Shown: positions 1-64,000 of the stretch, in pieces
Layout of the letters: each line of letters opens with the position of its first letter
Position numbering within the stretch: position 1 is the stretch's first letter
From: an uncultured Sphingomonadaceae bacterium
Lineage (GTDB): Bacteria > Pseudomonadota > Alphaproteobacteria > Sphingomonadales > Sphingomonadaceae
Direction of reading: 5' to 3'
NCBI GenBank assembly: GCA_947494305.1
Contig: CANLUL010000002.1
Span: 491,727 to 555,726, forward strand
DNA: 64,000 nucleotides
The notes under the pieces: model-generated
Seen by the model: the letters and a program-made list of their open reading frames with translations, nothing else
The model's database searches: none
Told to the model about the DNA's origin: nothing
Made by a program: the position numbers and the translations under genes

Positions 1-45
1 AATGATCCTCGGTCTTTAAGCCGACCGACAAAGGGGAATATCAAA

Positions 46-1179
46 ATGGATTTCGAATTTACCGACGAACAAAATATGGTGCGCGACGGGATTTCGCGTT
101 TGATCCGTGAAGAATATGATTTCGACACACGCCGTGAAGTTGTCGCTAGCGATAGCGGTTGGCGGCCTGAACTTTGGGCACAGCTAGCGGAACTGGGTAT
201 GCTTGCTGCTCCATTCAGCGAAGCCGACGGCGGTTTTGGTGGTGCGACCGAAGCGATGATCATCATGGAAGAATTTGGCAAAGGCCTGGCGGTTGAGCCG
301 TTCATTCCGAGTGTCGTTTGTGCCGGTGGTTTCCTGAAACATGGCGGCAATGACGCACAGCGAGAGGAATATATTGGCGGGATCATCTCTGGCGAGAAAG
401 TCTTTGCTTTCGCCTATGCAGAACCGCGCGGTCGCTATGATCTGGCGAACCTCGAAACCTCGGCCAAAGCTGATGGCGGCGACTATGTGATCAACGGTCA
501 CAAAGCAGTCGTCGTTGGTGCGCCTTGGGCTACTCACCTGGTTGTTACTGCGCGAACCTCTGGCGGTCAGACCGATGCCAACGGTATCTCAGTGTTTGTC
601 GTTGCGAAAGACGCCGATGGCGTGTCCACTCGCGACTATGCAACCGTCGATGGGCGCCGTGCCTCAGAAGTATATTTTGAGAATGTAAAAGTCTCTGGCG
701 ATGCATTGATTGGTGAAGCAGATAATGGTCTGCCGTTGATCGAAAAAGTGGTTGATGAAGCGACTGCTGCCGTCTGTGCGGAAGCGACAGGGGCGATGAA
801 AATTACCAACGAAACCACGCTCGACTATTCGCGTCAGCGTAAACAATTTGGCGTTGCCATCGGTTCGTTTCAGGTGCTGCAGCACCGGATGGCCGATATG
901 CTGATGGAATATGAGCAAGCTGTGTCGATGACTTATCTAGCGACCATTAAACTGGATGAAGATGCAGTTGAGCGGAAGAAGAATGTCTCTTCGGCCAAGG
1001 TTAAAATCGGTCAGGCTGCGCGCTTCATCGGTCAGGCTGCGATCCAGACCCATGGCGGCATGGGCATGACCGACGAGCTGGCAGTGGGCAGCTATTTCAA
1101 GCGGCTTTCGATCTTCGAAAGTGAATTTGGCAGCGTCGATCATCATATGCGGCGCCATATCAAATTGGTTGCCGGTTAA
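46..1179 (+). CDS. Acyl-CoA dehydrogenase (pimeloyl-CoA dehydrogenase small-subunit-like)
   Basis: FAD-dependent alpha,beta-dehydrogenation of an acyl-CoA thioester, cytoplasmic. The 377-residue protein has the usual ACAD layout: helical N-terminal domain (about 1-115), middle beta domain with a YVINGHK stretch near residue 150, and C-terminal helical domain with SRQRKQFG (FAD contact) and QTHGGMGMTDE near residue 340. AAGGGG at 31-36 is a good ribosome binding site 9 bases before ATG 46. A stop codon at 17-19 could end an upstream partner gene, since small-subunit ACADs usually follow a large subunit, but too little is visible. The canonical C-terminal catalytic Glu context (YEG) is replaced by FESEFG, as in divergent two-subunit ACADs. 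Substrate is not predictable here; a hairpin terminator follows directly. Confidence 0.88.
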   Translation: MDFEFTDEQNMVRDGISRLIREEYDFDTRREVVASDSGWRPELWAQLAELGMLAAPFSEADGGFGGATEAMIIMEEFGKGLAVEPFIPSVVCAGGFLKHGGNDAQREEYIGGIISGEKVFAFAYAEPRGRYDLANLETSAKADGGDYVINGHKAVVVGAPWATHLVVTARTSGGQTDANGISVFVVAKDADGVSTRDYATVDGRRASEVYFENVKVSGDALIGEADNGLPLIEKVVDEATAAVCAEATGAMKITNETTLDYSRQRKQFGVAIGSFQVLQHRMADMLMEYEQAVSMTYLATIKLDEDAVERKKNVSSAKVKIGQAARFIGQAAIQTHGGMGMTDELAVGSYFKRLSIFESEFGSVDHHMRRHIKLVAG

Positions 1180-1204
1180 GATAACGATACATCCTATCAA
1201 TTAA

Positions 1205-1238
1205 GGGGGGATGGCCACGCTGGCTCTCCCCTTTTTTT
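1205..1238 (+). terminator. Rho-independent terminator after the acyl-CoA dehydrogenase
   Basis: A GGGGGGA arm (1205-1211) pairs with TCTCCCC (1225-1231), and an inner GCCA/TGGC pair closes a CGC loop, with a two-base bulge. Seven T residues follow (1232-1238). It lies 26 bases after the acyl-CoA dehydrogenase stop and before the MFS gene. Confidence 0.85.
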
Positions 1239-1274
1239 GTGTCTAGACTAAAGCATCCTTTGGAGAGGGTGCGA

Positions 1275-2564
1275 ATGAGTAAATCCAGCGGTGCTGCGTC
1301 GGGCGGTGTCTATCGATATTATGTGCTGATCATGCTGATGTTGACCTTCATGTTCAACATCACAGATCGCATGGTGATGTCGATCCTGATCGAGGATATA
1401 AAGGCAGACTTCACGCTTTCAGACACGCAAATCGGCTTGTTGGCGGGTACTGCATTTACGATCTTCTATGTTATTCTTGGCATTCCCGCTGGGCGGCTGG
1501 CGGATCGCACCAATCGCAAGAATATGGTGGCTATTGCTGTAGCTCTGTGGAGCGTGATGGCCGCGTTATGCGGTGTCGCAATCGGTTTCTGGACACTGTT
1601 TTTGGCACGGCTGGGTGTTGGCATTGGCGAGGCAGGCGGTAGTCCGCCATCGGTCTCGCTGATCACAAATTATTTTGAATCACACGAGCTTTCAAAGGCG
1701 ATGGGAATCTTCTCGGTCGGCGCTGTTCTCGGCCCCGTTCTGGGGTTTGTAGCCGGTGGCTTGCTGGCTGAAGCCTATGGCTGGCGCTGGACATTTATCA
1801 TCCTTGGGCTACCTGGAGTTCTGGTCGGCGTGATAATATTTTTTACGATAAAGGAACCCAAGCGCGGGCAAATTGCGACACGTGAGACGCAATCAACACA
1901 GGTCACGGAGCAGGAACCATTCATGGTGACCATGCGTTCTTTGTGGCAGAATAAATTGTTCACGCGGGTGGTCATTTCCCAGATGCTGGCCGTTACTGCG
2001 TCCTATGCTTTTGCCATCTGGTTGGCACCTATCCTAATCCGCAACTACGAAGTACCGGTCTCTCAAATCGGGATTTATCTGGGTATAGTATGGGTTTTGG
2101 GCGGCGTCCCCGGGATGGTGTTGGGTGGATTTTTAACCGACAGGTTATCTGCCAAAAATCCAAAATGGCGGGCCTGGTTTTGCTCGATTGTCCTGCTGCT
2201 TTCCTTACCGCTCTTGTGCCTCTGCTTGCTCACCGACAACCTTATGTGGGCACTGGTTCTATATACATTTGGATATGGGTTACATTCATCCACACAAGGC
2301 CCCGCAATTGCAATGATGCAATCTTCTGTTGCGCCTGCGGAACGTGGTACAGCCTCCGCTGTCGGAAGCCTAGCCACCACATTTCTAGGATATTTTCTTG
2401 GACCAGCGGTTGTTGGAGCCATTAGCGACTCCCTTGCCGCCGACCATGGAACATTGTCGCTCAACTATGCAGTAATTGCGATTACCATCATCAGCATAAT
2501 TCCTGCGATTATCACCTATCTATGGGCGAGCCGCGCGATCAAACCGTTAAAGGTCAACACCTAG
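1275..2564 (+). CDS. MFS transporter, spinster-like family
   Basis: Major facilitator superfamily permease of the inner membrane with about 12 hydrophobic segments; 429 residues from ATG 1275. That start is chosen because GGAGAGG at 1262-1268 lies just upstream; an in-frame GTG at 1239 overlaps the terminator and has no ribosome binding site. The loop after TM2 carries GRLADRTNRKN, the MFS signature, and a short linker near residue 205 separates the two halves. Proteins with this SPPSVSLITNYF stretch are usually annotated as spinster-type transporters in sphingomonads, where they sit beside catabolic dehydrogenases, as here. The substrate (lipid, terpenoid or aromatic) is inference only. The stop overlaps the opposite-strand gene by four bases (CTAG). 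Confidence 0.87.
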   Translation: MSKSSGAASGGVYRYYVLIMLMLTFMFNITDRMVMSILIEDIKADFTLSDTQIGLLAGTAFTIFYVILGIPAGRLADRTNRKNMVAIAVALWSVMAALCGVAIGFWTLFLARLGVGIGEAGGSPPSVSLITNYFESHELSKAMGIFSVGAVLGPVLGFVAGGLLAEAYGWRWTFIILGLPGVLVGVIIFFTIKEPKRGQIATRETQSTQVTEQEPFMVTMRSLWQNKLFTRVVISQMLAVTASYAFAIWLAPILIRNYEVPVSQIGIYLGIVWVLGGVPGMVLGGFLTDRLSAKNPKWRAWFCSIVLLLSLPLLCLCLLTDNLMWALVLYTFGYGLHSSTQGPAIAMMQSSVAPAERGTASAVGSLATTFLGYFLGPAVVGAISDSLAADHGTLSLNYAVIAITIISIIPAIITYLWASRAIKPLKVNT

Positions 2565-3097
2565 TTCCATTGTTCGACCACGACCGACCATCCGGCAAAC
2601 GGCCGCGTGTTGTTACCTGAATTTTTATAGCCGATATGCCCGTCAATTCGGTAACCTCGACTATTATAGCGCAGTTCGGATATCGGACTCTTGTCCTCAA
2701 ACAATACCCGCATGCTGTAGTCGCGATGTTCTCTGTCTGCAGAACTGTCTCGAAACTCAGCAATCCCTTTATAGGATTTACCGTTGGCCGTGGAGAGCAT
2801 GGCTTCGCTTGCACAGCGCCCTTCCGGAAATTCACCGGCCTGATTCATGGGTTTGCTATCAACGCCCAATATCATCCATTCGGCCTTTTCATCTGCATTC
2901 TCTTCTCTACCAACGATGGTCAGAATCCGGAAAACATCCCCGCCAAATGTTAACCCCGTCTTCTCTTTCTCGCTTAATGGTCTGCGATTGTCGCAATCGG
3001 TTGACGCCACATAGCGATCATAACGCCAGCCATTTTCCGTCCTGACTTCTCCGGCAACTGAAGCGAGCATCAGGCTGAGACCAACTGATAGGGTCAC
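2561..3097 (-). CDS. Hypothetical secreted protein
   Basis: 178 residues from a GTG whose last two bases overlap the TGA stop of the upstream SDR (GTGA), so it is probably translated from the same message. The first 16 or so residues are hydrophobic and end at a plausible signal-peptidase site (ASVAGE), suggesting export. Two Cys remain in the mature part (near residues 34 and 94), possibly a disulphide. No family recognised; the protein is polar, with no catalytic motif visible. A later start would remove the signal peptide, so GTG 3097 is preferred. Confidence 0.6.
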   Translation of the reverse strand: MTLSVGLSLMLASVAGEVRTENGWRYDRYVASTDCDNRRPLSEKEKTGLTFGGDVFRILTIVGREENADEKAEWMILGVDSKPMNQAGEFPEGRCASEAMLSTANGKSYKGIAEFRDSSADREHRDYSMRVLFEDKSPISELRYNSRGYRIDGHIGYKNSGNNTRPFAGWSVVVEQWN

Positions 3098-3831
3098 AGT
3101 AACAAACCACCATCAGCGACGATTGTTTGACCGACAATATAACCGGCCAGAGGTGAGCAGAGAAAGAGCGCCAATCCCGCCATATCATCGGGGTCACCAA
3201 TACGTCCCACCGGAATACGCCGGATTGTGCCTTCTCGTCGCTTGGGATTCTCCGTCGTTACCTTGGTCATTTTGGTGGCGATCAGGCCTGGCGCTATGCC
3301 ATTGACGCGGATCCCATCAGGCGCCCATGCCTTGCCCAATGTACCTGTCAAACCCATCGCACCGGTTTTAGATGCATTATAGGCGGGATTGCCAACGGTG
3401 GCATGAAAGGCCGCAGTGGAACTGACAATGATCATCGAGCCCTTTGCTTCTTTGAGCAAATCGTAAAACTCTCCGCCACAGGTCATGATGCTGTTCAGGT
3501 TGACCTGTATCACCTTGGCAAAATTCTCTGGTTCAAACTCTGCACGTTTGTACATGACCATGCCTTGCGAGCAGATCAACACATCCAGCTTGGCAAATTT
3601 CTGACGAAGAGCGGCAATCGCGGCGTCATCGGCTGCGTCCAATGAATGGTAAGTTAGGCCTTCAAAATCAGAACCGTCTTGTTTCCGATACTCACTCTGA
3701 TCAGCTCTCGTTCCCGTCACATGAACATCGGCGCCGCATTGCCGAAACGCCTGTGCGGTCGCATTGCCAATGCCTGCTGAACCGCCAATGATGCAAACCG
3801 TCTTGCCACTATAGTCGAGTGAAATATCCAT
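3094..3831 (-). CDS. SDR family oxidoreductase
   Basis: Short-chain dehydrogenase/reductase using NAD(P)H, 245 residues, normal for classical SDRs. Visible motifs: IGGSAGIG at residues 15-22 (variant of TGxxxGxG with the first Thr replaced by Ile), Ser 137/138 in VSSTAAF, and the catalytic YNASK with Tyr151 and Lys155, followed by the GIAPGLIATKM loop. The canonical NAG structural motif is CSQG instead, a divergence. It is divergent from the second SDR at 3921 with about 90 bases between them, and coupled to the secreted unknown downstream. Substrate unknown; a hydroxyacyl or alcohol intermediate of the local catabolic cluster is inference. Confidence 0.87.
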   Translation of the reverse strand: MDISLDYSGKTVCIIGGSAGIGNATAQAFRQCGADVHVTGTRADQSEYRKQDGSDFEGLTYHSLDAADDAAIAALRQKFAKLDVLICSQGMVMYKRAEFEPENFAKVIQVNLNSIMTCGGEFYDLLKEAKGSMIIVSSTAAFHATVGNPAYNASKTGAMGLTGTLGKAWAPDGIRVNGIAPGLIATKMTKVTTENPKRREGTIRRIPVGRIGDPDDMAGLALFLCSPLAGYIVGQTIVADGGLLL

Positions 3832-3920
3832 CTATTCTATCTCCTGCCTAATCTGATATTGGCCGAACAGTAAGCGATGGTCTACAGCCAAATCAAACAA
3901 TGACATGAAGGCACAACGCT

Positions 3921-4691
3921 ATGGACATTCCTTTTTCCCTAAAAGGCCGGACGGCACTAATTGCCGGTGCATCATCCGGCTTTGGCGCGCACTTTGCTGA
4001 GCTGCTTTCCAAAGCGGGCGCCAATGTGGTTCTGGGTGCGCGGCGCCCGGACCGGATTAAGGATCTGGCGGGGAGTATCAATAAATCTGGTGGCAATGCC
4101 CTGCCGGTTGCGCTTGATGTGACGGACGAGCAGTCTGTCATCGCGAGCTATGACGCCGCCGAAGCGAGATTTGGCACAGTCGATACAATTATTGCCAATG
4201 CTGGATTGAGTGCATCGGGTCGGACGACTGAGCTTCCGCTCGACGATGTTCAGCGGCTGGTCAATACCAACTTCATGGGTGTTTACTCGGTTGCGCGCGA
4301 AGGTGCGAAACGACTTATTGCAAGCGGTAGTAGGGAGAAGGAAAACGGCCGGATCATCATTATTGGCTCGATCACATCACGGCTCAACGCGAATGGCGAT
4401 GCCGCCTATGCCGCAACCAAGGCTGGGGTTACGCATCTAGGCCGCAATATGGCGCGCGAATGGGTGCGGCAGGGTGTAAATGTCAACACTATCCATCCCG
4501 GCTATATTCCGACAGAGATTCAGGGTGACTGGTATTCTACCGCTGGCGGCGAAGCGCAGATTGCCGGTTTCCATCGTCGGCGTCTGCAGGATATCGAATC
4601 TCTGAACGACATGATTCTATATTTTGCATCAGATCGATCACGCATGGTCACCGGCGCTGATATTGTCGTCGATGACGGGCAATCGCTTTAG
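3921..4691 (+). CDS. SDR family oxidoreductase
   Basis: Classical short-chain dehydrogenase of 256 residues. AGASSGFG at 15-22 is the cofactor loop, NAG at 93-95, Ser150 in IIIIGSITS, and catalytic Tyr163/Lys167 in YAATK are all present. The Arg pair after beta-2 (GARRPDR, residues 39-45) suggests NADP preference by family rule. The C-terminus VTGADIVVDDGQSL is the usual SDR ending. It is transcribed away from the SDR at 3094-3831 and converges with the HMG-CoA lyase downstream, 14 bases away. No substrate can be assigned. Confidence 0.87.
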   Translation: MDIPFSLKGRTALIAGASSGFGAHFAELLSKAGANVVLGARRPDRIKDLAGSINKSGGNALPVALDVTDEQSVIASYDAAEARFGTVDTIIANAGLSASGRTTELPLDDVQRLVNTNFMGVYSVAREGAKRLIASGSREKENGRIIIIGSITSRLNANGDAAYAATKAGVTHLGRNMAREWVRQGVNVNTIHPGYIPTEIQGDWYSTAGGEAQIAGFHRRRLQDIESLNDMILYFASDRSRMVTGADIVVDDGQSL

Positions 4692-4705
4692 TTTCTGAGC
4701 AATTT

Positions 4706-5623
4706 CTAAGCCTCCGCACGCGCCACTAGAGATGGCAGCTGGCGATCCATGATACCGGCAAACCATTGGTTGGTATCAATGGCTTTGCGCAAATCAAGGC
4801 CGTGTTGAACGCCTGATCGGTTGAGCAGATTTATCAAATCTTCCGTGGCGATATTGCCCGTTGCGTTGGGCGCAAACGGACAACCGCCCAGACCCCCTAA
4901 GCTAGAATCCAGCGTTCTTACGCCAGCCTGAACCGCCGCCCAGGCATTGCCAATCCCGGTGTTGCGTGTGTCATGAAAATGGGCGCGCATACTGATATGG
5001 TCGGGCAATATCTCGCGCAATCGACTAAAAAGATCTTCCACCTGAGCCGGAACGCCCACGCCAATCGTATCGGCCAACGCGATTTCCAATGGTTCTTCTT
5101 CGGCCATTTCCTCTGCGATCTGCAGTACGGTTTCCGGTTTTACTTCGCCTTCAAACGGGCAGCCGAAAGCAGCAGATATCGTCACCTGTGCCTTTAGCCC
5201 TTCGGCTTTGGCAAAGCGTATCATATCCCTATTTTCTTTGATCCCTTGCTCAATGGTTTGACCTTGATTTTTTTGGCCGAAAGTATCGCTAGCGACAATC
5301 ACGCAACCGGCTTCATCAATGCCGCGTTTATTTCCCTCACGCGTTGCCAATCCCCGCAAAACACCCCGCTTGTTGAGGCATAGTCCAATATAGGAAACAT
5401 CGTTGCGATCCTGCAGACCCGCAATAACTTCCTCGGCATCGGCCATTTGTGGAACCCGTTTCGGGTGGACGAAACTGGCCACCTCCAGACGCCGGCTGCC
5501 GGCATCGATCATCCGGTTTATCAGTCCCAGTTTATGCTCGGTAGAGATGATGTCAGGTTCATTCTGTAAGCCGTCACGTGGACCAACTTCCAGAATTTCT
5601 ATGGATGTACTCTGTTCTGTCAT
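4706..5623 (-). CDS. Hydroxymethylglutaryl-CoA lyase
   Basis: Cleaves (S)-3-hydroxy-3-methylglutaryl-CoA to acetyl-CoA and acetoacetate, the last step of leucine and some isoprenoid catabolism; divalent-metal TIM barrel of the DRE-TIM family. 305 residues, normal length. EVGPRDGLQNE (residues 12-22) carries the catalytic Arg and metal Asp, HFHDTRN gives metal-binding His residues, and GLGGCPFAP contains the mobile-loop catalytic Cys typical of HMG-CoA lyases. It stands apart from the usual liuABCD partners, so whether it serves leucine or another branched acyl-CoA (lyases acting on related 3-hydroxyacyl-CoAs look alike) is open. Confidence 0.88.
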   Translation of the reverse strand: MTEQSTSIEILEVGPRDGLQNEPDIISTEHKLGLINRMIDAGSRRLEVASFVHPKRVPQMADAEEVIAGLQDRNDVSYIGLCLNKRGVLRGLATREGNKRGIDEAGCVIVASDTFGQKNQGQTIEQGIKENRDMIRFAKAEGLKAQVTISAAFGCPFEGEVKPETVLQIAEEMAEEEPLEIALADTIGVGVPAQVEDLFSRLREILPDHISMRAHFHDTRNTGIGNAWAAVQAGVRTLDSSLGGLGGCPFAPNATGNIATEDLINLLNRSGVQHGLDLRKAIDTNQWFAGIMDRQLPSLVARAEA

Positions 5624-5666
5624 AGGCTCCTCTTAGCGCCTACGTTCGGCAATTGAAAATCCATCT

Positions 5667-7427
5667 CTAGTTTTTCTCCACCAGTTGATAGATTGGATAG
5701 GTTCCATATCCTTTGGCAAATTCGATTTTCCCAGCATAGCGACAGCGATATTCATCCGGAGCTTCCAACGCCAATATGGCAGCAAATGGTTCGGTCACAA
5801 AAACGGCTCCAGGTGGTGTGACGGGTTCAATGCGCGCAGCGCGAGATACTTCGGTGCCATAGAGAGTAATCTTTCCGGTGATGGGATCCATGGTTTCATA
5901 GGCTGGACCATAATGTAAGCCGATGCGCATGCCACTGCTTTCAGTCATGCCCAGCAAGGCATAGTCAAAATTTTGCAGAGAGGTTTGCAATTCGAGCGCG
6001 AGGCTGGCGGCACAGGGAGCATCGGGTGTCACAGCTAGCAAGGCATCACCCCAGCTATTTTGAGCCAATATTTGACCCGGATAGTTCAACAGAACTTTGG
6101 CCATATTTCCCATCACGCCTTCCCAAAAAGCGGGTAAAGCTGATTCAGATAACTTTGAAAAACCGGGAAAGTCGGTGAATAATATCGCAGCGACGGTCCG
6201 TTTGTGGACATCTTCATCTGGGGCTTGTGATCGACCCAGATCACGTTTTATGTCGCCTGCTTCAATGACTTCCGATGATCCGCTATAGTTCTGCCAGGCA
6301 GCAACATCCGCTCCTGTTCCAGCTGGGCCATTGGAAGGTACGCCATCCCAAATCGCAAGCTGTGTTGGTTTATTCCCGAGATATTGCGCGCGTAATTTGG
6401 CCATGCCCATGGCGACTTTGCTTGCGTAGCCAAATTGTTCCGGGTCGCCGACATAGTGCATTTCTGTTGCGAAATTGATGCTGTTTGCTTTGGCTAGGCA
6501 GGCATCAAATCGTTTTAACCAATTACCGCCAGCTGGCACAACGGACTGTGCTATGAAATCTTCCTGAACGAACGGGAAAATGACGTTGAGTTCTGCGCCG
6601 TGCTCCAAAATTTGTTCAGCAATCAAAATATCGGAACCAGCTGCCAATGCACCATAGGCATAGCCGACATCATTTTTCTCCAGATAATCGGCGATGTTTT
6701 TTATCAGCTTCTCTTCTTCAGTGTCATCCTCAAGAAACATATGACCGCAAAAATGTATCACTGTTGGGGGAGACACGGGGCTAAGGAGTTGATCAACGGT
6801 TTCTTGATCTAACCCGGCTTCCCTTGAAACTATTTTTAGCTGTTTATAGCTGCTTGCCCGCGCGCCCGCATTGGCATCAGACATTACACCGGCTTTTTGC
6901 AAACTTTCAGCTGCCTCATCCATACGACCAGCTATTAACAAAGCCTCGGCGCGGGTTGCTGCATCATAGTAGTTTAGCGGTTTTGTAATTTCCGCCAGAT
7001 CGAGAATTGTTTTTGCTATATCTGCTGCTGTATCTTTCTTGCCACCCAAAAAAGCCAGAGTGGCGGCATTGATACCGGGGTACGCATCTTCGCTCTCGTC
7101 AAATATCTCGTGATAGGCTTGAGATGCAGCAAGCAGAGCGGCAGGTCGTTCTGTTTCATCTTTGGTGGCTAGCGCTGCATCCTTCATAATCCGTGCAGCA
7201 ATACTGCGATGATGCGCATCGGGTGATTTATCGAGTTCAAACTCCCGAAACAGTTCCAGTGCCTGTTCCCCGTTGCCCATGCGGGCCAGAGCCAGAACCA
7301 TCAGATGCCGAAGTTCGCTACTCGTGTCGCCGTCATTGATCGCCGACACGGCAAGATCATAAGCACGAAGCAGATTACCACTATCAATGGCTGATTTGGT
7401 TTGCTCTGTTGCTGTGACGGATGACAT
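5667..7427 (-). CDS. TPR / SLOG-like / class III nucleotide cyclase-like protein
   Basis: 586 residues in three parts. Residues about 1-215 are alpha-helical TPR-like repeats; YPGINAATLAFLGG near 116-129 resembles the TRAFs-binding (DUF4071-like) region. Residues about 221-370 look like a Rossmann nucleotide-binding fold of the SLOG/LOG kind (GALAAGSDILIAE, then LNVIFPF). Residues about 409-586 are a class III nucleotidyl cyclase homology domain: metal Asp419 (ILFTDFPGFS) and Asp461 (SWGDALLAV) are 42 residues apart as usual, and Arg532 (AARIE) is kept. The ATP-selecting Lys position is Asn457, the partner Asp position about Thr521, and the transition-state Asn is Ser528, so product and activity are uncertain. 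Its ATG overlaps the TIR gene stop (TAATG), so the two are translationally coupled. No membrane segment; probably cytosolic and recruited to the TIR partner (inference). Confidence 0.78.
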   Translation of the reverse strand: MSSVTATEQTKSAIDSGNLLRAYDLAVSAINDGDTSSELRHLMVLALARMGNGEQALELFREFELDKSPDAHHRSIAARIMKDAALATKDETERPAALLAASQAYHEIFDESEDAYPGINAATLAFLGGKKDTAADIAKTILDLAEITKPLNYYDAATRAEALLIAGRMDEAAESLQKAGVMSDANAGARASSYKQLKIVSREAGLDQETVDQLLSPVSPPTVIHFCGHMFLEDDTEEEKLIKNIADYLEKNDVGYAYGALAAGSDILIAEQILEHGAELNVIFPFVQEDFIAQSVVPAGGNWLKRFDACLAKANSINFATEMHYVGDPEQFGYASKVAMGMAKLRAQYLGNKPTQLAIWDGVPSNGPAGTGADVAAWQNYSGSSEVIEAGDIKRDLGRSQAPDEDVHKRTVAAILFTDFPGFSKLSESALPAFWEGVMGNMAKVLLNYPGQILAQNSWGDALLAVTPDAPCAASLALELQTSLQNFDYALLGMTESSGMRIGLHYGPAYETMDPITGKITLYGTEVSRAARIEPVTPPGAVFVTEPFAAILALEAPDEYRCRYAGKIEFAKGYGTYPIYQLVEKN

Positions 7428-8440
7428 TAATCAGCAGCAGTTTCTGCCATTTCTTCCGCTTCGCGCTGCATTGCCTTTCGCTGACGCATGATCTTGATAG
7501 TGACCATGGCAGCAGGAACGCCGAGCGCGATGATACCAAAAGCAATCCAGAAAACATCACCAAGCCCACCATAGCCTTTGATCAGTTGATTCAGTGGTTC
7601 CCAGATGAATTGAATCGTAACGAACCAAAGGAGAAGCGCCAGATAGATGGCAATTTTATCGTTCAGAACAATCCCAAGGCCGGACAGACTGTCTGACTTG
7701 TTCTTGCCGCCAGATGCTTCTCTATACCGTTGTAGTTCTGCATCGGCTTGTTGCTGACCGGATTGTGCTTCGTCCAGTTCACGTTTTAATCGCACCAATT
7801 CGCGAGCATTGGTCGCCACCTCTCCAGATTGGGCTTTGGACGCAGTGGAAAGTTCGGCCAATTCCGCTTCAAGCGCAGTCCGTTTTGCTTTTTCGCTAGC
7901 AAGCTGCCCGCTCATATCGGGATTGGCACTCTCTACAATTTGATCAATAACTTCCGGGACCAATGGGTCGGTCGGATAACGCGCGATCCAGTTTTTCCAA
8001 TCGGTAACGGTCGCCTTGGTCTTTAAGCGGGTATAGTCAACCAATCCGGGGCGATCGAGCAATTCACCAATCCGTTCCAATATGCCGAGCCAGACCGAGT
8101 TGTCTGTTCCCTCGGCTCCTTCAGCTAGAACTTCGGCTTGTACGGAACGAAATTCCAAAGGCAATGTGCACGGGGTCAGCTGTACCGCGATCAGCCCGCT
8201 TTTCTCTTTTCCGGTCCGCGCTTCGTTGCGCACCCAATCCGACTCGACCGAATCTTCACTCCACAAGACGAGCAACGCTTTCGCAGCATCAATTTCACGT
8301 TCGATTTCGCGGTCAAAGGAAGAGCCCGCACCAATACCTGCATCGAACCAGACGCTAACTTTCAGGCTATCCAAAATGTCGCGAATGGCTGTGCAGCGCT
8401 CCCGATCATTGCGTGAGTAGCTGATGAAGATATCCGCCAT
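7427..8440 (-). CDS. TIR domain membrane protein with coiled coil
   Basis: 337 residues: N-terminal TIR domain (about 1-125), a linker, a long coiled coil (about 176-243), and two transmembrane segments (about 262-281 and 295-317) with a short charged C-terminus. TIR landmarks are FISYSRND (5-12), WFDAGIGAGSSFDREIE in the BB-loop region (31-47), and SDWVRNEA with Glu73 at the position of the NADase catalytic Glu in enzymatic TIRs. By family knowledge such TIRs hydrolyse NAD or act as assembly modules; sequence alone does not decide. The TIR and coiled coil would face the cytoplasm with a C-terminal hairpin anchor. First gene of a two-gene operon; its TAA shares one base with the ATG of the cyclase gene. 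No cyclic-nucleotide-binding domain is visible. Confidence 0.83.
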   Translation of the reverse strand: MADIFISYSRNDRERCTAIRDILDSLKVSVWFDAGIGAGSSFDREIEREIDAAKALLVLWSEDSVESDWVRNEARTGKEKSGLIAVQLTPCTLPLEFRSVQAEVLAEGAEGTDNSVWLGILERIGELLDRPGLVDYTRLKTKATVTDWKNWIARYPTDPLVPEVIDQIVESANPDMSGQLASEKAKRTALEAELAELSTASKAQSGEVATNARELVRLKRELDEAQSGQQQADAELQRYREASGGKNKSDSLSGLGIVLNDKIAIYLALLLWFVTIQFIWEPLNQLIKGYGGLGDVFWIAFGIIALGVPAAMVTIKIMRQRKAMQREAEEMAETAAD

Positions 8441-8516
8441 AATATTGCCCTGCCTACCTATTGATGTCAGCTGCTATAATCGGCTCCGCGCGCCAGAACA
8501 AGGCTAGCCGCTTGCT

Positions 8517-9029
8517 TTACATTTTTCGATATAGCGGATGTTTGGAATCAGCGCCTTCAAGCATATTCAATGTAAAGCCGCTATCCAGCATCTCTTGGCA
8601 TCCATCATCAAACGCCGTGCGCCATTCCAACAGATAGGCGCGTTTGGAAATTCGCCATTCACCGTCGCGCTTTTCAAACTCGTCGAGATATCGGCCACCG
8701 ATCAAGCTGCCTTTTGGTCCTTCGCCGTTGCGATCGGCGATGCTCGCGGTCAAGCCATAGGTTTCTGCGCTTGCTTTCGTCTCGGAATGGATCGTGATTT
8801 GCGTGCCCGCACCACCATGCCAGCGCCGCTGAGTTCCGCGTTCAACTTCGATGACCACATCGACAAAATCTTCGGCTTTGCCCCGGAAGAATCCATAGTC
8901 GATATCGGCGTCGGGCCAATAGACCGTGCGGTGGGATTCGGCATCAATCCAGTCCAGTGTCCGGGCATATCGGAGCAAGACTTCTTCGATGGCTTTTTTG
9001 TCGAGCAGTTCCTGTAGCGCCTTGTCCAT
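8517..9029 (-). CDS. SnoaL-like / NTF2-like fold protein
   Basis: 170 residues from ATG 9029. This start is preferred because AGGAA lies 7 bases before it; ATG codons at 9053 and 9035 lie inside the upstream gene with no good spacing. The pattern (helical start IEEVLLRYARTLDW, then GTQITIH, RYLDEFEKRDGEWRISKR) is that of the SnoaL_4 / nuclear transport factor 2 family, which contains steroid isomerases, dehydratases and ring-hydroxylating dioxygenase small-subunit-like folds. Proteins of this kind accompany aromatic or steroid catabolic genes in sphingomonads. It follows the ABM-domain gene almost directly, and both follow a P450 gene on the same strand. Confidence 0.8.
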   Translation of the reverse strand: MDKALQELLDKKAIEEVLLRYARTLDWIDAESHRTVYWPDADIDYGFFRGKAEDFVDVVIEVERGTQRRWHGGAGTQITIHSETKASAETYGLTASIADRNGEGPKGSLIGGRYLDEFEKRDGEWRISKRAYLLEWRTAFDDGCQEMLDSGFTLNMLEGADSKHPLYRKM

Positions 9030-9031
9030 TT

Positions 9032-9433
9032 TCATTTCCTGTTGGTCCACCATCCCGCCATATCGAGAGGAAATCGCTCTTGCGCGATCATCAAATTTTC
9101 GTCGGCATTCCCTGGAAGTGCGGGGTCTGTTGTGGGTTCCAATCCCCCGCCGGCACCCTCGACCGGATCGACATATTCCAATCGGATATCCGCCAGCACA
9201 TCAGCAAAATCATGGCCTTCGTGATGATCGGACATTTGGTGCCGGTAAAATGCCCATTTGTCATCGAAGGAAAGCAGGCAATAATAGAAGTTATCTTCCT
9301 GGCCTTTCCAGTACTCATAGCGTTTTACACCGGTTTCAGTGGCGAACGTCTGTTCCACCATATCCGCCATGATGGTTTCCCACTTTTCCGATTTTCCGGG
9401 TTTGATCTTTATATGGGCAAGCAGGGTTGTCAT
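9032..9433 (-). CDS. Antibiotic biosynthesis monooxygenase (ABM) domain protein
   Basis: 133 residues. The first 95 residues match the dimeric alpha-beta barrel ABM fold (LLAHIKIKPGKSEKW, then GVKRYEYWKGQEDNFYYCLLSFDDKWAF). ABM proteins include cofactor-free monooxygenases and many uncharacterised accessory proteins. The C-terminal 35 residues (PTTDPALPG onward) form an extension not typical of the minimal 95-residue fold. It lies 9 bases after the P450 stop and just before the SnoaL-like gene, so the three are a likely operon. No active-site assignment is possible. Confidence 0.75.
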   Translation of the reverse strand: MTTLLAHIKIKPGKSEKWETIMADMVEQTFATETGVKRYEYWKGQEDNFYYCLLSFDDKWAFYRHQMSDHHEGHDFADVLADIRLEYVDPVEGAGGGLEPTTDPALPGNADENLMIAQERFPLDMAGWWTNRK

Positions 9434-9442
9434 TATTCTCTC

Positions 9443-10726
9443 CTAAGCCGGGGTGAATGTCAGGTTGAGTTTGTTCGTGCCCAGCATGATTCCGGGTTGG
9501 TGCAGGAAATCATTGCCTTCACCATATTGGATGTCATCCAGGAGATCGAGCAGCCGGTTCCATGCGATGGTTTGTTCCAGCCGGGAAAGGCCCGCCCCTG
9601 GGCAGACGCGCGGACCGGCGGAAAAAGCAAGGTGCCGGGTTGCTGCCTTTCGGTCCAGTTTTAAGGCCTTGGGTTCTTCAAACGCATCGGGATCGACATT
9701 GGCCGCACCATATCGCAAATGGAGAGACGAACCGGCGGGTATGTTCACGCCCTGAAACACTTCATCTTTCGAAGTTATGCGTGTCGACAAGCCTTGCGTT
9801 GGTGAACGTAGTCGCATGCCTTCCTCGATAAAGGTGCGCAACAGACTTCGGTCTGCTTTGAGTTTTTGAAACAATCCAGAACGTTCGCATATCAGTTGCG
9901 CTTGTTCTGCTATGGCATATTGTGTGGTCTCAAGTCCGCCAATCACCATGGCATAAACGACTCCGTTTATCTCTTCGTCAGTCAGCTTGCGATCAAGCGC
10001 TTGATAGTGAACCTGGGTCAGAAAGCTGATCATGTCATCCTGAGGATCGGCGCGTTTTTCTTTTACCTTTTCGCGCACATAGTCAGAGAAACCATCGAGC
10101 AAGCGAAACTTCTCTTTCGTCTGTTCTTCGGTCAACTTGTTGTTGTGCCCGCAGCCATGGACATAAGACATGACCTGCGCATTGCCCCAGATTTCAAGTT
10201 GTGCAACATCCTCCAAAGGAAAGCCCAAAACCGAGGCCATGGTGCGTTGCGGTAGCGGACGAGCAAACTGTTTTACAAAATCGACGCGCTTATCGCCGAT
10301 CCACTGATCGATAAGATGATCAACATGGCCGGTTATCATGGCTTCATGCCTACTGGCTCCGGGGCCGACCCAGGGATCGGTCAGTTCCTGCCGATGCGCG
10401 CGCCATAGTTCGGGGGTGGGCCGAAGGGAGCAGATGGAAATGATCATGGCATCCAGATCAGGCATTTCCTGCGGCAGTTTCCCTTCCGCTTCTATCTGTT
10501 TGACCAAAAGGGATAATGTTGGGGGAAAGCGATCCCAATCCTTTACCACGCGCGAGATATCTTCGTGCTTTGTGAGAATATACGCGTCTTTATCGGGCGT
10601 CAGACCCTGTCCGGCAATACGAAATACCGGCGCCTGCGCATGCAGAATATCATAAGCTTCGTACCAGTGCTCCGCGGCGCCAGTTCCGAAAAGATCGACA
10701 TCGTCAAGAGAAGCGGGACAGTCCAT
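9443..10726 (-). CDS. Cytochrome P450
   Basis: Soluble bacterial class I P450, 427 residues, haem-thiolate monooxygenase. Visible: I-helix VIGGLETTQYA (the oxygen-activating acid/Thr pair is E-T-T), K-helix EEGMRLR (ExxR), and the haem loop FSAGPRVCPGAG with the Cys ligand. It needs a ferredoxin and ferredoxin reductase, neither of which is encoded in this window. First gene of the minus-strand set P450-ABM-SnoaL. It diverges from the carboxymuconolactone-decarboxylase-like gene at 10859, leaving about 130 bases as a shared promoter region. Substrate unknown; the neighbourhood suggests terpenoid, steroid or aromatic oxidation (inference). Confidence 0.9.
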   Translation of the reverse strand: MDCPASLDDVDLFGTGAAEHWYEAYDILHAQAPVFRIAGQGLTPDKDAYILTKHEDISRVVKDWDRFPPTLSLLVKQIEAEGKLPQEMPDLDAMIISICSLRPTPELWRAHRQELTDPWVGPGASRHEAMITGHVDHLIDQWIGDKRVDFVKQFARPLPQRTMASVLGFPLEDVAQLEIWGNAQVMSYVHGCGHNNKLTEEQTKEKFRLLDGFSDYVREKVKEKRADPQDDMISFLTQVHYQALDRKLTDEEINGVVYAMVIGGLETTQYAIAEQAQLICERSGLFQKLKADRSLLRTFIEEGMRLRSPTQGLSTRITSKDEVFQGVNIPAGSSLHLRYGAANVDPDAFEEPKALKLDRKAATRHLAFSAGPRVCPGAGLSRLEQTIAWNRLLDLLDDIQYGEGNDFLHQPGIMLGTNKLNLTFTPA

Positions 10727-10858
10727 GGGACCAAGCGCGTGATTGGGTGATTTTTCCAGACCGGCCTCTCCTCAGAATCTTGATCAAAACGTCAGTTCCT
10801 TGCTTCTCAAATAGCCCTATCTTGACTGTCAGAGCTATTGGTAGATTGGAGAGGGCCT

Positions 10859-11446
10859 ATGAGCCGGTTAGAAAAAATTGCACCAGAAGATTGGGATCCG
10901 AGACTGAAGGCTGCGATACAACCCGAAAATCTGTCGGACCTCGAACAGGGACTAAGTCGGTATTTTGCACATTGTCCTGACCAGGCATTGGGATTGATGC
11001 AATTCGGTGGTGCCCTCAAAATGAATCGCCAGCTCTCTGACCGGCTGGTTGAGCTGGTGCGATTGCGCATCGCTTTTTTTAATCAATGCCGCAGCTGTAT
11101 GGCGATCCGCTATAGTGACGCAGTCGAAGATGGCGTCGATGAAGGTGCGGTCTGTTCGCTCGAAAAACCCCAGGAAGCTGACAATCTGAGCGACGCGGAA
11201 AAAGTCGCTATCCGTTTCGGTGAGTTGATGGCGACGGACCATCTGGCCATAGATGATGCGATCTATGAAGAACTGCGCAAGCATTTCAACGAAGCACAGA
11301 TTGTTGAGCTCGGCATGACATGTGCCTTTTTTGTCGGCTTTGGCAGGCTGGCTGCCACCTGGCACATGGTGGAAGAATTGCCTGAAGCGTTTCAGTCGGC
11401 GGAAACCATTGCCCCATGGGGCGAAGAGAAAATTCAGGTTCGTTGA
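10859..11446 (+). CDS. Carboxymuconolactone decarboxylase / AhpD-like family protein
   Basis: 195 residues from ATG 10859, with GGAGAGG at 10847-10853 as ribosome binding site; an in-frame start at 10838 lacks one. The core RLVELVRLRIAFFNQCRSCM holds the AhpD-type CxxC (Cys77, Cys80), but the His that normally follows in CxxCxxxH is Arg, so peroxidase chemistry through the classical triad looks altered. The second half (ADNLSDAEKVAIRFGELMATD) is the second helical part of the fold. It lies 11 bases before the next P450 gene, so they are cotranscribed. The role may be thiol-based reduction or decarboxylation of a P450 pathway intermediate; this is inference. Confidence 0.83.
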   Translation: MSRLEKIAPEDWDPRLKAAIQPENLSDLEQGLSRYFAHCPDQALGLMQFGGALKMNRQLSDRLVELVRLRIAFFNQCRSCMAIRYSDAVEDGVDEGAVCSLEKPQEADNLSDAEKVAIRFGELMATDHLAIDDAIYEELRKHFNEAQIVELGMTCAFFVGFGRLAATWHMVEELPEAFQSAETIAPWGEEKIQVR

Positions 11447-11457
11447 AGGAAGAGAAT

Positions 11458-12732
11458 ATGACCAGCGATAGCGAGCTAGACGTCAATCTTTTTGATGTGG
11501 AAACACAGCAATGCCCATATGATGCCTATAAAAAACTCCGGGATGACGCCCCTGTCTACAAACAACCCGGCACCGATATCTATATCGTCACCCGCTATGA
11601 AGATGTTCGTACAGTCTTGACCGATCCCATTCGGTTCCCAAGTGCGCCGGATCCCGATTCAAAGTTGAAAATGAAATCGGCAAATCAGGACCGGCAACTA
11701 AAGGTCCAACAGCGATTCCAGGAAAATGGTTGGATTCCAGAACCGACATTGGCCAGCCGGGACGACCCCAATCACAAACAGATGCGTGCGATGTTCAATG
11801 AGGCTTTCAAGCCAAGCCGGATCAAGGAGATTGATCCTCTGGTCGAGAATCTGGCTTATGACTTAATCGACGAGTTTATCGAAGATGGCCGTTGTGAGTG
11901 GGTGAAGCAGTTTGCGGTTCCACTGCCGCTGTTCATTATCGGCGAGCAAATGGGTGCCAAACGGGATGATATGTGGAAGATCAAGCGCTGGACCGATGCC
12001 TTTTTCCAACGCATCTCGATGATGCTGCCTGAAGAGCTGGAAATGGAGATGGTCGATCGCGAGATCGAAGCGCAGCACTATTTTCAACCGATATTCGAAC
12101 GGTTGCGCGCAAATCCGGATGCCTCTCTGATCAGCGTATTGGTAAACCGTGTTATCGAAGGTTGGGGACGGCCTTTGAACGACAATGAGCTGCATGCGGA
12201 GATGATGGCGGATACATTTGTCGGCGGTAGTGAGACAACCACAAATGCATTGGCCGCTGGTATGAAGCTCTTGATCGAGAACAAGGACGTCTGGCTGAAG
12301 CTGAAAAATGATCCTCACCAATATATGAAGACATTTGTCGAAGAAGTGGTGCGTTTGGAATCACCCGTACAAAGCCTCATGCGTTTTGCCGGTAAGGATG
12401 CAGTGGTTGGTGAAACTGAAATCCCGGAAGGGGCTCTCATAAACGTGCGCTACGCTGCTGCTAATCGGGATGAGCGGATGTTTGAATGCCCGGAGCAAAT
12501 CGACCTGGATCGCAAAAAAGCCGGGGCGCATATGGGGTTTGGATCAGGGATTCATCATTGTCTGGGGGCGCCCCTGGCACGGCGAGAATTAACCTGGGGT
12601 TTCACGGCGATCGTCGATCGTTTTGAAGATATGTGGTTTGCCGAAGGAAAGAATGATTTTGAATATCACCCGCACTTCCTTTTGCGCAGCCTAAAGGAAC
12701 TGCACATAGAGTTTCAGCCCAAAGCTCCATAA
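11458..12732 (+). CDS. Cytochrome P450
   Basis: 424 residues from ATG 11458, with GAAGGAAGAG just upstream. I-helix TFVGGSETTTNALA, K-helix EEVVRLESP (ExxR), haem loop FGSGIHHCLGAPLARRE with the Cys ligand. It is a different subfamily from the P450 at 9443-10726: the haem loop has HHCLG instead of RVCPG and the N-termini do not align well. Cotranscribed with the AhpD-like gene. No redox partner genes nearby. The substrate cannot be predicted; two P450s side by side suggest successive oxidations of one scaffold (inference). Confidence 0.9.
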   Translation: MTSDSELDVNLFDVETQQCPYDAYKKLRDDAPVYKQPGTDIYIVTRYEDVRTVLTDPIRFPSAPDPDSKLKMKSANQDRQLKVQQRFQENGWIPEPTLASRDDPNHKQMRAMFNEAFKPSRIKEIDPLVENLAYDLIDEFIEDGRCEWVKQFAVPLPLFIIGEQMGAKRDDMWKIKRWTDAFFQRISMMLPEELEMEMVDREIEAQHYFQPIFERLRANPDASLISVLVNRVIEGWGRPLNDNELHAEMMADTFVGGSETTTNALAAGMKLLIENKDVWLKLKNDPHQYMKTFVEEVVRLESPVQSLMRFAGKDAVVGETEIPEGALINVRYAAANRDERMFECPEQIDLDRKKAGAHMGFGSGIHHCLGAPLARRELTWGFTAIVDRFEDMWFAEGKNDFEYHPHFLLRSLKELHIEFQPKAP

Positions 12733-12747
12733 TCGGTTGGTTGGAAA

Positions 12748-13566
12748 TCATTTCTCTGCCACGATAATTGAATATTGCAGGATTGACCGTGAATAGGCCC
12801 AGTTTAGGAATGTCGCAGTGATCCGATATTTTATTCCGCTTAACAAAGATAGTTGCACTCCCTTTTGCGCCTCTACCCAATCTGCAAAACCCGCCATCAC
12901 CGGTTGACTGATATCTTGAAACTGAATGCGTTGAAATCCAATGGCTTCCAAGTCACTTCTATATGCGATTTGGTCGACCATATTAGCTTTGGGGATGCGG
13001 GATAGCTTGAGCATTATCGACAACAGAATACGGTGAATCAGTTTTGTCGGTTCGCTATCCACCAAAATAAAATCAGTCAGCGCTAGCTTGCCTCCCTTTT
13101 TAAGGCGAGAGCTCGCTGTATCGAAAAAATCTACCCGGCTGGGAAAATGATACACGCAATCCAGTGCGATAACATGTGTGATCTGGCGATCGCTGATCAC
13201 CTCGGCCCATTTGTTTCTGTCTTTGATGTCAGCTGTGAAGATATTGTCGGATTTTTCGCAATGTTTAGTCTTTTGCAATAGTGACTTGGCCCGTTGCGTT
13301 TGGCTGCTCGAAATATTGACGCCGCAGACATCGCGCACGCAAAAATGATCAAGCCAAAGGATTAGCTGGTCACCACAACCAAATCCGGCGTCAAATATTT
13401 CAGACTTTGAGTTCAGTTCCGCTGCTTCACCCAAATGCGCGGCCAGAGTTCGGCACGCATCTGAATAACTATCCTCTCTAGCCGCCCAATAGCCCAAGTT
13501 GCCCCATGATTGTCCGCTGCTGTTAAGTGCCAGCTCGGCAAGGTCATGAAATTCTCTTGATGCCAT
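12748..13566 (-). CDS. Class I SAM-dependent methyltransferase
   Basis: 272 residues from ATG 13566. Longer in-frame starts up to 13686 exist but would overlap the upstream gene by over 100 bases; none has a clear ribosome binding site, so the start is moderately uncertain. Motif I is DAGFGCGDQ, followed by GVNISSSQ (motif Post I) and IALDCVYHF (motif II/III), which is the small-molecule methyltransferase pattern seen in sterol, tocopherol and fatty-acid methyltransferases. The opening WGNLGYW stretch is common in that group. It is the last gene of a coupled set with an FAD oxidoreductase and an acyl-CoA thioesterase-like gene, suggesting modification of a lipid or polyketide-like acyl product (inference). 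Confidence 0.78.
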   Translation of the reverse strand: MASREFHDLAELALNSSGQSWGNLGYWAAREDSYSDACRTLAAHLGEAAELNSKSEIFDAGFGCGDQLILWLDHFCVRDVCGVNISSSQTQRAKSLLQKTKHCEKSDNIFTADIKDRNKWAEVISDRQITHVIALDCVYHFPSRVDFFDTASSRLKKGGKLALTDFILVDSEPTKLIHRILLSIMLKLSRIPKANMVDQIAYRSDLEAIGFQRIQFQDISQPVMAGFADWVEAQKGVQLSLLSGIKYRITATFLNWAYSRSILQYSIIVAEK

Positions 13567-13574
13567 CCTGCTGG

Positions 13575-14873
13575 TTAGGTTGGAGATTGCCACGGGACAG
13601 TCACACCCAATTCTTCCGCCACGGAAATTGCCGAGTCTACCGCCGCTTCTAGTAACGGAATTTTCTCCGTCATATACGAACCGCAAAGCCAGAGCTGATT
13701 GTCGGGTCTTTGATTTTGATCGCGCAGTTCGGCAACCGCCGCCCGACTTTCCAAGGTGACAGCGGGACGTGTGAAATTAACCCGGGCCAGCTCTCGATTG
13801 GGTGAAATTTTCCGCATCGGATTCCAGGTTTGAAAGACACTCTGCTGTCCTGATAGCCTGGCAATGGCTTTGGTCAGATCGACGGAAACTTCTGCGCGTT
13901 CGCTTTGAATGGGAACATGATAGGTAACCGGTGATAATTCTACCTTCGACTTTGGAAGGATATCCTTGTCGGTATGCACGCTCATCGTGGATGATTCGAC
14001 CGGAACTTTCAAAAGCTCATCTTTCCGATCATCAAATCCAAAAAGCATTGCAGCTGCTTGCTGTGCCTGCGTGGCTATGATGACATGCTGATAGGCTTCC
14101 TCTTGGCCGTCTTGAGTATTCACAATTAGATGGGAACCATTCGCTGAAATCTTGGTAACCCTTGCGTTGGTCAGCAGCTTTACCCCATGCAACAGCCTGG
14201 GGACGATATCATCCACCCCCTTCGCCGCACTGGTGATTCCCAATTTATGAACACCGCAAGTGAGATATTCCAACACAATGTCGGCGGGATAGTTTTTAAC
14301 TGTTTGATAGTCGCAGGTGCAGGTGACCGAAAGCATTGGCAAAAGAACTGTGTTGGTAAATTCTGCACCAGCGCTTGTCTGCTCCAGATATTGACCAAAA
14401 TTGATGACCGCGAGAGTTTCGGGTTGCCCAACATCACGTTCAGCGCGAACAAAAAACCGTCGGCTCTGTAGTGCTATTTTCCACGCATCGCCGTTAAGAA
14501 GGCTTTTGCCTTTTAGATATGAAAATGAAATTGGGCCCAGTTCCGCATTTCCATAATGCAAAATCATATCGCCATTTTCATCGGCAAAGGCCCCGGCATG
14601 ATCGCTGGATAGCATTTCTACACCGATATGATCGTAGAGCGCCGTTAGATTCTGATAATAGCCGGGAGAGAAAATACGAAGCGGGATATCGATGCGACTC
14701 TCTATACCGTTGCTGACATAGTCGACCACATGGGCGCCCATGCCTGCTCGCGATTGGCTTTCGTAGACGGTAACGCTATATTTTGATTTGGCGAGATAGG
14801 CCGACGTTAGACCTGCCAATCCGGTTCCGATGACCGCCAGTCTGGGTTTGTTATCGTCGGAGTTCAAGCTCAT
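13575..14873 (-). CDS. FAD-dependent amine oxidase / desaturase-like oxidoreductase
   Basis: 432 residues. N-terminal dinucleotide-binding motif LAVIGTGLAGLTSAYL near residue 12, acidic end of beta-2 (VTVYESQSRAGMGAHV), and a C-terminal FAD motif (QLWLCGSYM then LLEAAVDSAI). It fits the predicted NAD/FAD-binding group (COG2907-like) that in many bacteria lies beside cyclopropane-fatty-acid-synthase-type methyltransferases. Here too a methyltransferase follows. Its ATG shares one base with the thioesterase stop (TGATG), so translation is coupled. Function probably redox modification of a lipid, not proven. Confidence 0.8.
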   Translation of the reverse strand: MSLNSDDNKPRLAVIGTGLAGLTSAYLAKSKYSVTVYESQSRAGMGAHVVDYVSNGIESRIDIPLRIFSPGYYQNLTALYDHIGVEMLSSDHAGAFADENGDMILHYGNAELGPISFSYLKGKSLLNGDAWKIALQSRRFFVRAERDVGQPETLAVINFGQYLEQTSAGAEFTNTVLLPMLSVTCTCDYQTVKNYPADIVLEYLTCGVHKLGITSAAKGVDDIVPRLLHGVKLLTNARVTKISANGSHLIVNTQDGQEEAYQHVIIATQAQQAAAMLFGFDDRKDELLKVPVESSTMSVHTDKDILPKSKVELSPVTYHVPIQSERAEVSVDLTKAIARLSGQQSVFQTWNPMRKISPNRELARVNFTRPAVTLESRAAVAELRDQNQRPDNQLWLCGSYMTEKIPLLEAAVDSAISVAEELGVTVPWQSPT

Positions 14874-15670
14874 CAGGCGTAGTAGGCTACGCTCTGCATG
14901 GCAGTGGCCATTAGCTCCTGTTTGCTATTCCAAATGCCCATAAACTGGCTGCTTGCGCCGTGATCCGCGTGATGTGTATGGGAGTCGATCAACCACCACC
15001 CGTCATCGGTGGTTATGTCTTCGGCAATGATATTCATTTGCCAGTTCATCGAACTGACCATCGCATTTTTATCCAGCAAGCCCATGACCGAGGGCGGTAG
15101 ACTGTCACACATTGCGATAATTTCGGCGACTGGATCTAGATCGTCTCTCAATTTTAAGCGCATCCAGCGGGTTAATCGATTGGTTTTGGTGCTGGTATCG
15201 ATCCGTTTCCCGACATATTCCATGTTGGACGTAAAAAACTGTGGTGGTCCGCTGTGTAATTCTTCACCCTGTGGTAGCGGTGGCATATCTGGTTTGTCCA
15301 TATCCAATGTCGTTACGGCGGTTTCCCGTTGTTTCGCGAAAATGAAATTGCAATGCAGCCCCAGTCCTTTTTCAGCGAATAGGTCCGATTGCACAAATGC
15401 AGTGCTCTTGCCGCGACGGAGCATTTTTGTTTCAGCGGTCAATTCACCAAATAACGGCCCGGTGAAGGCGATTTGGGCAGATCGCAACGAAGGTAGCTCA
15501 TCTTCTATGTGGCTGGCAGCATGATAGGCCAATGCCGCTGACACACCGCCAAAAGCAGTCCTTCCCTGGGTCCAGCTTTGCGGCAGGGACACTTTATTAT
15601 CGGGGCCTCCACTGCCAATCTGGTTGAGTAGAGCGGAAAGAGCGACGGGTTGATGTTCTGTTTCGGTCAT
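14873..15670 (-). CDS. Acyl-CoA thioesterase-like (double hotdog) protein
   Basis: 265 residues with the TesB/YciA-type double hotdog pattern: WTQGRTAFGGVSAALAYHA is the first hotdog helix region and WWLIDSHTHHADHGASSQ the second-half active region. Family members hydrolyse medium or long acyl-CoA thioesters; many are annotated only as thioesterase family. First gene of the thioesterase - FAD oxidoreductase - methyltransferase set, overlapping the second by TGATG. Divergent from ihfA with about 145 bases between, enough for two promoters. Confidence 0.78.
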   Translation of the reverse strand: MTETEHQPVALSALLNQIGSGGPDNKVSLPQSWTQGRTAFGGVSAALAYHAASHIEDELPSLRSAQIAFTGPLFGELTAETKMLRRGKSTAFVQSDLFAEKGLGLHCNFIFAKQRETAVTTLDMDKPDMPPLPQGEELHSGPPQFFTSNMEYVGKRIDTSTKTNRLTRWMRLKLRDDLDPVAEIIAMCDSLPPSVMGLLDKNAMVSSMNWQMNIIAEDITTDDGWWLIDSHTHHADHGASSQFMGIWNSKQELMATAMQSVAYYA

Positions 15671-15815
15671 TAAATTCGGTTAACCTGCCAATTGCCTGAA
15701 ATCTACAGGTAAGTTTCCAAAAGTTTGATGATCGGTAGGACGTTAACATTTACAAGAGCATCGATATCGCCTATGCCTTTGCCACTAATTCAATCTCTTA
15801 GATGGAGATGTTGTG

Positions 15816-16115
15816 ATGAGCTATTCAAACACCCTAACCCGCGCCGATCTGGCCGATACTATGAACCGACAGGTTGGTCTGTCTCGTGCCGATAGCGCAG
15901 TCATGGTGGAATCCATTTTAGATCATATGATTGAAGCGCTGGTTGATGGTGACAATGTTAAAATTTCCGGCTTTGGCACTTTTGTTTTGCGTGACAAAGG
16001 CGAACGTACGGGACGCAATCCAAAGACGGGTGTTGAGGTTCCGATTGCACCGCGCCGAGTTCTGACTTTTCGCGCCAGTCAAACCATGCGCGATCGGATT
16101 ATTGCTGCCGGTTAG
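15816..16115 (+). CDS. ihfA: Integration host factor subunit alpha
   Basis: 99-residue HU/IHF-family DNA-bending protein. KISGFGTF and [20 protein letters not shown] are the beta-arm signature; the Pro at the tip of the arm (PRRV) intercalates at DNA kinks in this family. It partners with IHF-beta encoded elsewhere. GGAG at 15804-15807 gives 8-base spacing to ATG 15816; a GTG three bases earlier is the alternative start. It is followed 25 bases later by a MerR-type regulator, an arrangement common in alphaproteobacteria. Confidence 0.93.
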
Positions 16116-16140
16116 TTAATCGCGGCAGGGGAGTTGAGTA

Positions 16141-16539
16141 ATGAAAGACCGTGGTGCGTTTCGGACAATTGGGGAATTGTCTAAGGAACTCAAAATAAAA
16201 CCACATATCCTGCGCTATTGGGAGGAGCAGTTTGCTATGCTCCAGCCGTTAAAGCGTGCCGGTGCTAGACGCCACTATCGTCCTGAAGACGTCGAAATGG
16301 TCAACACCATAAATCGACTGCTCAACGAAGAAGGCTATACGATCAAAGGCGCACGAAAATATCTGACCTCTCGCAAGGGTAAGCCAGTAACTGAACATCA
16401 CGTCGACACACCGGCGGCAGGAGTAGCGGTGCAATCCGCTTTGCCGCTAGGTAACAGCCAGAATGAAGATAACAGCTTGATTGTGGAAGAGTTGAGGTCG
16501 ATCCGAAATCGCCTATCACGCGCGCTGAGCGAGGCCTGA
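16141..16539 (+). CDS. MerR family transcriptional regulator
   Basis: 132 residues. N-terminal winged helix of the MerR type (RTIGELSKELKIKPHILRYWEEQF, residues 8-31, longer than the signature helix alone) with LQPLKRAGARRHYRPEDVE as wing. The usual long dimerisation coiled coil is short and followed by a variable tail ending in IRNRLSRALSEA, so this is the small MerR type found right after ihfA in many alphaproteobacteria. No metal-binding Cys is present, so it is not a metal sensor. Cotranscription with ihfA is likely; its targets are not known to me. Confidence 0.88.
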   Translation: MKDRGAFRTIGELSKELKIKPHILRYWEEQFAMLQPLKRAGARRHYRPEDVEMVNTINRLLNEEGYTIKGARKYLTSRKGKPVTEHHVDTPAAGVAVQSALPLGNSQNEDNSLIVEELRSIRNRLSRALSEA

Positions 16540-16581
16540 TAATTTCCTAGTGCGGTTGGTTCAGATCAAAAGTGCCTCGTT

Positions 16582-17637
16582 ATGATTGGCACTAGAAACA
16601 GGCTTTGGTCATTATTGAAACGGTCGATTGTAATTGTGGCTGTGCCGCTGTTGCTGTTTCTTCTTTTTGCTTTGAAGTGGGCAAACACTCCGGAGAAGTT
16701 TGATTCGAGTTTCGTCGACCCGGCTATTGTCTATCTGAATAAGGATTCGTGGGCTGCCGTCCAATTTCGACAAGCAAATTTTGAGTTTGAAGGCCGAACC
16801 CTAAACTATATTGAAGCAGGCAAGGGGGAGACGATCCTGTTCCTGCATGGATTTCCATCCTATTGGTTTTCGCTATCGCCGCAGATGCGCGCGTTTAAAG
16901 ACGACTATCATGTCGTCGCTATTGACGGACTGGGCGCCGGTTCATCCGATGCCCCGCTCGATGTCAGTGAATATACACTCGAGAAGATGGCGACCCATGT
17001 TGCTGCTTTGCTAGATCATCTGGGTGCTGAAAAAGCACATTTTGTTGGGCATGATTGGGGCTCCGCCTTTGCATTTGGGTTGGCGCAGCGGTTCCCGGAA
17101 CGCGTGTTGACCGTAACCGGAATGAGCGCGCCTCCCATGAACGCGGTTCTTGATGCTTTAGAAGAAGATCGTGAGGCAAGGGAAATCGCAGGTTATGTTG
17201 AGAAACTAAAACAGGCCAACCCTCTGCTGATAATGGCACTGGGTGCTGACAAACAGGTTTGCCAGGGTGCGTACGAGCCGTTGGTTGCCAAGAAGTTTCT
17301 GAACAAAACAGAAGGTAAGCTATTTTGTGATGCAACCGGAAATGCCAAGCGCATCGATGCGCACATAAACTGGTATCGGGCAAACATCCCATCACCTGAT
17401 GATATTGAAGACAGCGACTATTGGCCGTCAAAGACTGCCCGCATTGTCGCACCGGCACTTTTGATATGGGGCAAAGATGATCGTGTGTTTGCGCCAAAAT
17501 ATGTAGCGAAAATCGAAAAACTGTCCGACCATCTTAAAAAGCTCCCGCTGGAAGGGGTTGATCATTGGCCGCATATCGAACGGCAGCAGCAAGTTACCGA
17601 AGCAATTCGCCAGCATATCGCCGGCAATGGTAGCTAA
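16582..17637 (+). CDS. Alpha/beta hydrolase, epoxide hydrolase / haloalkane dehalogenase-like
   Basis: 351 residues with an N-terminal membrane anchor (about 15-31, IVIVAVPLLLFLLFAL). The hydrolase core has the oxyanion stretch LHGFPSYW (88-95), the nucleophile elbow VGHDWGS with Asp158, acid-loop WGKDDRVF and the catalytic His in VDHWPH. An Asp nucleophile rather than Ser indicates the epoxide hydrolase / dehalogenase branch, with a cap domain around residues 175-270. The membrane anchor places the enzyme at the inner membrane, probably periplasm-facing. The stop overlaps the opposite-strand phosphatase stop by four bases (CTAA). Confidence 0.84.
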   Translation: MIGTRNRLWSLLKRSIVIVAVPLLLFLLFALKWANTPEKFDSSFVDPAIVYLNKDSWAAVQFRQANFEFEGRTLNYIEAGKGETILFLHGFPSYWFSLSPQMRAFKDDYHVVAIDGLGAGSSDAPLDVSEYTLEKMATHVAALLDHLGAEKAHFVGHDWGSAFAFGLAQRFPERVLTVTGMSAPPMNAVLDALEEDREAREIAGYVEKLKQANPLLIMALGADKQVCQGAYEPLVAKKFLNKTEGKLFCDATGNAKRIDAHINWYRANIPSPDDIEDSDYWPSKTARIVAPALLIWGKDDRVFAPKYVAKIEKLSDHLKKLPLEGVDHWPHIERQQQVTEAIRQHIAGNGS

Positions 17638-18176
17638 ACGTAGTCTGGCCCTAGTTCCGGATCGAGATCGCGGGGACGGGTGAAGCGGTTCAATGTACCG
17701 CAATTGTCAGCGATTTCAGACCAGCTTTCAATATCCAGAGACATTTCGGCTAGCGCAGCAGTTGGGTATTTCTCTTCCACCATATCGCGGGCTTTCGATG
17801 AACCATCGTCAGGCACAAGATCAAAAACCAGATCTTCCAGACCCGGATTATGGCCAACCATCAGGATGTGGTCATAGTCACCGTCTACCCCGCGCAATAC
17901 ATCCATCAATGTGACGGACGAGGCCAGATAGATTTTGCGTTCCCATTCCGGTTCATAGGATCCACCGCTGGCCTCTTCCACAAACTCCAGCGTTTCGATG
18001 ACACGAACCGCAGGAGAGGCGAGGACCAGGTCAAAATCCAACTCCTGTCGTTTGATGAATGTTCCTATCGCCTTCGACGCCTTTTTGCCCTTGTCGTTGA
18101 GCGGCCGATCAAAATCGCGTGATACGGTGTCATCCCAGCTGGATTTGGCATGGCGGAGGAGGGTGAGTTTCTTCAT
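17634..18176 (-). CDS. SixA-like histidine phosphatase family protein
   Basis: 180-residue phosphatase of the phosphoglycerate-mutase-like superfamily. LRHAKSSW (7-14) holds the catalytic RH(G/A) His, LASPAVRVIET the second Arg, and VGHNPGLED the second catalytic His. SixA proteins dephosphorylate phosphohistidine in phosphorelays or PTS proteins; this family is often annotated only as histidine phosphatase. The ATG overlaps the helicase stop (ATGA), so it is translated from the helicase message. Confidence 0.87.
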   Translation of the reverse strand: MKKLTLLRHAKSSWDDTVSRDFDRPLNDKGKKASKAIGTFIKRQELDFDLVLASPAVRVIETLEFVEEASGGSYEPEWERKIYLASSVTLMDVLRGVDGDYDHILMVGHNPGLEDLVFDLVPDDGSSKARDMVEEKYPTAALAEMSLDIESWSEIADNCGTLNRFTRPRDLDPELGPDYV

Positions 18177-20911
18177 ATCGGATTATCATGCCCGAAAGAT
18201 GTTGCAGGGGAAAGACTGGATTTATCTGTTTGAGTTGATCCAGTCTTAATCTCTGCCAGGGCCTGTTCCAATGTCATGCGTTCAATGGGGGTGCCATCGG
18301 GGAAGGCGGTGAACAGGCGTGAAGGAAAGGCGGGCGAAAGAATGACAAAATGTCCGTGATCATCCTTGCTGCGAATGATACGGCCAAAAGCCTGAGCTAG
18401 ACGCGCCCGGATGATCCGGTCATCATAGGCTGTGCCGCCACCGGCCAGTCGCCGCGCGCGGTGCAATATATCAGGGCGTGGCCAAGGCACGGATTCCATC
18501 ACGACGAGACGCAGGCTTTGTCCCGGAACATCAACACCGTCTCGCAATGCATCTGTGCCCAGCAGGCTTGCTTTCGGATCATCCCGAAAAATGTCGACCA
18601 ATGTTCCCGTGTCAATCGGGTCCACATGTTGGGCAAATATCGGAAGCCCGTTTTGCGCCATTCGGTCGGCAATCCGCGCATAGACAGTCCGCAACCGTCT
18701 GATGGCGGTGAAAAGGCCAAGTGTGCCGCCGCCGGATGCCTCGATAAGCTGCCCATAGGCGCCGGCTAGTCCGGCCATGTCGCCGCGCTTTACATCGGTG
18801 ACGATGATGACTTTCGCCTGCTCGGGGTAGTTGAACGGGCTGGCGACTTCAAATTCCTGTGGTGGATGGTCAAGATGCACAGCACCGCTGCGGTCACGAG
18901 CCGTTTCCCATTCCCCGCCGCCTTTCAGTGTAGCGGAAGTGACCATCATTCCATGGGCTGGTTTGGTGACGACTTCCGTGACGGGAATGGTGGGGTCGAG
19001 CCAGTGGCGGCAAATACCGACATCATATTCGCGGCCTTCATAGCGGTCGATCATCAGCCAGTCGACAAAATCGGGATCGGCCGGACCGCCAATGCGCGCC
19101 AAGAGCGATAGCCATCCGGAAAGTGTGTCACAGCGCCAACCAAGACTGGACAGCGCACCCTCCATCCGGGCACGCGCCGGGGCATCCATCCAGTCCGGGC
19201 CTTCTTCAATCAGATGCTCGATCCGCTGGCTCAGCTTCACCAACGGCTTCAGCAAAGCGTCCATTGCCTCTGCCGCCTTTGCAACGGCATCAATCATCGG
19301 ACCTTCGACGTCGGTCAGCTCGGTTTCGAGGCCGTATCCCGCATCGGCGCTTTGACTTTCATCACGGGCAAAGACCATCGCCCGGACTTCATGCAGCAAG
19401 GCCTCGATCGGCCCGAATGGTTCGCCTTCTGACAGACGGCCTAACCAGCTATCGCTGGGCAATGCCTCTGCGGCATGGCGCGCGCTTTCAATGGCGCGGC
19501 CACCCTCTTCGTCATAAGATGCCAAATCGGATAGTCTGGCCGACAAGCCCCTACGCCGGCCACGGTTTTTCGATTCTGGTCCAATGACCCAGCGCCGAAT
19601 TTCGATCGCTTCTTGCCCTGATAAACGTGCCGCGAACATGCTGTCTGCGGCGTCAAACAGGTGATGTCCTTCGTCAAATATGAGCCGCGTCGGGCGACTC
19701 TGCTGTTCACGCCCTCTGGCCGCATTGACCATGACCAGCGCATGGTTGGCGATCACCAGATCCGCCTGCTGGCTGGCTCGAGATGATTTTTCAATGAAGC
19801 ATTTGCGGTAATGCGCACAGCCCGCATAAACACATTCACCGCGCCGGTCGGTAAGTGCGGTCGTTCCATTGCGCCGGAACAGGGTGGTGAGCCAACCCGG
19901 CAAATCGCCACCGATCATATCGCCGTCTTTGGAATAGGCCGCCCATCGCGCCACCAGATGGGCCAAAATCGCAGCACGTCCGGAAAAGCCGCCTTGCAAG
20001 GCGTCCTCCAGATTGAGCAGGCAGAGATAATTTTCGCGGCCCTTTCTGACGACCACTTTCTTACGAAAGGTCACCTCATCCTTGTAGATCTTCCGCGTTT
20101 CTCGGTCGAGCTGGCGTTGCAGGGCTTTGGTAAAAGTGGATATCCATACCGCGCCGCCCGCTTGATGCGCCCATAGCGATGCGGGTGCGAGATAGCCCAG
20201 TGTCTTTCCAATTCCGGTGCCTGCCTCGGCTAGCAACATATTGGGAGCGCCTTTGATTGTACGCGGATTGAAGATTTCCGTGGCGGCGGCTGCATAGTCT
20301 TTTTGACCCTGCCGATCCTCCGCTCCCTCCCCGGTCAAATGTTGGAGCATTTTGAGCGTATCACCAGAATCCAACATCACTGATTTGGGTGCAGGGCGAG
20401 GGGGTTGCTCTTCCCATTCCAACAATTTTGAAAATAGCCAGCGTTCTCCTTGCTCCGGTTTCTTCAGGCGCTTTCCAACTTCTCCCGCCCAAGGCCAACG
20501 AAGCCGATGGAGCGCCTGCGCACTGCTCCATGCACCCTCTCGTTCTTGCCAGAATGAGGCTTCCAATCCTTCCAATAAATGCGAAGCTGCCTGACGATAG
20601 AGGCTGGCAATATCCGATTCTTTTTCCGGAACAGGCAATCCTAAAACCTTGGACAGCCCGGCGGCGGTTGGCACCATGAACTGGGCAGGGTGAATGAACG
20701 CAAACAGCTCAAGCAGATCGAGCCCAGATAAATCGGGATATCCCAGCCTCTGTCCCATCAAAGGGGCATTGAGCAAGACATGCGGCGTCTCAGCGACACA
20801 GCCAACCGCCTCTCCCTTCCCAACTGAACGCGAAGTGCCATCGGTATCGCAGATCCAAATACCACCATGGCTGGCATGGAGAGCGGGGTAGGGGAAATTG
20901 TTGTCGGTCAA
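18173..20911 (-). CDS. DinG/Rad3-type ATP-dependent DNA helicase
   Basis: 912 residues, superfamily 2 XPD/Rad3-like 5'-3' helicase. Walker A is AEAGTGIGKT (228-237), Walker B FDEGHHLFD (DEGH box), and four Cys (LCLLNLE, then GECVYAGCAHYRKC) are spaced as the iron-sulphur cluster of this family. Motif VI is QAFGRIIRS near the C-terminus. The first 190 residues form an extra N-terminal region of unknown fold, typical of the alphaproteobacterial form. Likely acts on R-loops, stalled forks or G-quadruplexes. It ends by overlapping the sixA-like gene. Confidence 0.9.
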   Translation of the reverse strand: MTDNNFPYPALHASHGGIWICDTDGTSRSVGKGEAVGCVAETPHVLLNAPLMGQRLGYPDLSGLDLLELFAFIHPAQFMVPTAAGLSKVLGLPVPEKESDIASLYRQAASHLLEGLEASFWQEREGAWSSAQALHRLRWPWAGEVGKRLKKPEQGERWLFSKLLEWEEQPPRPAPKSVMLDSGDTLKMLQHLTGEGAEDRQGQKDYAAAATEIFNPRTIKGAPNMLLAEAGTGIGKTLGYLAPASLWAHQAGGAVWISTFTKALQRQLDRETRKIYKDEVTFRKKVVVRKGRENYLCLLNLEDALQGGFSGRAAILAHLVARWAAYSKDGDMIGGDLPGWLTTLFRRNGTTALTDRRGECVYAGCAHYRKCFIEKSSRASQQADLVIANHALVMVNAARGREQQSRPTRLIFDEGHHLFDAADSMFAARLSGQEAIEIRRWVIGPESKNRGRRRGLSARLSDLASYDEEGGRAIESARHAAEALPSDSWLGRLSEGEPFGPIEALLHEVRAMVFARDESQSADAGYGLETELTDVEGPMIDAVAKAAEAMDALLKPLVKLSQRIEHLIEEGPDWMDAPARARMEGALSSLGWRCDTLSGWLSLLARIGGPADPDFVDWLMIDRYEGREYDVGICRHWLDPTIPVTEVVTKPAHGMMVTSATLKGGGEWETARDRSGAVHLDHPPQEFEVASPFNYPEQAKVIIVTDVKRGDMAGLAGAYGQLIEASGGGTLGLFTAIRRLRTVYARIADRMAQNGLPIFAQHVDPIDTGTLVDIFRDDPKASLLGTDALRDGVDVPGQSLRLVVMESVPWPRPDILHRARRLAGGGTAYDDRIIRARLAQAFGRIIRSKDDHGHFVILSPAFPSRLFTAFPDGTPIERMTLEQALAEIKTGSTQTDKSSLSPATSFGHDNPI

Positions 20912-20921
20912 GGCAGTCTGC

Positions 20922-21506
20922 CTATGCTCCCGGTGCGTTTGGCCCTACCAGCGCGATACCGGACAGGAAGCGGTGTGCCCCAAAAAGGACTGTGTAAAGT
21001 ACTAATACGATGACGATGCTGATCACTTCCCGGCCAGCTGTTGCCACTTCGGTTGGTTTGACCCATGCGCCTTCGTTGCGTGAAACTGTGAAAATGGAAA
21101 TCAATGCCCACAATCCCAATCCGCCAAACAGAATGAGTGACTTATTGTCACCATTGGCAAGCAAATGGCCCGCTGCCCAAATCAGAACGCCCGTGAGCAT
21201 TGGATGCCTGATCCATTGCTTCACCCTAGATTTCCCCTGCGCTATGCCAATGAAATAGATGGCAATAAGCACCAATAGCATGTTCAGATGCCTGCCCCAA
21301 CTGGGTGGATCATAGACAAATTCTCCCGGAACAGAGCGCCATCCAAAGACCATCAATGCTACCGAGCCCAGGATTAGAAGAGCGACCAGTCCCTTGTGCG
21401 GTCCCTCACCAATTGCGCCCTGAATGGACCTGCGCAAGCCCGGAGTGACGGACTTCATTAGATGAACCACAGTCCAAATTAGCACTCCTGCGATCAACAT
21501 GTTCAT
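20922..21506 (-). CDS. NnrU family membrane protein
   Basis: 194 residues with about five or six transmembrane segments. The stretch KQWIRHPMLTGVLIWAAGHL is the NnrU / isoprenylcysteine-methyltransferase-like signature. NnrU was named from denitrification clusters but is widespread; its biochemical role is undefined. Here no denitrification genes are present. It lies 10 bases upstream of the helicase gene on the same strand and may share its promoter, while lysK runs the other way. Confidence 0.85.
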   Translation of the reverse strand: MNMLIAGVLIWTVVHLMKSVTPGLRRSIQGAIGEGPHKGLVALLILGSVALMVFGWRSVPGEFVYDPPSWGRHLNMLLVLIAIYFIGIAQGKSRVKQWIRHPMLTGVLIWAAGHLLANGDNKSLILFGGLGLWALISIFTVSRNEGAWVKPTEVATAGREVISIVIVLVLYTVLFGAHRFLSGIALVGPNAPGA

Positions 21507-21596
21507 GGCAATTCTCCTGCTTTGGGCTTGTTCTAACTTGCCAAACCGCCAAAGGCTACTATTTGCGCAAGATACAAAGAAAAACAGGACAATGAC

Positions 21597-23180
21597 GTGA
21601 CCGACTATCGTGAAGCCGCAATGAAATCGAAAGCATGGCCGTTTGAGGAAGCCCGCAAGCTGCTCAAACGCTATCGCGGCGAACGCGGTGCACCGGCTCC
21701 GAAACCGGGTGGCGAGCCGATGTTGTTTGAAACCGGCTATGGTCCATCAGGCTTGCCGCATATTGGTACATTTAACGAAGTGCTGCGGACCACTATGGTC
21801 AGGCGCGCCTATGAGACATTGACCGGCGAGAGCACAAGACTGATTGCGTTTAGTGACGATATGGATGGCTTTCGCAAAGTGCCGACCAATGTCCCCAATC
21901 AGGAGATGCTGGCCGAGCACCTGCACAAGCCGCTCACACAGGTGCCCAATCCCTTTGACACTGAGTATGAAAGTTTTGCTCATCACAACAATGCGATGCT
22001 ACGGGAGTTTCTGGATCGCTTTGGTTTTGATTATGAATTCCTGTCATCGACCGAACAATATCAAAGCGGCGCTTTTGACGAAACGTTGAAGCTCGTATTG
22101 GCTCGTAATCAGCAGATATTGGACATCATGCTGCCTACGCTCGGCAAAGAACGACAGGCAACCTACTCGCCGATCATGCCCATCAGTCAGAAAAGCGGAC
22201 ATGTGCTTCAGGTGCCGGTTGAAGTTGTTGATGCCGATGCGGGTGTAATTCGTTTTGAAGATGAAGGTGAGACGGTTGAGCAGAGTGTTCTCACTGGCGG
22301 AGCCAAGCTACAATGGAAAGTCGACTGGGCAATGCGCTGGGTGTCGCTGGGCGTCGACTATGAAATGTATGGCAAAGACCTGACCGATAGCGGTGTGCAA
22401 TCGGGAAAGATTGCCAAAGTGCTGGGTGCGCGCAAGCCCGATGGCATGATCTATGAAATGTTCCTCGATGAAAAAGGCGAGAAGATTTCGAAATCCAAAG
22501 GCAATGGTTTGTCGCTGGACGAATGGCTGCGCTATGGCAGCGAGAACAGTCTGGCTTTCTATATTTATCGCGAACCAAAATCAGCGAAACAGCTTCATCT
22601 TGGCGTGATCCCGAAAGCGGTGGATGAGTATTTTCAGTTTCGTACCAATTGGCACGATCAGGCACCCGACAAGCGGCTGGGCAATGCCGTTCATCATGTC
22701 CATGGCGGTAATGTTCCTCAAGACACCATCCCGGTGACATTTGGATTGCTGCTCAATCTCGTCGGCGTGATGGGTGATGCAGATCGTGAACAGATTTGGA
22801 GCTATCTGCGTCAATATGCGCCCGATGCAACGGTTGAAAACTATCCCGCTCTGGACGAACTGATTGGCAATGCCATGGCCTATCACAAGGATTTTATTGC
22901 ACCAACATTGCAGCGCCGGAAACCGGAAGGCGTCGAAGTGGCGGCATTGGAACGTCTTGATAGTGAACTTGCTGCCCTCCCTGAAGATGCAGTGGCGGAA
23001 GACATCCAAACCATTGTCTATACTATTGGCAAAGAAGGTGGCTTTGAGAATCTACGCGACTGGTTCAAAGCGCTTTACGAAACTTTGCTGGGTTCTTCGC
23101 AGGGACCGCGCATGGGAAGTTTCATTGCGCTTTACGGGATTGAAAACAGTCGGAAACTAATTGCGGAGGCTCTGGCATGA
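21597..23180 (+). CDS. lysK: Lysine--tRNA ligase, class I
   Basis: Charges tRNA(Lys) with lysine. 527 residues of the class I (archaeal-type) LysRS that replaces the class II enzyme in most alphaproteobacteria. GPSGLPHIG (49-57) is the HIGH-type motif and KISKSKG near residue 297 the KMSKS motif; the C-terminal alpha-helical cage follows. The GTG start at 21597 has AGGA at 21584-21587; ATG 21621 is an alternative. The stop overlaps the DUF3291 gene start (ATGA). Confidence 0.95.
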   Translation: MTDYREAAMKSKAWPFEEARKLLKRYRGERGAPAPKPGGEPMLFETGYGPSGLPHIGTFNEVLRTTMVRRAYETLTGESTRLIAFSDDMDGFRKVPTNVPNQEMLAEHLHKPLTQVPNPFDTEYESFAHHNNAMLREFLDRFGFDYEFLSSTEQYQSGAFDETLKLVLARNQQILDIMLPTLGKERQATYSPIMPISQKSGHVLQVPVEVVDADAGVIRFEDEGETVEQSVLTGGAKLQWKVDWAMRWVSLGVDYEMYGKDLTDSGVQSGKIAKVLGARKPDGMIYEMFLDEKGEKISKSKGNGLSLDEWLRYGSENSLAFYIYREPKSAKQLHLGVIPKAVDEYFQFRTNWHDQAPDKRLGNAVHHVHGGNVPQDTIPVTFGLLLNLVGVMGDADREQIWSYLRQYAPDATVENYPALDELIGNAMAYHKDFIAPTLQRRKPEGVEVAALERLDSELAALPEDAVAEDIQTIVYTIGKEGGFENLRDWFKALYETLLGSSQGPRMGSFIALYGIENSRKLIAEALA

Positions 23181-23665
23181 GGGACTATCAACTTGCGCAA
23201 ATCAACATCCTGCGTTTTAGGCGTGAGAAAGATGATCCCGCCAATTCCGATTTTATGAAGGCGCTTGATCCGGTAAATGCACTGGCCGATGAAGCACCGG
23301 GATTTATCTGGCGGTTGGTTGGGGATGGCAATGATGCCATCGATATTGATCCGGTTCCGGATGACCCCCGTCTGGCTGTGAACATGTCCGTCTGGGAAGA
23401 TGTGCAGTCACTGGGTAATTTTGTTTATAAGAACTCGGAGCATCTGGCTATCATGCGTCGTCGCAAGGAGTGGGCTGAGCATATCGCAGTCTACCAAGCC
23501 TTATGGTGGGTTCCAGCTGGTCATATCCCGTCCGTTAAAGAAGGATTGGACAAGATCGAATCATTAAAGGAACATGGTGCGACAGCGGAGGCTTTCACCT
23601 TCCGAAAGCCATTTGATGCGCCCGATGGAACACCAGCAACACCAGTATTGGATGAATGCGCCTGA
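23177..23665 (+). CDS. DUF3291 domain protein
   Basis: 162 residues resembling the DUF3291 family, a dimeric alpha-beta-barrel-like fold (LAQINILRFRR at the start, VNMSVWEDVQSLGNFVY in the middle, YQALWWVPAGHIPS later). The family is uncharacterised and related in fold to ABM and haem-degrading proteins. It is coupled by ATGA to lysK upstream and by TGATG to the asparaginase-like gene downstream, so the three form one transcription unit. No catalytic role can be read from the sequence. Confidence 0.82.
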   Translation: MRDYQLAQINILRFRREKDDPANSDFMKALDPVNALADEAPGFIWRLVGDGNDAIDIDPVPDDPRLAVNMSVWEDVQSLGNFVYKNSEHLAIMRRRKEWAEHIAVYQALWWVPAGHIPSVKEGLDKIESLKEHGATAEAFTFRKPFDAPDGTPATPVLDECA

Positions 23666-24144
23666 TGATTGATGTTTTCACCACCGGCGGCACAATCGAT
23701 AAAGTATATTTCGATGCATTGTCGGAATATCAGATTGGACCAACCGCCCTGCCTGATATTCTCACCGAGAATAATGTTCACGTACCGCACCGGGTAACGC
23801 AGTTGATGCGTAAGGACAGTCTTGAGCTAACTGATGAAGACCGGCAGGCTATTCATGATGCAGTGGCGGCAAGTGAAGCCGACAAAATCTTGGTGACGCA
23901 TGGCACTGATACGATGGTACAAACAGCGTGTTTGCTGAAAGACATTGCTGGAAAAACTATCGTCCTGACAGGTTCGATGCAGCCTGCCACTCTGCGCCAT
24001 AGTGATGCTGCCTTTAACATTGGTTTTGCGTTGGCCGCTACCCAGACATTGTCGCACGGCGTGTATGTCGCGATGAATGGAGAGGTTTTTGATCCGATAC
24101 ATGCGAAGAAAGATCGGGCGGCGCATCGCTTTATTCGGATCTGA
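23665..24144 (+). CDS. Short asparaginase-like domain protein
   Basis: 159 residues from ATG 23665 (TGATG overlap with the previous gene); ATG 23656 is an alternative. It carries both nucleophile regions of type I/II asparaginases, FTTGGTIDKV (residues 5-14) and THGTDTMVQTA near residue 78, and LTGSMQPA. It is only half the usual 330 residues: the C-terminal domain is absent, and the frame ends cleanly, so this looks like the natural single-domain form found in several proteobacteria rather than a truncation. Whether it hydrolyses asparagine is unknown, since active sites of full-length enzymes need the intimate dimer. Confidence 0.8.
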   Translation: MIDVFTTGGTIDKVYFDALSEYQIGPTALPDILTENNVHVPHRVTQLMRKDSLELTDEDRQAIHDAVAASEADKILVTHGTDTMVQTACLLKDIAGKTIVLTGSMQPATLRHSDAAFNIGFALAATQTLSHGVYVAMNGEVFDPIHAKKDRAAHRFIRI

Positions 24145-24153
24145 TGTATCTTA

Positions 24154-25092
24154 TCAGGTATCCGGTGCCACATTCATTTTTGATTGTATCACCGGCATAA
24201 GCTTAAATGCCAAGGCGATGGTTGCGATCATCACCAGATAAGCGATCGCTCCGTACAGCGCGAGACCGGGTATGGTCCACATCAGCAAAATATCGTTGCC
24301 ACCTGGTACGGCGGAAGCACCCATACCCATAAGGAATCCACCGATCAGATTACCACTGGCTAGCTTCCAATTACCTAGTGTTGGTTTGAAACGATCTTTC
24401 AGCCAGCTTGATAAAATAGCACCAAGGAAAAGGGCGACAACGGCAATTTCAACGGTCATTCCTACTGAGAGACCTTGGCCATTGATTATACTATTGATCA
24501 CCGCGGCATAAGCCCATTCCGGGCGGGTGCCAAAGATCATGGCAGCAGTTACCCCCACGGTGAGCAATGCAAGCATCGCTAAATTGCGCATCATCACGAG
24601 CAGCCAGAGACTAGCCAAGCAGATAATGACAAATCCAACTACGACCATTTGTTTGACCGGGTCGTCCGGAATAAGCGTGCGTTTCTTTGGAGTCACGGGA
24701 TCAAATAGATCCAGCATATTATCTCCGGCCAGCCACATGGCGAGACCAAGACCAACAAAACTGAGAAGATAACTGAACTGTCCAGTCCCAATGTAGCCGA
24801 TTGTTCCGACGAAACATCCCCGGTTAATCAGCGCACCAATCCCCATGAAAAATGCGCCAACAAACAGTGAGGAGCGGATTTCGATATCGACCGGAATGTG
24901 CGCGCGTCCGGAATAGAGGAGCAGGAAGAAAAGTACCAAGCCCGACCAAGACATGACAACGCCCAATCCGCCAAGCCAATCCAGTTTGCCCTTGTTGATC
25001 CATCGGTCTGTTGCTGCAACGGTGCAGGTGGCAACGCGTCCCAGCGAAAATCCGAGAAGGAAGGCCAAAGGTATGATGAGATATTGCTGCAC
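24154..25092 (-). CDS. YeeE/YedE family (thiosulfate/sulfur-compound) transporter
   Basis: 312-residue inner-membrane protein with about nine hydrophobic segments. The family (TsuA/YeeE) moves thiosulfate or other sulfur compounds along conserved Cys residues. Two are visible: GRVATCTVAA near residue 23 and LINRGCFVGTIG near residue 93. The third site, normally GxxxxRGCND or GGCT, reads MGASAVPGGND and has lost the Cys, so the transport path may be altered. It converges with the asparaginase-like gene and diverges from the bicupin gene with about 74 bases between. No TusA/TsuB or rhodanese gene is beside it. Confidence 0.82.
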   Translation of the reverse strand: MQQYLIIPLAFLLGFSLGRVATCTVAATDRWINKGKLDWLGGLGVVMSWSGLVLFFLLLYSGRAHIPVDIEIRSSLFVGAFFMGIGALINRGCFVGTIGYIGTGQFSYLLSFVGLGLAMWLAGDNMLDLFDPVTPKKRTLIPDDPVKQMVVVGFVIICLASLWLLVMMRNLAMLALLTVGVTAAMIFGTRPEWAYAAVINSIINGQGLSVGMTVEIAVVALFLGAILSSWLKDRFKPTLGNWKLASGNLIGGFLMGMGASAVPGGNDILLMWTIPGLALYGAIAYLVMIATIALAFKLMPVIQSKMNVAPDT

Positions 25093-25166
25093 TTATCTGC
25101 CTTAGGTCCTGTCAGTCTTTTTCACAATCGGTTGTTGTTGGGGGCGCGGTCTCCTATCTTTGTCAC

Positions 25167-25859
25167 ATGAGAATAAATACCGAATTTGATCAGCCCGTCG
25201 TAATGCTTCCAGAGGATATGCAGTGGGTGTCTTCTCCATTAGCTGGCGTCGAGCGAAAAATGCTCGACCGGGTTGGTGGTGAAGTGGCGCGCGCCACTTC
25301 CTTGGTGCGTTATGCACCGGGAAGCTTTTTCAGTCCGCATGTGCATGGCGGCGGTGAAGAGTTTCTGGTTGTCGAGGGAACCTTTTCGGATGAGCATGGT
25401 GATTTCCCTGCTGGCACTTATGTGCGCAATCCAATCGGAACCAAACACAAGCCGCATAGCGAAGATGGCTGCATCATATTGGTGAAGCTGCATCAATTTG
25501 ACGCGGAAGATACTGCGCATTTCTCGAAGCATCTTGACGATCTGGAGTTTGAGGATGGCGGCGCTCCGGGTGTTGAATTTGCCTGGCTTCATGAATTCGA
25601 AGGTGAGGCGGTGAAGATTGTTCGTTGGGCACCGGGAAGCAGATATCCGAAGCATGTACATGAAGGCGGTAGTGAGACTTTCATTCTTGAAGGCAGCCTT
25701 TCAGACGAACATGGCCATTATCCGACAGGCAGTTGGGAGCGGACACCGCCGGGTTGGTCGCATACACCGTATAGCGAGGAAGGCTGTCTTGCTTGGGTCA
25801 AAACCGGTCATCTAACACCCGAAAAACTCGGCAAATATGCTCAGGCTGCAACCGGCTGA
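25167..25859 (+). CDS. Tandem cupin (ChrR-like) protein
   Basis: 230 residues made of two homologous cupin units (about 40-115 and 148-218). Each holds RxAPGSxxxxHVHxGGxE, then SDEHGxxPxGxxxRxPxGxxHxPxSEDGC; the His and Glu residues are the metal ligands of the cupin fold. It resembles the ChrR cupin of anti-sigma factors but lacks the N-terminal sigma-binding zinc domain, so it is more likely an enzyme or a small-molecule sensor. The last 19 bases overlap the C-terminal coding end of the opposite-strand desaturase. Confidence 0.82.
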   Translation: MRINTEFDQPVVMLPEDMQWVSSPLAGVERKMLDRVGGEVARATSLVRYAPGSFFSPHVHGGGEEFLVVEGTFSDEHGDFPAGTYVRNPIGTKHKPHSEDGCIILVKLHQFDAEDTAHFSKHLDDLEFEDGGAPGVEFAWLHEFEGEAVKIVRWAPGSRYPKHVHEGGSETFILEGSLSDEHGHYPTGSWERTPPGWSHTPYSEEGCLAWVKTGHLTPEKLGKYAQAATG

Positions 25860-26899
25860 GTAACTGTGCGGATAACTTCGCCATAGTTTTTGGCCAATGT
25901 CATGCGCGGTCCGTACCCCTTCTCAATTAGCAACGCGTTGGCTTTGGGCAGGTTGTAACAGGGCACACCCATGAACAGGTGATGCTCGCTATGATAATTC
26001 ACCCAATAGGGGGCCAGGGTCATGCGCTCCCACCAGCTGGCATAGGTGGTCCGGGCATGGGAAAATGGATCCCCGCTGCCGGTGGTAGTGCAGGCATGTT
26101 CCGCGATATTGCGGATACGCAGGATCAGTTGGAAGCTGGTCATCAGAGCCGCGATCCAGATCAGAAAGGGAATGATCCCTAGCGTCGCGAGGCTGATCAG
26201 CAGCACGATAAAATGGACCAGCAGAAAGCGCCCTACCGTTTTGGCGGTAATGATTGAACCATCAACTGAGGCTGGTTCGGCCCCGATGCCAGCCCGCGAT
26301 GAATTGTTGAGTGTCTGACCGGCGCTGGTGTCGCGTTTCGTTCCGGTGGCATCTCGTTCTCCGCGCAAAATTGCCTGTACCCCGCGCCAAGCCTTTTTGA
26401 ACTGACTGCTGCGCTGTTTGAAAAAGGTCTGCCCGGTCAGGTCGCGGATAATTTTTCGCCGCATGCTGGCTTTACTCGTGGGGAAGGGGGCCGACAGACT
26501 GAGGTCCGGATCCTCTTTTTGCTGGGTAAACCGGTGGTGGGTCAGGTGGTAGGCCCGATAGGCCTGCAGATCGCTGCCCGTCGCTGCGCTACCAAACCAT
26601 TCGCCGACAAAGTTATTCACCTTGCGATCCGGATGAAGCAATCCATGTGCAGCTTCATGCATCAGGATCGAAAGCCCTAGCTGCCTGCTGCCCACCAGCA
26701 TGATCGCCACGGGAGTCGCTATCAGACCGGCAATCCAGTTCCACTGCCAAAGCAAGGTCGTGGCGGCGAGGACCAGCGCGATGACGGTCCAGCCATGCAC
26801 AGCCAGCCACAACCCCCGCCAGCGCGAGATGTGGGTCAGACTGTCCCATTCTTCGCGGGAGAAAATTTCCAGTGGTTTTGCAGCCTTTACCGTCGGCAT
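25841..26899 (-). CDS. Membrane fatty acid desaturase family protein
   Basis: 352 residues from ATG 26899, with GGAAAGGA just upstream (a TTG 18 bases earlier is rejected). Diiron membrane desaturase/hydroxylase with the three His boxes HEAAH, HLTHH and YHSEHH, and two pairs of transmembrane helices (about 40-80 and 235-265). A polar insert rich in Ser/Thr/Gly (about 185-215) lies between the second and third boxes. It acts on acyl lipids or carotenoid-like substrates at the inner membrane; regiospecificity cannot be inferred. A perfect 18-bp palindrome sits about 30 bases upstream of the start and could be its operator. Confidence 0.85.
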   Translation of the reverse strand: MPTVKAAKPLEIFSREEWDSLTHISRWRGLWLAVHGWTVIALVLAATTLLWQWNWIAGLIATPVAIMLVGSRQLGLSILMHEAAHGLLHPDRKVNNFVGEWFGSAATGSDLQAYRAYHLTHHRFTQQKEDPDLSLSAPFPTSKASMRRKIIRDLTGQTFFKQRSSQFKKAWRGVQAILRGERDATGTKRDTSAGQTLNNSSRAGIGAEPASVDGSIITAKTVGRFLLVHFIVLLISLATLGIIPFLIWIAALMTSFQLILRIRNIAEHACTTTGSGDPFSHARTTYASWWERMTLAPYWVNYHSEHHLFMGVPCYNLPKANALLIEKGYGPRMTLAKNYGEVIRTVTQPVAA

Positions 26900-26928
26900 A
26901 GTCGTCCTTTCCTTCAACTCCCTTATAG

Positions 26929-26946
26929 TTTAATTGATCAATTAAA
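26929..26946. promoter_or_regulatory. 18-bp perfect palindrome, probable operator of the desaturase gene
   Basis: TTTAATTGATCAATTAAA reads the same on both strands and lies 30 bases before the desaturase start. AT-rich perfect palindromes of this size are typical TetR-family operators. No regulator gene adjoins it; the TetR gene at 48777 is a possible but unproven partner. Function is inferred from position and symmetry. Confidence 0.55.
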
Positions 26947-27004
26947 TCAACTTTTTGGCGGTTTCTGGCGATTTACGTTACGTATTTACCGCATCTGCCC
27001 CGCC

Positions 27005-27811
27005 TTAAATCTCCACCAGACCGTCTACAAAACCCTGTGTTCGTTCCTGCATCGCTGCTCGCGTATCGCCATCATCGGTTGCGCAGGTCAAAGTGCCTCC
27101 GCCGCTTAGCATGACCCGCTCGATATCCGGCCACATGGCATCGGGCGTTTTTGCCTCTCGCCACATGCCGGCAATTTTTGGGTCCATGTGACGCTCCCCG
27201 CCATAGCGTTCGGGGCGGGCTTTGGCTCCATCCCAGATTTCAGTGTTCAGCAATCCGGGGCACAGGATGGTTGTTTCGATCTGCTTTGCTGATAGCTCAC
27301 CGCGCAAAGCCTCGGCGACAGCCATGGTGCCGTGTTTGGTTGCGGCATAAAGTGGGAATGCCCCTTCCCGCGGTCGCAGGGCTGCGGTCGAAGCGGTGAT
27401 ACCAACATGACTGGGCTGGCCCTCCAGCAAGGGTACGAAACATTGCGCTGTCCAGATCGCACCCAGAACATTCACATCATAGGCCCAGCGCACCTGATCC
27501 GGCTTGCCCTCCAATAGAGATGCGCCCACCCCGACACCGGCGTTGATCCACAGCATGGCAAGTGCACCATGATCGGATTGTAGCTGATCGGCAGCATCCG
27601 TGGCCGCTTCCCGGTCGCTAATGTCAAAAGCCATGGCAAAAGCACGATCGCCAATGTCGGCTGCCACCGCCTGCGCTGCTTCTGCACGAATATCCTGCAC
27701 ACAGACCCGCATGCCAGCAGCCGCCAGATTTATCGCCAGCATTTTCCCGATGCCATCCCCGGCTCCGGTTACCATTGCCGTACGGCCTGCATATTGTGAC
27801 CAGTCAGACAT
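27005..27811 (-). CDS. SDR family oxidoreductase
   Basis: 268 residues, classical SDR. Cofactor loop TGAGDGIG (15-22), NAG (WINAGVGVG) and catalytic YAATK in PLYAATKHG are present; the Ser before it sits in ITASTAALR. The Asp after beta-2 (CVQDIRAE) suggests NAD preference. It starts 3 bases after the argE stop, so it is cotranscribed with argE. The linkage to an ArgE-type deacetylase suggests that the argE-like enzyme may have a catabolic rather than biosynthetic role, but this is only a contextual hint. Confidence 0.86.
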   Translation of the reverse strand: MSDWSQYAGRTAMVTGAGDGIGKMLAINLAAAGMRVCVQDIRAEAAQAVAADIGDRAFAMAFDISDREAATDAADQLQSDHGALAMLWINAGVGVGASLLEGKPDQVRWAYDVNVLGAIWTAQCFVPLLEGQPSHVGITASTAALRPREGAFPLYAATKHGTMAVAEALRGELSAKQIETTILCPGLLNTEIWDGAKARPERYGGERHMDPKIAGMWREAKTPDAMWPDIERVMLSGGGTLTCATDDGDTRAAMQERTQGFVDGLVEI

Positions 27812-27814
27812 GCT

Positions 27815-28969
27815 CTATTCCTTCAACTCTTCCGCCAATCGCTCCATGAATTTAATGCCGCGTTCAAACTGTTCGACCGACAAATATTCATTCGGCTGGT
27901 GCGCCTGTTCAATCGAGCCGGGGCCGCAAATGACGGTGGGAAATCCGGCTTGCTGAAACTGTCCTGCCTCGGCGGCGTAAGAAACCACACCGGCTGGGCT
28001 GTTGTCCCCGGTCAGCTTGCGGATAAACGCTTCGGCTTGCTCGGATCCGGCATGGGTCATCGGCGGGGCATTGCTCTGACGGGTGATCGTTACACCGGTC
28101 TGAGGAAAAGCCGCCTTCAATTCTTTGTCGAGCGCTGCACATTTTTCTTTGAACGGTGCCAACAATGCCTCCGGATCAATACCCGGCGGACAGCGCAGAT
28201 CGAAGGTAAAGGCCGCGCGCCGGGCCAGGATATTGGGCGCCGTTCCGCCCTCCATCTTGCCAATCGTCAGCGTTGCATGGGGCGGGACAAAGGGCGATTC
28301 CGGATCGGCCTGTTCCCACAATTCCCGCGAAAGCACCGCCAGATCATGCATCAATTCGACTGCCACCATATTGGCCGAAATGCCCAAATGGGTCAGGCTG
28401 CTATGGGCTTCATGGCCCAGTATCTCAACATCATGGACACAGATGCCCTTGTGCCCGGTGACCGGTTTCATCATGGTCGGCTCACCAATGATCGCCAGTG
28501 CTGGCTTTGGCAGCTTGGCAGCCATTTCCTCGATCATCGCTGGGGCGCCCAGACAGCCAACTTCCTCGTCATAACTAAAGGCCAGATGGATGGGCCGCGC
28601 CGCATCCTTAAACAGCGGCACCGCAGCCAGGGCGAGCGCGATAAAGCCCTTCATGTCACAGGTCCCGCGCCCGTGGAGCAGGCCTTCTTTCTCGGTAACT
28701 GTCCAGGGGTCGCTATGCCAGTCCTGTCCATCAATAGGCACCACATCACTATGGCCCGACAAGATGATCCCACCTTCGACATTGGGCCCGACCGTTGCGT
28801 AAAGATTGGCTTTGGAAGCATCGGCATTGACCACTCGGGTTGAAGGCACGCCATACCCGGAAAGATATTCTTCAACCCATCTGATCAGTTCGAGATTGCT
28901 GTTCCGCGATGTTGTGTCAAAGGCGATCAAGGTCGCTAATATGTCGCGAGCGGAGGATTTGAAGGTCAT
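27815..28969 (-). CDS. argE: Acetylornithine deacetylase (M20 family)
   Basis: 384 residues, zinc-dependent M20 peptidase family; removes the acetyl group of N-acetylornithine in arginine synthesis. LSGHSDVVP (metal His and catalytic Asp), GRGTCDMKGF (bridging Asp), SYDEEVGCLGA (Glu pair), IGEPT and the C-terminal His in QAHQPNEYL are all seen. The full set matches ArgE better than DapE or carboxypeptidase G2. It is followed by an SDR gene, unlike canonical arg operons; most alphaproteobacteria use ArgJ, so a catabolic N-acyl amino acid deacylase is an alternative. Confidence 0.82.
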   Translation of the reverse strand: MTFKSSARDILATLIAFDTTSRNSNLELIRWVEEYLSGYGVPSTRVVNADASKANLYATVGPNVEGGIILSGHSDVVPIDGQDWHSDPWTVTEKEGLLHGRGTCDMKGFIALALAAVPLFKDAARPIHLAFSYDEEVGCLGAPAMIEEMAAKLPKPALAIIGEPTMMKPVTGHKGICVHDVEILGHEAHSSLTHLGISANMVAVELMHDLAVLSRELWEQADPESPFVPPHATLTIGKMEGGTAPNILARRAAFTFDLRCPPGIDPEALLAPFKEKCAALDKELKAAFPQTGVTITRQSNAPPMTHAGSEQAEAFIRKLTGDNSPAGVVSYAAEAGQFQQAGFPTVICGPGSIEQAHQPNEYLSVEQFERGIKFMERLAEELKE

Positions 28970-29046
28970 GCCGAAAATCCAGTCTGCTCAGGGTGACAGA
29001 GGTGACACTGTGTAACCTTCAAGAAAACGTCAAAAACAGATTTCTT

Positions 29047-29060
29047 CTCAAGGCCTTGAG
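29047..29060. repeat. 14-bp perfect palindrome with nearby GGTGACA repeats
   Basis: CTCAAGGCCTTGAG is a perfect palindrome in the 267-base gap between the argE start and the upstream unknown gene. GGTGACA occurs at 28992, 29001 and 29086 around it. This may be an operator region for argE or a weak terminator of the unknown gene; no T-run is present on either strand. Confidence 0.35.
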
Positions 29061-29236
29061 GGGAGTTTTCGCCCATATGTGGTGGGTGACACATTGGCAA
29101 ATTAAATGGCGTTCGGGCAATAATCATGAACGCATGACTATCACTCTTCGCAGGGATTAGGACAGCGAAAACACGAATTCCGCTCTGATTTCTTGCGTGG
29201 TCAGGTTCCGAATATGGTGCTAATGATTATCACCGC

Positions 29237-30199
29237 TTAAAGGCCGCTATGTTGTAGCTCATCGGCGATGAAATCGAGCAATGCGCTTTCCAGCGGATCG
29301 AGATTCTGATCGCTGTGGGTTTTATCATGCAGCCAGCTGTTCTCGGAAGGTTCAATTTTTCGGGCGGCTTGCACGGCATCGATATGCCCGCACTCAGCAT
29401 TTTTCTCTCCGAAAATATGGGATCCGAATACATCCTTGAACGTACCGGCAATATCTGACTTGGCCATCCGACCAAAAAAGCCGCCAACGCTGGCCTTGTT
29501 GTCATTCATGAACGCGTTCATCCGGGTCGCTTCTTCACGCGTGAAAGCTTCATATTCGCCATAAGCCATCAGGTAGTTACCCACCAGTTGGACAAATAAC
29601 TTTGGCCAATCCGCGCTATTCTCTGCGTTCAGCGTTGCATCTTTGATCCGGAACAGCATATCCGCCTCAGCGCGGTCAATGCGTCCGGGGCCGCTGGAAC
29701 CGGGCGCGTAGCAGGCGCGGCGCAGGATCTGCACTTCTGCATCGGTGATCGATCCGGGGTGTAGCTCTCCACCATTTCGGGTCGGGCCCTGACCGGTCAT
29801 CACGGCATCCTCAATCTGCTTGAGGACATAATTTTGCAGGGATTCCGGTGTGCCGGTGGCTTTTTCCATGATCCGGACGAGTAGTTCCAGCTCGGTGCGC
29901 GTTTCGACTTTACCATCATGATCAACGCGCTGCATCAACCAAGCGGCATTCTCTTCGCTGACATAGCCTTTGGGGAGTTCCTGATTAACAACATGTTCGC
30001 TAATCGCGGCGACAAAGAACTCGAGCCACTCTTCGCTTGGTTGCGCACCAAGGTTGTTAATCTCGAACAGCATATCGGCTTCGACCTGACCAATGATGCC
30101 ATCTGGCCAAACAGATTTGCGCAGGCTCAACACGTCTGCCGCGCCAATTGCTTTTTTCGCTTTGATGTCGCCGATCAGGCCAGAAACGTCCATTTTCAT
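29237..30199 (-). CDS. Hypothetical protein with an internal duplication
   Basis: 320 residues, no signal peptide or membrane segment. Two similar units are visible: residues about 9-94, with VEADMLFEINNL and later YVSEENAAWLMQRV, and about 151-231, with RAEADMLFRIKDA and later FTREEATRMNAFM. The shared pattern EADMLF-xI-x(10-14)-W-x(2)-F(F/V)-x(14-20)-EE suggests a duplicated all-helical domain of a TerB-like or EF-hand-like sort, but I do not recognise a family. The start ATG has GGGAA about 8 bases upstream. It lies alone between a terminator and argE. Seen in sphingomonads as a conserved unknown, as far as I can tell. Confidence 0.65.
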   Translation of the reverse strand: MKMDVSGLIGDIKAKKAIGAADVLSLRKSVWPDGIIGQVEADMLFEINNLGAQPSEEWLEFFVAAISEHVVNQELPKGYVSEENAAWLMQRVDHDGKVETRTELELLVRIMEKATGTPESLQNYVLKQIEDAVMTGQGPTRNGGELHPGSITDAEVQILRRACYAPGSSGPGRIDRAEADMLFRIKDATLNAENSADWPKLFVQLVGNYLMAYGEYEAFTREEATRMNAFMNDNKASVGGFFGRMAKSDIAGTFKDVFGSHIFGEKNAECGHIDAVQAARKIEPSENSWLHDKTHSDQNLDPLESALLDFIADELQHSGL

Positions 30200-30286
30200 C
30201 GTAATTTTCCCGTTTTATTCGGGGCAATTGTTACGAAAAAATGTTTAATATGACGTTATTTTGCGGGATGCCGATCTAAATAGCCA

Positions 30287-30328
30287 AAGCCCCGATGTGA
30301 CCTTTAACGAACAGTCACATCGGGGCTT
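30287..30328 (-). terminator. Terminator hairpin of the DUF885 gene
   Basis: AAGCCCCGATGTGAC (30287-30301) pairs perfectly with GTCACATCGGGGCTT (30314-30328) around a 12-base loop, followed by a short T-run on the minus strand. It lies 22 bases after the DUF885 stop at 30350 and before the next minus-strand gene. Confidence 0.75.
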
Positions 30329-30349
30329 CCAAGGATTTGATGTTGATGC

Positions 30350-32173
30350 TCAGCTTTGTGATGCAATCCAGTTTCTGATCTTCGATTCCAATACCGACAT
30401 TGGCAATGCACCCGTATTTAACACCTGATCATGAAATTCACGCGGATCGAAATTGTCACCCAATGCATCCTGCGCTTCTTTCTTCAGGCGTTGGATCGTA
30501 AGCGCACCGATTTTGTAGGCCAATGCCTGAGACGGGATCGCGATATAGCGTTCGACTTCGGCGGTCGCATCAGTTTTGCCCATGCTGCTGTTGTCGAGCA
30601 TATATTGGATTGCCTTGTCGCGGCCCCAGCCTTTGCTGTGCAGGCCGGTGTCGACGGCAAGGCGCATGGCGCGGAGCATTTCATCCTGCAGATGTCCAAA
30701 ACGCTGATAGGGATCATCGAACAATTGCATCGGGAAGCCGAGTTTTTCAGAATAAAGTGCCCAGCCTTCTACATAGGCGGTGTTGCCACCAAAGCGCATA
30801 AACGCTGGCAGGTCTTCATTTTCCTGAGCCAAGGAAATTTGGAAATGATGACCCGGTGCACCTTCATGCAGATATAGTGTGGTTATGCCAGCGGTGCTGC
30901 GTGATGGCAGGTCATAGGCATTGAAATAGAAAACGCCGGGGCGAGATCCATCGGGTGTACCGCGTTGGTAGGAACCACCAGCCTGGAACTTCTCGATCGA
31001 CTTGTCGTAGGGTCGTATTTCCAGTGGCGCCTTTGGCAGCACTTTGAACTGTTCACTGATTTTCGCATCGACCAGCTTGCCCATCTCATAGTAACGTTCA
31101 GTCAGACTTTCGCGAGATTTTGGGTGGAATTTCGGATCGGTCCGCAGATATTCGAAAAATTCAGGCAATGTCCCTTCATAGCCAACTTCCTGTCTGATCG
31201 CATCCATTTCACCTTTGATCCGTGCCACTTCGCTGAGACCAAGCTCATGAATATAGTCGGCTTCGAGTGGTAAGGTGGTCGTATTCTCGATCAGGTTCTT
31301 ATACATCACGTCGCCGCCCTTCATGTAGGACAGGCCGACGCCTTCGCGTGCGACCGCAACATATTCATCTTTCAGGAAATCATGCATGCGCTGATAACCA
31401 GCGAAAATTTTATTGGTCATTTCCGCATATTCGGCGGTCAAGCGTGTCTTGTCTGCCTCACTAAAATCCTCCGGAAACTGTTTTGTTGGCGCCATGAAGG
31501 GGCTGTTTTCCAGTCCCAATCCTATTTGCGTCGCCAGCTGCTCAATCACATTATTGATGGTGAGCTTCGTTTCGACAACGCCACTGGCCATGCCTTCGCG
31601 AAAGCGTTCTATCGAGCGGTCGCCAAGAATGATAAACTCGGCATGGCGTTTCAGATTGTCTTCGTAGTTTTTCACGGTCTTGAATGGAGCCGCGCCCTTA
31701 CCCGATGCAAAGGTCGGATAAAAAGTGTGAAACCCACTGAAATGATTGACGGGACGAACCACCGACAGCGCCATGATTTCATCTGTATAGCCTTTGAGCG
31801 CTTGCTCCTTGTTGAGCTTGAACACGTCATATGCGATCTTGTCGGTGGCGTTCAGCTTGGACCGATCAATTTTCAGTAATGCCGCCAGTTCCGTTTCTTC
31901 AGCGGATTTTTCCCGGGCAAAATATTCGTCCGAAATGAAATCGCCCAGTTGATCCGCATAGCGTTGGTCGCCGCGAAACAGAGCGCTAATGGGATTGCGC
32001 TTCAGGTTATCTTCATTGCTTTTGGCAAACAGCGCCTTGAGTTTCTGGCCTTCGGTCATTTCTGCTTCTTCGGGCTGCTCCAATGCGGCGGCGGTCGAAG
32101 CGGACTCGGCGAGAGCCGGAGCGGAAACGGCAAGCATGCTTGCGCCCGCGAGAAGAAAGAGCGGATTGGTCAT
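30350..32173 (-). CDS. DUF885 family secreted metal-dependent protein
   Basis: 607 residues from ATG 32173, where AGGGG precedes the start by about 8 bases; an upstream in-frame start at 32215 would bury the signal peptide. The first 22 residues are a Sec signal peptide ending in SAPALA. DUF885 proteins are large alpha-helical proteins with a gluzincin-like motif, here TTLYLHEGAPGHHFQ, with a distal Glu candidate in YVEGWALYSE. They are common as several paralogues in sphingomonads and xanthomonads and are presumed periplasmic peptidases. A LytTR-type repeat pair lies 75-105 bases upstream. Confidence 0.87.
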   Translation of the reverse strand: MTNPLFLLAGASMLAVSAPALAESASTAAALEQPEEAEMTEGQKLKALFAKSNEDNLKRNPISALFRGDQRYADQLGDFISDEYFAREKSAEETELAALLKIDRSKLNATDKIAYDVFKLNKEQALKGYTDEIMALSVVRPVNHFSGFHTFYPTFASGKGAAPFKTVKNYEDNLKRHAEFIILGDRSIERFREGMASGVVETKLTINNVIEQLATQIGLGLENSPFMAPTKQFPEDFSEADKTRLTAEYAEMTNKIFAGYQRMHDFLKDEYVAVAREGVGLSYMKGGDVMYKNLIENTTTLPLEADYIHELGLSEVARIKGEMDAIRQEVGYEGTLPEFFEYLRTDPKFHPKSRESLTERYYEMGKLVDAKISEQFKVLPKAPLEIRPYDKSIEKFQAGGSYQRGTPDGSRPGVFYFNAYDLPSRSTAGITTLYLHEGAPGHHFQISLAQENEDLPAFMRFGGNTAYVEGWALYSEKLGFPMQLFDDPYQRFGHLQDEMLRAMRLAVDTGLHSKGWGRDKAIQYMLDNSSMGKTDATAEVERYIAIPSQALAYKIGALTIQRLKKEAQDALGDNFDPREFHDQVLNTGALPMSVLESKIRNWIASQS

Positions 32174-32247
32174 GAAAATTACCCCTGATATAAAACTGTT
32201 ATGGCCAGCTAACACAGCCTAGTTTCATCCGCAACGATTGGAAGGGC

Positions 32248-32278
32248 CGTTTGTCGAAGTCAGTCGTTCGTTGGTCGT
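32248..32278. promoter_or_regulatory. 21-bp-spaced direct repeat upstream of the DUF885 gene (LytTR-box-like)
   Basis: CGTTTGTCGA (32248-32257) is repeated as CGTTGGTCGT at 32269-32278, exactly 21 bases apart. The same element occurs upstream of UrcA and of the LytTR kinase operon in this window. LytTR regulators bind two about 9-bp direct repeats with 12-13 bp between, which matches. Confidence 0.6.
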
Positions 32279-32299
32279 CACCCACCTTGGAGTGCTGGA

Positions 32300-33007
32300 T
32301 TATCGCCACTTATTCAGTCGAAACCATTTGGTGATGATGTATTTTGTGCCGTTTATAACGGGTGAACCGGCATGGAGCGTGTTCCGATTGGGATGGCCCT
32401 CAAGGTCCATATTATTCCACATCAATAGCATCCCGCGCCGGGGTTCGACGACGTAGTCTAACTGCGGAAAGGCGGTGCCACCACCTTCCTTTGGTTCGTT
32501 AAGATAGGCCATTGCGGTCCAGGTTCGTTGCCCGCCCTGACGCGCTTCATTAGGCCAGTATTTTTCGCTTTCGTGAAAGAAGTCGTGATGATTCTTGAAT
32601 TCCTGGCCAACCTCGTAGCGTTGCCCCTGCAGGACTTCGCTATGGCTGTTGGGAACGCCCAACAGATCGGCAATTTTGTTGTCAATGCGCTGAATCTCCG
32701 GATGATCGGGATCCACATCACAGCTGGAACTGGTCCGATAGCCCTCCTGCTCAGTGCCTTTGTACAAAGTTGAAGGCCGGGCATTGGCATCAATGGTGTC
32801 GATCAAATAATCGCAATCACTGTCTGACAGAAATTGCTGGTAAACATAGAGTTGAACGAATGGACTTTCCAGCCATTGCACGCGTGGATTGGCATTGAGT
32901 CTGTCCGTTACGTCGCGTCCCAATTTCGCCATCCGCGAAGGGCTGGCATATTTCTCGCGCTCTTTTTTACTGAGCGGCTTGAGCTGCGGTGCGGTTGATT
33001 TGGACAT
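32300..33007 (-). CDS. Prolyl-4-hydroxylase-like 2OG-Fe(II) oxygenase
   Basis: 235-residue dioxygenase of the P4Hc type that couples 2-oxoglutarate decarboxylation to hydroxylation. Iron ligands His140 and Asp142 (NHHDFF) and His212 (TLHAG) form the facial triad, and Lys222 (GTKYIITKWF) binds 2-oxoglutarate; GGGTAFPQL precedes the strand before the distal His, as in collagen-type P4H. No signal peptide, so cytosolic. Targets in bacteria are mostly unknown; EF-Tu is a documented one in Pseudomonas. It follows the amidohydrolase-encoding gene on the same strand with only about 20 bases between. Confidence 0.88.
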   Translation of the reverse strand: MSKSTAPQLKPLSKKEREKYASPSRMAKLGRDVTDRLNANPRVQWLESPFVQLYVYQQFLSDSDCDYLIDTIDANARPSTLYKGTEQEGYRTSSSCDVDPDHPEIQRIDNKIADLLGVPNSHSEVLQGQRYEVGQEFKNHHDFFHESEKYWPNEARQGGQRTWTAMAYLNEPKEGGGTAFPQLDYVVEPRRGMLLMWNNMDLEGHPNRNTLHAGSPVINGTKYIITKWFRLNKWR

Positions 33008-33026
33008 GGATCGCGAAAACCTATTG

Positions 33027-34292
33027 TCAGTCGATAACGCGTCCGCGGACCATCACCCAGTCCACATTTTCAAGCACCGTAACATCGTCCAATGGATTGC
33101 CATCAACAGCAATTAAGTCCGCAGAAAAACCGGGAGCGATTTTGCCGATTTGGTTTTCCATACCGAGAGCCTTTGCAGCTATCGTCGTTGTGCTAGCAAT
33201 GGCCTCGCGTGGCTTCATTCCCTGACCCACCATCAATGCCAGCTCTTCCGCATTGCGACCATGTCCGAATACCCCGGCATCGGTACCAAAAGCGATAGGT
33301 ACACCCCAACGATAGGCACGGCCCATGAAAACCTTTGCGGTTTCCGCAACCGCTTCGATCTTATTCTCGACAACCGGTGTATATATGCCTTTGCCCAGCC
33401 GTTCCGTCACACCTTTGAAGGCCATCAGCGTCGGTATAAGGACGGTGCCATTGGCTTTCATCGCATCGGCAGCGGCCTTATCAAGGTACGTGCCATGCTC
33501 AATGGTATCGATACCTGCGCGAGCTGCTGCCTCTATGCCGCGTGCTCCATGAGCATGAGCCATGACTTTCAATCCAAGAGAGTGCGCCGTGTCGGCAATT
33601 GATTTCATTTCCGAATCTGTAAAATGCGCTTCCAACCCGCGCCCTTGCTGTGAAAGCACTCCACCGGTCGCGGTGATTTTTATGATATCGGCTCCTGCGC
33701 GCGATGCCTTGCGCACTTTTTCGGCACATTCAACGGCACCAGTGCAGCTATAACCGCTAGCCAAGACTTCGTTAATATCCTCAGTGAAGCCAGTTGTATC
33801 TCCATGACCGCCGACAATCGCCAGCGCCGGACCAGCAGCGATGATGCGCGGTCCAGGGATTTTTCCTTCAGCAGTTCCGCGGCGTAAAGAGAATGCGCTA
33901 TATTGAGAGGATCCTGCTTCCCGTACAGTTGTGAAGCCAGCCTTGGCAGTGATGCGCGCATTCTTTGCGCCTACCACAACGCCCCATTCGGAAGGTTCCG
34001 TTGTCTGTTTCCAGAAATCTCCGCCGGGATCGCCGGTCAAATGAACATGAAGATCAATCATGCCCGGCATGACAGTTTTGTCAGATAGATTGATAACGTC
34101 TTTGTCGATAGCAAGCGGTGGCGGGGCGATGCTTACAATCACGCCATTTTCGATGGTGATATAGCGCGGACCAACTGCGCCTGTCGCTGCATCGGGGATA
34201 AGATTGCCAACCAAGATATGCTGACGCTCTTGTGCCATGCTGGCGGTCGAAAACAACATGCAGGCCAAAAATCCCAAAAACCGCATCATCAT
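33027..34292 (-). CDS. Secreted amidohydrolase (Xaa-Pro / imidazolonepropionase-like)
   Basis: 421 residues from ATG 34292 with GGGAG about 6 bases before it; two further ATG codons follow at once. Signal peptide about 1-19 ending in STASMAQ. The metal-dependent amidohydrolase superfamily motifs are DLHVHLTG (first metal His pair), IIKITATGG (candidate carboxylated Lys), MAHAHG and TIEHGT (second-metal His), and FGTDAGVFGH (catalytic Asp). Periplasmic members of this group in sphingomonads hydrolyse dipeptides such as Xaa-Pro or Xaa-Arg. It heads a likely two-gene unit with the P4H gene. Confidence 0.87.
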   Translation of the reverse strand: MMMRFLGFLACMLFSTASMAQERQHILVGNLIPDAATGAVGPRYITIENGVIVSIAPPPLAIDKDVINLSDKTVMPGMIDLHVHLTGDPGGDFWKQTTEPSEWGVVVGAKNARITAKAGFTTVREAGSSQYSAFSLRRGTAEGKIPGPRIIAAGPALAIVGGHGDTTGFTEDINEVLASGYSCTGAVECAEKVRKASRAGADIIKITATGGVLSQQGRGLEAHFTDSEMKSIADTAHSLGLKVMAHAHGARGIEAAARAGIDTIEHGTYLDKAAADAMKANGTVLIPTLMAFKGVTERLGKGIYTPVVENKIEAVAETAKVFMGRAYRWGVPIAFGTDAGVFGHGRNAEELALMVGQGMKPREAIASTTTIAAKALGMENQIGKIAPGFSADLIAVDGNPLDDVTVLENVDWVMVRGRVID

Positions 34293-34346
34293 TAAGTCTC
34301 CCAATTATTTGTAAACCGATTGTGATGGCAGTGCGTCCAGGTTGCA

Positions 34347-34384
34347 ATAAAAAAGACCCGCTCTCTTTTCAGAGAACGGGTCTT
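34347..34384 (-). terminator. Terminator of the RcnB-like gene
   Basis: AAGACCCG (34353-34360) pairs with CGGGTCTT (34377-34384) and an inner TCTC/GAGA extends the stem. On the minus strand CGGGTC is followed by a T-run (complement of the A-run at 34348-34354). It lies 20 bases past the RcnB-like stop. Confidence 0.85.
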
Positions 34385-34404
34385 CCTTGCGTGAATTATC
34401 TTGT

Positions 34405-35505
34405 TTACCAGAAGAAGTTATAGATCACATCGACAACTTCACCGGAATATGTGTCTACCAGTAAGACATCGTCATAATAGCGTATCCAGCGGGTTCCGCC
34501 ATAAGCAGCTGGCAGACGATAGCGCCAAGGGTCGTTGATCCAGTAGCGTGATCCATAGAATCCGGAGTTCAGGAAAACACCAATCCCCCAGCGCCGATAA
34601 CTGTGGCTACGATAGGGCGAGTAATAGCGTCCCAGTCGATAGTAATGGCGGTTGGCCTTACGATAATTGCGCCAGTTATAGCGGCGATCATTCCGCCATG
34701 CCCGGTTCCAGCGACGCTGGTCCCGACGGGCTTCGCGATAGCCACGATTATAACCTCTACGATCGTTGTAGCCGCGATTGTTGCGATAACCGTTTCTGCG
34801 ATTGTCGCGATACCGGCGATCTAATCTGCCGTCGCGGTTCCGATCAAAACGCCGGTCTACGACACCGTTGCGATTGCGATCATAACGACGATCGATCCGG
34901 CCATCCCGGTTGCGATCCCATCGGCGATCTACCCGGCCATTGCGGTTGCGATCACCACGCCGGATGTCGCGGCGACGATCAGCGTTGCGTTGATTTCTGA
35001 CACCATTGCGATTTACGCGACGGTTCTCACGGCGATCTACGCGCTGTTGGCTTTGCGCAACGCGCGCGCGCCGTTCTTGGCGATTGGCTCTCGCTTGTTC
35101 ACGGTTAACTGCGCGTCCTTCGCGATTGAAGTTTCTGTTCTGACGCCTTTCTGCGCGATCACCCTCGATCATTCGCCGATTCTCGCGCGTTTCACTGCGA
35201 TTGCCTCTATTCGCTTGGCGATTTGCCCGCCTTGAATCCCGGTTTGCGTTATTGGCTTGTCTGTTGGCGCGATTGGCCTGACGGTTAGCGCGGTTGGCTT
35301 GTCTGTTCGCACGATTGGCTTGCCGATTACCACGGTTTGCGCGACGTTCGGCGCGGCCATCTCGCTGTAAAGCGACTTTTCCGGTGAGGTCCACATTCAC
35401 CAGATTGGGTGAACTATTAAGATTGGGTGCGATCTCTGCAGCGGATGCGGCGGCGGGCGTCAACATCGTGGCAGCCAATAATGCACTGGCAAATAAAATA
35501 CGCAT
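34405..35505 (-). CDS. RcnB-like secreted protein, Arg/Asn-rich with calcium-loop-like repeats
   Basis: 366 residues, extremely rich in Arg and Asn. Signal peptide about 1-22 (SAAEI). Residues about 52-100 are tandem NRQA/NRAN units. Residues 185-232 are four 12-residue repeats of the pattern D-x-N-x-(N/D)-G-x-(V/I/L)-D-R-R-(W/Y/F), which copies the EF-hand/dockerin calcium-loop spacing except that position 12 is aromatic instead of acidic. A Tyr/Arg-rich stretch follows, and the C-terminal 70 residues (WINDPWRYRLPAAYGGTRWIRY) match the RcnB domain, a periplasmic family linked to nickel/cobalt homeostasis in E. coli. The net charge is strongly positive, suggesting binding to the envelope, LPS or nucleic acid (inference). 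Confidence 0.8.
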   Translation of the reverse strand: MRILFASALLAATMLTPAAASAAEIAPNLNSSPNLVNVDLTGKVALQRDGRAERRANRGNRQANRANRQANRANRQANRANRQANNANRDSRRANRQANRGNRSETRENRRMIEGDRAERRQNRNFNREGRAVNREQARANRQERRARVAQSQQRVDRRENRRVNRNGVRNQRNADRRRDIRRGDRNRNGRVDRRWDRNRDGRIDRRYDRNRNGVVDRRFDRNRDGRLDRRYRDNRRNGYRNNRGYNDRRGYNRGYREARRDQRRWNRAWRNDRRYNWRNYRKANRHYYRLGRYYSPYRSHSYRRWGIGVFLNSGFYGSRYWINDPWRYRLPAAYGGTRWIRYYDDVLLVDTYSGEVVDVIYNFFW

Positions 35506-35654
35506 AGGCTTACTCCTGTATCACTATTCCCTTGCAGGAAAGCTCTGCGACTCCATTTGCCGCATCTGTGAAACAAGTCATAGTCTGTTAACCCTGTCAG
35601 ACTCCTGAACCCGGTTGTTATATTCAGGAAAGGTTGGGGTTATCTGAACGGAAT

Positions 35655-37007
35655 TTAGGATTCATTATCCTTTTCCAACCATTCCTCCAGCCACTTGATT
35701 GTATATTCACCCGACTGGAACTCCTCATCATAGACTAGCTTCTGATGCAACGGGATGGTGGTTTGGACGCCTTCGATGACAAATTCGTCCAGCGCACGGG
35801 CCAATCGCATCATCGCGCCGTCACGGGTGCGTCCATAGACAATCAGCTTGGCGATCATGCTGTCATAATGCGGCGGAATATTATAGCCGGCATACAGCCC
35901 ACTATCGACGCGGACGTGCATGCCGCCCGGAGGGTGATAGCCGGTAACCTTGCCGGGCGAGGGTGCCCATGTCTTGGGGTTCTCTGCATTGATCCGGCAT
36001 TCGATGGAATGGCCGCTAAACACGATGTCTTCCTGAGCAACCGAGAGATCTCGACCGTCGGCGATGCGGATTTGTTCCCGGACAAGGTCAACGCCAGTGA
36101 TCATTTCGGTCACCGGATGCTCGACCTGCAGGCGGGTATTCATCTCGATGAAGTAAAATTCACCATTTTCGTACAGAAACTCAATCGTACCTGCGCCGCG
36201 ATAGCCCATACCTTTCATTGCCTGGACACAAACATCGCCCATTTCTTCGCGCTGTTTGTCGGTGATGACAGGGGAAGGAGCTTCTTCCAATACTTTCTGG
36301 TGGCGGCGTTGCAGCGAGCAATCGCGTTCGCCCAGATGGATGGCATTGCCTTTACCATCACCAAAAACCTGAAACTCAATATGACGCGGATCGCCTAGAT
36401 ATTTTTCAATATAGACAGTCGCATCGCCAAAGGCCGCTTTTGCCTCTGTACCGGCCTGCTTCATCTGGGTTTCGAGTTCGCCTTCATTTTCGACGACTTT
36501 CATCCCGCGACCACCGCCGCCGGATGCGGCCTTGATGATCACCGGATAGCCAACATCATTGGCGATTTGTTTGGCGACTTCGACATCTTCAACGGCCCCG
36601 TCAGAACCGGGAACAAGCGGTATGCCAAGATCGCCAGCGGTTTTCTTGGCGGCTACCTTGTCGCCCATGATTTTAATATGTTCGGGTTTTGGGCCGATCC
36701 ATTTGATGTCATGCGCTTCTACCACTTCGGCAAAATGCGCGTTTTCCGACAGGAAGCCATAGCCGGGATGGATGGCATCGGCGCCGCTAATCTCTGCCGC
36801 GCTGATAATGGCCGGTATAGATAGATAACTATCGGTCGCTGACGGCGGACCAATGCAAATGGCTTCATGGGCTAGCCGGACGTGCATGGCGTCTTCATCT
36901 GCGGTGCTGTGAACAGCAACGGTTTGTATGCCAAGTTCACGGGCTGCGCGTAGGATGCGAAGCGCGATTTCTCCGCGATTGGCAATTAGGATTTTTTCAA
37001 TGGTCAT
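35655..37007 (-). CDS. accC: Acetyl-CoA carboxylase, biotin carboxylase subunit
   Basis: 450-residue ATP-grasp enzyme that carboxylates biotin on AccB, first half-reaction of acetyl-CoA carboxylase and of fatty acid synthesis. N-terminal [18 protein letters not shown], the Gly-rich ATP loop [14 protein letters not shown], biotin/bicarbonate motif [14 protein letters not shown] and ECRINAE are all present. It follows accB by 10 bases in the aroQ-accB-accC order typical for proteobacteria. AccA and AccD are elsewhere. Confidence 0.96.
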
Positions 37008-37017
37008 CTGTGACCCC

Positions 37018-37497
37018 TCAAGCGATCACAACCAGAGGCTGGTCAAACTCGATTGCCTGTCCATTCTCAACCAATATTGTTTTCACGGTACCGGATGATT
37101 CTGCGGTAATTGGGTTCATTACCTTCATCGCTTCGATGATTAGTAATGTGTCGCCTTCGGAAACCTTGTCACCCACGCCAATAAAATTGTCTGCGTCCGG
37201 GTCGGGTGCGAGATAGGCAGTGCCAACCATTGGTGATTTTTGCGCACCGGCGTGATCATCTGCTGGCGCTGCGGGCGCTTCTGCTGCGGCAGCAGGAGCA
37301 GCAGCCGGCGCGGCTGCGGCAGGTGCGGCAACTGGCGCTGACATAACGACACCCCCACCGCCCCGTGCGACTTTAATCTTACGGTCGCCATCTTCGACTT
37401 CAATTTCGCTGAGGCCCGCTTTGTCCAATATGCCCGCCAGGTCGCGAACCAGTTTAATATCTACATTCATGCCATCATTGTCTTTCTTAGCGGGCAT
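37018..37497 (-). CDS. accB: Acetyl-CoA carboxylase, biotin carboxyl carrier protein
   Basis: 159 residues. The C-terminal biotinyl domain has EAMKVMN, where Lys carries biotin; a Pro/Ala-rich hinge (about 55-83) links it to the N-terminal dimerisation part. Normal length for AccB. Sits between aroQ and accC with gaps of 10-15 bases, so one operon. Confidence 0.96.
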
Positions 37498-37512
37498 TGT
37501 GTTTCCTTTTGA

Positions 37513-37953
37513 TTAGAATGTTGCAGCGGCGTCGAGCGCCAGATGATAGCCCATTACACCGAGGCCGCAAATAGTTCCTTTTGCAACCGGGGCAACCAGG
37601 CTTTTATGTCGGAATTCTTCTCGCGCAGCCGGGTTGGAAATATGGACTTCGATGACGGGGACATCGATACCCTTAATCGCATCATGAAGGGCCACCGATG
37701 TATGGGTCAGAGCGCCGGCGTTCAGGATGACCGCTTGTGCATTTTCGTTCATGGCTTCCTGTAGCCAATCAACCAAATGGCCTTCATGATTGCTTTGACG
37801 CACTTCCAGATCGATATTCATGGTGTCGGCTTTGTCGCTCAGTGCTTTTGCAATGTCGTCCAATGTATCCGACCCATAGATTTCCGGTTCACGTGTGCCA
37901 AGCAGGTTGAGGTTCGGCCCATTGAGAACATAAATAGTGTTGCGATCCGCCAA
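37513..37953 (-). CDS. aroQ: 3-dehydroquinate dehydratase, type II
   Basis: 146-residue dodecameric type II dehydroquinase, third step of the shikimate pathway. YVLNGPNLNLLGTREP holds the catalytic Arg region with the lid Tyr in EIYG, QSNHEGHLVDW the substrate loop, LNAGALTHTSVALHDA and EVHISNPAAREEFRHKS the rest of the active site. First gene of aroQ-accB-accC. It is divergent from ThiSG with 82 bases between. Confidence 0.96.
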   Translation of the reverse strand: MADRNTIYVLNGPNLNLLGTREPEIYGSDTLDDIAKALSDKADTMNIDLEVRQSNHEGHLVDWLQEAMNENAQAVILNAGALTHTSVALHDAIKGIDVPVIEVHISNPAAREEFRHKSLVAPVAKGTICGLGVMGYHLALDAAATF

Positions 37954-38035
37954 AATAGCTCCCCATTTGCGCTTTTGGTTGCGACGATGGCGACCTCTTT
38001 ATATGGCTCTCCCTTGAAAAGCGAGATTAAATGAA

Positions 38036-39037
38036 ATGGCAACAGCAACAATGACCGATATATCAATCCAGTTAAATGGCGATCCTCACAAGACAGTGGC
38101 TGGGATGTCGATTGCCGATCTGGTGCGGTCGCTTGAACTGGATCCGGCAAAAGTGGCGGTGGAACGCAATCGGGAGATTGTACCACGCTCGACCTTGGCG
38201 GATGTGAAAGTGGCCGACGGAGATGCATTGGAGATAGTCCATTTTGTTGGTGGTGGTGATCACGATGCCGATGACAGTTGGAGTGTTGCGGGCAAAACAT
38301 TCCAATCCCGCCTAATAGTGGGCACCGGGAAATACAAAGACTTCGAAGAAAATGCAGCGGCAGTGGAGGCGGCTGGTGCCGAAATCGTCACGGTTGCCAT
38401 AAGGCGTGTCAACGTCACCGATCCGAAACAGCCGGTGCTGATGGATTATATTGACCCGAAGAAAGTCACTTACCTTCCCAATACGGCCGGTTGTTTCAAT
38501 GCCGATGAGGCTATTCGTACCTTGCGACTGGCCCGGGAAGCGGGTGGTTGGGATCTGGTCAAACTGGAAGTGCTCGGAGAGGCAAAGACACTGTATCCCA
38601 ATATGAAGGAAACATTGGAAGCGACCGAGGTGCTGGCCAAGGAAGGTTTCAAACCAATGGTCTATTGCGTCGATGATCCAATCGCCGCCAAACAGTTGGA
38701 AGATGCCGGCGCTGTCGCGATTATGCCGCTGGGCGCGCCGATTGGCTCCGGACTGGGTATCCAGAACCGTGTGACGATCCGCCTGATTGTCGAAGGCGCT
38801 AGCGTGCCGGTGCTGGTTGATGCTGGCGTGGGTACAGCCAGTGACGCAGCGGTGGCGATGGAGCTGGGCTGCGAAGGCGTCTTGATGAACACCGCTATTG
38901 CCGAGGCAAAGCAACCGATCCGAATGGCGCGGGCCATGCGGCTGGCGGTAGAAGCCGGACGTGAAGCCTATCTATCGGGACGCATGGGCAAGCGTATGTA
39001 TGCTGATCCATCCAGCCCATTGTCGGGTCTGATTTGA
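38036..39037 (+). CDS. ThiS-ThiG fusion: sulfur carrier plus thiazole synthase
   Basis: 333 residues. Residues about 7-74 are ThiS (ubiquitin-like; ends VHFVGGG at 68-74) and about 84-333 are ThiG, the TIM-barrel enzyme that makes the thiazole phosphate of thiamine from DXP, dehydroglycine and ThiS thiocarboxylate. The DXP-binding Lys is Lys176 in [20 protein letters not shown] and [13 protein letters not shown] bind phosphate. The C-terminal Gly-Gly of normal ThiS is followed here by a short acidic linker (DHDADD) and ThiG, so a free end for ThiF adenylation is not made unless the protein is cut. Start ATG 38036 or 38051. I saw no TPP riboswitch in the 82-base upstream gap; it overlaps the next gene if that uses TTG 39034. 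Confidence 0.9.
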
Positions 39038-39060
39038 ACGGCATTAGAAACACCGATGAA

Positions 39061-39684
39061 ATGCGCGCGCTCTATGACCGCACAGCGCGCCATTATGATG
39101 CCGCATCATTCCTGTATCAGTTGTCAGGGATTGAGAGTCGCCGGAAACAATTGATCAAATCGATGGCACTGCCCAAGGGCGGAACCGTGGTTGATCTGGG
39201 AACCGGGACCGGCGTAAATTTGAAACTGTTGTCCAAGGCCGTTGGTGTGGAAGGTAAGGTTATCGGTGTCGACCTGTCCCCCGGCATGCTTGCGAAGGCA
39301 CAGGCCAAGATCAAGCATCTGGAAAATGTAGAGCTAATCGAATGCGATTCCCGGTCGTTCCAGTTTCCTGAAAAGCTCGATGGTGTCATCTCAACATTTT
39401 CTCTTGAGTTTGTCCCTGAATATGAAGCTGTGATTGAGCGGGCAACCAGCGCCATGTCGCGAGGTGCTCCTTTAGCCTTGATGGGTTTGAAATATCCGGA
39501 GCAGTGGCCAGACTGGATGGCAGCGGCCGGAATCTGGTTCAACAGATCCTTTGGTGTCACCAAAGATCACAAAGATTTTAAACCCTGGATTGCCGCAGAG
39601 AAATATTGTCAGGCGGCGATATTCAAAGAGCTCTATGCAGGTTCGGCCTATATGTGGCTTGGCAGCGCAGATCATCATAGCTGA
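39061..39684 (+). CDS. Class I SAM-dependent methyltransferase
   Basis: 207 residues from ATG 39061; a TTG at 39034 overlapping the ThiSG stop (TTGA) would add nine residues and is an alternative. Motif I is VVDLGTGTGVNLKLL and Post I is VIGVDLSPGMLAKAQ, of the UbiE/COQ5-like fold; ISTFSLEFVPEY holds the motif near the substrate side. The C-terminus (FKELYAGSAYMWLG) matches phosphatidylethanolamine N-methyltransferase-like or UbiE-like proteins only weakly. Downstream of ThiSG but with no evident thiamine link; substrate unknown. Confidence 0.78.
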   Translation: MRALYDRTARHYDAASFLYQLSGIESRRKQLIKSMALPKGGTVVDLGTGTGVNLKLLSKAVGVEGKVIGVDLSPGMLAKAQAKIKHLENVELIECDSRSFQFPEKLDGVISTFSLEFVPEYEAVIERATSAMSRGAPLALMGLKYPEQWPDWMAAAGIWFNRSFGVTKDHKDFKPWIAAEKYCQAAIFKELYAGSAYMWLGSADHHS

Positions 39685-39758
39685 TTTACCGTATTAATAC
39701 AGCAAGATTCGGTAACATCTGTAACCAATTGATTCGTAACAAAAGTTACTTAATGAAA

Positions 39759-39829
39759 CATTGGTCGATCCGGAAATGTCGTTTGTCGAAGCGCTTGGTC
39801 GTTTGCCGACTACAATAGTGGTTTATCGA
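39759..39829 (+). promoter_or_regulatory. Array of four direct repeats upstream of UrcA (LytTR-box-like)
   Basis: Units at 39759 (CATTGGTCGA), 39780 (CGTTTGTCGA), 39800 (CGTTTGCCGA) and 39820 (GGTTTATCGA) are spaced 21, 20 and 20 bases. The first pair has the exact 21-bp spacing of the elements at 32248 and 45981. The rest of the 376-base gap before UrcA (39685-40013 plus edges) shows no gene; the array lies 185-255 bases upstream of the UrcA start. Confidence 0.6.
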
Positions 39830-40013
39830 AGCTTTGCTGAACAAAAATATCTGTTCCCCTACCTAAGATTGCGAGGCGGGAGCGAACCCCTTTAACAGAT
39901 TTGAACGGCCTTCCCCGGTATTCAGATTTAGCTCCCGCACTCTTCCCCCAATGGGATGGATCGGCCCCCCAAATAATGCCGGAACATCCTTAGAGAAGTT
40001 TAGGAGTGTTAAA

Positions 40014-40367
40014 ATGAAAACGAATTTGTTCAATAAATCCCTTTTTGCCGCAGCCGCTGTTGCAGTCACCACCGTTGGTTTTTCCGCAAGCGCCAGTGCC
40101 GGAAACCGCATTGAGCGAACCGCCGTTGTTGAATATGGCGATCTGGATCTGACTTCCGAAGACGGCAAAGCGACGTTTAAAGGCCGCATCAGAGGCGCTG
40201 TGCGCAAGGTTTGCGGATCTTACGATGCCACAAGCCTTTTTGATAAACAGGATCAAGGTAATTGCATGGATGAAGCCAAATTGTCAGCCAGTCGGGCAAG
40301 CGTGACCATCCTAGCTGCGGCAGAAGCCGGTACATTGAAAGGATCCAAAATTTCGGTCGGACGCTAA
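40014..40367 (+). CDS. UrcA family secreted protein
   Basis: 117 residues from ATG 40014, with AGGAG at 40001-40005; earlier in-frame starts lack one. Signal peptide about 1-29 (ending ASASAG). The remainder has the UrcA pattern: VVEYGDLDLTSEDGKATFKGRI, then AVRKVCG and CMDEA, giving two Cys that probably form a disulphide. UrcA proteins are small exported proteins found mainly in Sphingomonadales and Caulobacterales, of unknown function. The gene has its own hairpin terminator and a repeat array upstream, so it is a monocistron with dedicated control. Confidence 0.85.
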   Translation: MKTNLFNKSLFAAAAVAVTTVGFSASASAGNRIERTAVVEYGDLDLTSEDGKATFKGRIRGAVRKVCGSYDATSLFDKQDQGNCMDEAKLSASRASVTILAAAEAGTLKGSKISVGR

Positions 40368-40426
40368 TCATTCCAAGAGCCGTAATCCCCCAATAAGCGG
40401 CCAAAACTACCAAAAAAAACTCAGGT

Positions 40427-40460
40427 CCCCTCGGCGCCCCCTTACGCCGAGGGGTTTTTT
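40427..40460 (+). terminator. Rho-independent terminator of UrcA
   Basis: CCCCTCGGCG (40427-40436) pairs perfectly with CGCCGAGGGG (40445-40454) around an 8-base loop, followed by a run of T (40455-40460). It lies 60 bases past the UrcA stop. Confidence 0.92.
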
Positions 40461-40519
40461 ATTGGCTGGCCTAGTGACGCCTGTTTGACATAAAATCAGC
40501 TCACTGATAGCCCTGCCTT

Positions 40520-40795
40520 ATGGGGGAGTTTTCCAAACGAACTATTTTGATTGTGACGGCAATCGCAGCTTTCGTGCACTTCGGTACACCGCTGCTCGCT
40601 GATCTCTTTTTTGAATTATATCATTTGACCGGTATCGAAGGGCTTTATTCGATCTACGGACCGCTTCGTTATGTTACGGCGCAGTTTATGTTCTGGAACA
40701 ATCGCTGGTTGGTGACATTGCTAACGGCGCTAATGCTTTTCGGGCTGGTTTGGCTGTGGAAGAAATGGCGATCGGCCAGGGCACAGCCGGCATGA
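40520..40795 (+). CDS. Small two-helix membrane protein
   Basis: 91 residues with two hydrophobic segments (about 8-30 and 61-80), separated by a loop (LYHLTGIEGLYSIYGPLRY) and ending in a basic tail WKKWRSARAQP. I do not recognise a family. Its stop codon overlaps the ATG of the next gene (ATGA), so it is translated with the gluconate-2-dehydrogenase-subunit-3 gene and the GMC oxidoreductase. It may be a membrane anchor or redox-chain connector of that enzyme, but this is inferred only from coupling. The ribosome binding site is weak. Confidence 0.7.
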   Translation: MGEFSKRTILIVTAIAAFVHFGTPLLADLFFELYHLTGIEGLYSIYGPLRYVTAQFMFWNNRWLVTLLTALMLFGLVWLWKKWRSARAQPA

Positions 40796-41445
40796 GCTTT
40801 CCTCGTCGAGATTTTCTATTGGCTGCGGCTGTTACCGCGACCGGCGGCGCGATCATGTATTCCAAAGGTCTGGCGGCGATGTTGGCCGATGGGGACCACA
40901 GCGGCCACGACATGCCGATGATGGGCCGGCCGGCCTATGTTGATCAAGCCGTTGAAGTCTTCTCAACCGAAAAACGGGCTTTGGTCTCCGCGATGGCGGA
41001 AACATTATTGCCCCAAACGGGCACGCCGGGCGCGATAGATGCGCAGGTGCCCAAATTCCTCGAACTGCTCTATGATCAATGGATGGCTGCGCCGGAAAAA
41101 CAGCTCTTTGATCGGGGATTGGCAGAGACCGATAGACAAGCGCAGGCCGCGCATGGAAAGGTTTTTGCCGATTGCGAAGCCGCAGAACAGAAGGTCGTTC
41201 TCGAAAAAATGGAAGAGGAACAGGGCGACCATCCCTGGTTCAATTTTGGCGGGACTTCAGTTGCCGATGATCAGGACGATATTCCCTTCATGGCGCTGTT
41301 CAAGGAAATCACCGTGGTTGGATTCTTCATGTCTGAGGTCGGCGCGCAACAGGTGCTTCGTTATGATATGATGCCGGGCAATTTTGATGGCGATACCAGC
41401 CTTGGTTACGATGATAGCAGTTGGGCCTCGGTCCCCTTCATGTGA
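40792..41445 (+). CDS. Gluconate 2-dehydrogenase subunit 3 family protein (Tat-exported)
   Basis: 217 residues from ATG 40792 (ATGA overlap with the previous gene). N-terminal twin-arginine signal PRRDFLLAAAVTATGG, followed by a His/Met-rich DHSGHDMPMMGR stretch. The rest matches the gamma (small) subunit of FAD-dependent sugar or gluconate dehydrogenases (SAMAETLLPQTGTPGA and LEKMEEEQG), which carries the GMC flavin subunit across the membrane by hitch-hiking on Tat. The GMC gene starts inside its stop codon (TGATG). This is the expected partner of the next gene. Confidence 0.86.
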   Translation: MSFPRRDFLLAAAVTATGGAIMYSKGLAAMLADGDHSGHDMPMMGRPAYVDQAVEVFSTEKRALVSAMAETLLPQTGTPGAIDAQVPKFLELLYDQWMAAPEKQLFDRGLAETDRQAQAAHGKVFADCEAAEQKVVLEKMEEEQGDHPWFNFGGTSVADDQDDIPFMALFKEITVVGFFMSEVGAQQVLRYDMMPGNFDGDTSLGYDDSSWASVPFM

Positions 41446-43160
41446 TGACAGAGATGATGAGCCAGGCTTCCACCAGTAAAACCTATGATGCGATTGTGAT
41501 TGGATCAGGGATGACCGGCGGGGTGGCTGCTCGCGAACTCACCGAAAAAGGCATGCAGGTATTGATGCTGGAGCGCGGGACAGCGCTCAATCATCCTGGT
41601 GAATATGTCGGGGAACATGCGCCCAACTGGTCGATTCCGTTCGGCGGTCTGGCCGACTATCAGAACTACAAAAAAGACTATCCAGTCCAATCCAAAAGCT
41701 ATGCCTTTGACGAAGCGACAAAGCCGCATTGGATCAAGGATAGCGATGAGCCTTATTTGCAGGAAGAAGGCACCAACTTTGAATGGATGAGAGGCGGCCG
41801 CGTCGGCGGACGTTCGCTAATGTGGGGGCGACAAACTTATCGCTGGGGCCCGCACGACTTTACCGCCAATGCCGAGGATGGTCACGGCGTCGACTGGCCG
41901 ATCCGCTATGAAGATCTGGCGCCCTGGTATAGTCATGTGGAAAAATATATCGGTGTCAGCGGGCAAAAAGAGGGGCTGGAATCGTTCCCCGACGGTGAAT
42001 TTCAAAAGCCGATGGAAATGTACGCGCTGGAAAAACGGATCAAGCGCCGGCTTGCTCGCCACGCTAGCGATATCACCTATACAATCGGCCGGTCCGCTGT
42101 CCTAACCGAACCATTGGAAGGTCGCAGTCCCTGTCATTATTGCGGCGCCTGTCCGCGTGGCTGCTCAACCGGCAGTTACTTCTCGACCCAGAGTTCGACC
42201 TTACCGGCAGCGATGAAGACCGGAAACCTGACATTGCGTCCCGAAAGTGCGGTTCAGAAAATCATCTATGATTCCGCAACCGGAAAAGCGACCGGTGTGC
42301 AGGTAAAGGATATGAAGTCCGGTGCCTCTCTGGTTTACAAGGCGCGGATCATATTTCTCAATGCCTCGACTATCCATAGCGCGCAAATCCTGCTCAACTC
42401 CAAATCAGCGGCTTTCCCAAATGGCCTTGCCAACAGCAGCGGGGTGGTCGGCCGCTATCTGATGGATCATAATGAGCATAGCACCAATTTGGGCATCTTC
42501 TTTGATGATATTGATCGCTATTTTTCCGGCAAACGCCCCAATGGATGTTACATTCCGCGCTTTCGCAATATTGGCGGTCAGGATGAGGATGCGGATTTCC
42601 TGCGCGGCTATGGCATTCAGTGTAATGTTGTTCGGTTAGATCACCGTTTTACAATGCATCAAAAAGGTATTGGTGCAGATTATAAAGATGCAATACGCAA
42701 ACCCGGCCCCTGGGTTTTTGCCATGTCGGCTTTTGGAGAGTGCCTGCCCTATCAGGAAAACAAGATCACGCTGGATGAAAGCCGGCGCGATGCATTTGAC
42801 ATGCCGTTGGTCAAGATCCGGATGGAATTTGGCGAGAATGAACACCAGATGCGGAAAGATGTGACGCAGCAGGCCGATCGCATATTAAAAGCCGCCGGCG
42901 CGGTGGCCATTATTCCCGACGATGGCAGCGAGAAACCGATTTCGGCGATCCATGAAATGGGCACGGTTCGTATGGGCAAGGATGCGAAAACATCTGCGCT
43001 CAATGGCTGGAATCAGAGCCATGACGTGCCAAATTTATTTGTCACGGATGGTGCGGCAATGACCTCCAGCGGCAATGTCAATCCATCGCTGACCTATATG
43101 GCCTTTACAGCCAGAGCGGCCGACTATGCGGCAAAACTATGGAAGAAGGGTGAGCTTTGA
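41445..43160 (+). CDS. GMC family oxidoreductase with a Cys motif (FAD sugar dehydrogenase-like)
   Basis: 571 residues from ATG 41445 (TGATG overlap). N-terminal FAD motif IVIGSGMTGGVAARELTE, then LMLERG; C-terminal HEMGTVRMG and FVTDGAAMTSSGNVNPS with the catalytic His/Asn region. Four Cys at 230, 233, 236 and 240 (CHYCGACPRGC) form CxxCxxCxxxC, like the iron-sulphur-binding Cys group of bacterial FAD-dependent glucose dehydrogenase alpha subunits. No own signal peptide: it is presumably exported with its Tat-signal partner. No dihaem cytochrome c gene follows, so the electron acceptor is unknown; the small membrane protein might help. Followed by ThuA. Confidence 0.88.
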   Translation: MTEMMSQASTSKTYDAIVIGSGMTGGVAARELTEKGMQVLMLERGTALNHPGEYVGEHAPNWSIPFGGLADYQNYKKDYPVQSKSYAFDEATKPHWIKDSDEPYLQEEGTNFEWMRGGRVGGRSLMWGRQTYRWGPHDFTANAEDGHGVDWPIRYEDLAPWYSHVEKYIGVSGQKEGLESFPDGEFQKPMEMYALEKRIKRRLARHASDITYTIGRSAVLTEPLEGRSPCHYCGACPRGCSTGSYFSTQSSTLPAAMKTGNLTLRPESAVQKIIYDSATGKATGVQVKDMKSGASLVYKARIIFLNASTIHSAQILLNSKSAAFPNGLANSSGVVGRYLMDHNEHSTNLGIFFDDIDRYFSGKRPNGCYIPRFRNIGGQDEDADFLRGYGIQCNVVRLDHRFTMHQKGIGADYKDAIRKPGPWVFAMSAFGECLPYQENKITLDESRRDAFDMPLVKIRMEFGENEHQMRKDVTQQADRILKAAGAVAIIPDDGSEKPISAIHEMGTVRMGKDAKTSALNGWNQSHDVPNLFVTDGAAMTSSGNVNPSLTYMAFTARAADYAAKLWKKGEL

Positions 43161-43162
43161 TC

Positions 43163-44035
43163 ATGGCCATTATCGGTAAGTTTTTCAAATGGGTTGTCGC
43201 GCCAATACTGGTGCTGTTTTTGCTATTTTTCGCTTATGGTTTCTACACGCTGTGGAAGCATGAGATGTTTGTCGAGCCGACCTTTGATACGGTGGCGCCA
43301 GAAATTCCCGATGCAGAAGGCAAGCCACTGGTATTGGTGTTCAGCAAGACCAACGGGTTTCGGCATATTGATGCGATTCCTGCCGCGCATGCGATGTTTG
43401 CTGATTTTGCAAAGTCCGAAGGTTGGACCATAATGCCGACTGAAAATGCAGCCATTTTCAATGCAGAAGACTTGGCGAAATTTGATCTTGTTATTTGGAA
43501 TAATGTTTCGGGCGATGTGTTTACACCCGAACAGCGGGAAGCCTTTAAAGCGCATATGGAATCCGGCGGTCAGTTTCTGGGTATTCATGCCGCTGGCGGT
43601 GATCGGGAATATGAGTGGCAGTGGCGACCACAAGAATTGATTCAAACCCAATTTGTTAGTCACCCAAACATCCCGCATTTTCAGGATGCTGAGCTGATTC
43701 CGGAAGATCAAAGCCACCCGGCAACGCGGCATCTACCCGAACAATGGATTCAAAATGATGAATGGTATACATTTGCCGATAGTCCGCGTGAACGGGTCAA
43801 CGTGCTCGTTTCGATCGACGAGGAAAGCTACAATCCATCCACCTGGATGTTTGGCCGCGATTTGGCGATGGGCGATCATCCCATGATCTGGCATCACACT
43901 ATTGGCAAAGGGCGCGTATTTTATTCCGCCCTCGGACACCAAGCGAGCAGCTATAGCGATGAAAATTATCGGACTTTGCTATTGGAGGCGAGCAAATGGT
44001 TGCTCGATAAACCCGACGAAGCGGCTACCGAGTAA
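43163..44035 (+). CDS. ThuA domain protein, membrane-anchored
   Basis: 290 residues from ATG 43163 (a TTG at 43157 overlapping the GMC stop is the alternative). N-terminal transmembrane anchor about 10-29, then the ThuA domain, a class I glutamine amidotransferase-like fold seen in trehalose and other sugar utilisation clusters: VFSKTNGFRHIDAIPA, FLGIHAAGGD and GRVFYSALGHQASSY. The family's catalytic role is unsettled. Its place after a GMC dehydrogenase supports a sugar-processing role in the periplasm. It converges with the LytTR response-regulator gene, 3 bases away. Confidence 0.84.
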   Translation: MAIIGKFFKWVVAPILVLFLLFFAYGFYTLWKHEMFVEPTFDTVAPEIPDAEGKPLVLVFSKTNGFRHIDAIPAAHAMFADFAKSEGWTIMPTENAAIFNAEDLAKFDLVIWNNVSGDVFTPEQREAFKAHMESGGQFLGIHAAGGDREYEWQWRPQELIQTQFVSHPNIPHFQDAELIPEDQSHPATRHLPEQWIQNDEWYTFADSPRERVNVLVSIDEESYNPSTWMFGRDLAMGDHPMIWHHTIGKGRVFYSALGHQASSYSDENYRTLLLEASKWLLDKPDEAATE

Positions 44036-44038
44036 AGC

Positions 44039-44785
44039 CTAACGGCCAGCGAGTTTTTTGGCTTCTGCCAAATGGGTTCGACCGATCCGGATTTCTATTC
44101 CGCATTTCAGGCAAGCGATCCAAACGCCGCCGCCATCATGGCGCAATCCGGCAATCCAGTCACGACGGACTAAGTGAGAGCGGTGTAGACGGATAAATTC
44201 ATCTGGGTTTAGTCGCTCTTCCAATCCCGAAATTGTCTGGTGCAGCAAATAGCTACCGTTGCCGACATGCAGCCGCATATAGTCCCGTTCGGCCTCGACA
44301 CGGTTGATTTCCGATGCAGCAATGCGGCGGAGTTCGGATTTGTACGGAACCCAGAATTCTTCGGCCCACGGCGATTCCTCATCGGTTTTTTCGCTTGGTT
44401 GAGCAAATCGTTCCCGCACCCGTGACAGCGCGAGCGTCAATCGATCTGTTTCCACTGGCTTCAGTACATAATCGATTGCAGCAACGTCGAACGCTTCGAC
44501 AGCGAAACGATCAAAGGCGGTTACAAATATAATGGCTGGGGCATTTTTCATACCGGACAAGGCTTTGGCAACTTGCAAACCATCAGTGCCTGGCATCGAT
44601 ATATCGAGCAGTAGCAGATCCGGTTTTAGCTGTTCAGTGAGCCTTATCGCGGCTTCGCCGTCACTCGCCGTGCCAACCAGATCAATATCTGCTTGTCGTG
44701 CGCATAGCAGTTGCAAGCGCTCGATCGCGAGAGGTTCGTCGTCGACCAGCAGAGTCTTAAGCGGTTTGGTTTCTGTTTCGGTCAT
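44039..44785 (-). CDS. LytTR-type response regulator
   Basis: 248 residues: receiver domain (about 10-125) with acidic pocket Asp15/Asp16, phosphoacceptor Asp61 in LLDISMPGTDG, and Lys109 in VLKPV; then a LytTR DNA-binding domain (about 145-245, RDYMRLHVGNGSYLLHQTISG and LHRSHLV). LytTR proteins bind direct repeats with about 21-bp period. Its ATG overlaps the kinase stop (ATGA). Repeat elements matching this spacing lie upstream of the kinase, UrcA and DUF885 genes, so autoregulation and a small regulon are likely. Confidence 0.93.
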   Translation of the reverse strand: MTETETKPLKTLLVDDEPLAIERLQLLCARQADIDLVGTASDGEAAIRLTEQLKPDLLLLDISMPGTDGLQVAKALSGMKNAPAIIFVTAFDRFAVEAFDVAAIDYVLKPVETDRLTLALSRVRERFAQPSEKTDEESPWAEEFWVPYKSELRRIAASEINRVEAERDYMRLHVGNGSYLLHQTISGLEERLNPDEFIRLHRSHLVRRDWIAGLRHDGGGVWIACLKCGIEIRIGRTHLAEAKKLAGR

Positions 44786-45915
44786 GGTTGGTTGTCCACC
44801 AATAGGGGCATGGTCAGTTCTACCACAAATCCACCCTTCTCCGAACGGATAACTTTTACATTGGCTTCCCGTCCAAATCTTGTTTCCAGACGGTCTCGCA
44901 CATTGGCGAGGCCAATGCCTGTATTCTGGTCGCTGTCGGATGGCTCTTTGCTAGCACTACTATTGTCCGCCACAGTCAGTTTCAAACTGTCATTCTTGAC
45001 GGTGGCGGAAATGGAAATTGTGACCGGTTTCTTGCTGGGCGACACACCATGTTTGATCGCATTTTCGACCAGCGGTTGAAGGATCAAGCCGGGAACCAGC
45101 ATATTCCCGAGGTCGTCCGGGATATGGATTTTTGAGCGCAGCCTATTTGGGAAACGTACCGCCTCAATATCCAGATAAAGCCGTTGCAGGTGAACCTCTT
45201 CGTGCAATGGGACATCTTCTAAAGGATCGCCGGATAGGCTGGTCCGGTAAAATTTGGATAGATTGAGAATCATCTTTTCCGCTTCTTCTGGCTGACTGCG
45301 CATGACCAGAGTGCTGAGGCTGTTGAGTGTGTTGAAGAGAAAATGTGGGTTTACCTGATAGCGGAGTGACCGCAATTCGGCATCTTGTGCCGCTTGTGCA
45401 AAGCGTGATGCTTTGCGCTCAACTTGTCGAACTTCCGCTGCGTAAGAGATGGCCAGGTAGAGCGAAGCCCAGCTGATGATGAAGAAAAAGCGGGAGATAG
45501 TATCCTCGAAAATCGCTTTCAGTGCGAAATCCTCCTTCGCCATATATTTCCGCATTTCTTCCATATGCTTGGGATCAAAAAGGCTTTCCGGATCATAGAC
45601 GTTGAAAACATAATAGTTGGTCATGGCGATAGCGATAGCGCAGGGAACGGCGCCGACAAATGCGGTGGCAATACGAGTTGAAAGCGCTTTATCTTCAAAC
45701 TGGCGCAACAGCAGGTAGAGTAGGTAAGTAACTGCAATACCAAGGATAGTGACAACAACGCGGCGCGCGGCCATTTCACCCGGAGCTGGCCAATCGCCTA
45801 CTGCTGTGCGCAATGTCAGGATGATGACATAAAAGAGCCAAAAGCCGAGGATCGATAAGATCGCGACCTGTTGCCCCACAGATGGCTTGTGATTTCCTAT
45901 ATCAAATTTTTTCAT
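44782..45915 (-). CDS. LytS-type sensor histidine kinase
   Basis: 377 residues from ATG 45915. About four to six transmembrane segments (about 18-40, 52-72, 83-104, 139-160) precede a His_kinase domain: YQVNPHFLFNTLNSL with His191, then ATP-binding VENAIKHGVSPSK and GIGLANVRDRLETRFG. There is no separate sensory domain beyond the membrane part, so the stimulus is probably membrane-associated. Upstream at 45981-46011 is a LytTR-type repeat, consistent with autoregulation. Confidence 0.93.
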   Translation of the reverse strand: MKKFDIGNHKPSVGQQVAILSILGFWLFYVIILTLRTAVGDWPAPGEMAARRVVVTILGIAVTYLLYLLLRQFEDKALSTRIATAFVGAVPCAIAIAMTNYYVFNVYDPESLFDPKHMEEMRKYMAKEDFALKAIFEDTISRFFFIISWASLYLAISYAAEVRQVERKASRFAQAAQDAELRSLRYQVNPHFLFNTLNSLSTLVMRSQPEEAEKMILNLSKFYRTSLSGDPLEDVPLHEEVHLQRLYLDIEAVRFPNRLRSKIHIPDDLGNMLVPGLILQPLVENAIKHGVSPSKKPVTISISATVKNDSLKLTVADNSSASKEPSDSDQNTGIGLANVRDRLETRFGREANVKVIRSEKGGFVVELTMPLLVDNQP

Positions 45916-45980
45916 CAATTTCTTTTCTAACTGCTCGGAGCTTAGGACAATATGGTATCAAATGTCTCTACTTGAATCGG

Positions 45981-46011
45981 GCCTTGTCGAAAGATGCTTA
46001 CCGTTGGTCGA
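45981..46011. promoter_or_regulatory. 21-bp-spaced direct repeat upstream of the LytTR kinase operon
   Basis: GCCTTGTCGA (45981-45990) is repeated as CGTTGGTCGA (46002-46011), exactly 21 bases apart. It lies 66-96 bases before the kinase start and 134-164 before the divergent gene at 46145. It matches the elements at 32248 and 39759. Most likely the binding site of the LytTR regulator (inference). Confidence 0.62.
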
Positions 46012-46144
46012 AATAATATTACTTTTCGGTGCCCTCAGACGCGGGCCCCGGCGTCTGCGTTAAAAGAAAACCCCCTTGTTTAACCATTTACTAACCATGT
46101 TTTGGTCAAATGATTGTCGTGGGAACTTTATATAGGGAGCCCCG

Positions 46145-46699
46145 ATGATGACGAAAGAGATTAGGCCGGTACCCGGCGCGATGACGTTGGCAGAAATGAA
46201 AGAGTTTGCGAGCTTTGGCTCTGCAACGCAGCGCTACATACGTCGTTCGCTCGATGTTGGGCTCGAACGCGCTGATGCCATCGAAACCTGGTCTCGCGAT
46301 GCTGTAGAAGCAACCAGCATCCAAGTTCAGATTCAGCTTTACAAACGCATCGCTGATATCCGTAAGGCTATTCCCAATGATTGTGCGATCGACAGTATCG
46401 ATGCATTCATGCCCGGTTTGATGTCGCTTGCGGCTTATGACTTAGGGCAGGGACGGATTAACAGCTTTCCCGCATTTCGGTTCCTTTATGAGCGCTTATT
46501 GGGTCCGGACTCGCGGCCATGGTTGCCCGGAGCATTTTGTGCGGCCGCCTCATTACCACATCTCCACCCCAAAACGCGTAAGAACCTGCTTCAGAGCATT
46601 AGCGAAGCGGCTGCGACGGCGCCGGGTTGGTCAACACGCGAACCGAGCTTCTATCCCGAGTGGGTGGAAAAGGTCGACGTGAGCAAGACCGCACATTGA
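46145..46699 (+). CDS. Hypothetical protein
   Basis: 184 residues from ATG 46145 with AGGGAG just upstream. No signal peptide or membrane helix. The first half is helical (AEMKEFASFGSATQRYIRRSLD) and the second contains HLHPKTRKNLLQSISEAA; I recognise no domain or motif. It diverges from the kinase gene, and the repeat pair lies between, so it could be part of the same regulon. No function assigned. Confidence 0.6.
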   Translation: MMTKEIRPVPGAMTLAEMKEFASFGSATQRYIRRSLDVGLERADAIETWSRDAVEATSIQVQIQLYKRIADIRKAIPNDCAIDSIDAFMPGLMSLAAYDLGQGRINSFPAFRFLYERLLGPDSRPWLPGAFCAAASLPHLHPKTRKNLLQSISEAAATAPGWSTREPSFYPEWVEKVDVSKTAH

Positions 46700-46726
46700 G
46701 TTAATGGTGACTCTGCTCGTTGGGCG

Positions 46727-47740
46727 CTAATCCTGATTTAGATCATACCATTTGACGATCAAAATATTCAAATCCCGTTTGGGTTCAAAATTGGTCTTGC
46801 GCACTTCAAACTGTGTCGGGCCAATTTTTTTTACCCCGTCCATGCAGAAACTAACCAGGTTGTCAGTGCTTCCCTTGTCTACCACCAGACGGAAATCCTT
46901 GATTGGTCCCTTCCAGTTGGCACCGGATGAAAGGATATAGCCGACCCAGATTTCACCATGATAGGACTCCCGGCCATCGCGGTTCTTTTGATCGTTCCGC
47001 CGGTCAAAACCGCGCAGGAAGAAGTCATCCACACACCAACGTTCTTTATAATAGCCCATAGCTTCGGGATACCCACTCCGGTTCCCCTTGAGTAATCCAC
47101 CGCCAACGCTGCCGCCGGTTTGCGGTGCATAGCTATGTTCAACGGTGATAGTTTTGCCGGCTGGGAATATCTGCTCACGCGATATCTCCGTTACCAATTG
47201 CCATCGTGGAAGCCATTCCCAACCGCTGACATTTTTGGAAATTAGCCCCTCTTTTGCTAATGCCATTAGCTCGGCCTCCGGCTTTTTCTGAAATGCTTCG
47301 AGCCATTCGTAATTCTCAAACCAGCGATGTGGCAGGTTCAATTCGGTCAACCGCTTGGATATGTCTTTGCCATCAATGGCGATCCGTTCGTTGATGGTCA
47401 GCTTAATCGGTTTGCCATCCACCCATGTTTGAAATTTCAAGTTCTCCCAGTCAGGAACAAAATTCCCTTCAAAAAAATCATCATTGAAATTCGGTTGCGG
47501 CGGCATTGGAAAAGCGACGATTGTTTTTACGTCGCGATCACTGTGATTGGTAAATGTGTAGCGAATCCGGACCTGATCCTGGGAAATATACAGGTCTTCG
47601 CTATCCATGCTGACGTTGTCAGATTGTTTGAGCACCAACCCGCCCAGGCTTAGCTCCGCCTCGCTATCATTGGCCAAAGCGGGGCCGCTAAAAAGGATCG
47701 CAAATGCAATCCAGACGCTGAGTTTCAATTTCCTGAACAT
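46727..47740 (-). CDS. DUF4424 family exported protein
   Basis: 337 residues from ATG 47740, chosen because the following stretch KLSVWIAFAILFSGPALA is a signal peptide. The mature start NDSEAELSLGGLVLKQSD is the recognisable DUF4424 opening: small beta-rich repeats with conserved SxxDLYIS and EHSYAPQTGGSVGGG. Members are exported proteins of unknown function in alphaproteobacteria and rhizobia. Single Cys pair (WCVDDFF and SFCMDG) may form a disulphide. Convergent with the unknown gene at 46145; 27 bases between. Confidence 0.8.
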   Translation of the reverse strand: MFRKLKLSVWIAFAILFSGPALANDSEAELSLGGLVLKQSDNVSMDSEDLYISQDQVRIRYTFTNHSDRDVKTIVAFPMPPQPNFNDDFFEGNFVPDWENLKFQTWVDGKPIKLTINERIAIDGKDISKRLTELNLPHRWFENYEWLEAFQKKPEAELMALAKEGLISKNVSGWEWLPRWQLVTEISREQIFPAGKTITVEHSYAPQTGGSVGGGLLKGNRSGYPEAMGYYKERWCVDDFFLRGFDRRNDQKNRDGRESYHGEIWVGYILSSGANWKGPIKDFRLVVDKGSTDNLVSFCMDGVKKIGPTQFEVRKTNFEPKRDLNILIVKWYDLNQD

Positions 47741-47797
47741 CTTTGTTCCTTCGTCCGTGCATAATCCAGTTAGCACAAACGCAAGGAAAGTTCATAA

Positions 47798-48706
47798 TCA
47801 AGCTGTGGCTGTTTTGGCCGCCTTTGCTGTATCGAGAACCGCTGCTTTGAATTCGCTTTCCGCCAAATTGATCAAATGCCGATCGTCTTCATTCCACGGA
47901 TGAAATCCGGGAAGGAAAAATTTGATCCAAGGTACAATAATCTTGCGCGCGATGCCCGGTCTGCCGAGCAAGAATTTGGCAAGTCTGAGTTTTACGCGAA
48001 ATCCTTTGATGCCGTCCTGCGCCAATAGATCGAGTGTATCTTTGGAGCGATTGGTCCAGAATACTTTGGTGATGACCAACATCATCAACGCCTTCACTTT
48101 CCAGCGTTGCCAGCGGCTCCAATCGCGCGTTGCGTAAAGCCAGGTGTCATAGGCGACCCCTTTATGTTCAATCTCCTCCAGCGCATGCCACTTCCATAAA
48201 TTTGCGGTCTCGGTGTCGGCATTTTCGAAATGTTTGGGATTGGCAATAATCTGTTGCGCCATGATTGCGGTAAAATGCTCTAGGATCATCGTTGCGGCAA
48301 GATTGGCGATCTGCGGACGGTCCTTGGTCATTTCCAGCGACTCGGTAATCCGCGTTTCTATCCGCGTTGTGTCATAGCCATCTTCGACCGCGCGGCGGTT
48401 CAGGGCCACATGCTCGCGGCTATGAATAACCTCCTGCTGGATAAACGCCCGGATTTCCTTTTGCAGTTCTGGCGGAGTGGTATCACGAAAAGTTCTGACG
48501 CTCTCGATGAAAAAAGCTTCGCCACGTGGGAAGGTTAAAGATAGCGCGTTGTAAAAGGCTGTCGCTATCGGGTCACCACCCAGCCAGTAACGTTTCAGCT
48601 TTTCTGCGCGGTCACGGCCAAAGCGCAGATCGCGTGGTTCAAAGCTATGATCCTTTGGCGTCGGCGTATCGATTGTTTTGACTTGCGGGGGAGAATGCAT
48701 GTTCAT
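47798..48706 (-). CDS. PF10118 family metal-dependent hydrolase-like protein
   Basis: About 302 residues from ATG 48706 (ATG 48700 also possible; a TTG further upstream is rejected). The family, annotated as metal-dependent hydrolase, has a ferritin-like diiron pattern: QEVIHSREH (ExxH), ILEHFTA and WHALEEIEHKGVAYD (ExxEH). A hydrophobic stretch (VKALMMLVITKVFW) is near residue 215. In sphingomonads and mycobacteria such genes are often next to TetR regulators; here a TetR gene diverges 70 bases away and probably controls it (inference). Substrate unknown. Confidence 0.82.
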   Translation of the reverse strand: MNMHSPPQVKTIDTPTPKDHSFEPRDLRFGRDRAEKLKRYWLGGDPIATAFYNALSLTFPRGEAFFIESVRTFRDTTPPELQKEIRAFIQQEVIHSREHVALNRRAVEDGYDTTRIETRITESLEMTKDRPQIANLAATMILEHFTAIMAQQIIANPKHFENADTETANLWKWHALEEIEHKGVAYDTWLYATRDWSRWQRWKVKALMMLVITKVFWTNRSKDTLDLLAQDGIKGFRVKLRLAKFLLGRPGIARKIIVPWIKFFLPGFHPWNEDDRHLINLAESEFKAAVLDTAKAAKTATA

Positions 48707-48776
48707 ACTGTTTTTTTTATCCAAAGAGGCTTAGGGTTTTACGATGATGTTCTCAAAAATAGGGTTACTTACATAA

Positions 48777-49376
48777 ATGTCAATAGCGAAAAGACGCCTT
48801 TCTCCAGAGGAAAGCCGGAAGATGGCGTTGGCGGCTGCCCGGGATTTGTTGATTGAGGCTGGGCCACAGGCTGTCACGTTGAAAGCTGTGGCCTCGCGGA
48901 TCGGGCGTACGCATGCCAATTTGCTACACCATTTTGGTTCTGCCTCTGGATTGCAAAAAGCATTGGCAGAATATCTCGGTGCAAAAGTTTGTGGGATTAT
49001 TGGCGAAGCGGTGTTGAAATCGCGCACGGGAGAGGGATCGGTTCGCGATATTGTCGATCTGACCTTTGACGCCTTTGATAAAGGCGGTGCGGGTGCCCTG
49101 TCTTCCTGGATGTTGCTAACCGGCAACGAAGATGCGCTTGATCCGATTGTTGATGCCATCCATGAATTGGTCGATGACCTAGCTATTGGTGGCCATGAAG
49201 ATCGTGAAATGCATGAAGATACGCTGACGCTGGTGCTAATGGCGCTGGGTGACGCTCTGATGGGAGACAGGCTGTGCGGTTCGTTGGAACTGCCCCGCCA
49301 TACAGCCCGCGATCTTGCCGAAAAGCATCTCGAACAGGCACTGGCGCGCTGGCAGGCGGAGCATGAGAGCGTTTAG
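48777..49376 (+). CDS. TetR family transcriptional regulator
   Basis: 199 residues. N-terminal helix-turn-helix: ARDLLIEAGPQAVTLKAVAS and RIGRTHANLLHHFGSAS, with the Leu-His-His-Phe recognition helix in the usual place. Ligand-binding C-terminal helical domain follows. The gene diverges from the PF10118 gene; TetR regulators usually repress such neighbours. The promoter gap contains partly repeated TAGGGTT stretches (about 48732 and 48760) but no clean palindrome. Binding to the desaturase palindrome is possible but unsupported. Confidence 0.87.
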   Translation: MSIAKRRLSPEESRKMALAAARDLLIEAGPQAVTLKAVASRIGRTHANLLHHFGSASGLQKALAEYLGAKVCGIIGEAVLKSRTGEGSVRDIVDLTFDAFDKGGAGALSSWMLLTGNEDALDPIVDAIHELVDDLAIGGHEDREMHEDTLTLVLMALGDALMGDRLCGSLELPRHTARDLAEKHLEQALARWQAEHESV

Positions 49377-49425
49377 GAGTCTTTTCTGACATCGTTGCTT
49401 TTCGCCGAGCTGGCAAATCGCGAGA

Positions 49426-49863
49426 TCAGTCTTTGGCAAAAAGCTGGCTGTCATCTCCGAAAGCTTTGAATTCGAGCGCATTGCCGCTGGGGTCCTGAAA
49501 AAACATAGTGGCTTGCTCGCCGGTCTCTCCTTTGAAGCGGATTGTCGGTTTGATCACAAACTGCATATTTTGAGTCTCTAGTTTCTCAGCCAGTTTTGCC
49601 CACTCATCCATCGTCAACACGACCCCAAAATGTGGTACGGGAACATTCTCGCCATCGACAGGATTGATCATATTTTTGGTCCGTTTGCCGCTATCCAGAT
49701 GCGTAACGATCTGATGACCATAAAGGCTAAAGTCGATCCAGTGCGTATCGCTTCGCCCCTCTTCGCAGCCTAGCAAGCCGCCATAAAATGTCCGAGCCGC
49801 ATCCAGATCATGAACGGGAAAGGCCAGATGGAAAGGCCTAAGAGGTTGGTTCTTACTGGTCAC
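49426..49863 (-). CDS. VOC family (glyoxalase-like) protein
   Basis: 145 residues with the vicinal oxygen chelate fold, two beta-alpha-beta-beta-beta modules: [20 protein letters not shown] (N-terminal metal His) and [18 protein letters not shown] (C-terminal Glu). Metal ligands consistent with glyoxalase or dioxygenase-like enzymes. No substrate can be inferred. Convergent with the TetR gene; cotranscribed after the lipoprotein-like unknown at 49867-50556 (gap of 3 bases). Confidence 0.83.
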
Positions 49864-49866
49864 TGT

Positions 49867-50556
49867 TCAATGGTTACTCGGAGTCTTGTCTTTGGGCGCG
49901 GCCAATTTGAAGCAATGATCAAAATCGAGATCTGAGCTCTGTCCTGCTCCTTCTTTAGCCTTGGCATCCGCCAACATTTCTTCTCGCAATTGTGTCAAAA
50001 TAATATCGCCTTCGGTGCCGGAATATCCCTCGGCTTTTAGGGAGTCTCGCGCCCGACTATCGAGAACATAGGCCAGCGTTTTTAGGTCCTGTGCGGTTTT
50101 CGATAATCCCTCGCGGCCATAGACTTCGCGGTAAGCCAGCTCAACCATAGCAGCGCATTGATTGAGTGTAGGCTTTGGCTTGGGTGGGACTTCTTGTTCG
50201 AGCAACGGCAGGCATTTTTCCATTTCCGCTTCGACTACCTGGCGTGGTTCGGCGACATCTTGCACCTTGCGCTGCTGCTCTGCCACCGCGGCCAATATCT
50301 GTTCGCGAACCTGTTCGCGGGAAAGGCCGGTTTCCTGCAAAACCCGTTCCCCAACAAGCCCTGCATAGGTCCGCCCGCGTTCTTCCAACAAGGGATAGGC
50401 GAAGGAATCGGCAACGCCGCGTTCTTGTTCGGATGCAACAATGGCCAGAGCCGCGACACAGGATAGGTCGCGTTTATGGATGTCAGTCAAGGGGTTGGGG
50501 AGCGTAGTCGGCGCAGTTTGTGCCAATGCCAGAGCGAATATAGGAACTGTAATCAT
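49867..50556 (-). CDS. Hypothetical exported protein
   Basis: 229 residues from ATG 50556, where the first 15 residues (ITVPIFALALAQTAPT) form a weak signal peptide; a longer start at 50592 would disrupt it. Mature part is helical and charged, rich in Glu/Gln/Lys, with three Cys (SCVAALA, KCLPLL, NQCAAMV) and one near the C-terminus in HCFKLA. I know no family. It diverges from lnt with about 80 bases between. No function assigned. Confidence 0.6.
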   Translation of the reverse strand: MITVPIFALALAQTAPTTLPNPLTDIHKRDLSCVAALAIVASEQERGVADSFAYPLLEERGRTYAGLVGERVLQETGLSREQVREQILAAVAEQQRKVQDVAEPRQVVEAEMEKCLPLLEQEVPPKPKPTLNQCAAMVELAYREVYGREGLSKTAQDLKTLAYVLDSRARDSLKAEGYSGTEGDIILTQLREEMLADAKAKEGAGQSSDLDFDHCFKLAAPKDKTPSNH

Positions 50557-50635
50557 GGCCCTTCTATAGCGGTGAATTGCAGTCAGCGGCAATTAGCAAT
50601 TGCAGCTTATTGCCGAACATGGCTAAAGCCGCCGC

Positions 50636-52192
50636 GTGAATAGACTATCCGACATCATACAGCGATATCCCTATTGGCTGTCCTTATTGGCCGGCGGTTT
50701 GAGCGCAACCGGTTTTGCACCGCTGAATTTTTGGCCGGTGACGCTTGTTGCGCTGGCGCTTTGGATGGCGATTGTTGCAGACCGTGAAAACTGGAAACAA
50801 GCAGCATTGTCCGGATGGTTGTTCGGCATTGGTCATTTTGTCGTTGGCCTGAACTGGATTGCCAAAGCCTTTACCTTTCAGGCAGCGATGCCGGAGTGGC
50901 TGGGATACATCGCGGTAGTATTGCTATCGCTCTATCTGGCCGTCTATCCGGCGTTGACCGCTTTGGCTGGCTGGATAATCGGCCGTGGTCGACCGGCTGT
51001 CTTCCTGTTGGCGATGGCGGGAAGTTGGGTCTTTACCGAATGGCTCAGAAGCTGGGTGTTCAGTGGATTTATCTGGAATCCGTTGGGCAGCGCGTTGCTA
51101 CCTCTTGGGAAATTGCCGTTTTTCTCCCAGTATGTTGGGACTTATGGGTTTTCCGCTATCGTGATTGTCGCGGCCGCAAGCATCTTGCTTTTGTTCCATC
51201 GTCGATGGTTGGTCGTTGTTCCGATCCTCTTCGCTTTGGTGATCCCGGCGGTTATTTCTGCTGATTCTGTATTCTACACACCGCCCGTTCGCCCCAAAGG
51301 TCCTAACATCACCGTCGTCCAACCCAATATTGGCCAGCAGGACAAATGGAAAGCGGGGTATGAGGAGCAAAATCTGGCCAAGCTCGCGGAACTGACCGAG
51401 CGGGAAACGGATGAACCCCGAATATTGTTCTGGCCGGAAGCGGCCATTCCCGATTATCTCGAAACCGGTTATCCGCGTCGCTATTATTATGGGCGTCCGC
51501 CCGAACTGGTGCGCGCGCAGCTGGCATCGCTGATGCAGCCTGGTGATGTTCTGGTTCTGGGTGCTCTCAAACTCGAGATTGAAGAAGCAGGACAGCGAGC
51601 CGTGGGCGCGCGCAACAGCGTCTTTGCCATGGATTCGGATAAGGAGTTGCTCGGGCGTTATGACAAGGCCCATTTGGTTCCTTACGGCGAATATCTGCCG
51701 ATGCGGCCGGTGCTGGAGGCTATTGGCCTTTCTCGTCTGGCGCCCGGCGATTTCGACTTCTGGCCCGGTCCGGGACCACGCTCGCTCGACCTTGGGGATT
51801 TTGGCAAAACCGGACTGCAAATCTGTTACGAGATTATTTTCTCGGGACAGGTTGTTGATCGTGATAACCGACCAGACTTCATCTTCAACCCGTCCAACGA
51901 TGCATGGTTTGGTGCATGGGGGCCGCCGCAACATCTGGCACAAGCGCGGATGCGGGCGATAGAAGAAGGGCTTCCTGTCATTCGCTCCACTCCAACGGGG
52001 ATATCCGCTGTGATTGACGCCAACGGCGTTGTTAAAGAAAGCATAGCCATGGGCATAGCGGGACGGATTGATACCACTCTTCCCAAACCCAAAGCGCCAA
52101 CACTATTTGCCCGCTATGGAAATAAGTTATCGCTGGGGTTTGCCTTTATTTTGCTGATCTCCGCCATTGCCATCCGCGCCCGCGCCCGTTAA
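50636..52192 (+). CDS. lnt: Apolipoprotein N-acyltransferase
   Basis: 518-residue inner-membrane enzyme that adds the third acyl chain to lipoproteins. About six transmembrane segments in the first 200 residues and one at the C-terminus, with a periplasmic nitrilase domain holding the Glu-Lys-Cys triad: LFWPEAAIPDYL, YDKAHLVPYGEYLP and LQICYEIIFSG. GTG start at 50636. Upstream of metK, the usual order in alphaproteobacteria. Confidence 0.95.
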   Translation: MNRLSDIIQRYPYWLSLLAGGLSATGFAPLNFWPVTLVALALWMAIVADRENWKQAALSGWLFGIGHFVVGLNWIAKAFTFQAAMPEWLGYIAVVLLSLYLAVYPALTALAGWIIGRGRPAVFLLAMAGSWVFTEWLRSWVFSGFIWNPLGSALLPLGKLPFFSQYVGTYGFSAIVIVAAASILLLFHRRWLVVVPILFALVIPAVISADSVFYTPPVRPKGPNITVVQPNIGQQDKWKAGYEEQNLAKLAELTERETDEPRILFWPEAAIPDYLETGYPRRYYYGRPPELVRAQLASLMQPGDVLVLGALKLEIEEAGQRAVGARNSVFAMDSDKELLGRYDKAHLVPYGEYLPMRPVLEAIGLSRLAPGDFDFWPGPGPRSLDLGDFGKTGLQICYEIIFSGQVVDRDNRPDFIFNPSNDAWFGAWGPPQHLAQARMRAIEEGLPVIRSTPTGISAVIDANGVVKESIAMGIAGRIDTTLPKPKAPTLFARYGNKLSLGFAFILLISAIAIRARAR

Positions 52193-52259
52193 AGCGCATA
52201 TAAACTTTTCCTTATGTCACAAATCGTGCCTTTAGCTGGCCAAAAACCGGGAATTATTG

Positions 52260-53477
52260 ATGCGCAAAGAATTTATTTTTACTTCCGAATCTGTTTCTGA
52301 AGGTCATCCCGACAAAGTGTCGGACCAAGTATCCGATGCCATTGTTGACCTTTTCTTGTCAAAAGATCCCGAAGCGCGCGTTGCATGTGAAACCCTGACA
52401 ACCACCGATCGGGTCGTCCTGGCAGGCGAAGTGCGCGGTAACGGTATGATTGATACTGACGGTAATTGGGCCGAAGGCGCACTGGCTGAAATTGAAAAAG
52501 CAGCCCGCGATACAGTGCGGAAAATTGGCTATGAGCAAGACGGTTTCCACTGGGAAACACTGACTTTTGAAAACCACCTCCATCCACAATCCGCTCATAT
52601 TGCACAGGGTGTGGACGAGAGCGGCAACAAGGATGAAGGTGCCGGTGATCAAGGGATCATGTTTGGTTATGCCAGCGATGAGACGCCTGACCTCATGCCA
52701 GCCACCCTGCAATATTCGCATCAGATCCTGCGCCAGATGGCTGATGATCGTCACAGCGGGAAAGCGCCGTTTCTGGAGCCCGATAGCAAGAGTCAGGTTA
52801 CCCTGCGCTATGTTGACGCAGTACCGGTGGAAGCAACCGCCCTGGTTGTGTCGACGCAGCATGCGCCCGGCTATTACAAGGACAGCGACAACCCGGCGCT
52901 GTACGAAGAACTGCGCGAATATGTCATGGGCGTGTTCCAATCGGTTCTGCCCGACGGTTTTATTACCGAGAATACGGCCATCCACGTCAATCCGACGGGC
53001 CGATTTGAGATTGGTGGTCCCGATGGCGATGCCGGCCTGACCGGTCGCAAGATCATCGTCGATACCTATGGCGGTGCCAGCCCCCATGGTGGCGGCGCGT
53101 TCTCAGGCAAAGACCCGACAAAGGTTGATAGGTCTGCTGCATATATCACCCGCTATCTGGCGAAGAATATTGTGGCAGCCGGATTGGCCAAGCGATGCGC
53201 CATTCAGCTATCATATGCGATTGGCGTTGCCGAGCCGCTCTCCATCAATGTTGATCTGCACGGAACCGGAACGGTCAGTGAGGAGAAGCTGGAAGAGATA
53301 TTGCCAAAACTGGTTCGGCTGACACCCAAAGGCATTCGCACGCATCTTGGCCTGAACAATCCGATCTATTCGCCAACAGCCGCCTATGGCCATTTCGGCC
53401 GGACGGCGGAAGGTGATTTGTTCACCTGGGAAAAAACCGATCTGGTTGATGCGCTCAAGGAAGCAGTAGGCGCCTAA
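52260..53477 (+). CDS. metK: S-adenosylmethionine synthase
   Basis: 405 residues from ATG 52260. ATP plus methionine to [23 protein letters not shown] near the N-terminus (catalytic His), [12 protein letters not shown] (ATP), [17 protein letters not shown] (second P-loop-like) and DLHGTGTV are the signature motifs. 60 bases after lnt; the short gap shows no SAM-riboswitch-like pseudoknot. The stop overlaps the GGDEF gene stop by four bases (CTAA). Confidence 0.97.
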
Positions 53478-54655
53478 CCGGCTCGTTTCTGTTCAACCGC
53501 AGATACTGCTGTTTCCACTCGGTTTCTGCCACCGTCTTTTGCGGCGTACAACGCTGTATCGGCGCGGTGGAGCGCTGAACGACTGGTTTCGCCTTGCTCT
53601 ACAATTGCGACGCCAAAGCTGGCCGTGACACTCTCTCCGGGATCAATTTCCGGGTGTTGAATCAAGGCTATTGCACTGCGAACCTGTTCGGAAAAATGAA
53701 TTGCTGCCTGTGCATGAACACTGCTCAGTACAATGAGAAATTCTTCGCCGCCGACTCGTCCTACCGTTCCGATTTCGCCGATTAGTTGATTGAGACAATC
53801 TGCAACACGTTTTAGAATGACATCGCCAACCGGATGGCCATATTGATCGTTCAGTGCTTTAAATTTATCGATATCAACGGCGATGACTGCACAGCCGTCT
53901 AAGTTGTTCTCTAATTCCAACCGATCAAACGTAGCTTCCATACCCCTGCGGTTGCGAAGACCAGTCAAATAGTCGGTTCGGGAGAGCCGGTGCAGCCGGT
54001 CCATCATATCCAGTCCCGATGCCAGCAGCATCACCATGGCACCGGCCAGTGCTATGAAAGCGCTCGTTAGATGCAATATCAACGCATATCCCGATTGCAG
54101 ATATTGTGTACCGCTTTCGGGACCAAATATCGCGAAGGAAAGATAAGGGCGAACACACATAATGACAGCGATACTGGTCATGACGATGAATATCGCACGA
54201 TCAATTTTTTGTCTTTTCCGCGAGTAGAGCATGGGAATGGTCAAAGCGATCATCAGGCCGCCAACTACATTCGACATACTCGACCGCATCGCTAGGTCAT
54301 GGGACATGAACGTGAAATAGATATTGCTGACATATCCCAGACATAATAGTCCGGCAAAATAGAGCTTGGGAAATGGCCGATCGCATCGAGCGCAAACGGC
54401 GGCTATAACTGCTCCACTCAAACACCAGAACGCGGTATTCATGGCCATGGTCATTGCGGTTGAATCGACGGTTCGGCTGATATCCAAACAATAGGCAACC
54501 AGCCCCAGGCAATAGGCAACTGCCATCCATCCGGCAAATTTTTGCGTTCGATCGTGGATATAGACAATCAAAAAGACAGCAGCGAACAGCGACATCATAA
54601 ACATCGTCAGCACCTGGAATGTCTGGTTCCCATCCATTCTCATAGGTCTAGGCAT
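53474..54655 (-). CDS. GGDEF-domain diguanylate cyclase
   Basis: 393 residues. Seven or eight hydrophobic segments fill about 1-215 as a membrane sensory region of unrecognised type; the GGDEF domain spans about 220-385, with [10 protein letters not shown], the active signature [10 protein letters not shown] (GGEEF variant, active in known enzymes) and FGVAIVE. No RxxD inhibitory site is seen five residues before it (IGEIGTVG), so feedback inhibition by c-di-GMP is unlikely. It is inserted on the opposite strand between metK and trmB, a place normally occupied by these two housekeeping genes alone. Confidence 0.92.
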
Positions 54656-54766
54656 GATAGATCAAAGCATGGTTAACAAACTGACGATTTTTATGTTTCT
54701 GAACATTCACCTTGGCAGCTCATTGAGCGTTGCCATCGGGTATCGAAATCATCTAGTTGGCAGCGC

Positions 54767-55462
54767 ATGAACGACCTTAACAAAAGTGATCCTACAACAA
54801 TTCGCCGCCTCTATGGTCGGCGGCAAGGCCATGCGTTGCGCGATGGACAGGCGGAGCTGGTAGAGAAATTACTGCCCCAGATTTCCGTGCCGTTGGAGGA
54901 CCGCGTATCATCCCCAGACTTGTTTGGTGATAATCGACCACTGCATTTTGAGATTGGCTTTGGTTCCGGCGAGCATATGGCCGAGCGGGCCGATATGCTG
55001 CCCGATCACGGTTTTATTGGCTGTGAGCCTTATGTGAACGGTGTCGTTGGCGCATTGCAGCATGTTCGTGACCGACATTTGGCAAATATTCGCTTGCATA
55101 TGGGCAATGCATTGGATGTTTTGGAGCGTGTTCCCGATGGTGCGCTGAGTTTTGTATACCTGCTTCATCCCGATCCATGGCCCAAGGCGCGGCATGCCAA
55201 GCGGCGCTTTATGAATCATGGCCCGGTCGATCTGATTGCTGCGAAGCTAAAACCAGGTGGCGAGTTTCGCTTTGGCACCGACCATCCGGTCTATCTGGAA
55301 TGGGCGATGATGATAATGGGGCAGCGTGATGAGTTTAACTGGCTATGTGACGGTCCCAAAAGCTGGTTGGTTCGCCCTGGTGGATGGCCAGAGACACGCT
55401 ATGAGGCGAAGGCGCGCCGCAAAGGTCATGAAGTTTGGTATTTTCGATATCAGCGCAAATAA
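54767..55462 (+). CDS. trmB: tRNA (guanine-N7-)-methyltransferase
   Basis: 231 residues. Makes m7G46 in tRNA from SAM. SAM-binding motif FEIGFGSGEHMAERA, catalytic acid region LLHPDPWPKARHAKRRF and FGTDHPVYLEWA match TrmB. It lies downstream of lnt and metK, the conserved order, but separated from metK by the diguanylate cyclase. A perfect 11-bp hairpin follows three bases after the stop. Confidence 0.95.
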   Translation: MNDLNKSDPTTIRRLYGRRQGHALRDGQAELVEKLLPQISVPLEDRVSSPDLFGDNRPLHFEIGFGSGEHMAERADMLPDHGFIGCEPYVNGVVGALQHVRDRHLANIRLHMGNALDVLERVPDGALSFVYLLHPDPWPKARHAKRRFMNHGPVDLIAAKLKPGGEFRFGTDHPVYLEWAMMIMGQRDEFNWLCDGPKSWLVRPGGWPETRYEAKARRKGHEVWYFRYQRK

Positions 55463-55464
55463 TA

Positions 55465-55500
55465 GCGCCCGCTTGAAGTTTTTAGGCCGCAAGCGGGCGC
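55465..55500. terminator. Convergent hairpin between trmB and the GNAT gene
   Basis: GCGCCCGCTTG (55465-55475) pairs perfectly with CAAGCGGGCGC (55490-55500). It includes the last codons of the opposite-strand GNAT gene and probably ends both transcripts. T-runs are poor, so termination is likely but not certain. Confidence 0.55.
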
Positions 55501-56045
55501 ATCAGACTCGATTGGCTATCCGAATCTTGGCTGGCAAGATCTTGCTCAAACAGAACGCAAGTTGAGGTAGGCTCGGTTCTACCGCGTGATTGGCGCTGCT
55601 CAATCTTGCCGGATGAGCGAAACCCAAGTTTTCTAAGTACATTACCAGACGCCGGATTGTCCGTGAAATGACCGGCCGAAACATGTTGGTGACCGAGCGC
55701 CCGGGCGATGTCCAACACTGCCTTTCCGGCCTCGGTCGCAAATCCCTTCCCCCAGTGTGACCGGCGGAGCCAATAACCCATTTCCGTTTTTCCGTTGTCG
55801 TCCTTTCCCAAGCCCGCACTACCGATAAAGACTGGTGGACCGCCTGTCCGTTCGAACAATAGAAAGTTGGGGTGCAGGGGAGCTGGTTCGCTTTCCAGCC
55901 ATTGTTCAGCGTCAGCCAGCGTATAAGGCCAAGGGGCGCGGGCCAGCATTCGCACAATATCCAGATCGTTGATGGCTTCAAAGACTTCTGGCGCATCTTC
56001 CTGCCAGCCGGGTCTGAGCAATAATCTGGGCGTAATCGCAAACAT
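55482..56045 (-). CDS. GNAT family N-acetyltransferase (RimJ/RimL type)
   Basis: 187 residues from ATG 56045. Starts TPRLLLRPGWQEDAPEVFEA, the standard RimJ-like opening; the acetyl-CoA motif A is YWLRRSHWGKGFATEAGKAV (R-x-x-G-x-G/A variant) and DNPASGNVLRKLGF the second part. Likely acetylates a small molecule or protein N-terminus; target not predictable. A longer in-frame start at 56087 is rejected because the family start fits ATG 56045. It converges with trmB. Confidence 0.85.
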   Translation of the reverse strand: MFAITPRLLLRPGWQEDAPEVFEAINDLDIVRMLARAPWPYTLADAEQWLESEPAPLHPNFLLFERTGGPPVFIGSAGLGKDDNGKTEMGYWLRRSHWGKGFATEAGKAVLDIARALGHQHVSAGHFTDNPASGNVLRKLGFRSSGKIEQRQSRGRTEPTSTCVLFEQDLASQDSDSQSSLMRPLAA

Positions 56046-56171
56046 TGATACTCTCCTCTGCCAGGTCCAGTTTTCACTGGCCCCCAAATTCGAAATATAT
56101 CCCCGATCTGTTTTCGCTGATCTTCTTAGAACAGCCCGGTGACAGGTCGGTTACATTTCACACAGGGAGAT

Positions 56172-56200
56172 AAAAAAAGGGAGAGGATGACCCTCTCCCT
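56172..56200 (-). terminator. Rho-independent terminator of rplU-rpmA
   Basis: AGGGAGAGG (56178-56186) pairs with CCTCTCCCT (56192-56200) around a 5-base loop. On the minus strand a T-run (complement of the A-run at 56172-56178) follows the stem. About 70 bases past the rpmA stop. Confidence 0.9.
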
Positions 56201-56270
56201 GAAATTGGTGGTTCTTTTCGAACCCGCCGGGTCATCCTGCGATGGATAACCCTTTTATTGAATTATCCGG

Positions 56271-56540
56271 TTATTCGGCTGCTTCCGCCATGGCGTCGAC
56301 TGAGACATATTTGCGGCCGAGCTTGCCTTTGTGGAATTCCACTTTTCCATCAATGAGCGCAAATAGTGTGTGGTCTTTACCCATACCAACATTGCGACCC
56401 GGATGGGTTTTGGTTCCGCGCTGGCGGATGATAATATTGCCTGCAACAACAGCTTCGCTGCCGTATTTTTTCACGCCAAGGCGGCGACCTTCGGAGTCGC
56501 GACCGTTACGGGATGAACCACCTGCTTTTTTATGTGCCAT
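56271..56540 (-). CDS. rpmA: Ribosomal protein bL27
   Basis: 89 residues, full length. Begins [18 protein letters not shown] and contains [17 protein letters not shown], the L27 signature near the peptidyl-transferase centre. Second gene of the rplU-rpmA operon, 3 bases after rplU. Confidence 0.98.
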
Positions 56541-56543
56541 GGT

Positions 56544-57092
56544 TTAGTCTTCCTTTTTGGCAGCAGGCTTCTTGGCTGCTGGCTTCTTAGCGGCTGGCTT
56601 TTTAGCTGCAGGCTTCTTCGCCGCTGCTTTTTTGGCCGGTGCCGGTTTGTCTTCGGTTTTTGCTGCTGCTTTTTTGGCTGGCGCCTTTTTAGCAGGTGCG
56701 TCTTTCTTTTCAGCGGCAGGTTTCGCAGCTGCTTTTGATTCTTCAGCCGGTTTTGCAGCTTCCTTTTTAGGAGCAGCTTTCTTTGCGGCTTTCGAGCTAC
56801 CTACAGCGGTAATCGAAACAACCGTATGCTGTTGACGATGCCCATTTTTACGGCGGTAATTATGCCGGCGGCGTTTCTTGAAGATGATAACCTTCTCGCC
56901 TTTTTCCTGCGCAACTATTTCGCCCGTGACTTTCAAGCCCTTTGTGTCAGCGATCTTGTCACCGTCACCAGCGAGCAGAACGTCATCAAAGGTCACTTTG
57001 TCACCCGCTTCACCAACGAGTTTTTCGACTGCGATAATATCTCCTGCGGCAACTCGATATTGCTTGCCGCCGGTGCGCACAATTGCGAACAT
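56544..57092 (-). CDS. rplU: Ribosomal protein bL21 with a Lys/Ala-rich C-terminal extension
   Basis: 182 residues. The first about 103 are the L21 core ([35 protein letters not shown]). The remaining 80 are a low-complexity Lys/Ala/Pro tail containing repeated AAKKP units, histone H1-like in composition. L21 is normally about 103 residues; such tails are seen in some alphaproteobacteria. The tail is in frame with a single stop, so it is a real extension. It may bind RNA or DNA nonspecifically (inference). The 207-base gap upstream holds the operon promoter and no visible gene. Confidence 0.95.
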
Positions 57093-57299
57093 GGCTTAAT
57101 TCCGTTTCAAATATGTGGTTCCAACGCGCAAGTCAGTAAACGCGAGTCTTTTGGCTCACGCTGGAAAGAGTGGGCAGTTAAGCCATGGAAACGGCGGTGT
57201 CAACCAGCTTAAGGGGATTTTTTTGGCAATTTTCCGAGGAAAACCAAGCCTGCCATGTTTAGCATTGCGGCCTCTTGCCCGCATAACTAATAGAATCAT

Positions 57300-57818
57300 A
57301 TGAACGCAAAAAGCGCTATTTCAATATTGACGATGTTCGCTGTGTCGGGATGCGCGATGCAGACCGGCGATTTTCCTTCGCTTACGAAGCGACCGTATGA
57401 AGATGCGGCGCCAATTGACTCGTCTGGATCAAAACCCCCGGTGATAGCTTCAAGCCTCCCCGAACCATTGCAGATGGCTTTAAATCAGGCGCTGGCAAAA
57501 AGTAGTGAGGCGCACGGAAAATTCCTGAATAATCTTCCCGGTGTGAAAAAACGCGTTAATGCAGCGGGTGGTTCGTCGATTTCCAGCGAATCATGGGTGG
57601 TCGCGCAAATGGATTTGGCTTCCTTGGAAATGATTCGCAGCCCGTCGGTGGCTGCTTTGGCAGATGTAGACGCACTGTACCTGAAACGCCTCAACGCTGA
57701 ATTTGAAGACCAACAGCCCGGTGGCGCACAGATTATTGCAAAAAACCGCGATCAAATCCAGGCGCAGGTTAAAGCGCAGCAGGATGCAATTGATGCGATG
57801 AAAGCGCGATTGCGTTAG
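57300..57818 (+). CDS. Hypothetical lipoprotein
   Basis: 172 residues. N-terminal lipobox SGC in the sequence FAVSGCAMQ (cleavage before Cys18), so a lipid-anchored periplasmic protein. The rest is mainly helical, with C-terminal coiled-coil-like DQIQAQVKAQQDAIDAMKARLR. No family recognised; the ribosome binding site is weak. It converges with the gamma carbonic anhydrase and overlaps its stop by four bases (TTAG). Confidence 0.7.
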   Translation: MNAKSAISILTMFAVSGCAMQTGDFPSLTKRPYEDAAPIDSSGSKPPVIASSLPEPLQMALNQALAKSSEAHGKFLNNLPGVKKRVNAAGGSSISSESWVVAQMDLASLEMIRSPSVAALADVDALYLKRLNAEFEDQQPGGAQIIAKNRDQIQAQVKAQQDAIDAMKARLR

Positions 57819-58372
57819 CTTTCGGCCTCGGCAAGAGCGGCCTTGTGCGCTTTGCCGTTCTCAACATAGTGCGCGACGCCCATTTGCATGCCAATCAGCG
57901 CTGGTTCGGGCAATTCGCGCAGTCGTTTGGCCGGACTACCAACCCATAGTTCTTTTTCCAGCATATGCTTGCCTTCTGGCAGCAATGAACCCGCACCCAA
58001 CATCGCGTCGCTTTCGATTGTGCAGCCATTCATGACGGTGGCGGACAGTCCAACAAATCCGCGATCATGGATTCTACAGCCGTGGATCATCGCCATATGC
58101 CCAACCAGAACATCTTCGCCGATAATTGTTGGATAGCCATCGGGTGCCCCTGGCATCGGGCTGTCGCAATGGACGACACTGCCATCCTGAATATTGCTGC
58201 GCGCGCCAATTTCAATGCGATTGGCATCGGCGCGGATGACGCAATTATACCAGATCGAAACTTCCGGTCCGATGGTGACATCGCCGATAATCTTGCAGCC
58301 GGGTGCAATGAAGGCGCTATCGTCGATTTGCGGCGTTTTGCCATTGAAAGGCAGAATGAGAGGATCGGTCAT
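57815..58372 (-). CDS. Gamma carbonic anhydrase family protein
   Basis: 185 residues from ATG 58372, which overlaps the GNAT stop (ATGA); an earlier in-frame start is rejected. Left-handed beta-helix hexapeptide repeats (CKIIGDVTIG, VSIWYNCVIRAD, RIEIGARSNIQDG) followed by the zinc His residues in VVHCDSP, GHMAMIHGC. It is of the YrdA/PaaY type rather than the long Cam type. Likely CO2 hydration or accessory role. Last gene of hemB-GNAT-gamma CA. Confidence 0.9.
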   Translation of the reverse strand: MTDPLILPFNGKTPQIDDSAFIAPGCKIIGDVTIGPEVSIWYNCVIRADANRIEIGARSNIQDGSVVHCDSPMPGAPDGYPTIIGEDVLVGHMAMIHGCRIHDRGFVGLSATVMNGCTIESDAMLGAGSLLPEGKHMLEKELWVGSPAKRLRELPEPALIGMQMGVAHYVENGKAHKAALAEAES

Positions 58373-58908
58373 GATGGTTCTTTCGTACAATAGGTGACAT
58401 GGCGCAAGAGATTGCTGTCAGGATCAACATGCGGGTGATCAAAATCCAGATCGGACAAATGGATCATGTCCAGGCGTTCCATCACTGCTCGGCTGCGCGC
58501 GTTATTTTCGCTGGTGATCGCCCAGACCGCTTCATTTGGGAATTCTTCCGCGGCCCAGGTGATACATGCCTTTGCGGCTTCGGTGATATATCCCTTGCCC
58601 CAGGCATCGTAGGCAAGCCGCCAGCCAATTTCCAACTTGTTGGTAATAGGCGGATGGTCACCCCGGATCATACCGCACCAACCGATCAAGCGATCATCCG
58701 TTTTTGTGTCGAGAGCCCAGAAACAGACACCGTCTTTTTGCTGTTGTTTCTGCAATCGCTCAATGAGAGCTCTGACCTCATCTCGCGTCATGATGGGCCC
58801 CAAGGTCTCCCTGACCTTGGGATCGCTGTTAATTGCGTGAAAAGCGTCAAGGTCGTCATCCCGCCATTCGCGCATGACGAGGCGCTCTGTTTCAAGACGG
58901 AATGCCAT
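58369..58908 (-). CDS. GNAT family N-acetyltransferase
   Basis: 179 residues, RimJ/RimL-like: starts LETERLVMREWRDDDLDAFH; acetyl-CoA site near IGWRLAYDAWGKGYITEAAKA (Q/R-x-x-G-x-G) and SENNARSRAVMERL. It begins within the hemB stop (TAATG) and ends within the gamma CA start (ATGA), so the three genes are tightly coupled. Substrate unknown. Confidence 0.87.
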   Translation of the reverse strand: MAFRLETERLVMREWRDDDLDAFHAINSDPKVRETLGPIMTRDEVRALIERLQKQQQKDGVCFWALDTKTDDRLIGWCGMIRGDHPPITNKLEIGWRLAYDAWGKGYITEAAKACITWAAEEFPNEAVWAITSENNARSRAVMERLDMIHLSDLDFDHPHVDPDSNLLRHVTYCTKEPS

Positions 58909-59912
58909 TATCCTTGCAACAGTTTGGCCGCATCCGCCGCGAAATAGGAGAGAATTCCGGAACAGCCAGCCCGCTTAAACGCCACCAGTTTTTCCATCAT
59001 TAAGGCATCATGATCGCCAACACCGGCTGCTGCTCCGGCTTTGACCAGCGCATATTCGCCCGATACCTGATAAGCATAAACCGGCACATCAAACTGTGAT
59101 TTCGCTCGATAGATAATATCAAGATAGGCGAGACCGGGCTTGACCATTACACTGTCTGCGCCCTCCGCTATGTCCATCGCAATTTCTCGGATCGCCTCAT
59201 CGCTATTGGCGGGGTCCATCTGATAGGTTTTTTTGTCACCCTTGAGCAATCCGCCTGAACCGACAGCATCTCGGAAAGGACCATAAAAGGCGCTCGCATA
59301 TTTTGCTGAATAAGCCATGATTTGAACATTGTGATGGTCGGCATGTTCAAGTGTGTCTCGAATTGCCCCGACACGGCCGTCCATCATATCAGATGGTGCG
59401 ATAATATCTGCTCCCGCATTGGCTTGATTGAGAGATTGCTTGGTCAGAACTTCCAGCGTCCTGTCATTTTCCACATAGCCTTTGTCGCTAAGAAGGCCGT
59501 CCTGACCATGAGATGTGTAGGGATCAAGGGCGACATCGGTCAGTACACCAATCTCATCTCCCAGTGCATCCTTGATCGCCTTGGTCGCGCGGCACATTAA
59601 GTTGTCCGGATTGAGCGCTTCTGAACCATCATCACTGCGTTTTTCTGGCTGTGTATTTGGGAACAGGGCCACACAGGGTATACCAAGATCGCGCGCTTCT
59701 TTTGCACGTTCAACAATACCATCAACAGACCAGCGCGATACGCCAGGCAGGCTTGCCACCGGTTGTTCGGCTCCTTCGCCCTCAATGATGAACAAGGGCC
59801 AGATCAAATCGGCAGGGGAAAGACTATTCTCCCGCACCATATCACGGCTCCATGCCGTGCTTCTTGATCGGCGTGGGCGGGTTCGTGGATAAGCGGGCGT
59901 TATATTGGTCAT
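58908..59912 (-). CDS. hemB: Delta-aminolevulinic acid dehydratase (porphobilinogen synthase)
   Basis: 334 residues, condenses two ALA to porphobilinogen in haem synthesis. Schiff-base lysines lie in MAYSAKYASAFYGP and SVMVKPGLAYLD. The metal-binding stretch reads DVALDPYTSHGQDG instead of the Cys-rich DVCLCEYTSHGHCG, so it is the magnesium-dependent, Cys-lacking type common in alphaproteobacteria. First gene of the coupled set hemB-GNAT-gamma CA. Confidence 0.95.
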   Translation of the reverse strand: MTNITPAYPRTRPRRSRSTAWSRDMVRENSLSPADLIWPLFIIEGEGAEQPVASLPGVSRWSVDGIVERAKEARDLGIPCVALFPNTQPEKRSDDGSEALNPDNLMCRATKAIKDALGDEIGVLTDVALDPYTSHGQDGLLSDKGYVENDRTLEVLTKQSLNQANAGADIIAPSDMMDGRVGAIRDTLEHADHHNVQIMAYSAKYASAFYGPFRDAVGSGGLLKGDKKTYQMDPANSDEAIREIAMDIAEGADSVMVKPGLAYLDIIYRAKSQFDVPVYAYQVSGEYALVKAGAAAGVGDHDALMMEKLVAFKRAGCSGILSYFAADAAKLLQG

Positions 59913-60011
59913 ATCAGCGCCTTAACCCAAGGTGATATGCTACTCAACCGGCGACAAAGATTTTGACGATATCCCGCTTTTACCTTAGCCGCGCACTGAG
60001 GAGTTGAAACT

Positions 60012-60326
60012 ATGAAAACAAACGCATCGAAAATGGTGTTGTTGATATCTTGCATCGGGCTGGCGAGCTGCGGCAGTGCCGATGATGAGAACAGCTTTAG
60101 CGTTGCGATGAACAAGGGTTTTGATGAAGGCTGGACCACGGAGTTTGTTGAAAGCTGTGTTGCCGAAGCCGTGAAAGTCGGTGCGCCGGAATCCGATGCA
60201 ACGACAGCATGCGAATGTGTTTCGGGCGAATTGGCTGGCAAGCTGGACGGGATTTCCGAAAAAATAAATCCGCCAAAGGAAAAAATGAACGCAGCCCTCA
60301 AGGCTTGCGGAATTCCAGCGGGATAA
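60012..60326 (+). CDS. Hypothetical small lipoprotein
   Basis: 104 residues with GAGGAG ribosome binding site before ATG 60012. Lipobox LASC (LASCGSADD; cleavage before Cys20). The mature part carries four further Cys (VESCVAEAV, ACECVSG, LKACGIP) and is acidic. No family recognised; a small disulphide-bonded envelope protein is plausible. Divergent from hemB and convergent with the M23 peptidase gene, 3 bases away. Confidence 0.72.
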   Translation: MKTNASKMVLLISCIGLASCGSADDENSFSVAMNKGFDEGWTTEFVESCVAEAVKVGAPESDATTACECVSGELAGKLDGISEKINPPKEKMNAALKACGIPAG

Positions 60327-60329
60327 ACT

Positions 60330-61949
60330 CTAGCTGTTGATAGACTTGTTGAGGCGGCTAATTTCCCGCTCGGCTTCCGGTTTTTTGGAAGCACTTTTTA
60401 ATGTACCCAATGCCGCGCCGGGTTCGACTCGTTTTAAGCGTTGTAGTTCGGCTTTGAATTTTCGCAATTCACTGCCGCTTAGTTCAGAGCGTTGAACAAA
60501 TTTGACCGATCGCGGATTAATGGTGCGGCCATTGCGGTACAGTTCATAATGCAGATGCGGTCCGGTGGAGAGGCCGGTTGAACCGATATAGCCGATAATC
60601 TGTCCCTTACGGACCCGGCGACCATTGCTTACAGCGATGCGGCTCATATGGGCATATCCCGAAGCGAGGCCACCGCCATGTTTGATTTTTACAAATTTGC
60701 CAAAACCACCTTTGCGACCAGCAAAGGTAACTGTGCCATCCGTGACCGCATAAATCGGTTTGCCATAGCCACCACCAAAATCGAGGCCGCTATGCATACG
60801 CTTGTACCGTAAGATCGGATGACGCCGCATACCATAACCGGAAGTAATACGGCCGCCAGTGGGACGCACCAATTCACCGCGCGACTGTCCCACACCAGAG
60901 GCTTCGAACCAGTTGGTGCGGCCACCGCTTTGCCATTTTAGCATTTGCGCTTTGGGCTTGCCGCCTCGTTCCAGGCCCGCATAAATCAACTCGCCCACTT
61001 CAACTTCACCGGTTTCGGCGCGGCGATAGGATAGGACAATATCAAATTCATCGGTGCTGCGTATGTTTCGGGAAACCGACATTTTCTTGCCGATCACCTG
61101 TAGGTATTTTTGTACAGCTTCCATCGGAGCGCCTGCAGCGCGAGCAGATCGATAGAGGCTGGAACCAACCACGCCTTTGATACGCAGCGGCGTATCATCA
61201 ACCACGATCGGTTTACGATTAAGTTTTAGCGCATCACCATCGCGCATAATTTCTAGATTGAGATCAAATCGCGCACGAAAAGCAAGTTGGTCCAATGGTC
61301 GCGCCTGATTTTTGGCAGGACGACGACCCAAAACAATGTCGATATTTGTACCTGATTTAATGTCGCCAAGCGGTACGGCATTGGCCACCATATTGGTTAC
61401 CTCACGCGCTTCGCCGCTGGCTACGCCAGCTCTTTGCAAAACCCGGCGCAGGCTGTCACCTCTTCCCAGAGTTGCCTTTAGCTCAATGGAAGGGCGTTCT
61501 GGGCTTTGCGCCAGTGGCCGAACTGCGTCGGTTGCCGCCATTCTGAGGCCCGTATCTGAACCATAGGCGAGAGGAGCAATGGTTTGCGATCTGGCTTGAT
61601 CTGCAAAGGTTCCGGTCAGGGGGGCGGGTTGATGGCCCGAAATCGGCCCGAAATCGGGGAGACAAGAAATGGCGATACCGCAAAGCAGGCTTAGCGTTGC
61701 AAGACCGCGAAACCAGGTAAGGCTGCCGATATCGCGACCCAGATCAGGAATCCAGTCAACTTCTGACAGGCTGTCTTTCCAATTTTCCCATATTTCAGCG
61801 AGATTTTTCCGTGCGGGCAGGGAAGGCATATTGGCAAGCGGCGCAGCTATAGCAGCTGTGCCATCACCATAATCATCCAGATTGTCGGTACTCTTGAACA
61901 AACGGATCCCTTGCTGGTGCAAAAGCGTAAGCATTTGGCGGCTTTGCAC
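60330..61949 (-). CDS. M23 family metallopeptidase (LytM-type)
   Basis: 539 residues from a GTG at 61949 (ATG 61934 is an alternative; neither has a strong ribosome binding site). A transmembrane segment near residue 80 (LATLSLLCGIAISCL) anchors it to the inner membrane; periplasmic domains follow, with an opacity-associated/LysM-like region (about 155-330). The C-terminal LytM domain has HSGLDFGGGYGKPIYA and STGPHLHYEL, giving the zinc ligands HxxxD and HxH. Probable peptidoglycan DD-endopeptidase or activator of cell-wall hydrolysis in division. Confidence 0.88.
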   Translation of the reverse strand: MQSRQMLTLLHQQGIRLFKSTDNLDDYGDGTAAIAAPLANMPSLPARKNLAEIWENWKDSLSEVDWIPDLGRDIGSLTWFRGLATLSLLCGIAISCLPDFGPISGHQPAPLTGTFADQARSQTIAPLAYGSDTGLRMAATDAVRPLAQSPERPSIELKATLGRGDSLRRVLQRAGVASGEAREVTNMVANAVPLGDIKSGTNIDIVLGRRPAKNQARPLDQLAFRARFDLNLEIMRDGDALKLNRKPIVVDDTPLRIKGVVGSSLYRSARAAGAPMEAVQKYLQVIGKKMSVSRNIRSTDEFDIVLSYRRAETGEVEVGELIYAGLERGGKPKAQMLKWQSGGRTNWFEASGVGQSRGELVRPTGGRITSGYGMRRHPILRYKRMHSGLDFGGGYGKPIYAVTDGTVTFAGRKGGFGKFVKIKHGGGLASGYAHMSRIAVSNGRRVRKGQIIGYIGSTGLSTGPHLHYELYRNGRTINPRSVKFVQRSELSGSELRKFKAELQRLKRVEPGAALGTLKSASKKPEAEREISRLNKSINS

Positions 61950-62119
61950 CCTGTTAACAGCCTTTCTCTGTGAAGGAATAGAGTTAATGTCAAATTAACA
62001 GGAGCCGGCATTTTGACAGTTGCGGCAAGACGTGCAGATTAGCGGATATTTGGTCTACATTTGTAGATTTTGTGAGTTAGCGCTTGCCTGTCCGGCGTGG
62101 ATGCGCTGTTGTTAAGATA

Positions 62120-64000
62120 ATGTCCCGCCTATCCCAGTCCCCTCTGATCGCGGTCCTTGGTCCGACCAATACCGGTAAGACTCATCTCGCGATTGAACGC
62201 ATGTGTGCCCATTCCAGCGGCATGATCGGCTTTCCCCTGCGGCTTTTGGCGCGAGAGGTTTATGACCGCGTTGTTAAGTTGAAGGGCCCCAACAGTGTTG
62301 CTTTGGTTACCGGAGAAGAAAAGATCATCCCGCCCGATGCACAGTGGTTTTTGTGCACTGCTGAAGCCATGCCGATGGATCGGGATTTTTCCTTTGTAGC
62401 GATTGACGAAGCGCAGCTTGGGATCGATCCGGAACGAGGGCATATTTTTACGGATCGGATGCTCCATGCAAGGGGCCGGGACGAAACGATGATATTGGGT
62501 TCCGAGAGCCTGCGTCCCTTGATCAGAAGCCTTCTGCCGGATGCAGAAATCCAAACACGGCCACGTTTTTCAACGCTTAGCTATGCCGGGCCGCGCAAGT
62601 TATCGCGTCTGCCGAAGCGATCCGCAATTGTCGCTTTCTCGATTGAAGATGTTTACGCGATTGCCGAAATGTTGCGGCGGCAACATGGTGGTGCCGCGAT
62701 TGTAATGGGTTCGCTCTCCCCCCATACTCGCAATGCACAGGTTCAAATGTATCAGGATGGTGAAGTGGACTATTTGGTCGCTACCGATGCTATCGGAATG
62801 GGTCTCAATCTTGATGTTACCCATGTCGCATTCGCGGCGCTTAGAAAATTTGATGGCCGCCGACGTCGGCGATTGACGCTAGCGGAAATTGGACAGATTG
62901 CAGGCCGGGCCGGGCGGCATCAAAAAGACGGTAGTTTTGGTACCCTATCTGGGATGGCGTCTTCGGATGAGCTACTGGACGAAGAAATTGAGCATCTGGA
63001 AGCGCATGAGTTTCCCAATTTGAACTGGCTCTATTGGCGCAATGCGGAGCCTTCTTTGAGAAATCTAAAAGCCCTGATCGATGGACTGGAAGAGACACCG
63101 AAGGATAGATTGCTGCGGGCCGCTCCCGAAGCAACAGACCTGGCGGTACTCAAACGGTTGGCACAAGATCCCGATGTAGCCACTCTTGTACAGGGTCGAG
63201 ATGAGGTAAATCTGCTCTGGGAAGCGGCCTGTATTCCCGATTTTCGTAAAGTCGGTCCTGATCATCAGGCGCGATTCGTCGCGTCGCTATGGCCGTACCT
63301 GTCAAAAGGAACGGGTAAAATTCCGCACGCGCGTATGGCACAAGAGATTGCAAGGCTGGAAAATATACAAGGCGATATTGCAACTTTGGGAGGACGGATC
63401 GCGGCCGCGCGCAGTTGGAGTTATATTGCGCAAAAGAAGCATTGGGTGGAGCAGGCGGATATCATGATTGAGCGCACGCGTGCGCTTGAACGCAAGCTTA
63501 GTGATGCCATGCACAGCCTACTCACGCAGCGGTTTGTTGACAAACGAACCCGTGTTTTGATGCGCGGTCTGTTAAGGGATGGGTTACCACAAGACGTAAC
63601 CATTGAGCCCGATGGTGGCGTTATGGTTGAAAATATAAAAATTGGGACTGTCAATGGGTTTCAATTTTCCGTACCTTTCGATAGCCGGAGGGAAGATCGT
63701 AAAATGCTGCTGTCCGCAGCAGAGAGATATTTGGGAAAATACATGCTCGAAAATGCCGATGCCTTGGCAAAAGCCCCAGACACCGTTTTGTCTCTCGTTG
63801 CAGATGACAATGGTCAACCCGCGATCATGTGGGGCGATGCCAAATTGGGTATTTTGACCAAAGGTAAAGATTTGTTGTCGCCGGAAGTGCGATTGGAACA
63901 GTCAGTAAAAGATCTGCCAGCCGAGGCCGCTCAAAAAGTCGGCGACCGCCTGGATGCCTGGCTTGAAGCGATGAAGCTCAAGCATCTTGAGGGTTTGGTC
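62120..64000 (+). CDS. SUV3-like ATP-dependent RNA helicase (partial, cut by right edge)
   Basis: Open from ATG 62120 to the window end, 627 codons, no stop. Walker A GPTNTGKTHLA (near 14), DEAQ box in FVAIDEAQLG, VATDAIGMGLN and QIAGRAGRH give the helicase motifs; it matches the mitochondrial-degradosome SUV3 branch found in alphaproteobacteria. The C-terminal region is still going at the edge, ending in helical, Lys-rich sequence. Probably acts in RNA turnover. The upstream gap of 170 bases to the M23 gene is the promoter region of both divergent genes. Confidence 0.88.
   Translation, partial: MSRLSQSPLIAVLGPTNTGKTHLAIERMCAHSSGMIGFPLRLLAREVYDRVVKLKGPNSVALVTGEEKIIPPDAQWFLCTAEAMPMDRDFSFVAIDEAQLGIDPERGHIFTDRMLHARGRDETMILGSESLRPLIRSLLPDAEIQTRPRFSTLSYAGPRKLSRLPKRSAIVAFSIEDVYAIAEMLRRQHGGAAIVMGSLSPHTRNAQVQMYQDGEVDYLVATDAIGMGLNLDVTHVAFAALRKFDGRRRRRLTLAEIGQIAGRAGRHQKDGSFGTLSGMASSDELLDEEIEHLEAHEFPNLNWLYWRNAEPSLRNLKALIDGLEETPKDRLLRAAPEATDLAVLKRLAQDPDVATLVQGRDEVNLLWEAACIPDFRKVGPDHQARFVASLWPYLSKGTGKIPHARMAQEIARLENIQGDIATLGGRIAAARSWSYIAQKKHWVEQADIMIERTRALERKLSDAMHSLLTQRFVDKRTRVLMRGLLRDGLPQDVTIEPDGGVMVENIKIGTVNGFQFSVPFDSRREDRKMLLSAAERYLGKYMLENADALAKAPDTVLSLVADDNGQPAIMWGDAKLGILTKGKDLLSPEVRLEQSVKDLPAEAAQKVGDRLDAWLEAMKLKHLEGLV

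Follow-up and report, generated by a model that had tools for sequence, protein, structure and literature searches.

Introduction

To our knowledge, TIR systems end either in the destruction of NAD+ or in an effector that is opened by the TIR product. In 2020, Burroughs and Aravind are said to have predicted cassettes of TPR-S and pNTSase1 proteins (PF20308 and PF20301) as immune systems, and the abstract of that work reportedly predicts that the TPR scaffold recognises NAD+-derived signals. Thoeris is a precedent for TIR-SLOG signalling (PMC11204291), and the YpsA-like SLOG clade is said to include cADPR-sensing members (PMC9503650). In Pycsar, a class III cyclase is combined with an effector of the TIR or membrane type (PMC11224242). 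The parts of the locus described here, and the general idea, have likely been predicted already, since Pfam names both TPR-S and pNTSase1. Among the titles and abstract openings searched, a set that covers subscription papers thinly, we found no description of this gene pair, nor of a SLOG fold of the middle part, an N-[ST]-W-G-D cyclase signature, receptor-like TIR partners or linked Crp decay. Comparison of the pair with its relatives suggests a two-step relay from TIR to cyclase, whose design would be unusual.

Results

Organisation of the locus

The locus consists of two genes on the minus strand at 5667..8440 of the window, the 64,000-nt stretch of DNA that was analysed. Open reading frames, with both genes taken to start at the first start codon, confirmed the positions and the overlap given in the first-pass annotation:

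7427..8440, minus strand: gene 1, membrane TIR protein of 337 aa (ORF; PF13676 at E=4.5e-18; PF08937 at 27.9 bits, cut-off 21.2)
5667..7427, minus strand: gene 2, TPR-S/SLOG/class III cyclase protein of 586 aa (ORF; AlphaFold model with pLDDT 94.4)

The stop of gene 1 and the start of gene 2 overlap by one shared base. Base composition of the pair lies inside the range of its flanks, the 64-kb window holds no tRNA, and promoter and terminator scans gave numbers near chance (5 found against 3.5 expected, and 6 against 3.4, respectively). No PADLOC model matched any of the ten neighbours scanned, in keeping with the earlier remark that no defence genes adjoin the pair; Pfam assigns these ten to metabolism or transport, and they include no pNTSase1 or Crp gene.

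The TIR protein and its counterparts

The original domain calls (TIR, TPR-like, SLOG-like and class III cyclase-like) were supported by Pfam, the AlphaFold model and fold comparison. The features of the TIR protein are as follows:

8051..8434, minus strand: TIR domain spanning roughly residues 3-130 (residues 4-101 matched by Pfam; a conserved block in both A2 and A4; outer limit set by eye)
8222..8224, minus strand: codon of Glu73, presumed NADase catalytic Glu (invariant in 77/77 rows of A4)
7706..7918, minus strand: putative coiled-coil stretch, about residues 175-245, placed by eye
7598..7675, minus strand: predicted membrane helix 1, within residues 256-281 (hydropathy, peak 1.88)
7496..7552, minus strand: predicted membrane helix 2, about residues 297-315 (hydropathy, peak 2.15)

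Alignment A4 comprises the window TIR and 76 TIR partners of intact cyclases, and S67, V70 and E73 are invariant in all 77 proteins. Glu73, already singled out in the first reading, is the residue that we take from the TIR literature to be the catalytic Glu of an NADase. Besides exceeding the cut-off of the ThsB_TIR model PF08937, the protein was matched by the PADLOC ThsB model at E=7.1e-07. Pfam gave no match to a cNMP-binding domain (PF00027) at E<=1, which bears out the difference from Pycsar that had been pointed out. Weak coiled-coil-type Pfam matches, below cut-off, were observed in the window protein and in the partner from L106. The window protein ends in a membrane hairpin and has no outer domain; the basic tail after helix 2 points to a topology in which both ends are probably cytoplasmic.

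A simple hydropathy threshold gave a single membrane helix in 63/76 TIR partners of intact cyclases. Charge balance was examined over 101 TIR partners: 65 look as if the TIR domain were inside, with more positive charge on the TIR side of the helix and a tail of more than 60 aa, and 5 look the opposite way, the remainder being 20 ties, 6 proteins without a helix and 5 with short tails. The C-terminal parts of the 77 aligned proteins include TPR_12 (38), SH3_3 (20), YARHG (19) and FHA (4). The TIR partner of L108 has LprI and that of L163 has CHASE2, a sensory domain most often found attached to a cyclase or kinase. A cNMP-binding domain is absent from the 25 families listed for these 77 proteins, a list that leaves aside 8 rarer families of at most two members each. 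Several of the C-terminal parts look extracytoplasmic from their sequences, and such varied C-terminal parts, as expected of receptors, suggest that many TIR partners may be receptors. This picture is not universal: the window TIR is without an outer domain, and the FHA partners are hardly membrane receptors, one of them (L041, in a genome region shared with L142) having a marginal helix only.

The TPR-S/SLOG/cyclase protein

The product of gene 2 has the following features, where Arg532 is taken by us to be the transition-state Arg:

6816..7427, minus strand: helical TPR region, residues 1-204, with the TPR-S match at 27-125 (PF20308 at 47.7 bits, cut-off 27.6; all-helical in the AlphaFold model)
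6258..6785, minus strand: SLOG domain, about residues 215-390, with the loop YGALAAGSD
5670..6212, minus strand: class III nucleotidyl cyclase domain, residues 406-586 (PF00211 at 36.1 bits, cut-off 21.9)
6171..6173, minus strand: codon of the first metal ligand, Asp419 (the D/D/[RK] set is retained by 101/131 members)
6057..6059, minus strand: codon of Asn457, at the usual base-selecting Lys place (N in 95/101 intact members)
6045..6047, minus strand: codon of Asp461, metal ligand 2 (same D/D/[RK] set)
5832..5834, minus strand: codon of Arg532, presumed transition-state Arg (of the 101 intact members, 99 have R and 2 have K)

TPR-S was matched at E<=0.001 in 36/42 aligned relatives, and the window protein also just reaches the cut-off of MAP3K_TRAF_bd (24.1 bits). 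PADLOC and NCBIfam gave no match at E<=1, and Pfam no SIR2 or macro domain at the same threshold.

Cyclase structures filled the comparison made with the full 586-aa model, and for that reason the SLOG part was modelled by itself. The closest structural match of its predicted fold was YpsA, and a second aligner gave a clear SLOG ranking; Foldseek alone returned weak rows (best E 8.3e-05), with many triosephosphate isomerases lower. Sequence searches of this part found nothing meaningful in the PDB (best E 0.12) and no match to the SLOG families of Pfam, and LD_cluster3 was matched by 1/42 family members at E=0.083. STALD (PF18185) is absent from the 15 families matched by any of the 42 members at E<=10, and a STALD search of 142 genomes gave no match anywhere, controls included, and is therefore uninformative; ThsA is not among the structural matches listed for the SLOG part, an absence from which nothing follows. 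It was fold comparison that decided the assignment, and the predicted structure of the middle part is that of a SLOG Rossmannoid fold. SLOG residues are invariant across alignment A1, which includes both intact and decayed cyclase forms.

In order to score the cyclases, a member was called intact where D419, D461 and R/K532 are kept. This was found in 101 of the 131 family members (the window and 130 deduplicated relatives) and agrees with the two metal Asp residues first proposed as catalytic; the D/D/R set is present in every window-type locus of the first set of loci. L063, truncated where its contig ends, and L094, which hardly aligns, were both scored non-intact, and L164 (genome of L043), whose SLOG and cyclase parts are separated by an in-frame stop, was scored by its C-terminal piece. 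Asn457 stands four residues before the second metal Asp, at a place that we take to be base-selecting and usually Lys in class III adenylyl cyclases; this canonical ATP-specificity Lys is not present in the window cyclase. F417 and W459 are kept in 101/101 intact cyclases, and N457 in 95. Base-selecting residues reported in PMC11224242 are F100/R142/Q144 in EaPycC, where R142 is likewise four residues before D146, and Y50/D94/R97 in BcPycC; F417/N457/W459 of the window, placed by spacing, match neither set. The window genome has one other class III cyclase match only.

Relatives and their pairing with TIR genes

An order-wide search found relatives in 65/296 genomes, the window's own included, and 60 loci were taken from 59 of the 64 other matching genomes (G071, G073, G146, G203 and G224 being left out). 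A scan of 84,980 species, one genome each, yielded 281 confirmed relatives. The best 80 of them were used; these are mainly from Sphingomonadales and Phenylobacterium, and also from Kordiimonas, Maricaulis, Arenimonas and Hwanghaeella. In a phylum sample the SLOG family was present at E<=1e-5 in 21/398 genomes, again with the window's own. After removal of 10 duplicates, 130 of 140 loci remained for the pairing counts.

A TIR gene lies within 2.5 kb of 101/130 deduplicated relatives; a linked Crp is present in 34 of these loci and absent from the other 67. This count relied on a TIR model that was built from those same neighbourhoods; the 76 partners beside intact cyclases all match TIR_2 in Pfam, and the other 25 were only partly checked. 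The remaining 29 relatives, 8 with Crp and 24 with an intact cyclase, have no TIR gene within that distance, and because of them the pairing is not obligate. Of the co-conservation that the first-pass annotation had made a test of its reading, the frequent partnership thus stands and strict pairing does not. The TIR gene may be upstream and overlapping, downstream, divergent or convergent, and the link has therefore been rearranged repeatedly. Among the five closest named relatives in the best 80 of 281, four have the tight pair (L105, L106, L107 and L109) and the fifth, L108, an opposed TIR-LprI gene. One lineage of about 400-435 aa matches residues 226-582 only, without the TPR region, and is still TIR-paired (L055, L058, L059).

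Within the window's genus, the SLOG family was found in 22/32 genomes, one match each. Four of these genomes (the window's, G308, G318 and G325) have the tight window-type pair. Seven have a cyclase 63-64% identical and no window-type TIR, the two of these loci listed gene by gene (L230 and L233) having a divergent TIR gene upstream, and in eleven the open frame is short, at 476-557 aa. Compared with the window pair, the other three tight pairs show 82% identity in the TIR protein and 71-74% in the cyclase, and their stretches of 6.5-13.5 kb contain none of the window's flanking genes, except for distant dehydrogenase matches (26-28%) at L229. As tight pairs sit in different flanks, both genes seem to be transferred or lost together. 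No relative was found in 50,697 phage records, none of 10 pattern matches in viral contigs was confirmed as a relative, and 3/72,556 plasmid records contain one.

Linked Crp genes and the decay of the cyclase

Many cousins share a common order, in which a TIR-TM-TPR gene is followed by one of about 145-270 codons, then by the TPR-S/SLOG gene and lastly by a Crp gene in convergent orientation. The short middle protein matched pNTSase1 (PF20301) in two of five cases (L083 at E=1.1e-65, and L048 just at cut-off) and gave no match in L086, L052 and L047. The Crp encoded at L048 combines a cNMP-binding domain with an HTH domain. Loss of the cyclase residues in one lineage is accompanied by loss of the Gly-Glu...Arg-Ser/Thr pocket of its Crp: the pocket is intact with 16/17 intact cyclases and lost with 25/25 non-intact ones. 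The exception, L141, has as its Crp a 230-aa upstream ORF with a weaker model match; Crp of L047/L168, about 2.7 kb away and beyond the distance limit, has an intact pocket, and for L166 the Crp is represented by an ORF piece of 125 aa. With the cyclase columns excluded, a tree of 61 sequences gave one cyclase change, two pocket changes and one independent pair. A Fisher test of cyclase against pocket (p ~1e-10) was set aside because the tree shows a single change. The joint loss fits a Crp that reads the cyclase product, as one event that gives no numerical proof.

TIR genes lie within 2.5 kb of 25/30 non-intact cyclase loci as against 76/100 intact ones, which indicates that the TIR protein does not depend on the cyclase. 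At the place that we take, by alignment to CRP Ser128, to contact the base, 15/16 intact linked Crp pockets have Thr and one (L166) has Ser. Since Ser or Thr there is said in PMC11224242 to go with cAMP, the predicted cyclase product leans to cAMP. The window-type lineage has no adjacent Crp. In the window's genome there are 8 cNMP-binding matches. Against the linked-Crp model the best of them reaches 100 bits, as compared with 222-282 bits for the linked Crps at five loci from the phylum search, and its L096 and L095 seemingly have the pocket motif by eye. If the receiver of the window pair is of the Crp type, it must presumably be supplied in trans from elsewhere in the genome.

Discussion

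We tentatively put forward, at a little below even chances, that the two genes are one module. The membrane-anchored TIR protein would be the input and, when triggered, would make an NAD+-derived nucleotide, as its conserved Glu and general knowledge of the TIR family suggest. The TPR-S/SLOG part would sense that nucleotide, and perhaps the TIR protein as well, and would switch on the attached class III cyclase. The resulting cyclic mononucleotide would be read by a Crp-type regulator, encoded next door in many cousins and in trans in the window genome. Our comparisons establish the domains, the predicted folds, the conserved catalytic residues, the conserved partnership and the linked decay of cyclase and Crp pocket; from these we infer the NAD+ chemistry, the SLOG ligand, the direction of signalling, the cyclase product and the receiver in the window genome.

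What such a relay would serve is a separate question. It may serve to sense envelope conditions or stress and to answer through transcription instead of defending against phages, a purpose that we hold to be quite possible without expecting it. The cNMP-binding and HTH domains of the L048 Crp, the extracytoplasmic look of several TIR C-terminal parts, the metabolic and transport neighbours without a PADLOC match, and the phage and plasmid counts (0/50,697 and 3/72,556) are in its favour. Set against it are the patchy occurrence, with the tight pair in 4/32 genus genomes and the other three without the window's flanks, and the reported prediction of TPR-S systems as immune systems by Burroughs and Aravind. 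Patchy occurrence is common for defence modules.

The membrane TIR might otherwise be an adaptor that binds the TPR/SLOG protein directly, clustering at the membrane then switching the cyclase with no diffusible NAD-derived messenger. The repeat scaffold of TPR-S and the barely reached MAP3K_TRAF_bd cut-off would suit this, the stop/start overlap suggests co-translation, and TIR domains can in general serve as scaffolds. We nevertheless think it unlikely, as S67, V70 and E73, needless for a pure adaptor, are invariant in 77/77 TIR proteins, and the TPR-less lineage is still TIR-paired.

In a Pycsar-like direction, the cyclase would be the sensor and its cyclic nucleotide, or a SLOG ligand, would switch a TIR that destroys NAD+. 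The first-pass annotation had proposed a switch of this kind, Pycsar couples class III cyclases to TIR or membrane effectors (PMC11224242), and catalytic residues are intact in both proteins. A cyclic-nucleotide-binding domain is, however, missing from the window TIR and from the listed partner families, the retention of TIR after loss of the cyclase is unexpected if the cyclase drives it, and the adjacent Crp of cousins is a ready cyclic-nucleotide receiver. We therefore regard this direction as improbable. That SLOG is the sensor of a TIR signal and the cyclase the output appears more likely on present sequence comparisons, because of the receptor-like TIR partners, the TIR genes beside decayed cyclases and the Crp next door. 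That the two genes are merely neighbours with no common function, as the 29 relatives without TIR would allow, is scarcely credible when 101/130 have one, on varied strands, sides and TIR architectures, and the tight pair recurs in four genus genomes.

Returning to the relay from TIR to cyclase, a fuller version is more doubtful: two second messengers would act in series, from a membrane TIR receptor whose sensor end is interchangeable, through a cADPR-type signal and a SLOG-gated cyclase, to a cyclic mononucleotide, Crp and transcription, one lineage having lost the cyclase step and the Crp pocket together while keeping TIR and SLOG. If this holds, a TIR signal coupled to a cyclase and to a transcription factor would connect two kinds of messenger that are mostly investigated separately, and there would be a bacterial parallel to receptor-TIR signalling that alters gene expression instead of killing the cell. 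The idea is open to direct testing in the cassettes of Kordiimonas and other cousins, which include the Crp gene.

Comparison with known systems

With Pycsar (PycC with PycTIR or PycTM) the locus shares a class III cyclase with both metal Asp residues beside a TIR/membrane protein. Membership was rejected, as the window TIR has no cyclic-nucleotide-binding domain; in addition, its cyclase carries TPR-S and SLOG parts and has F417, N457 and W459, placed by spacing, near the metal Asp residues. Thoeris (ThsB TIR with ThsA SIR2-SLOG) resembles it in combining a TIR protein, here matching ThsB_TIR, with a SLOG-bearing partner. In place of SIR2, however, the SLOG part has TPR-S and class III cyclase parts as its fusion partners, it has no STALD match, and the TIR protein is membrane-anchored with a coiled coil. 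Membership of Thoeris was likewise rejected, no SIR2 or other form of ThsA being matched in the partner by Pfam, PADLOC or STALD. The CHASE2-bearing TIR of L163 resembles CHASE2-type membrane receptor cyclases in that domain, but receptor and cyclase are separate here and linked, if at all, via TIR and SLOG. The TPR-S/pNTSase1 cassettes (PF20308, PF20301) differ from the window form, whose cyclase looks intact and whose ten scanned neighbours include no pNTSase1 or Crp; the window form shares with them a TPR-S match over cut-off and a TIR neighbour, and two of the tested cousins carry pNTSase1.

Occurrence of the SLOG-cyclase and its TIR partner

Relatives of the window's TPR-S/SLOG/class III cyclase gene are not always accompanied by a TIR gene. 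No TIR gene adjoins the SLOG-cyclases at L056, L057, L061, L179 and L183, whose ORFs are 394-527 aa in length, unlike their sister loci L055, L058 and L059, where a TIR gene is adjacent. In G163, one of the genomes with a TIR-less SLOG-cyclase, a close TIR is located elsewhere in the genome. The six-frame search flagged one in-frame stop per match in two relatives (L023 and the one listed as L014, L043 and L164).

The window's genome (G000) carries a single TPR-S match, which is the window's own, and, at a distance of some 140 kb from the pair, a further TIR gene.

C2:639307-639627, TIR protein gene (L002)

Judged by eye, this protein has a C-terminal part similar in sequence to the SH3-YARHG partners found at Sphingopyxis-type loci.

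Genes around the pair and in its relatives

Window 46-12732, genes for acyl-CoA dehydrogenase, MFS transporter, two short-chain dehydrogenases, HMGL-like lyase, SnoaL-like protein, ABM monooxygenase, CMD and two cytochromes P450
L250:4529-7683, distant TPR-S cyclase (29% identity), Caballeronia plasmid
L163:2670-4685, TIR fused to CHASE2, divergent from the SLOG-cyclase gene, Hwanghaeella MAG
L184:3941-4996 plus roughly 1 kb upstream, both TIR genes that stand ahead of a single SLOG-cyclase gene, Novosphingobium

The window neighbours look catabolic and are unrelated to the TIR/SLOG-cyclase pair. In the plasmid-borne cyclase the SLOG loop appears altered, and the upstream gene overlapping it, judged by eye, is lipoprotein-like rather than a TIR; a Pfam scan of this neighbour gave no match. 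CHASE2 on the Hwanghaeella TIR protein is a sensory domain. The presence of two TIR genes in Novosphingobium parallels the multiple thsB copies of Thoeris.
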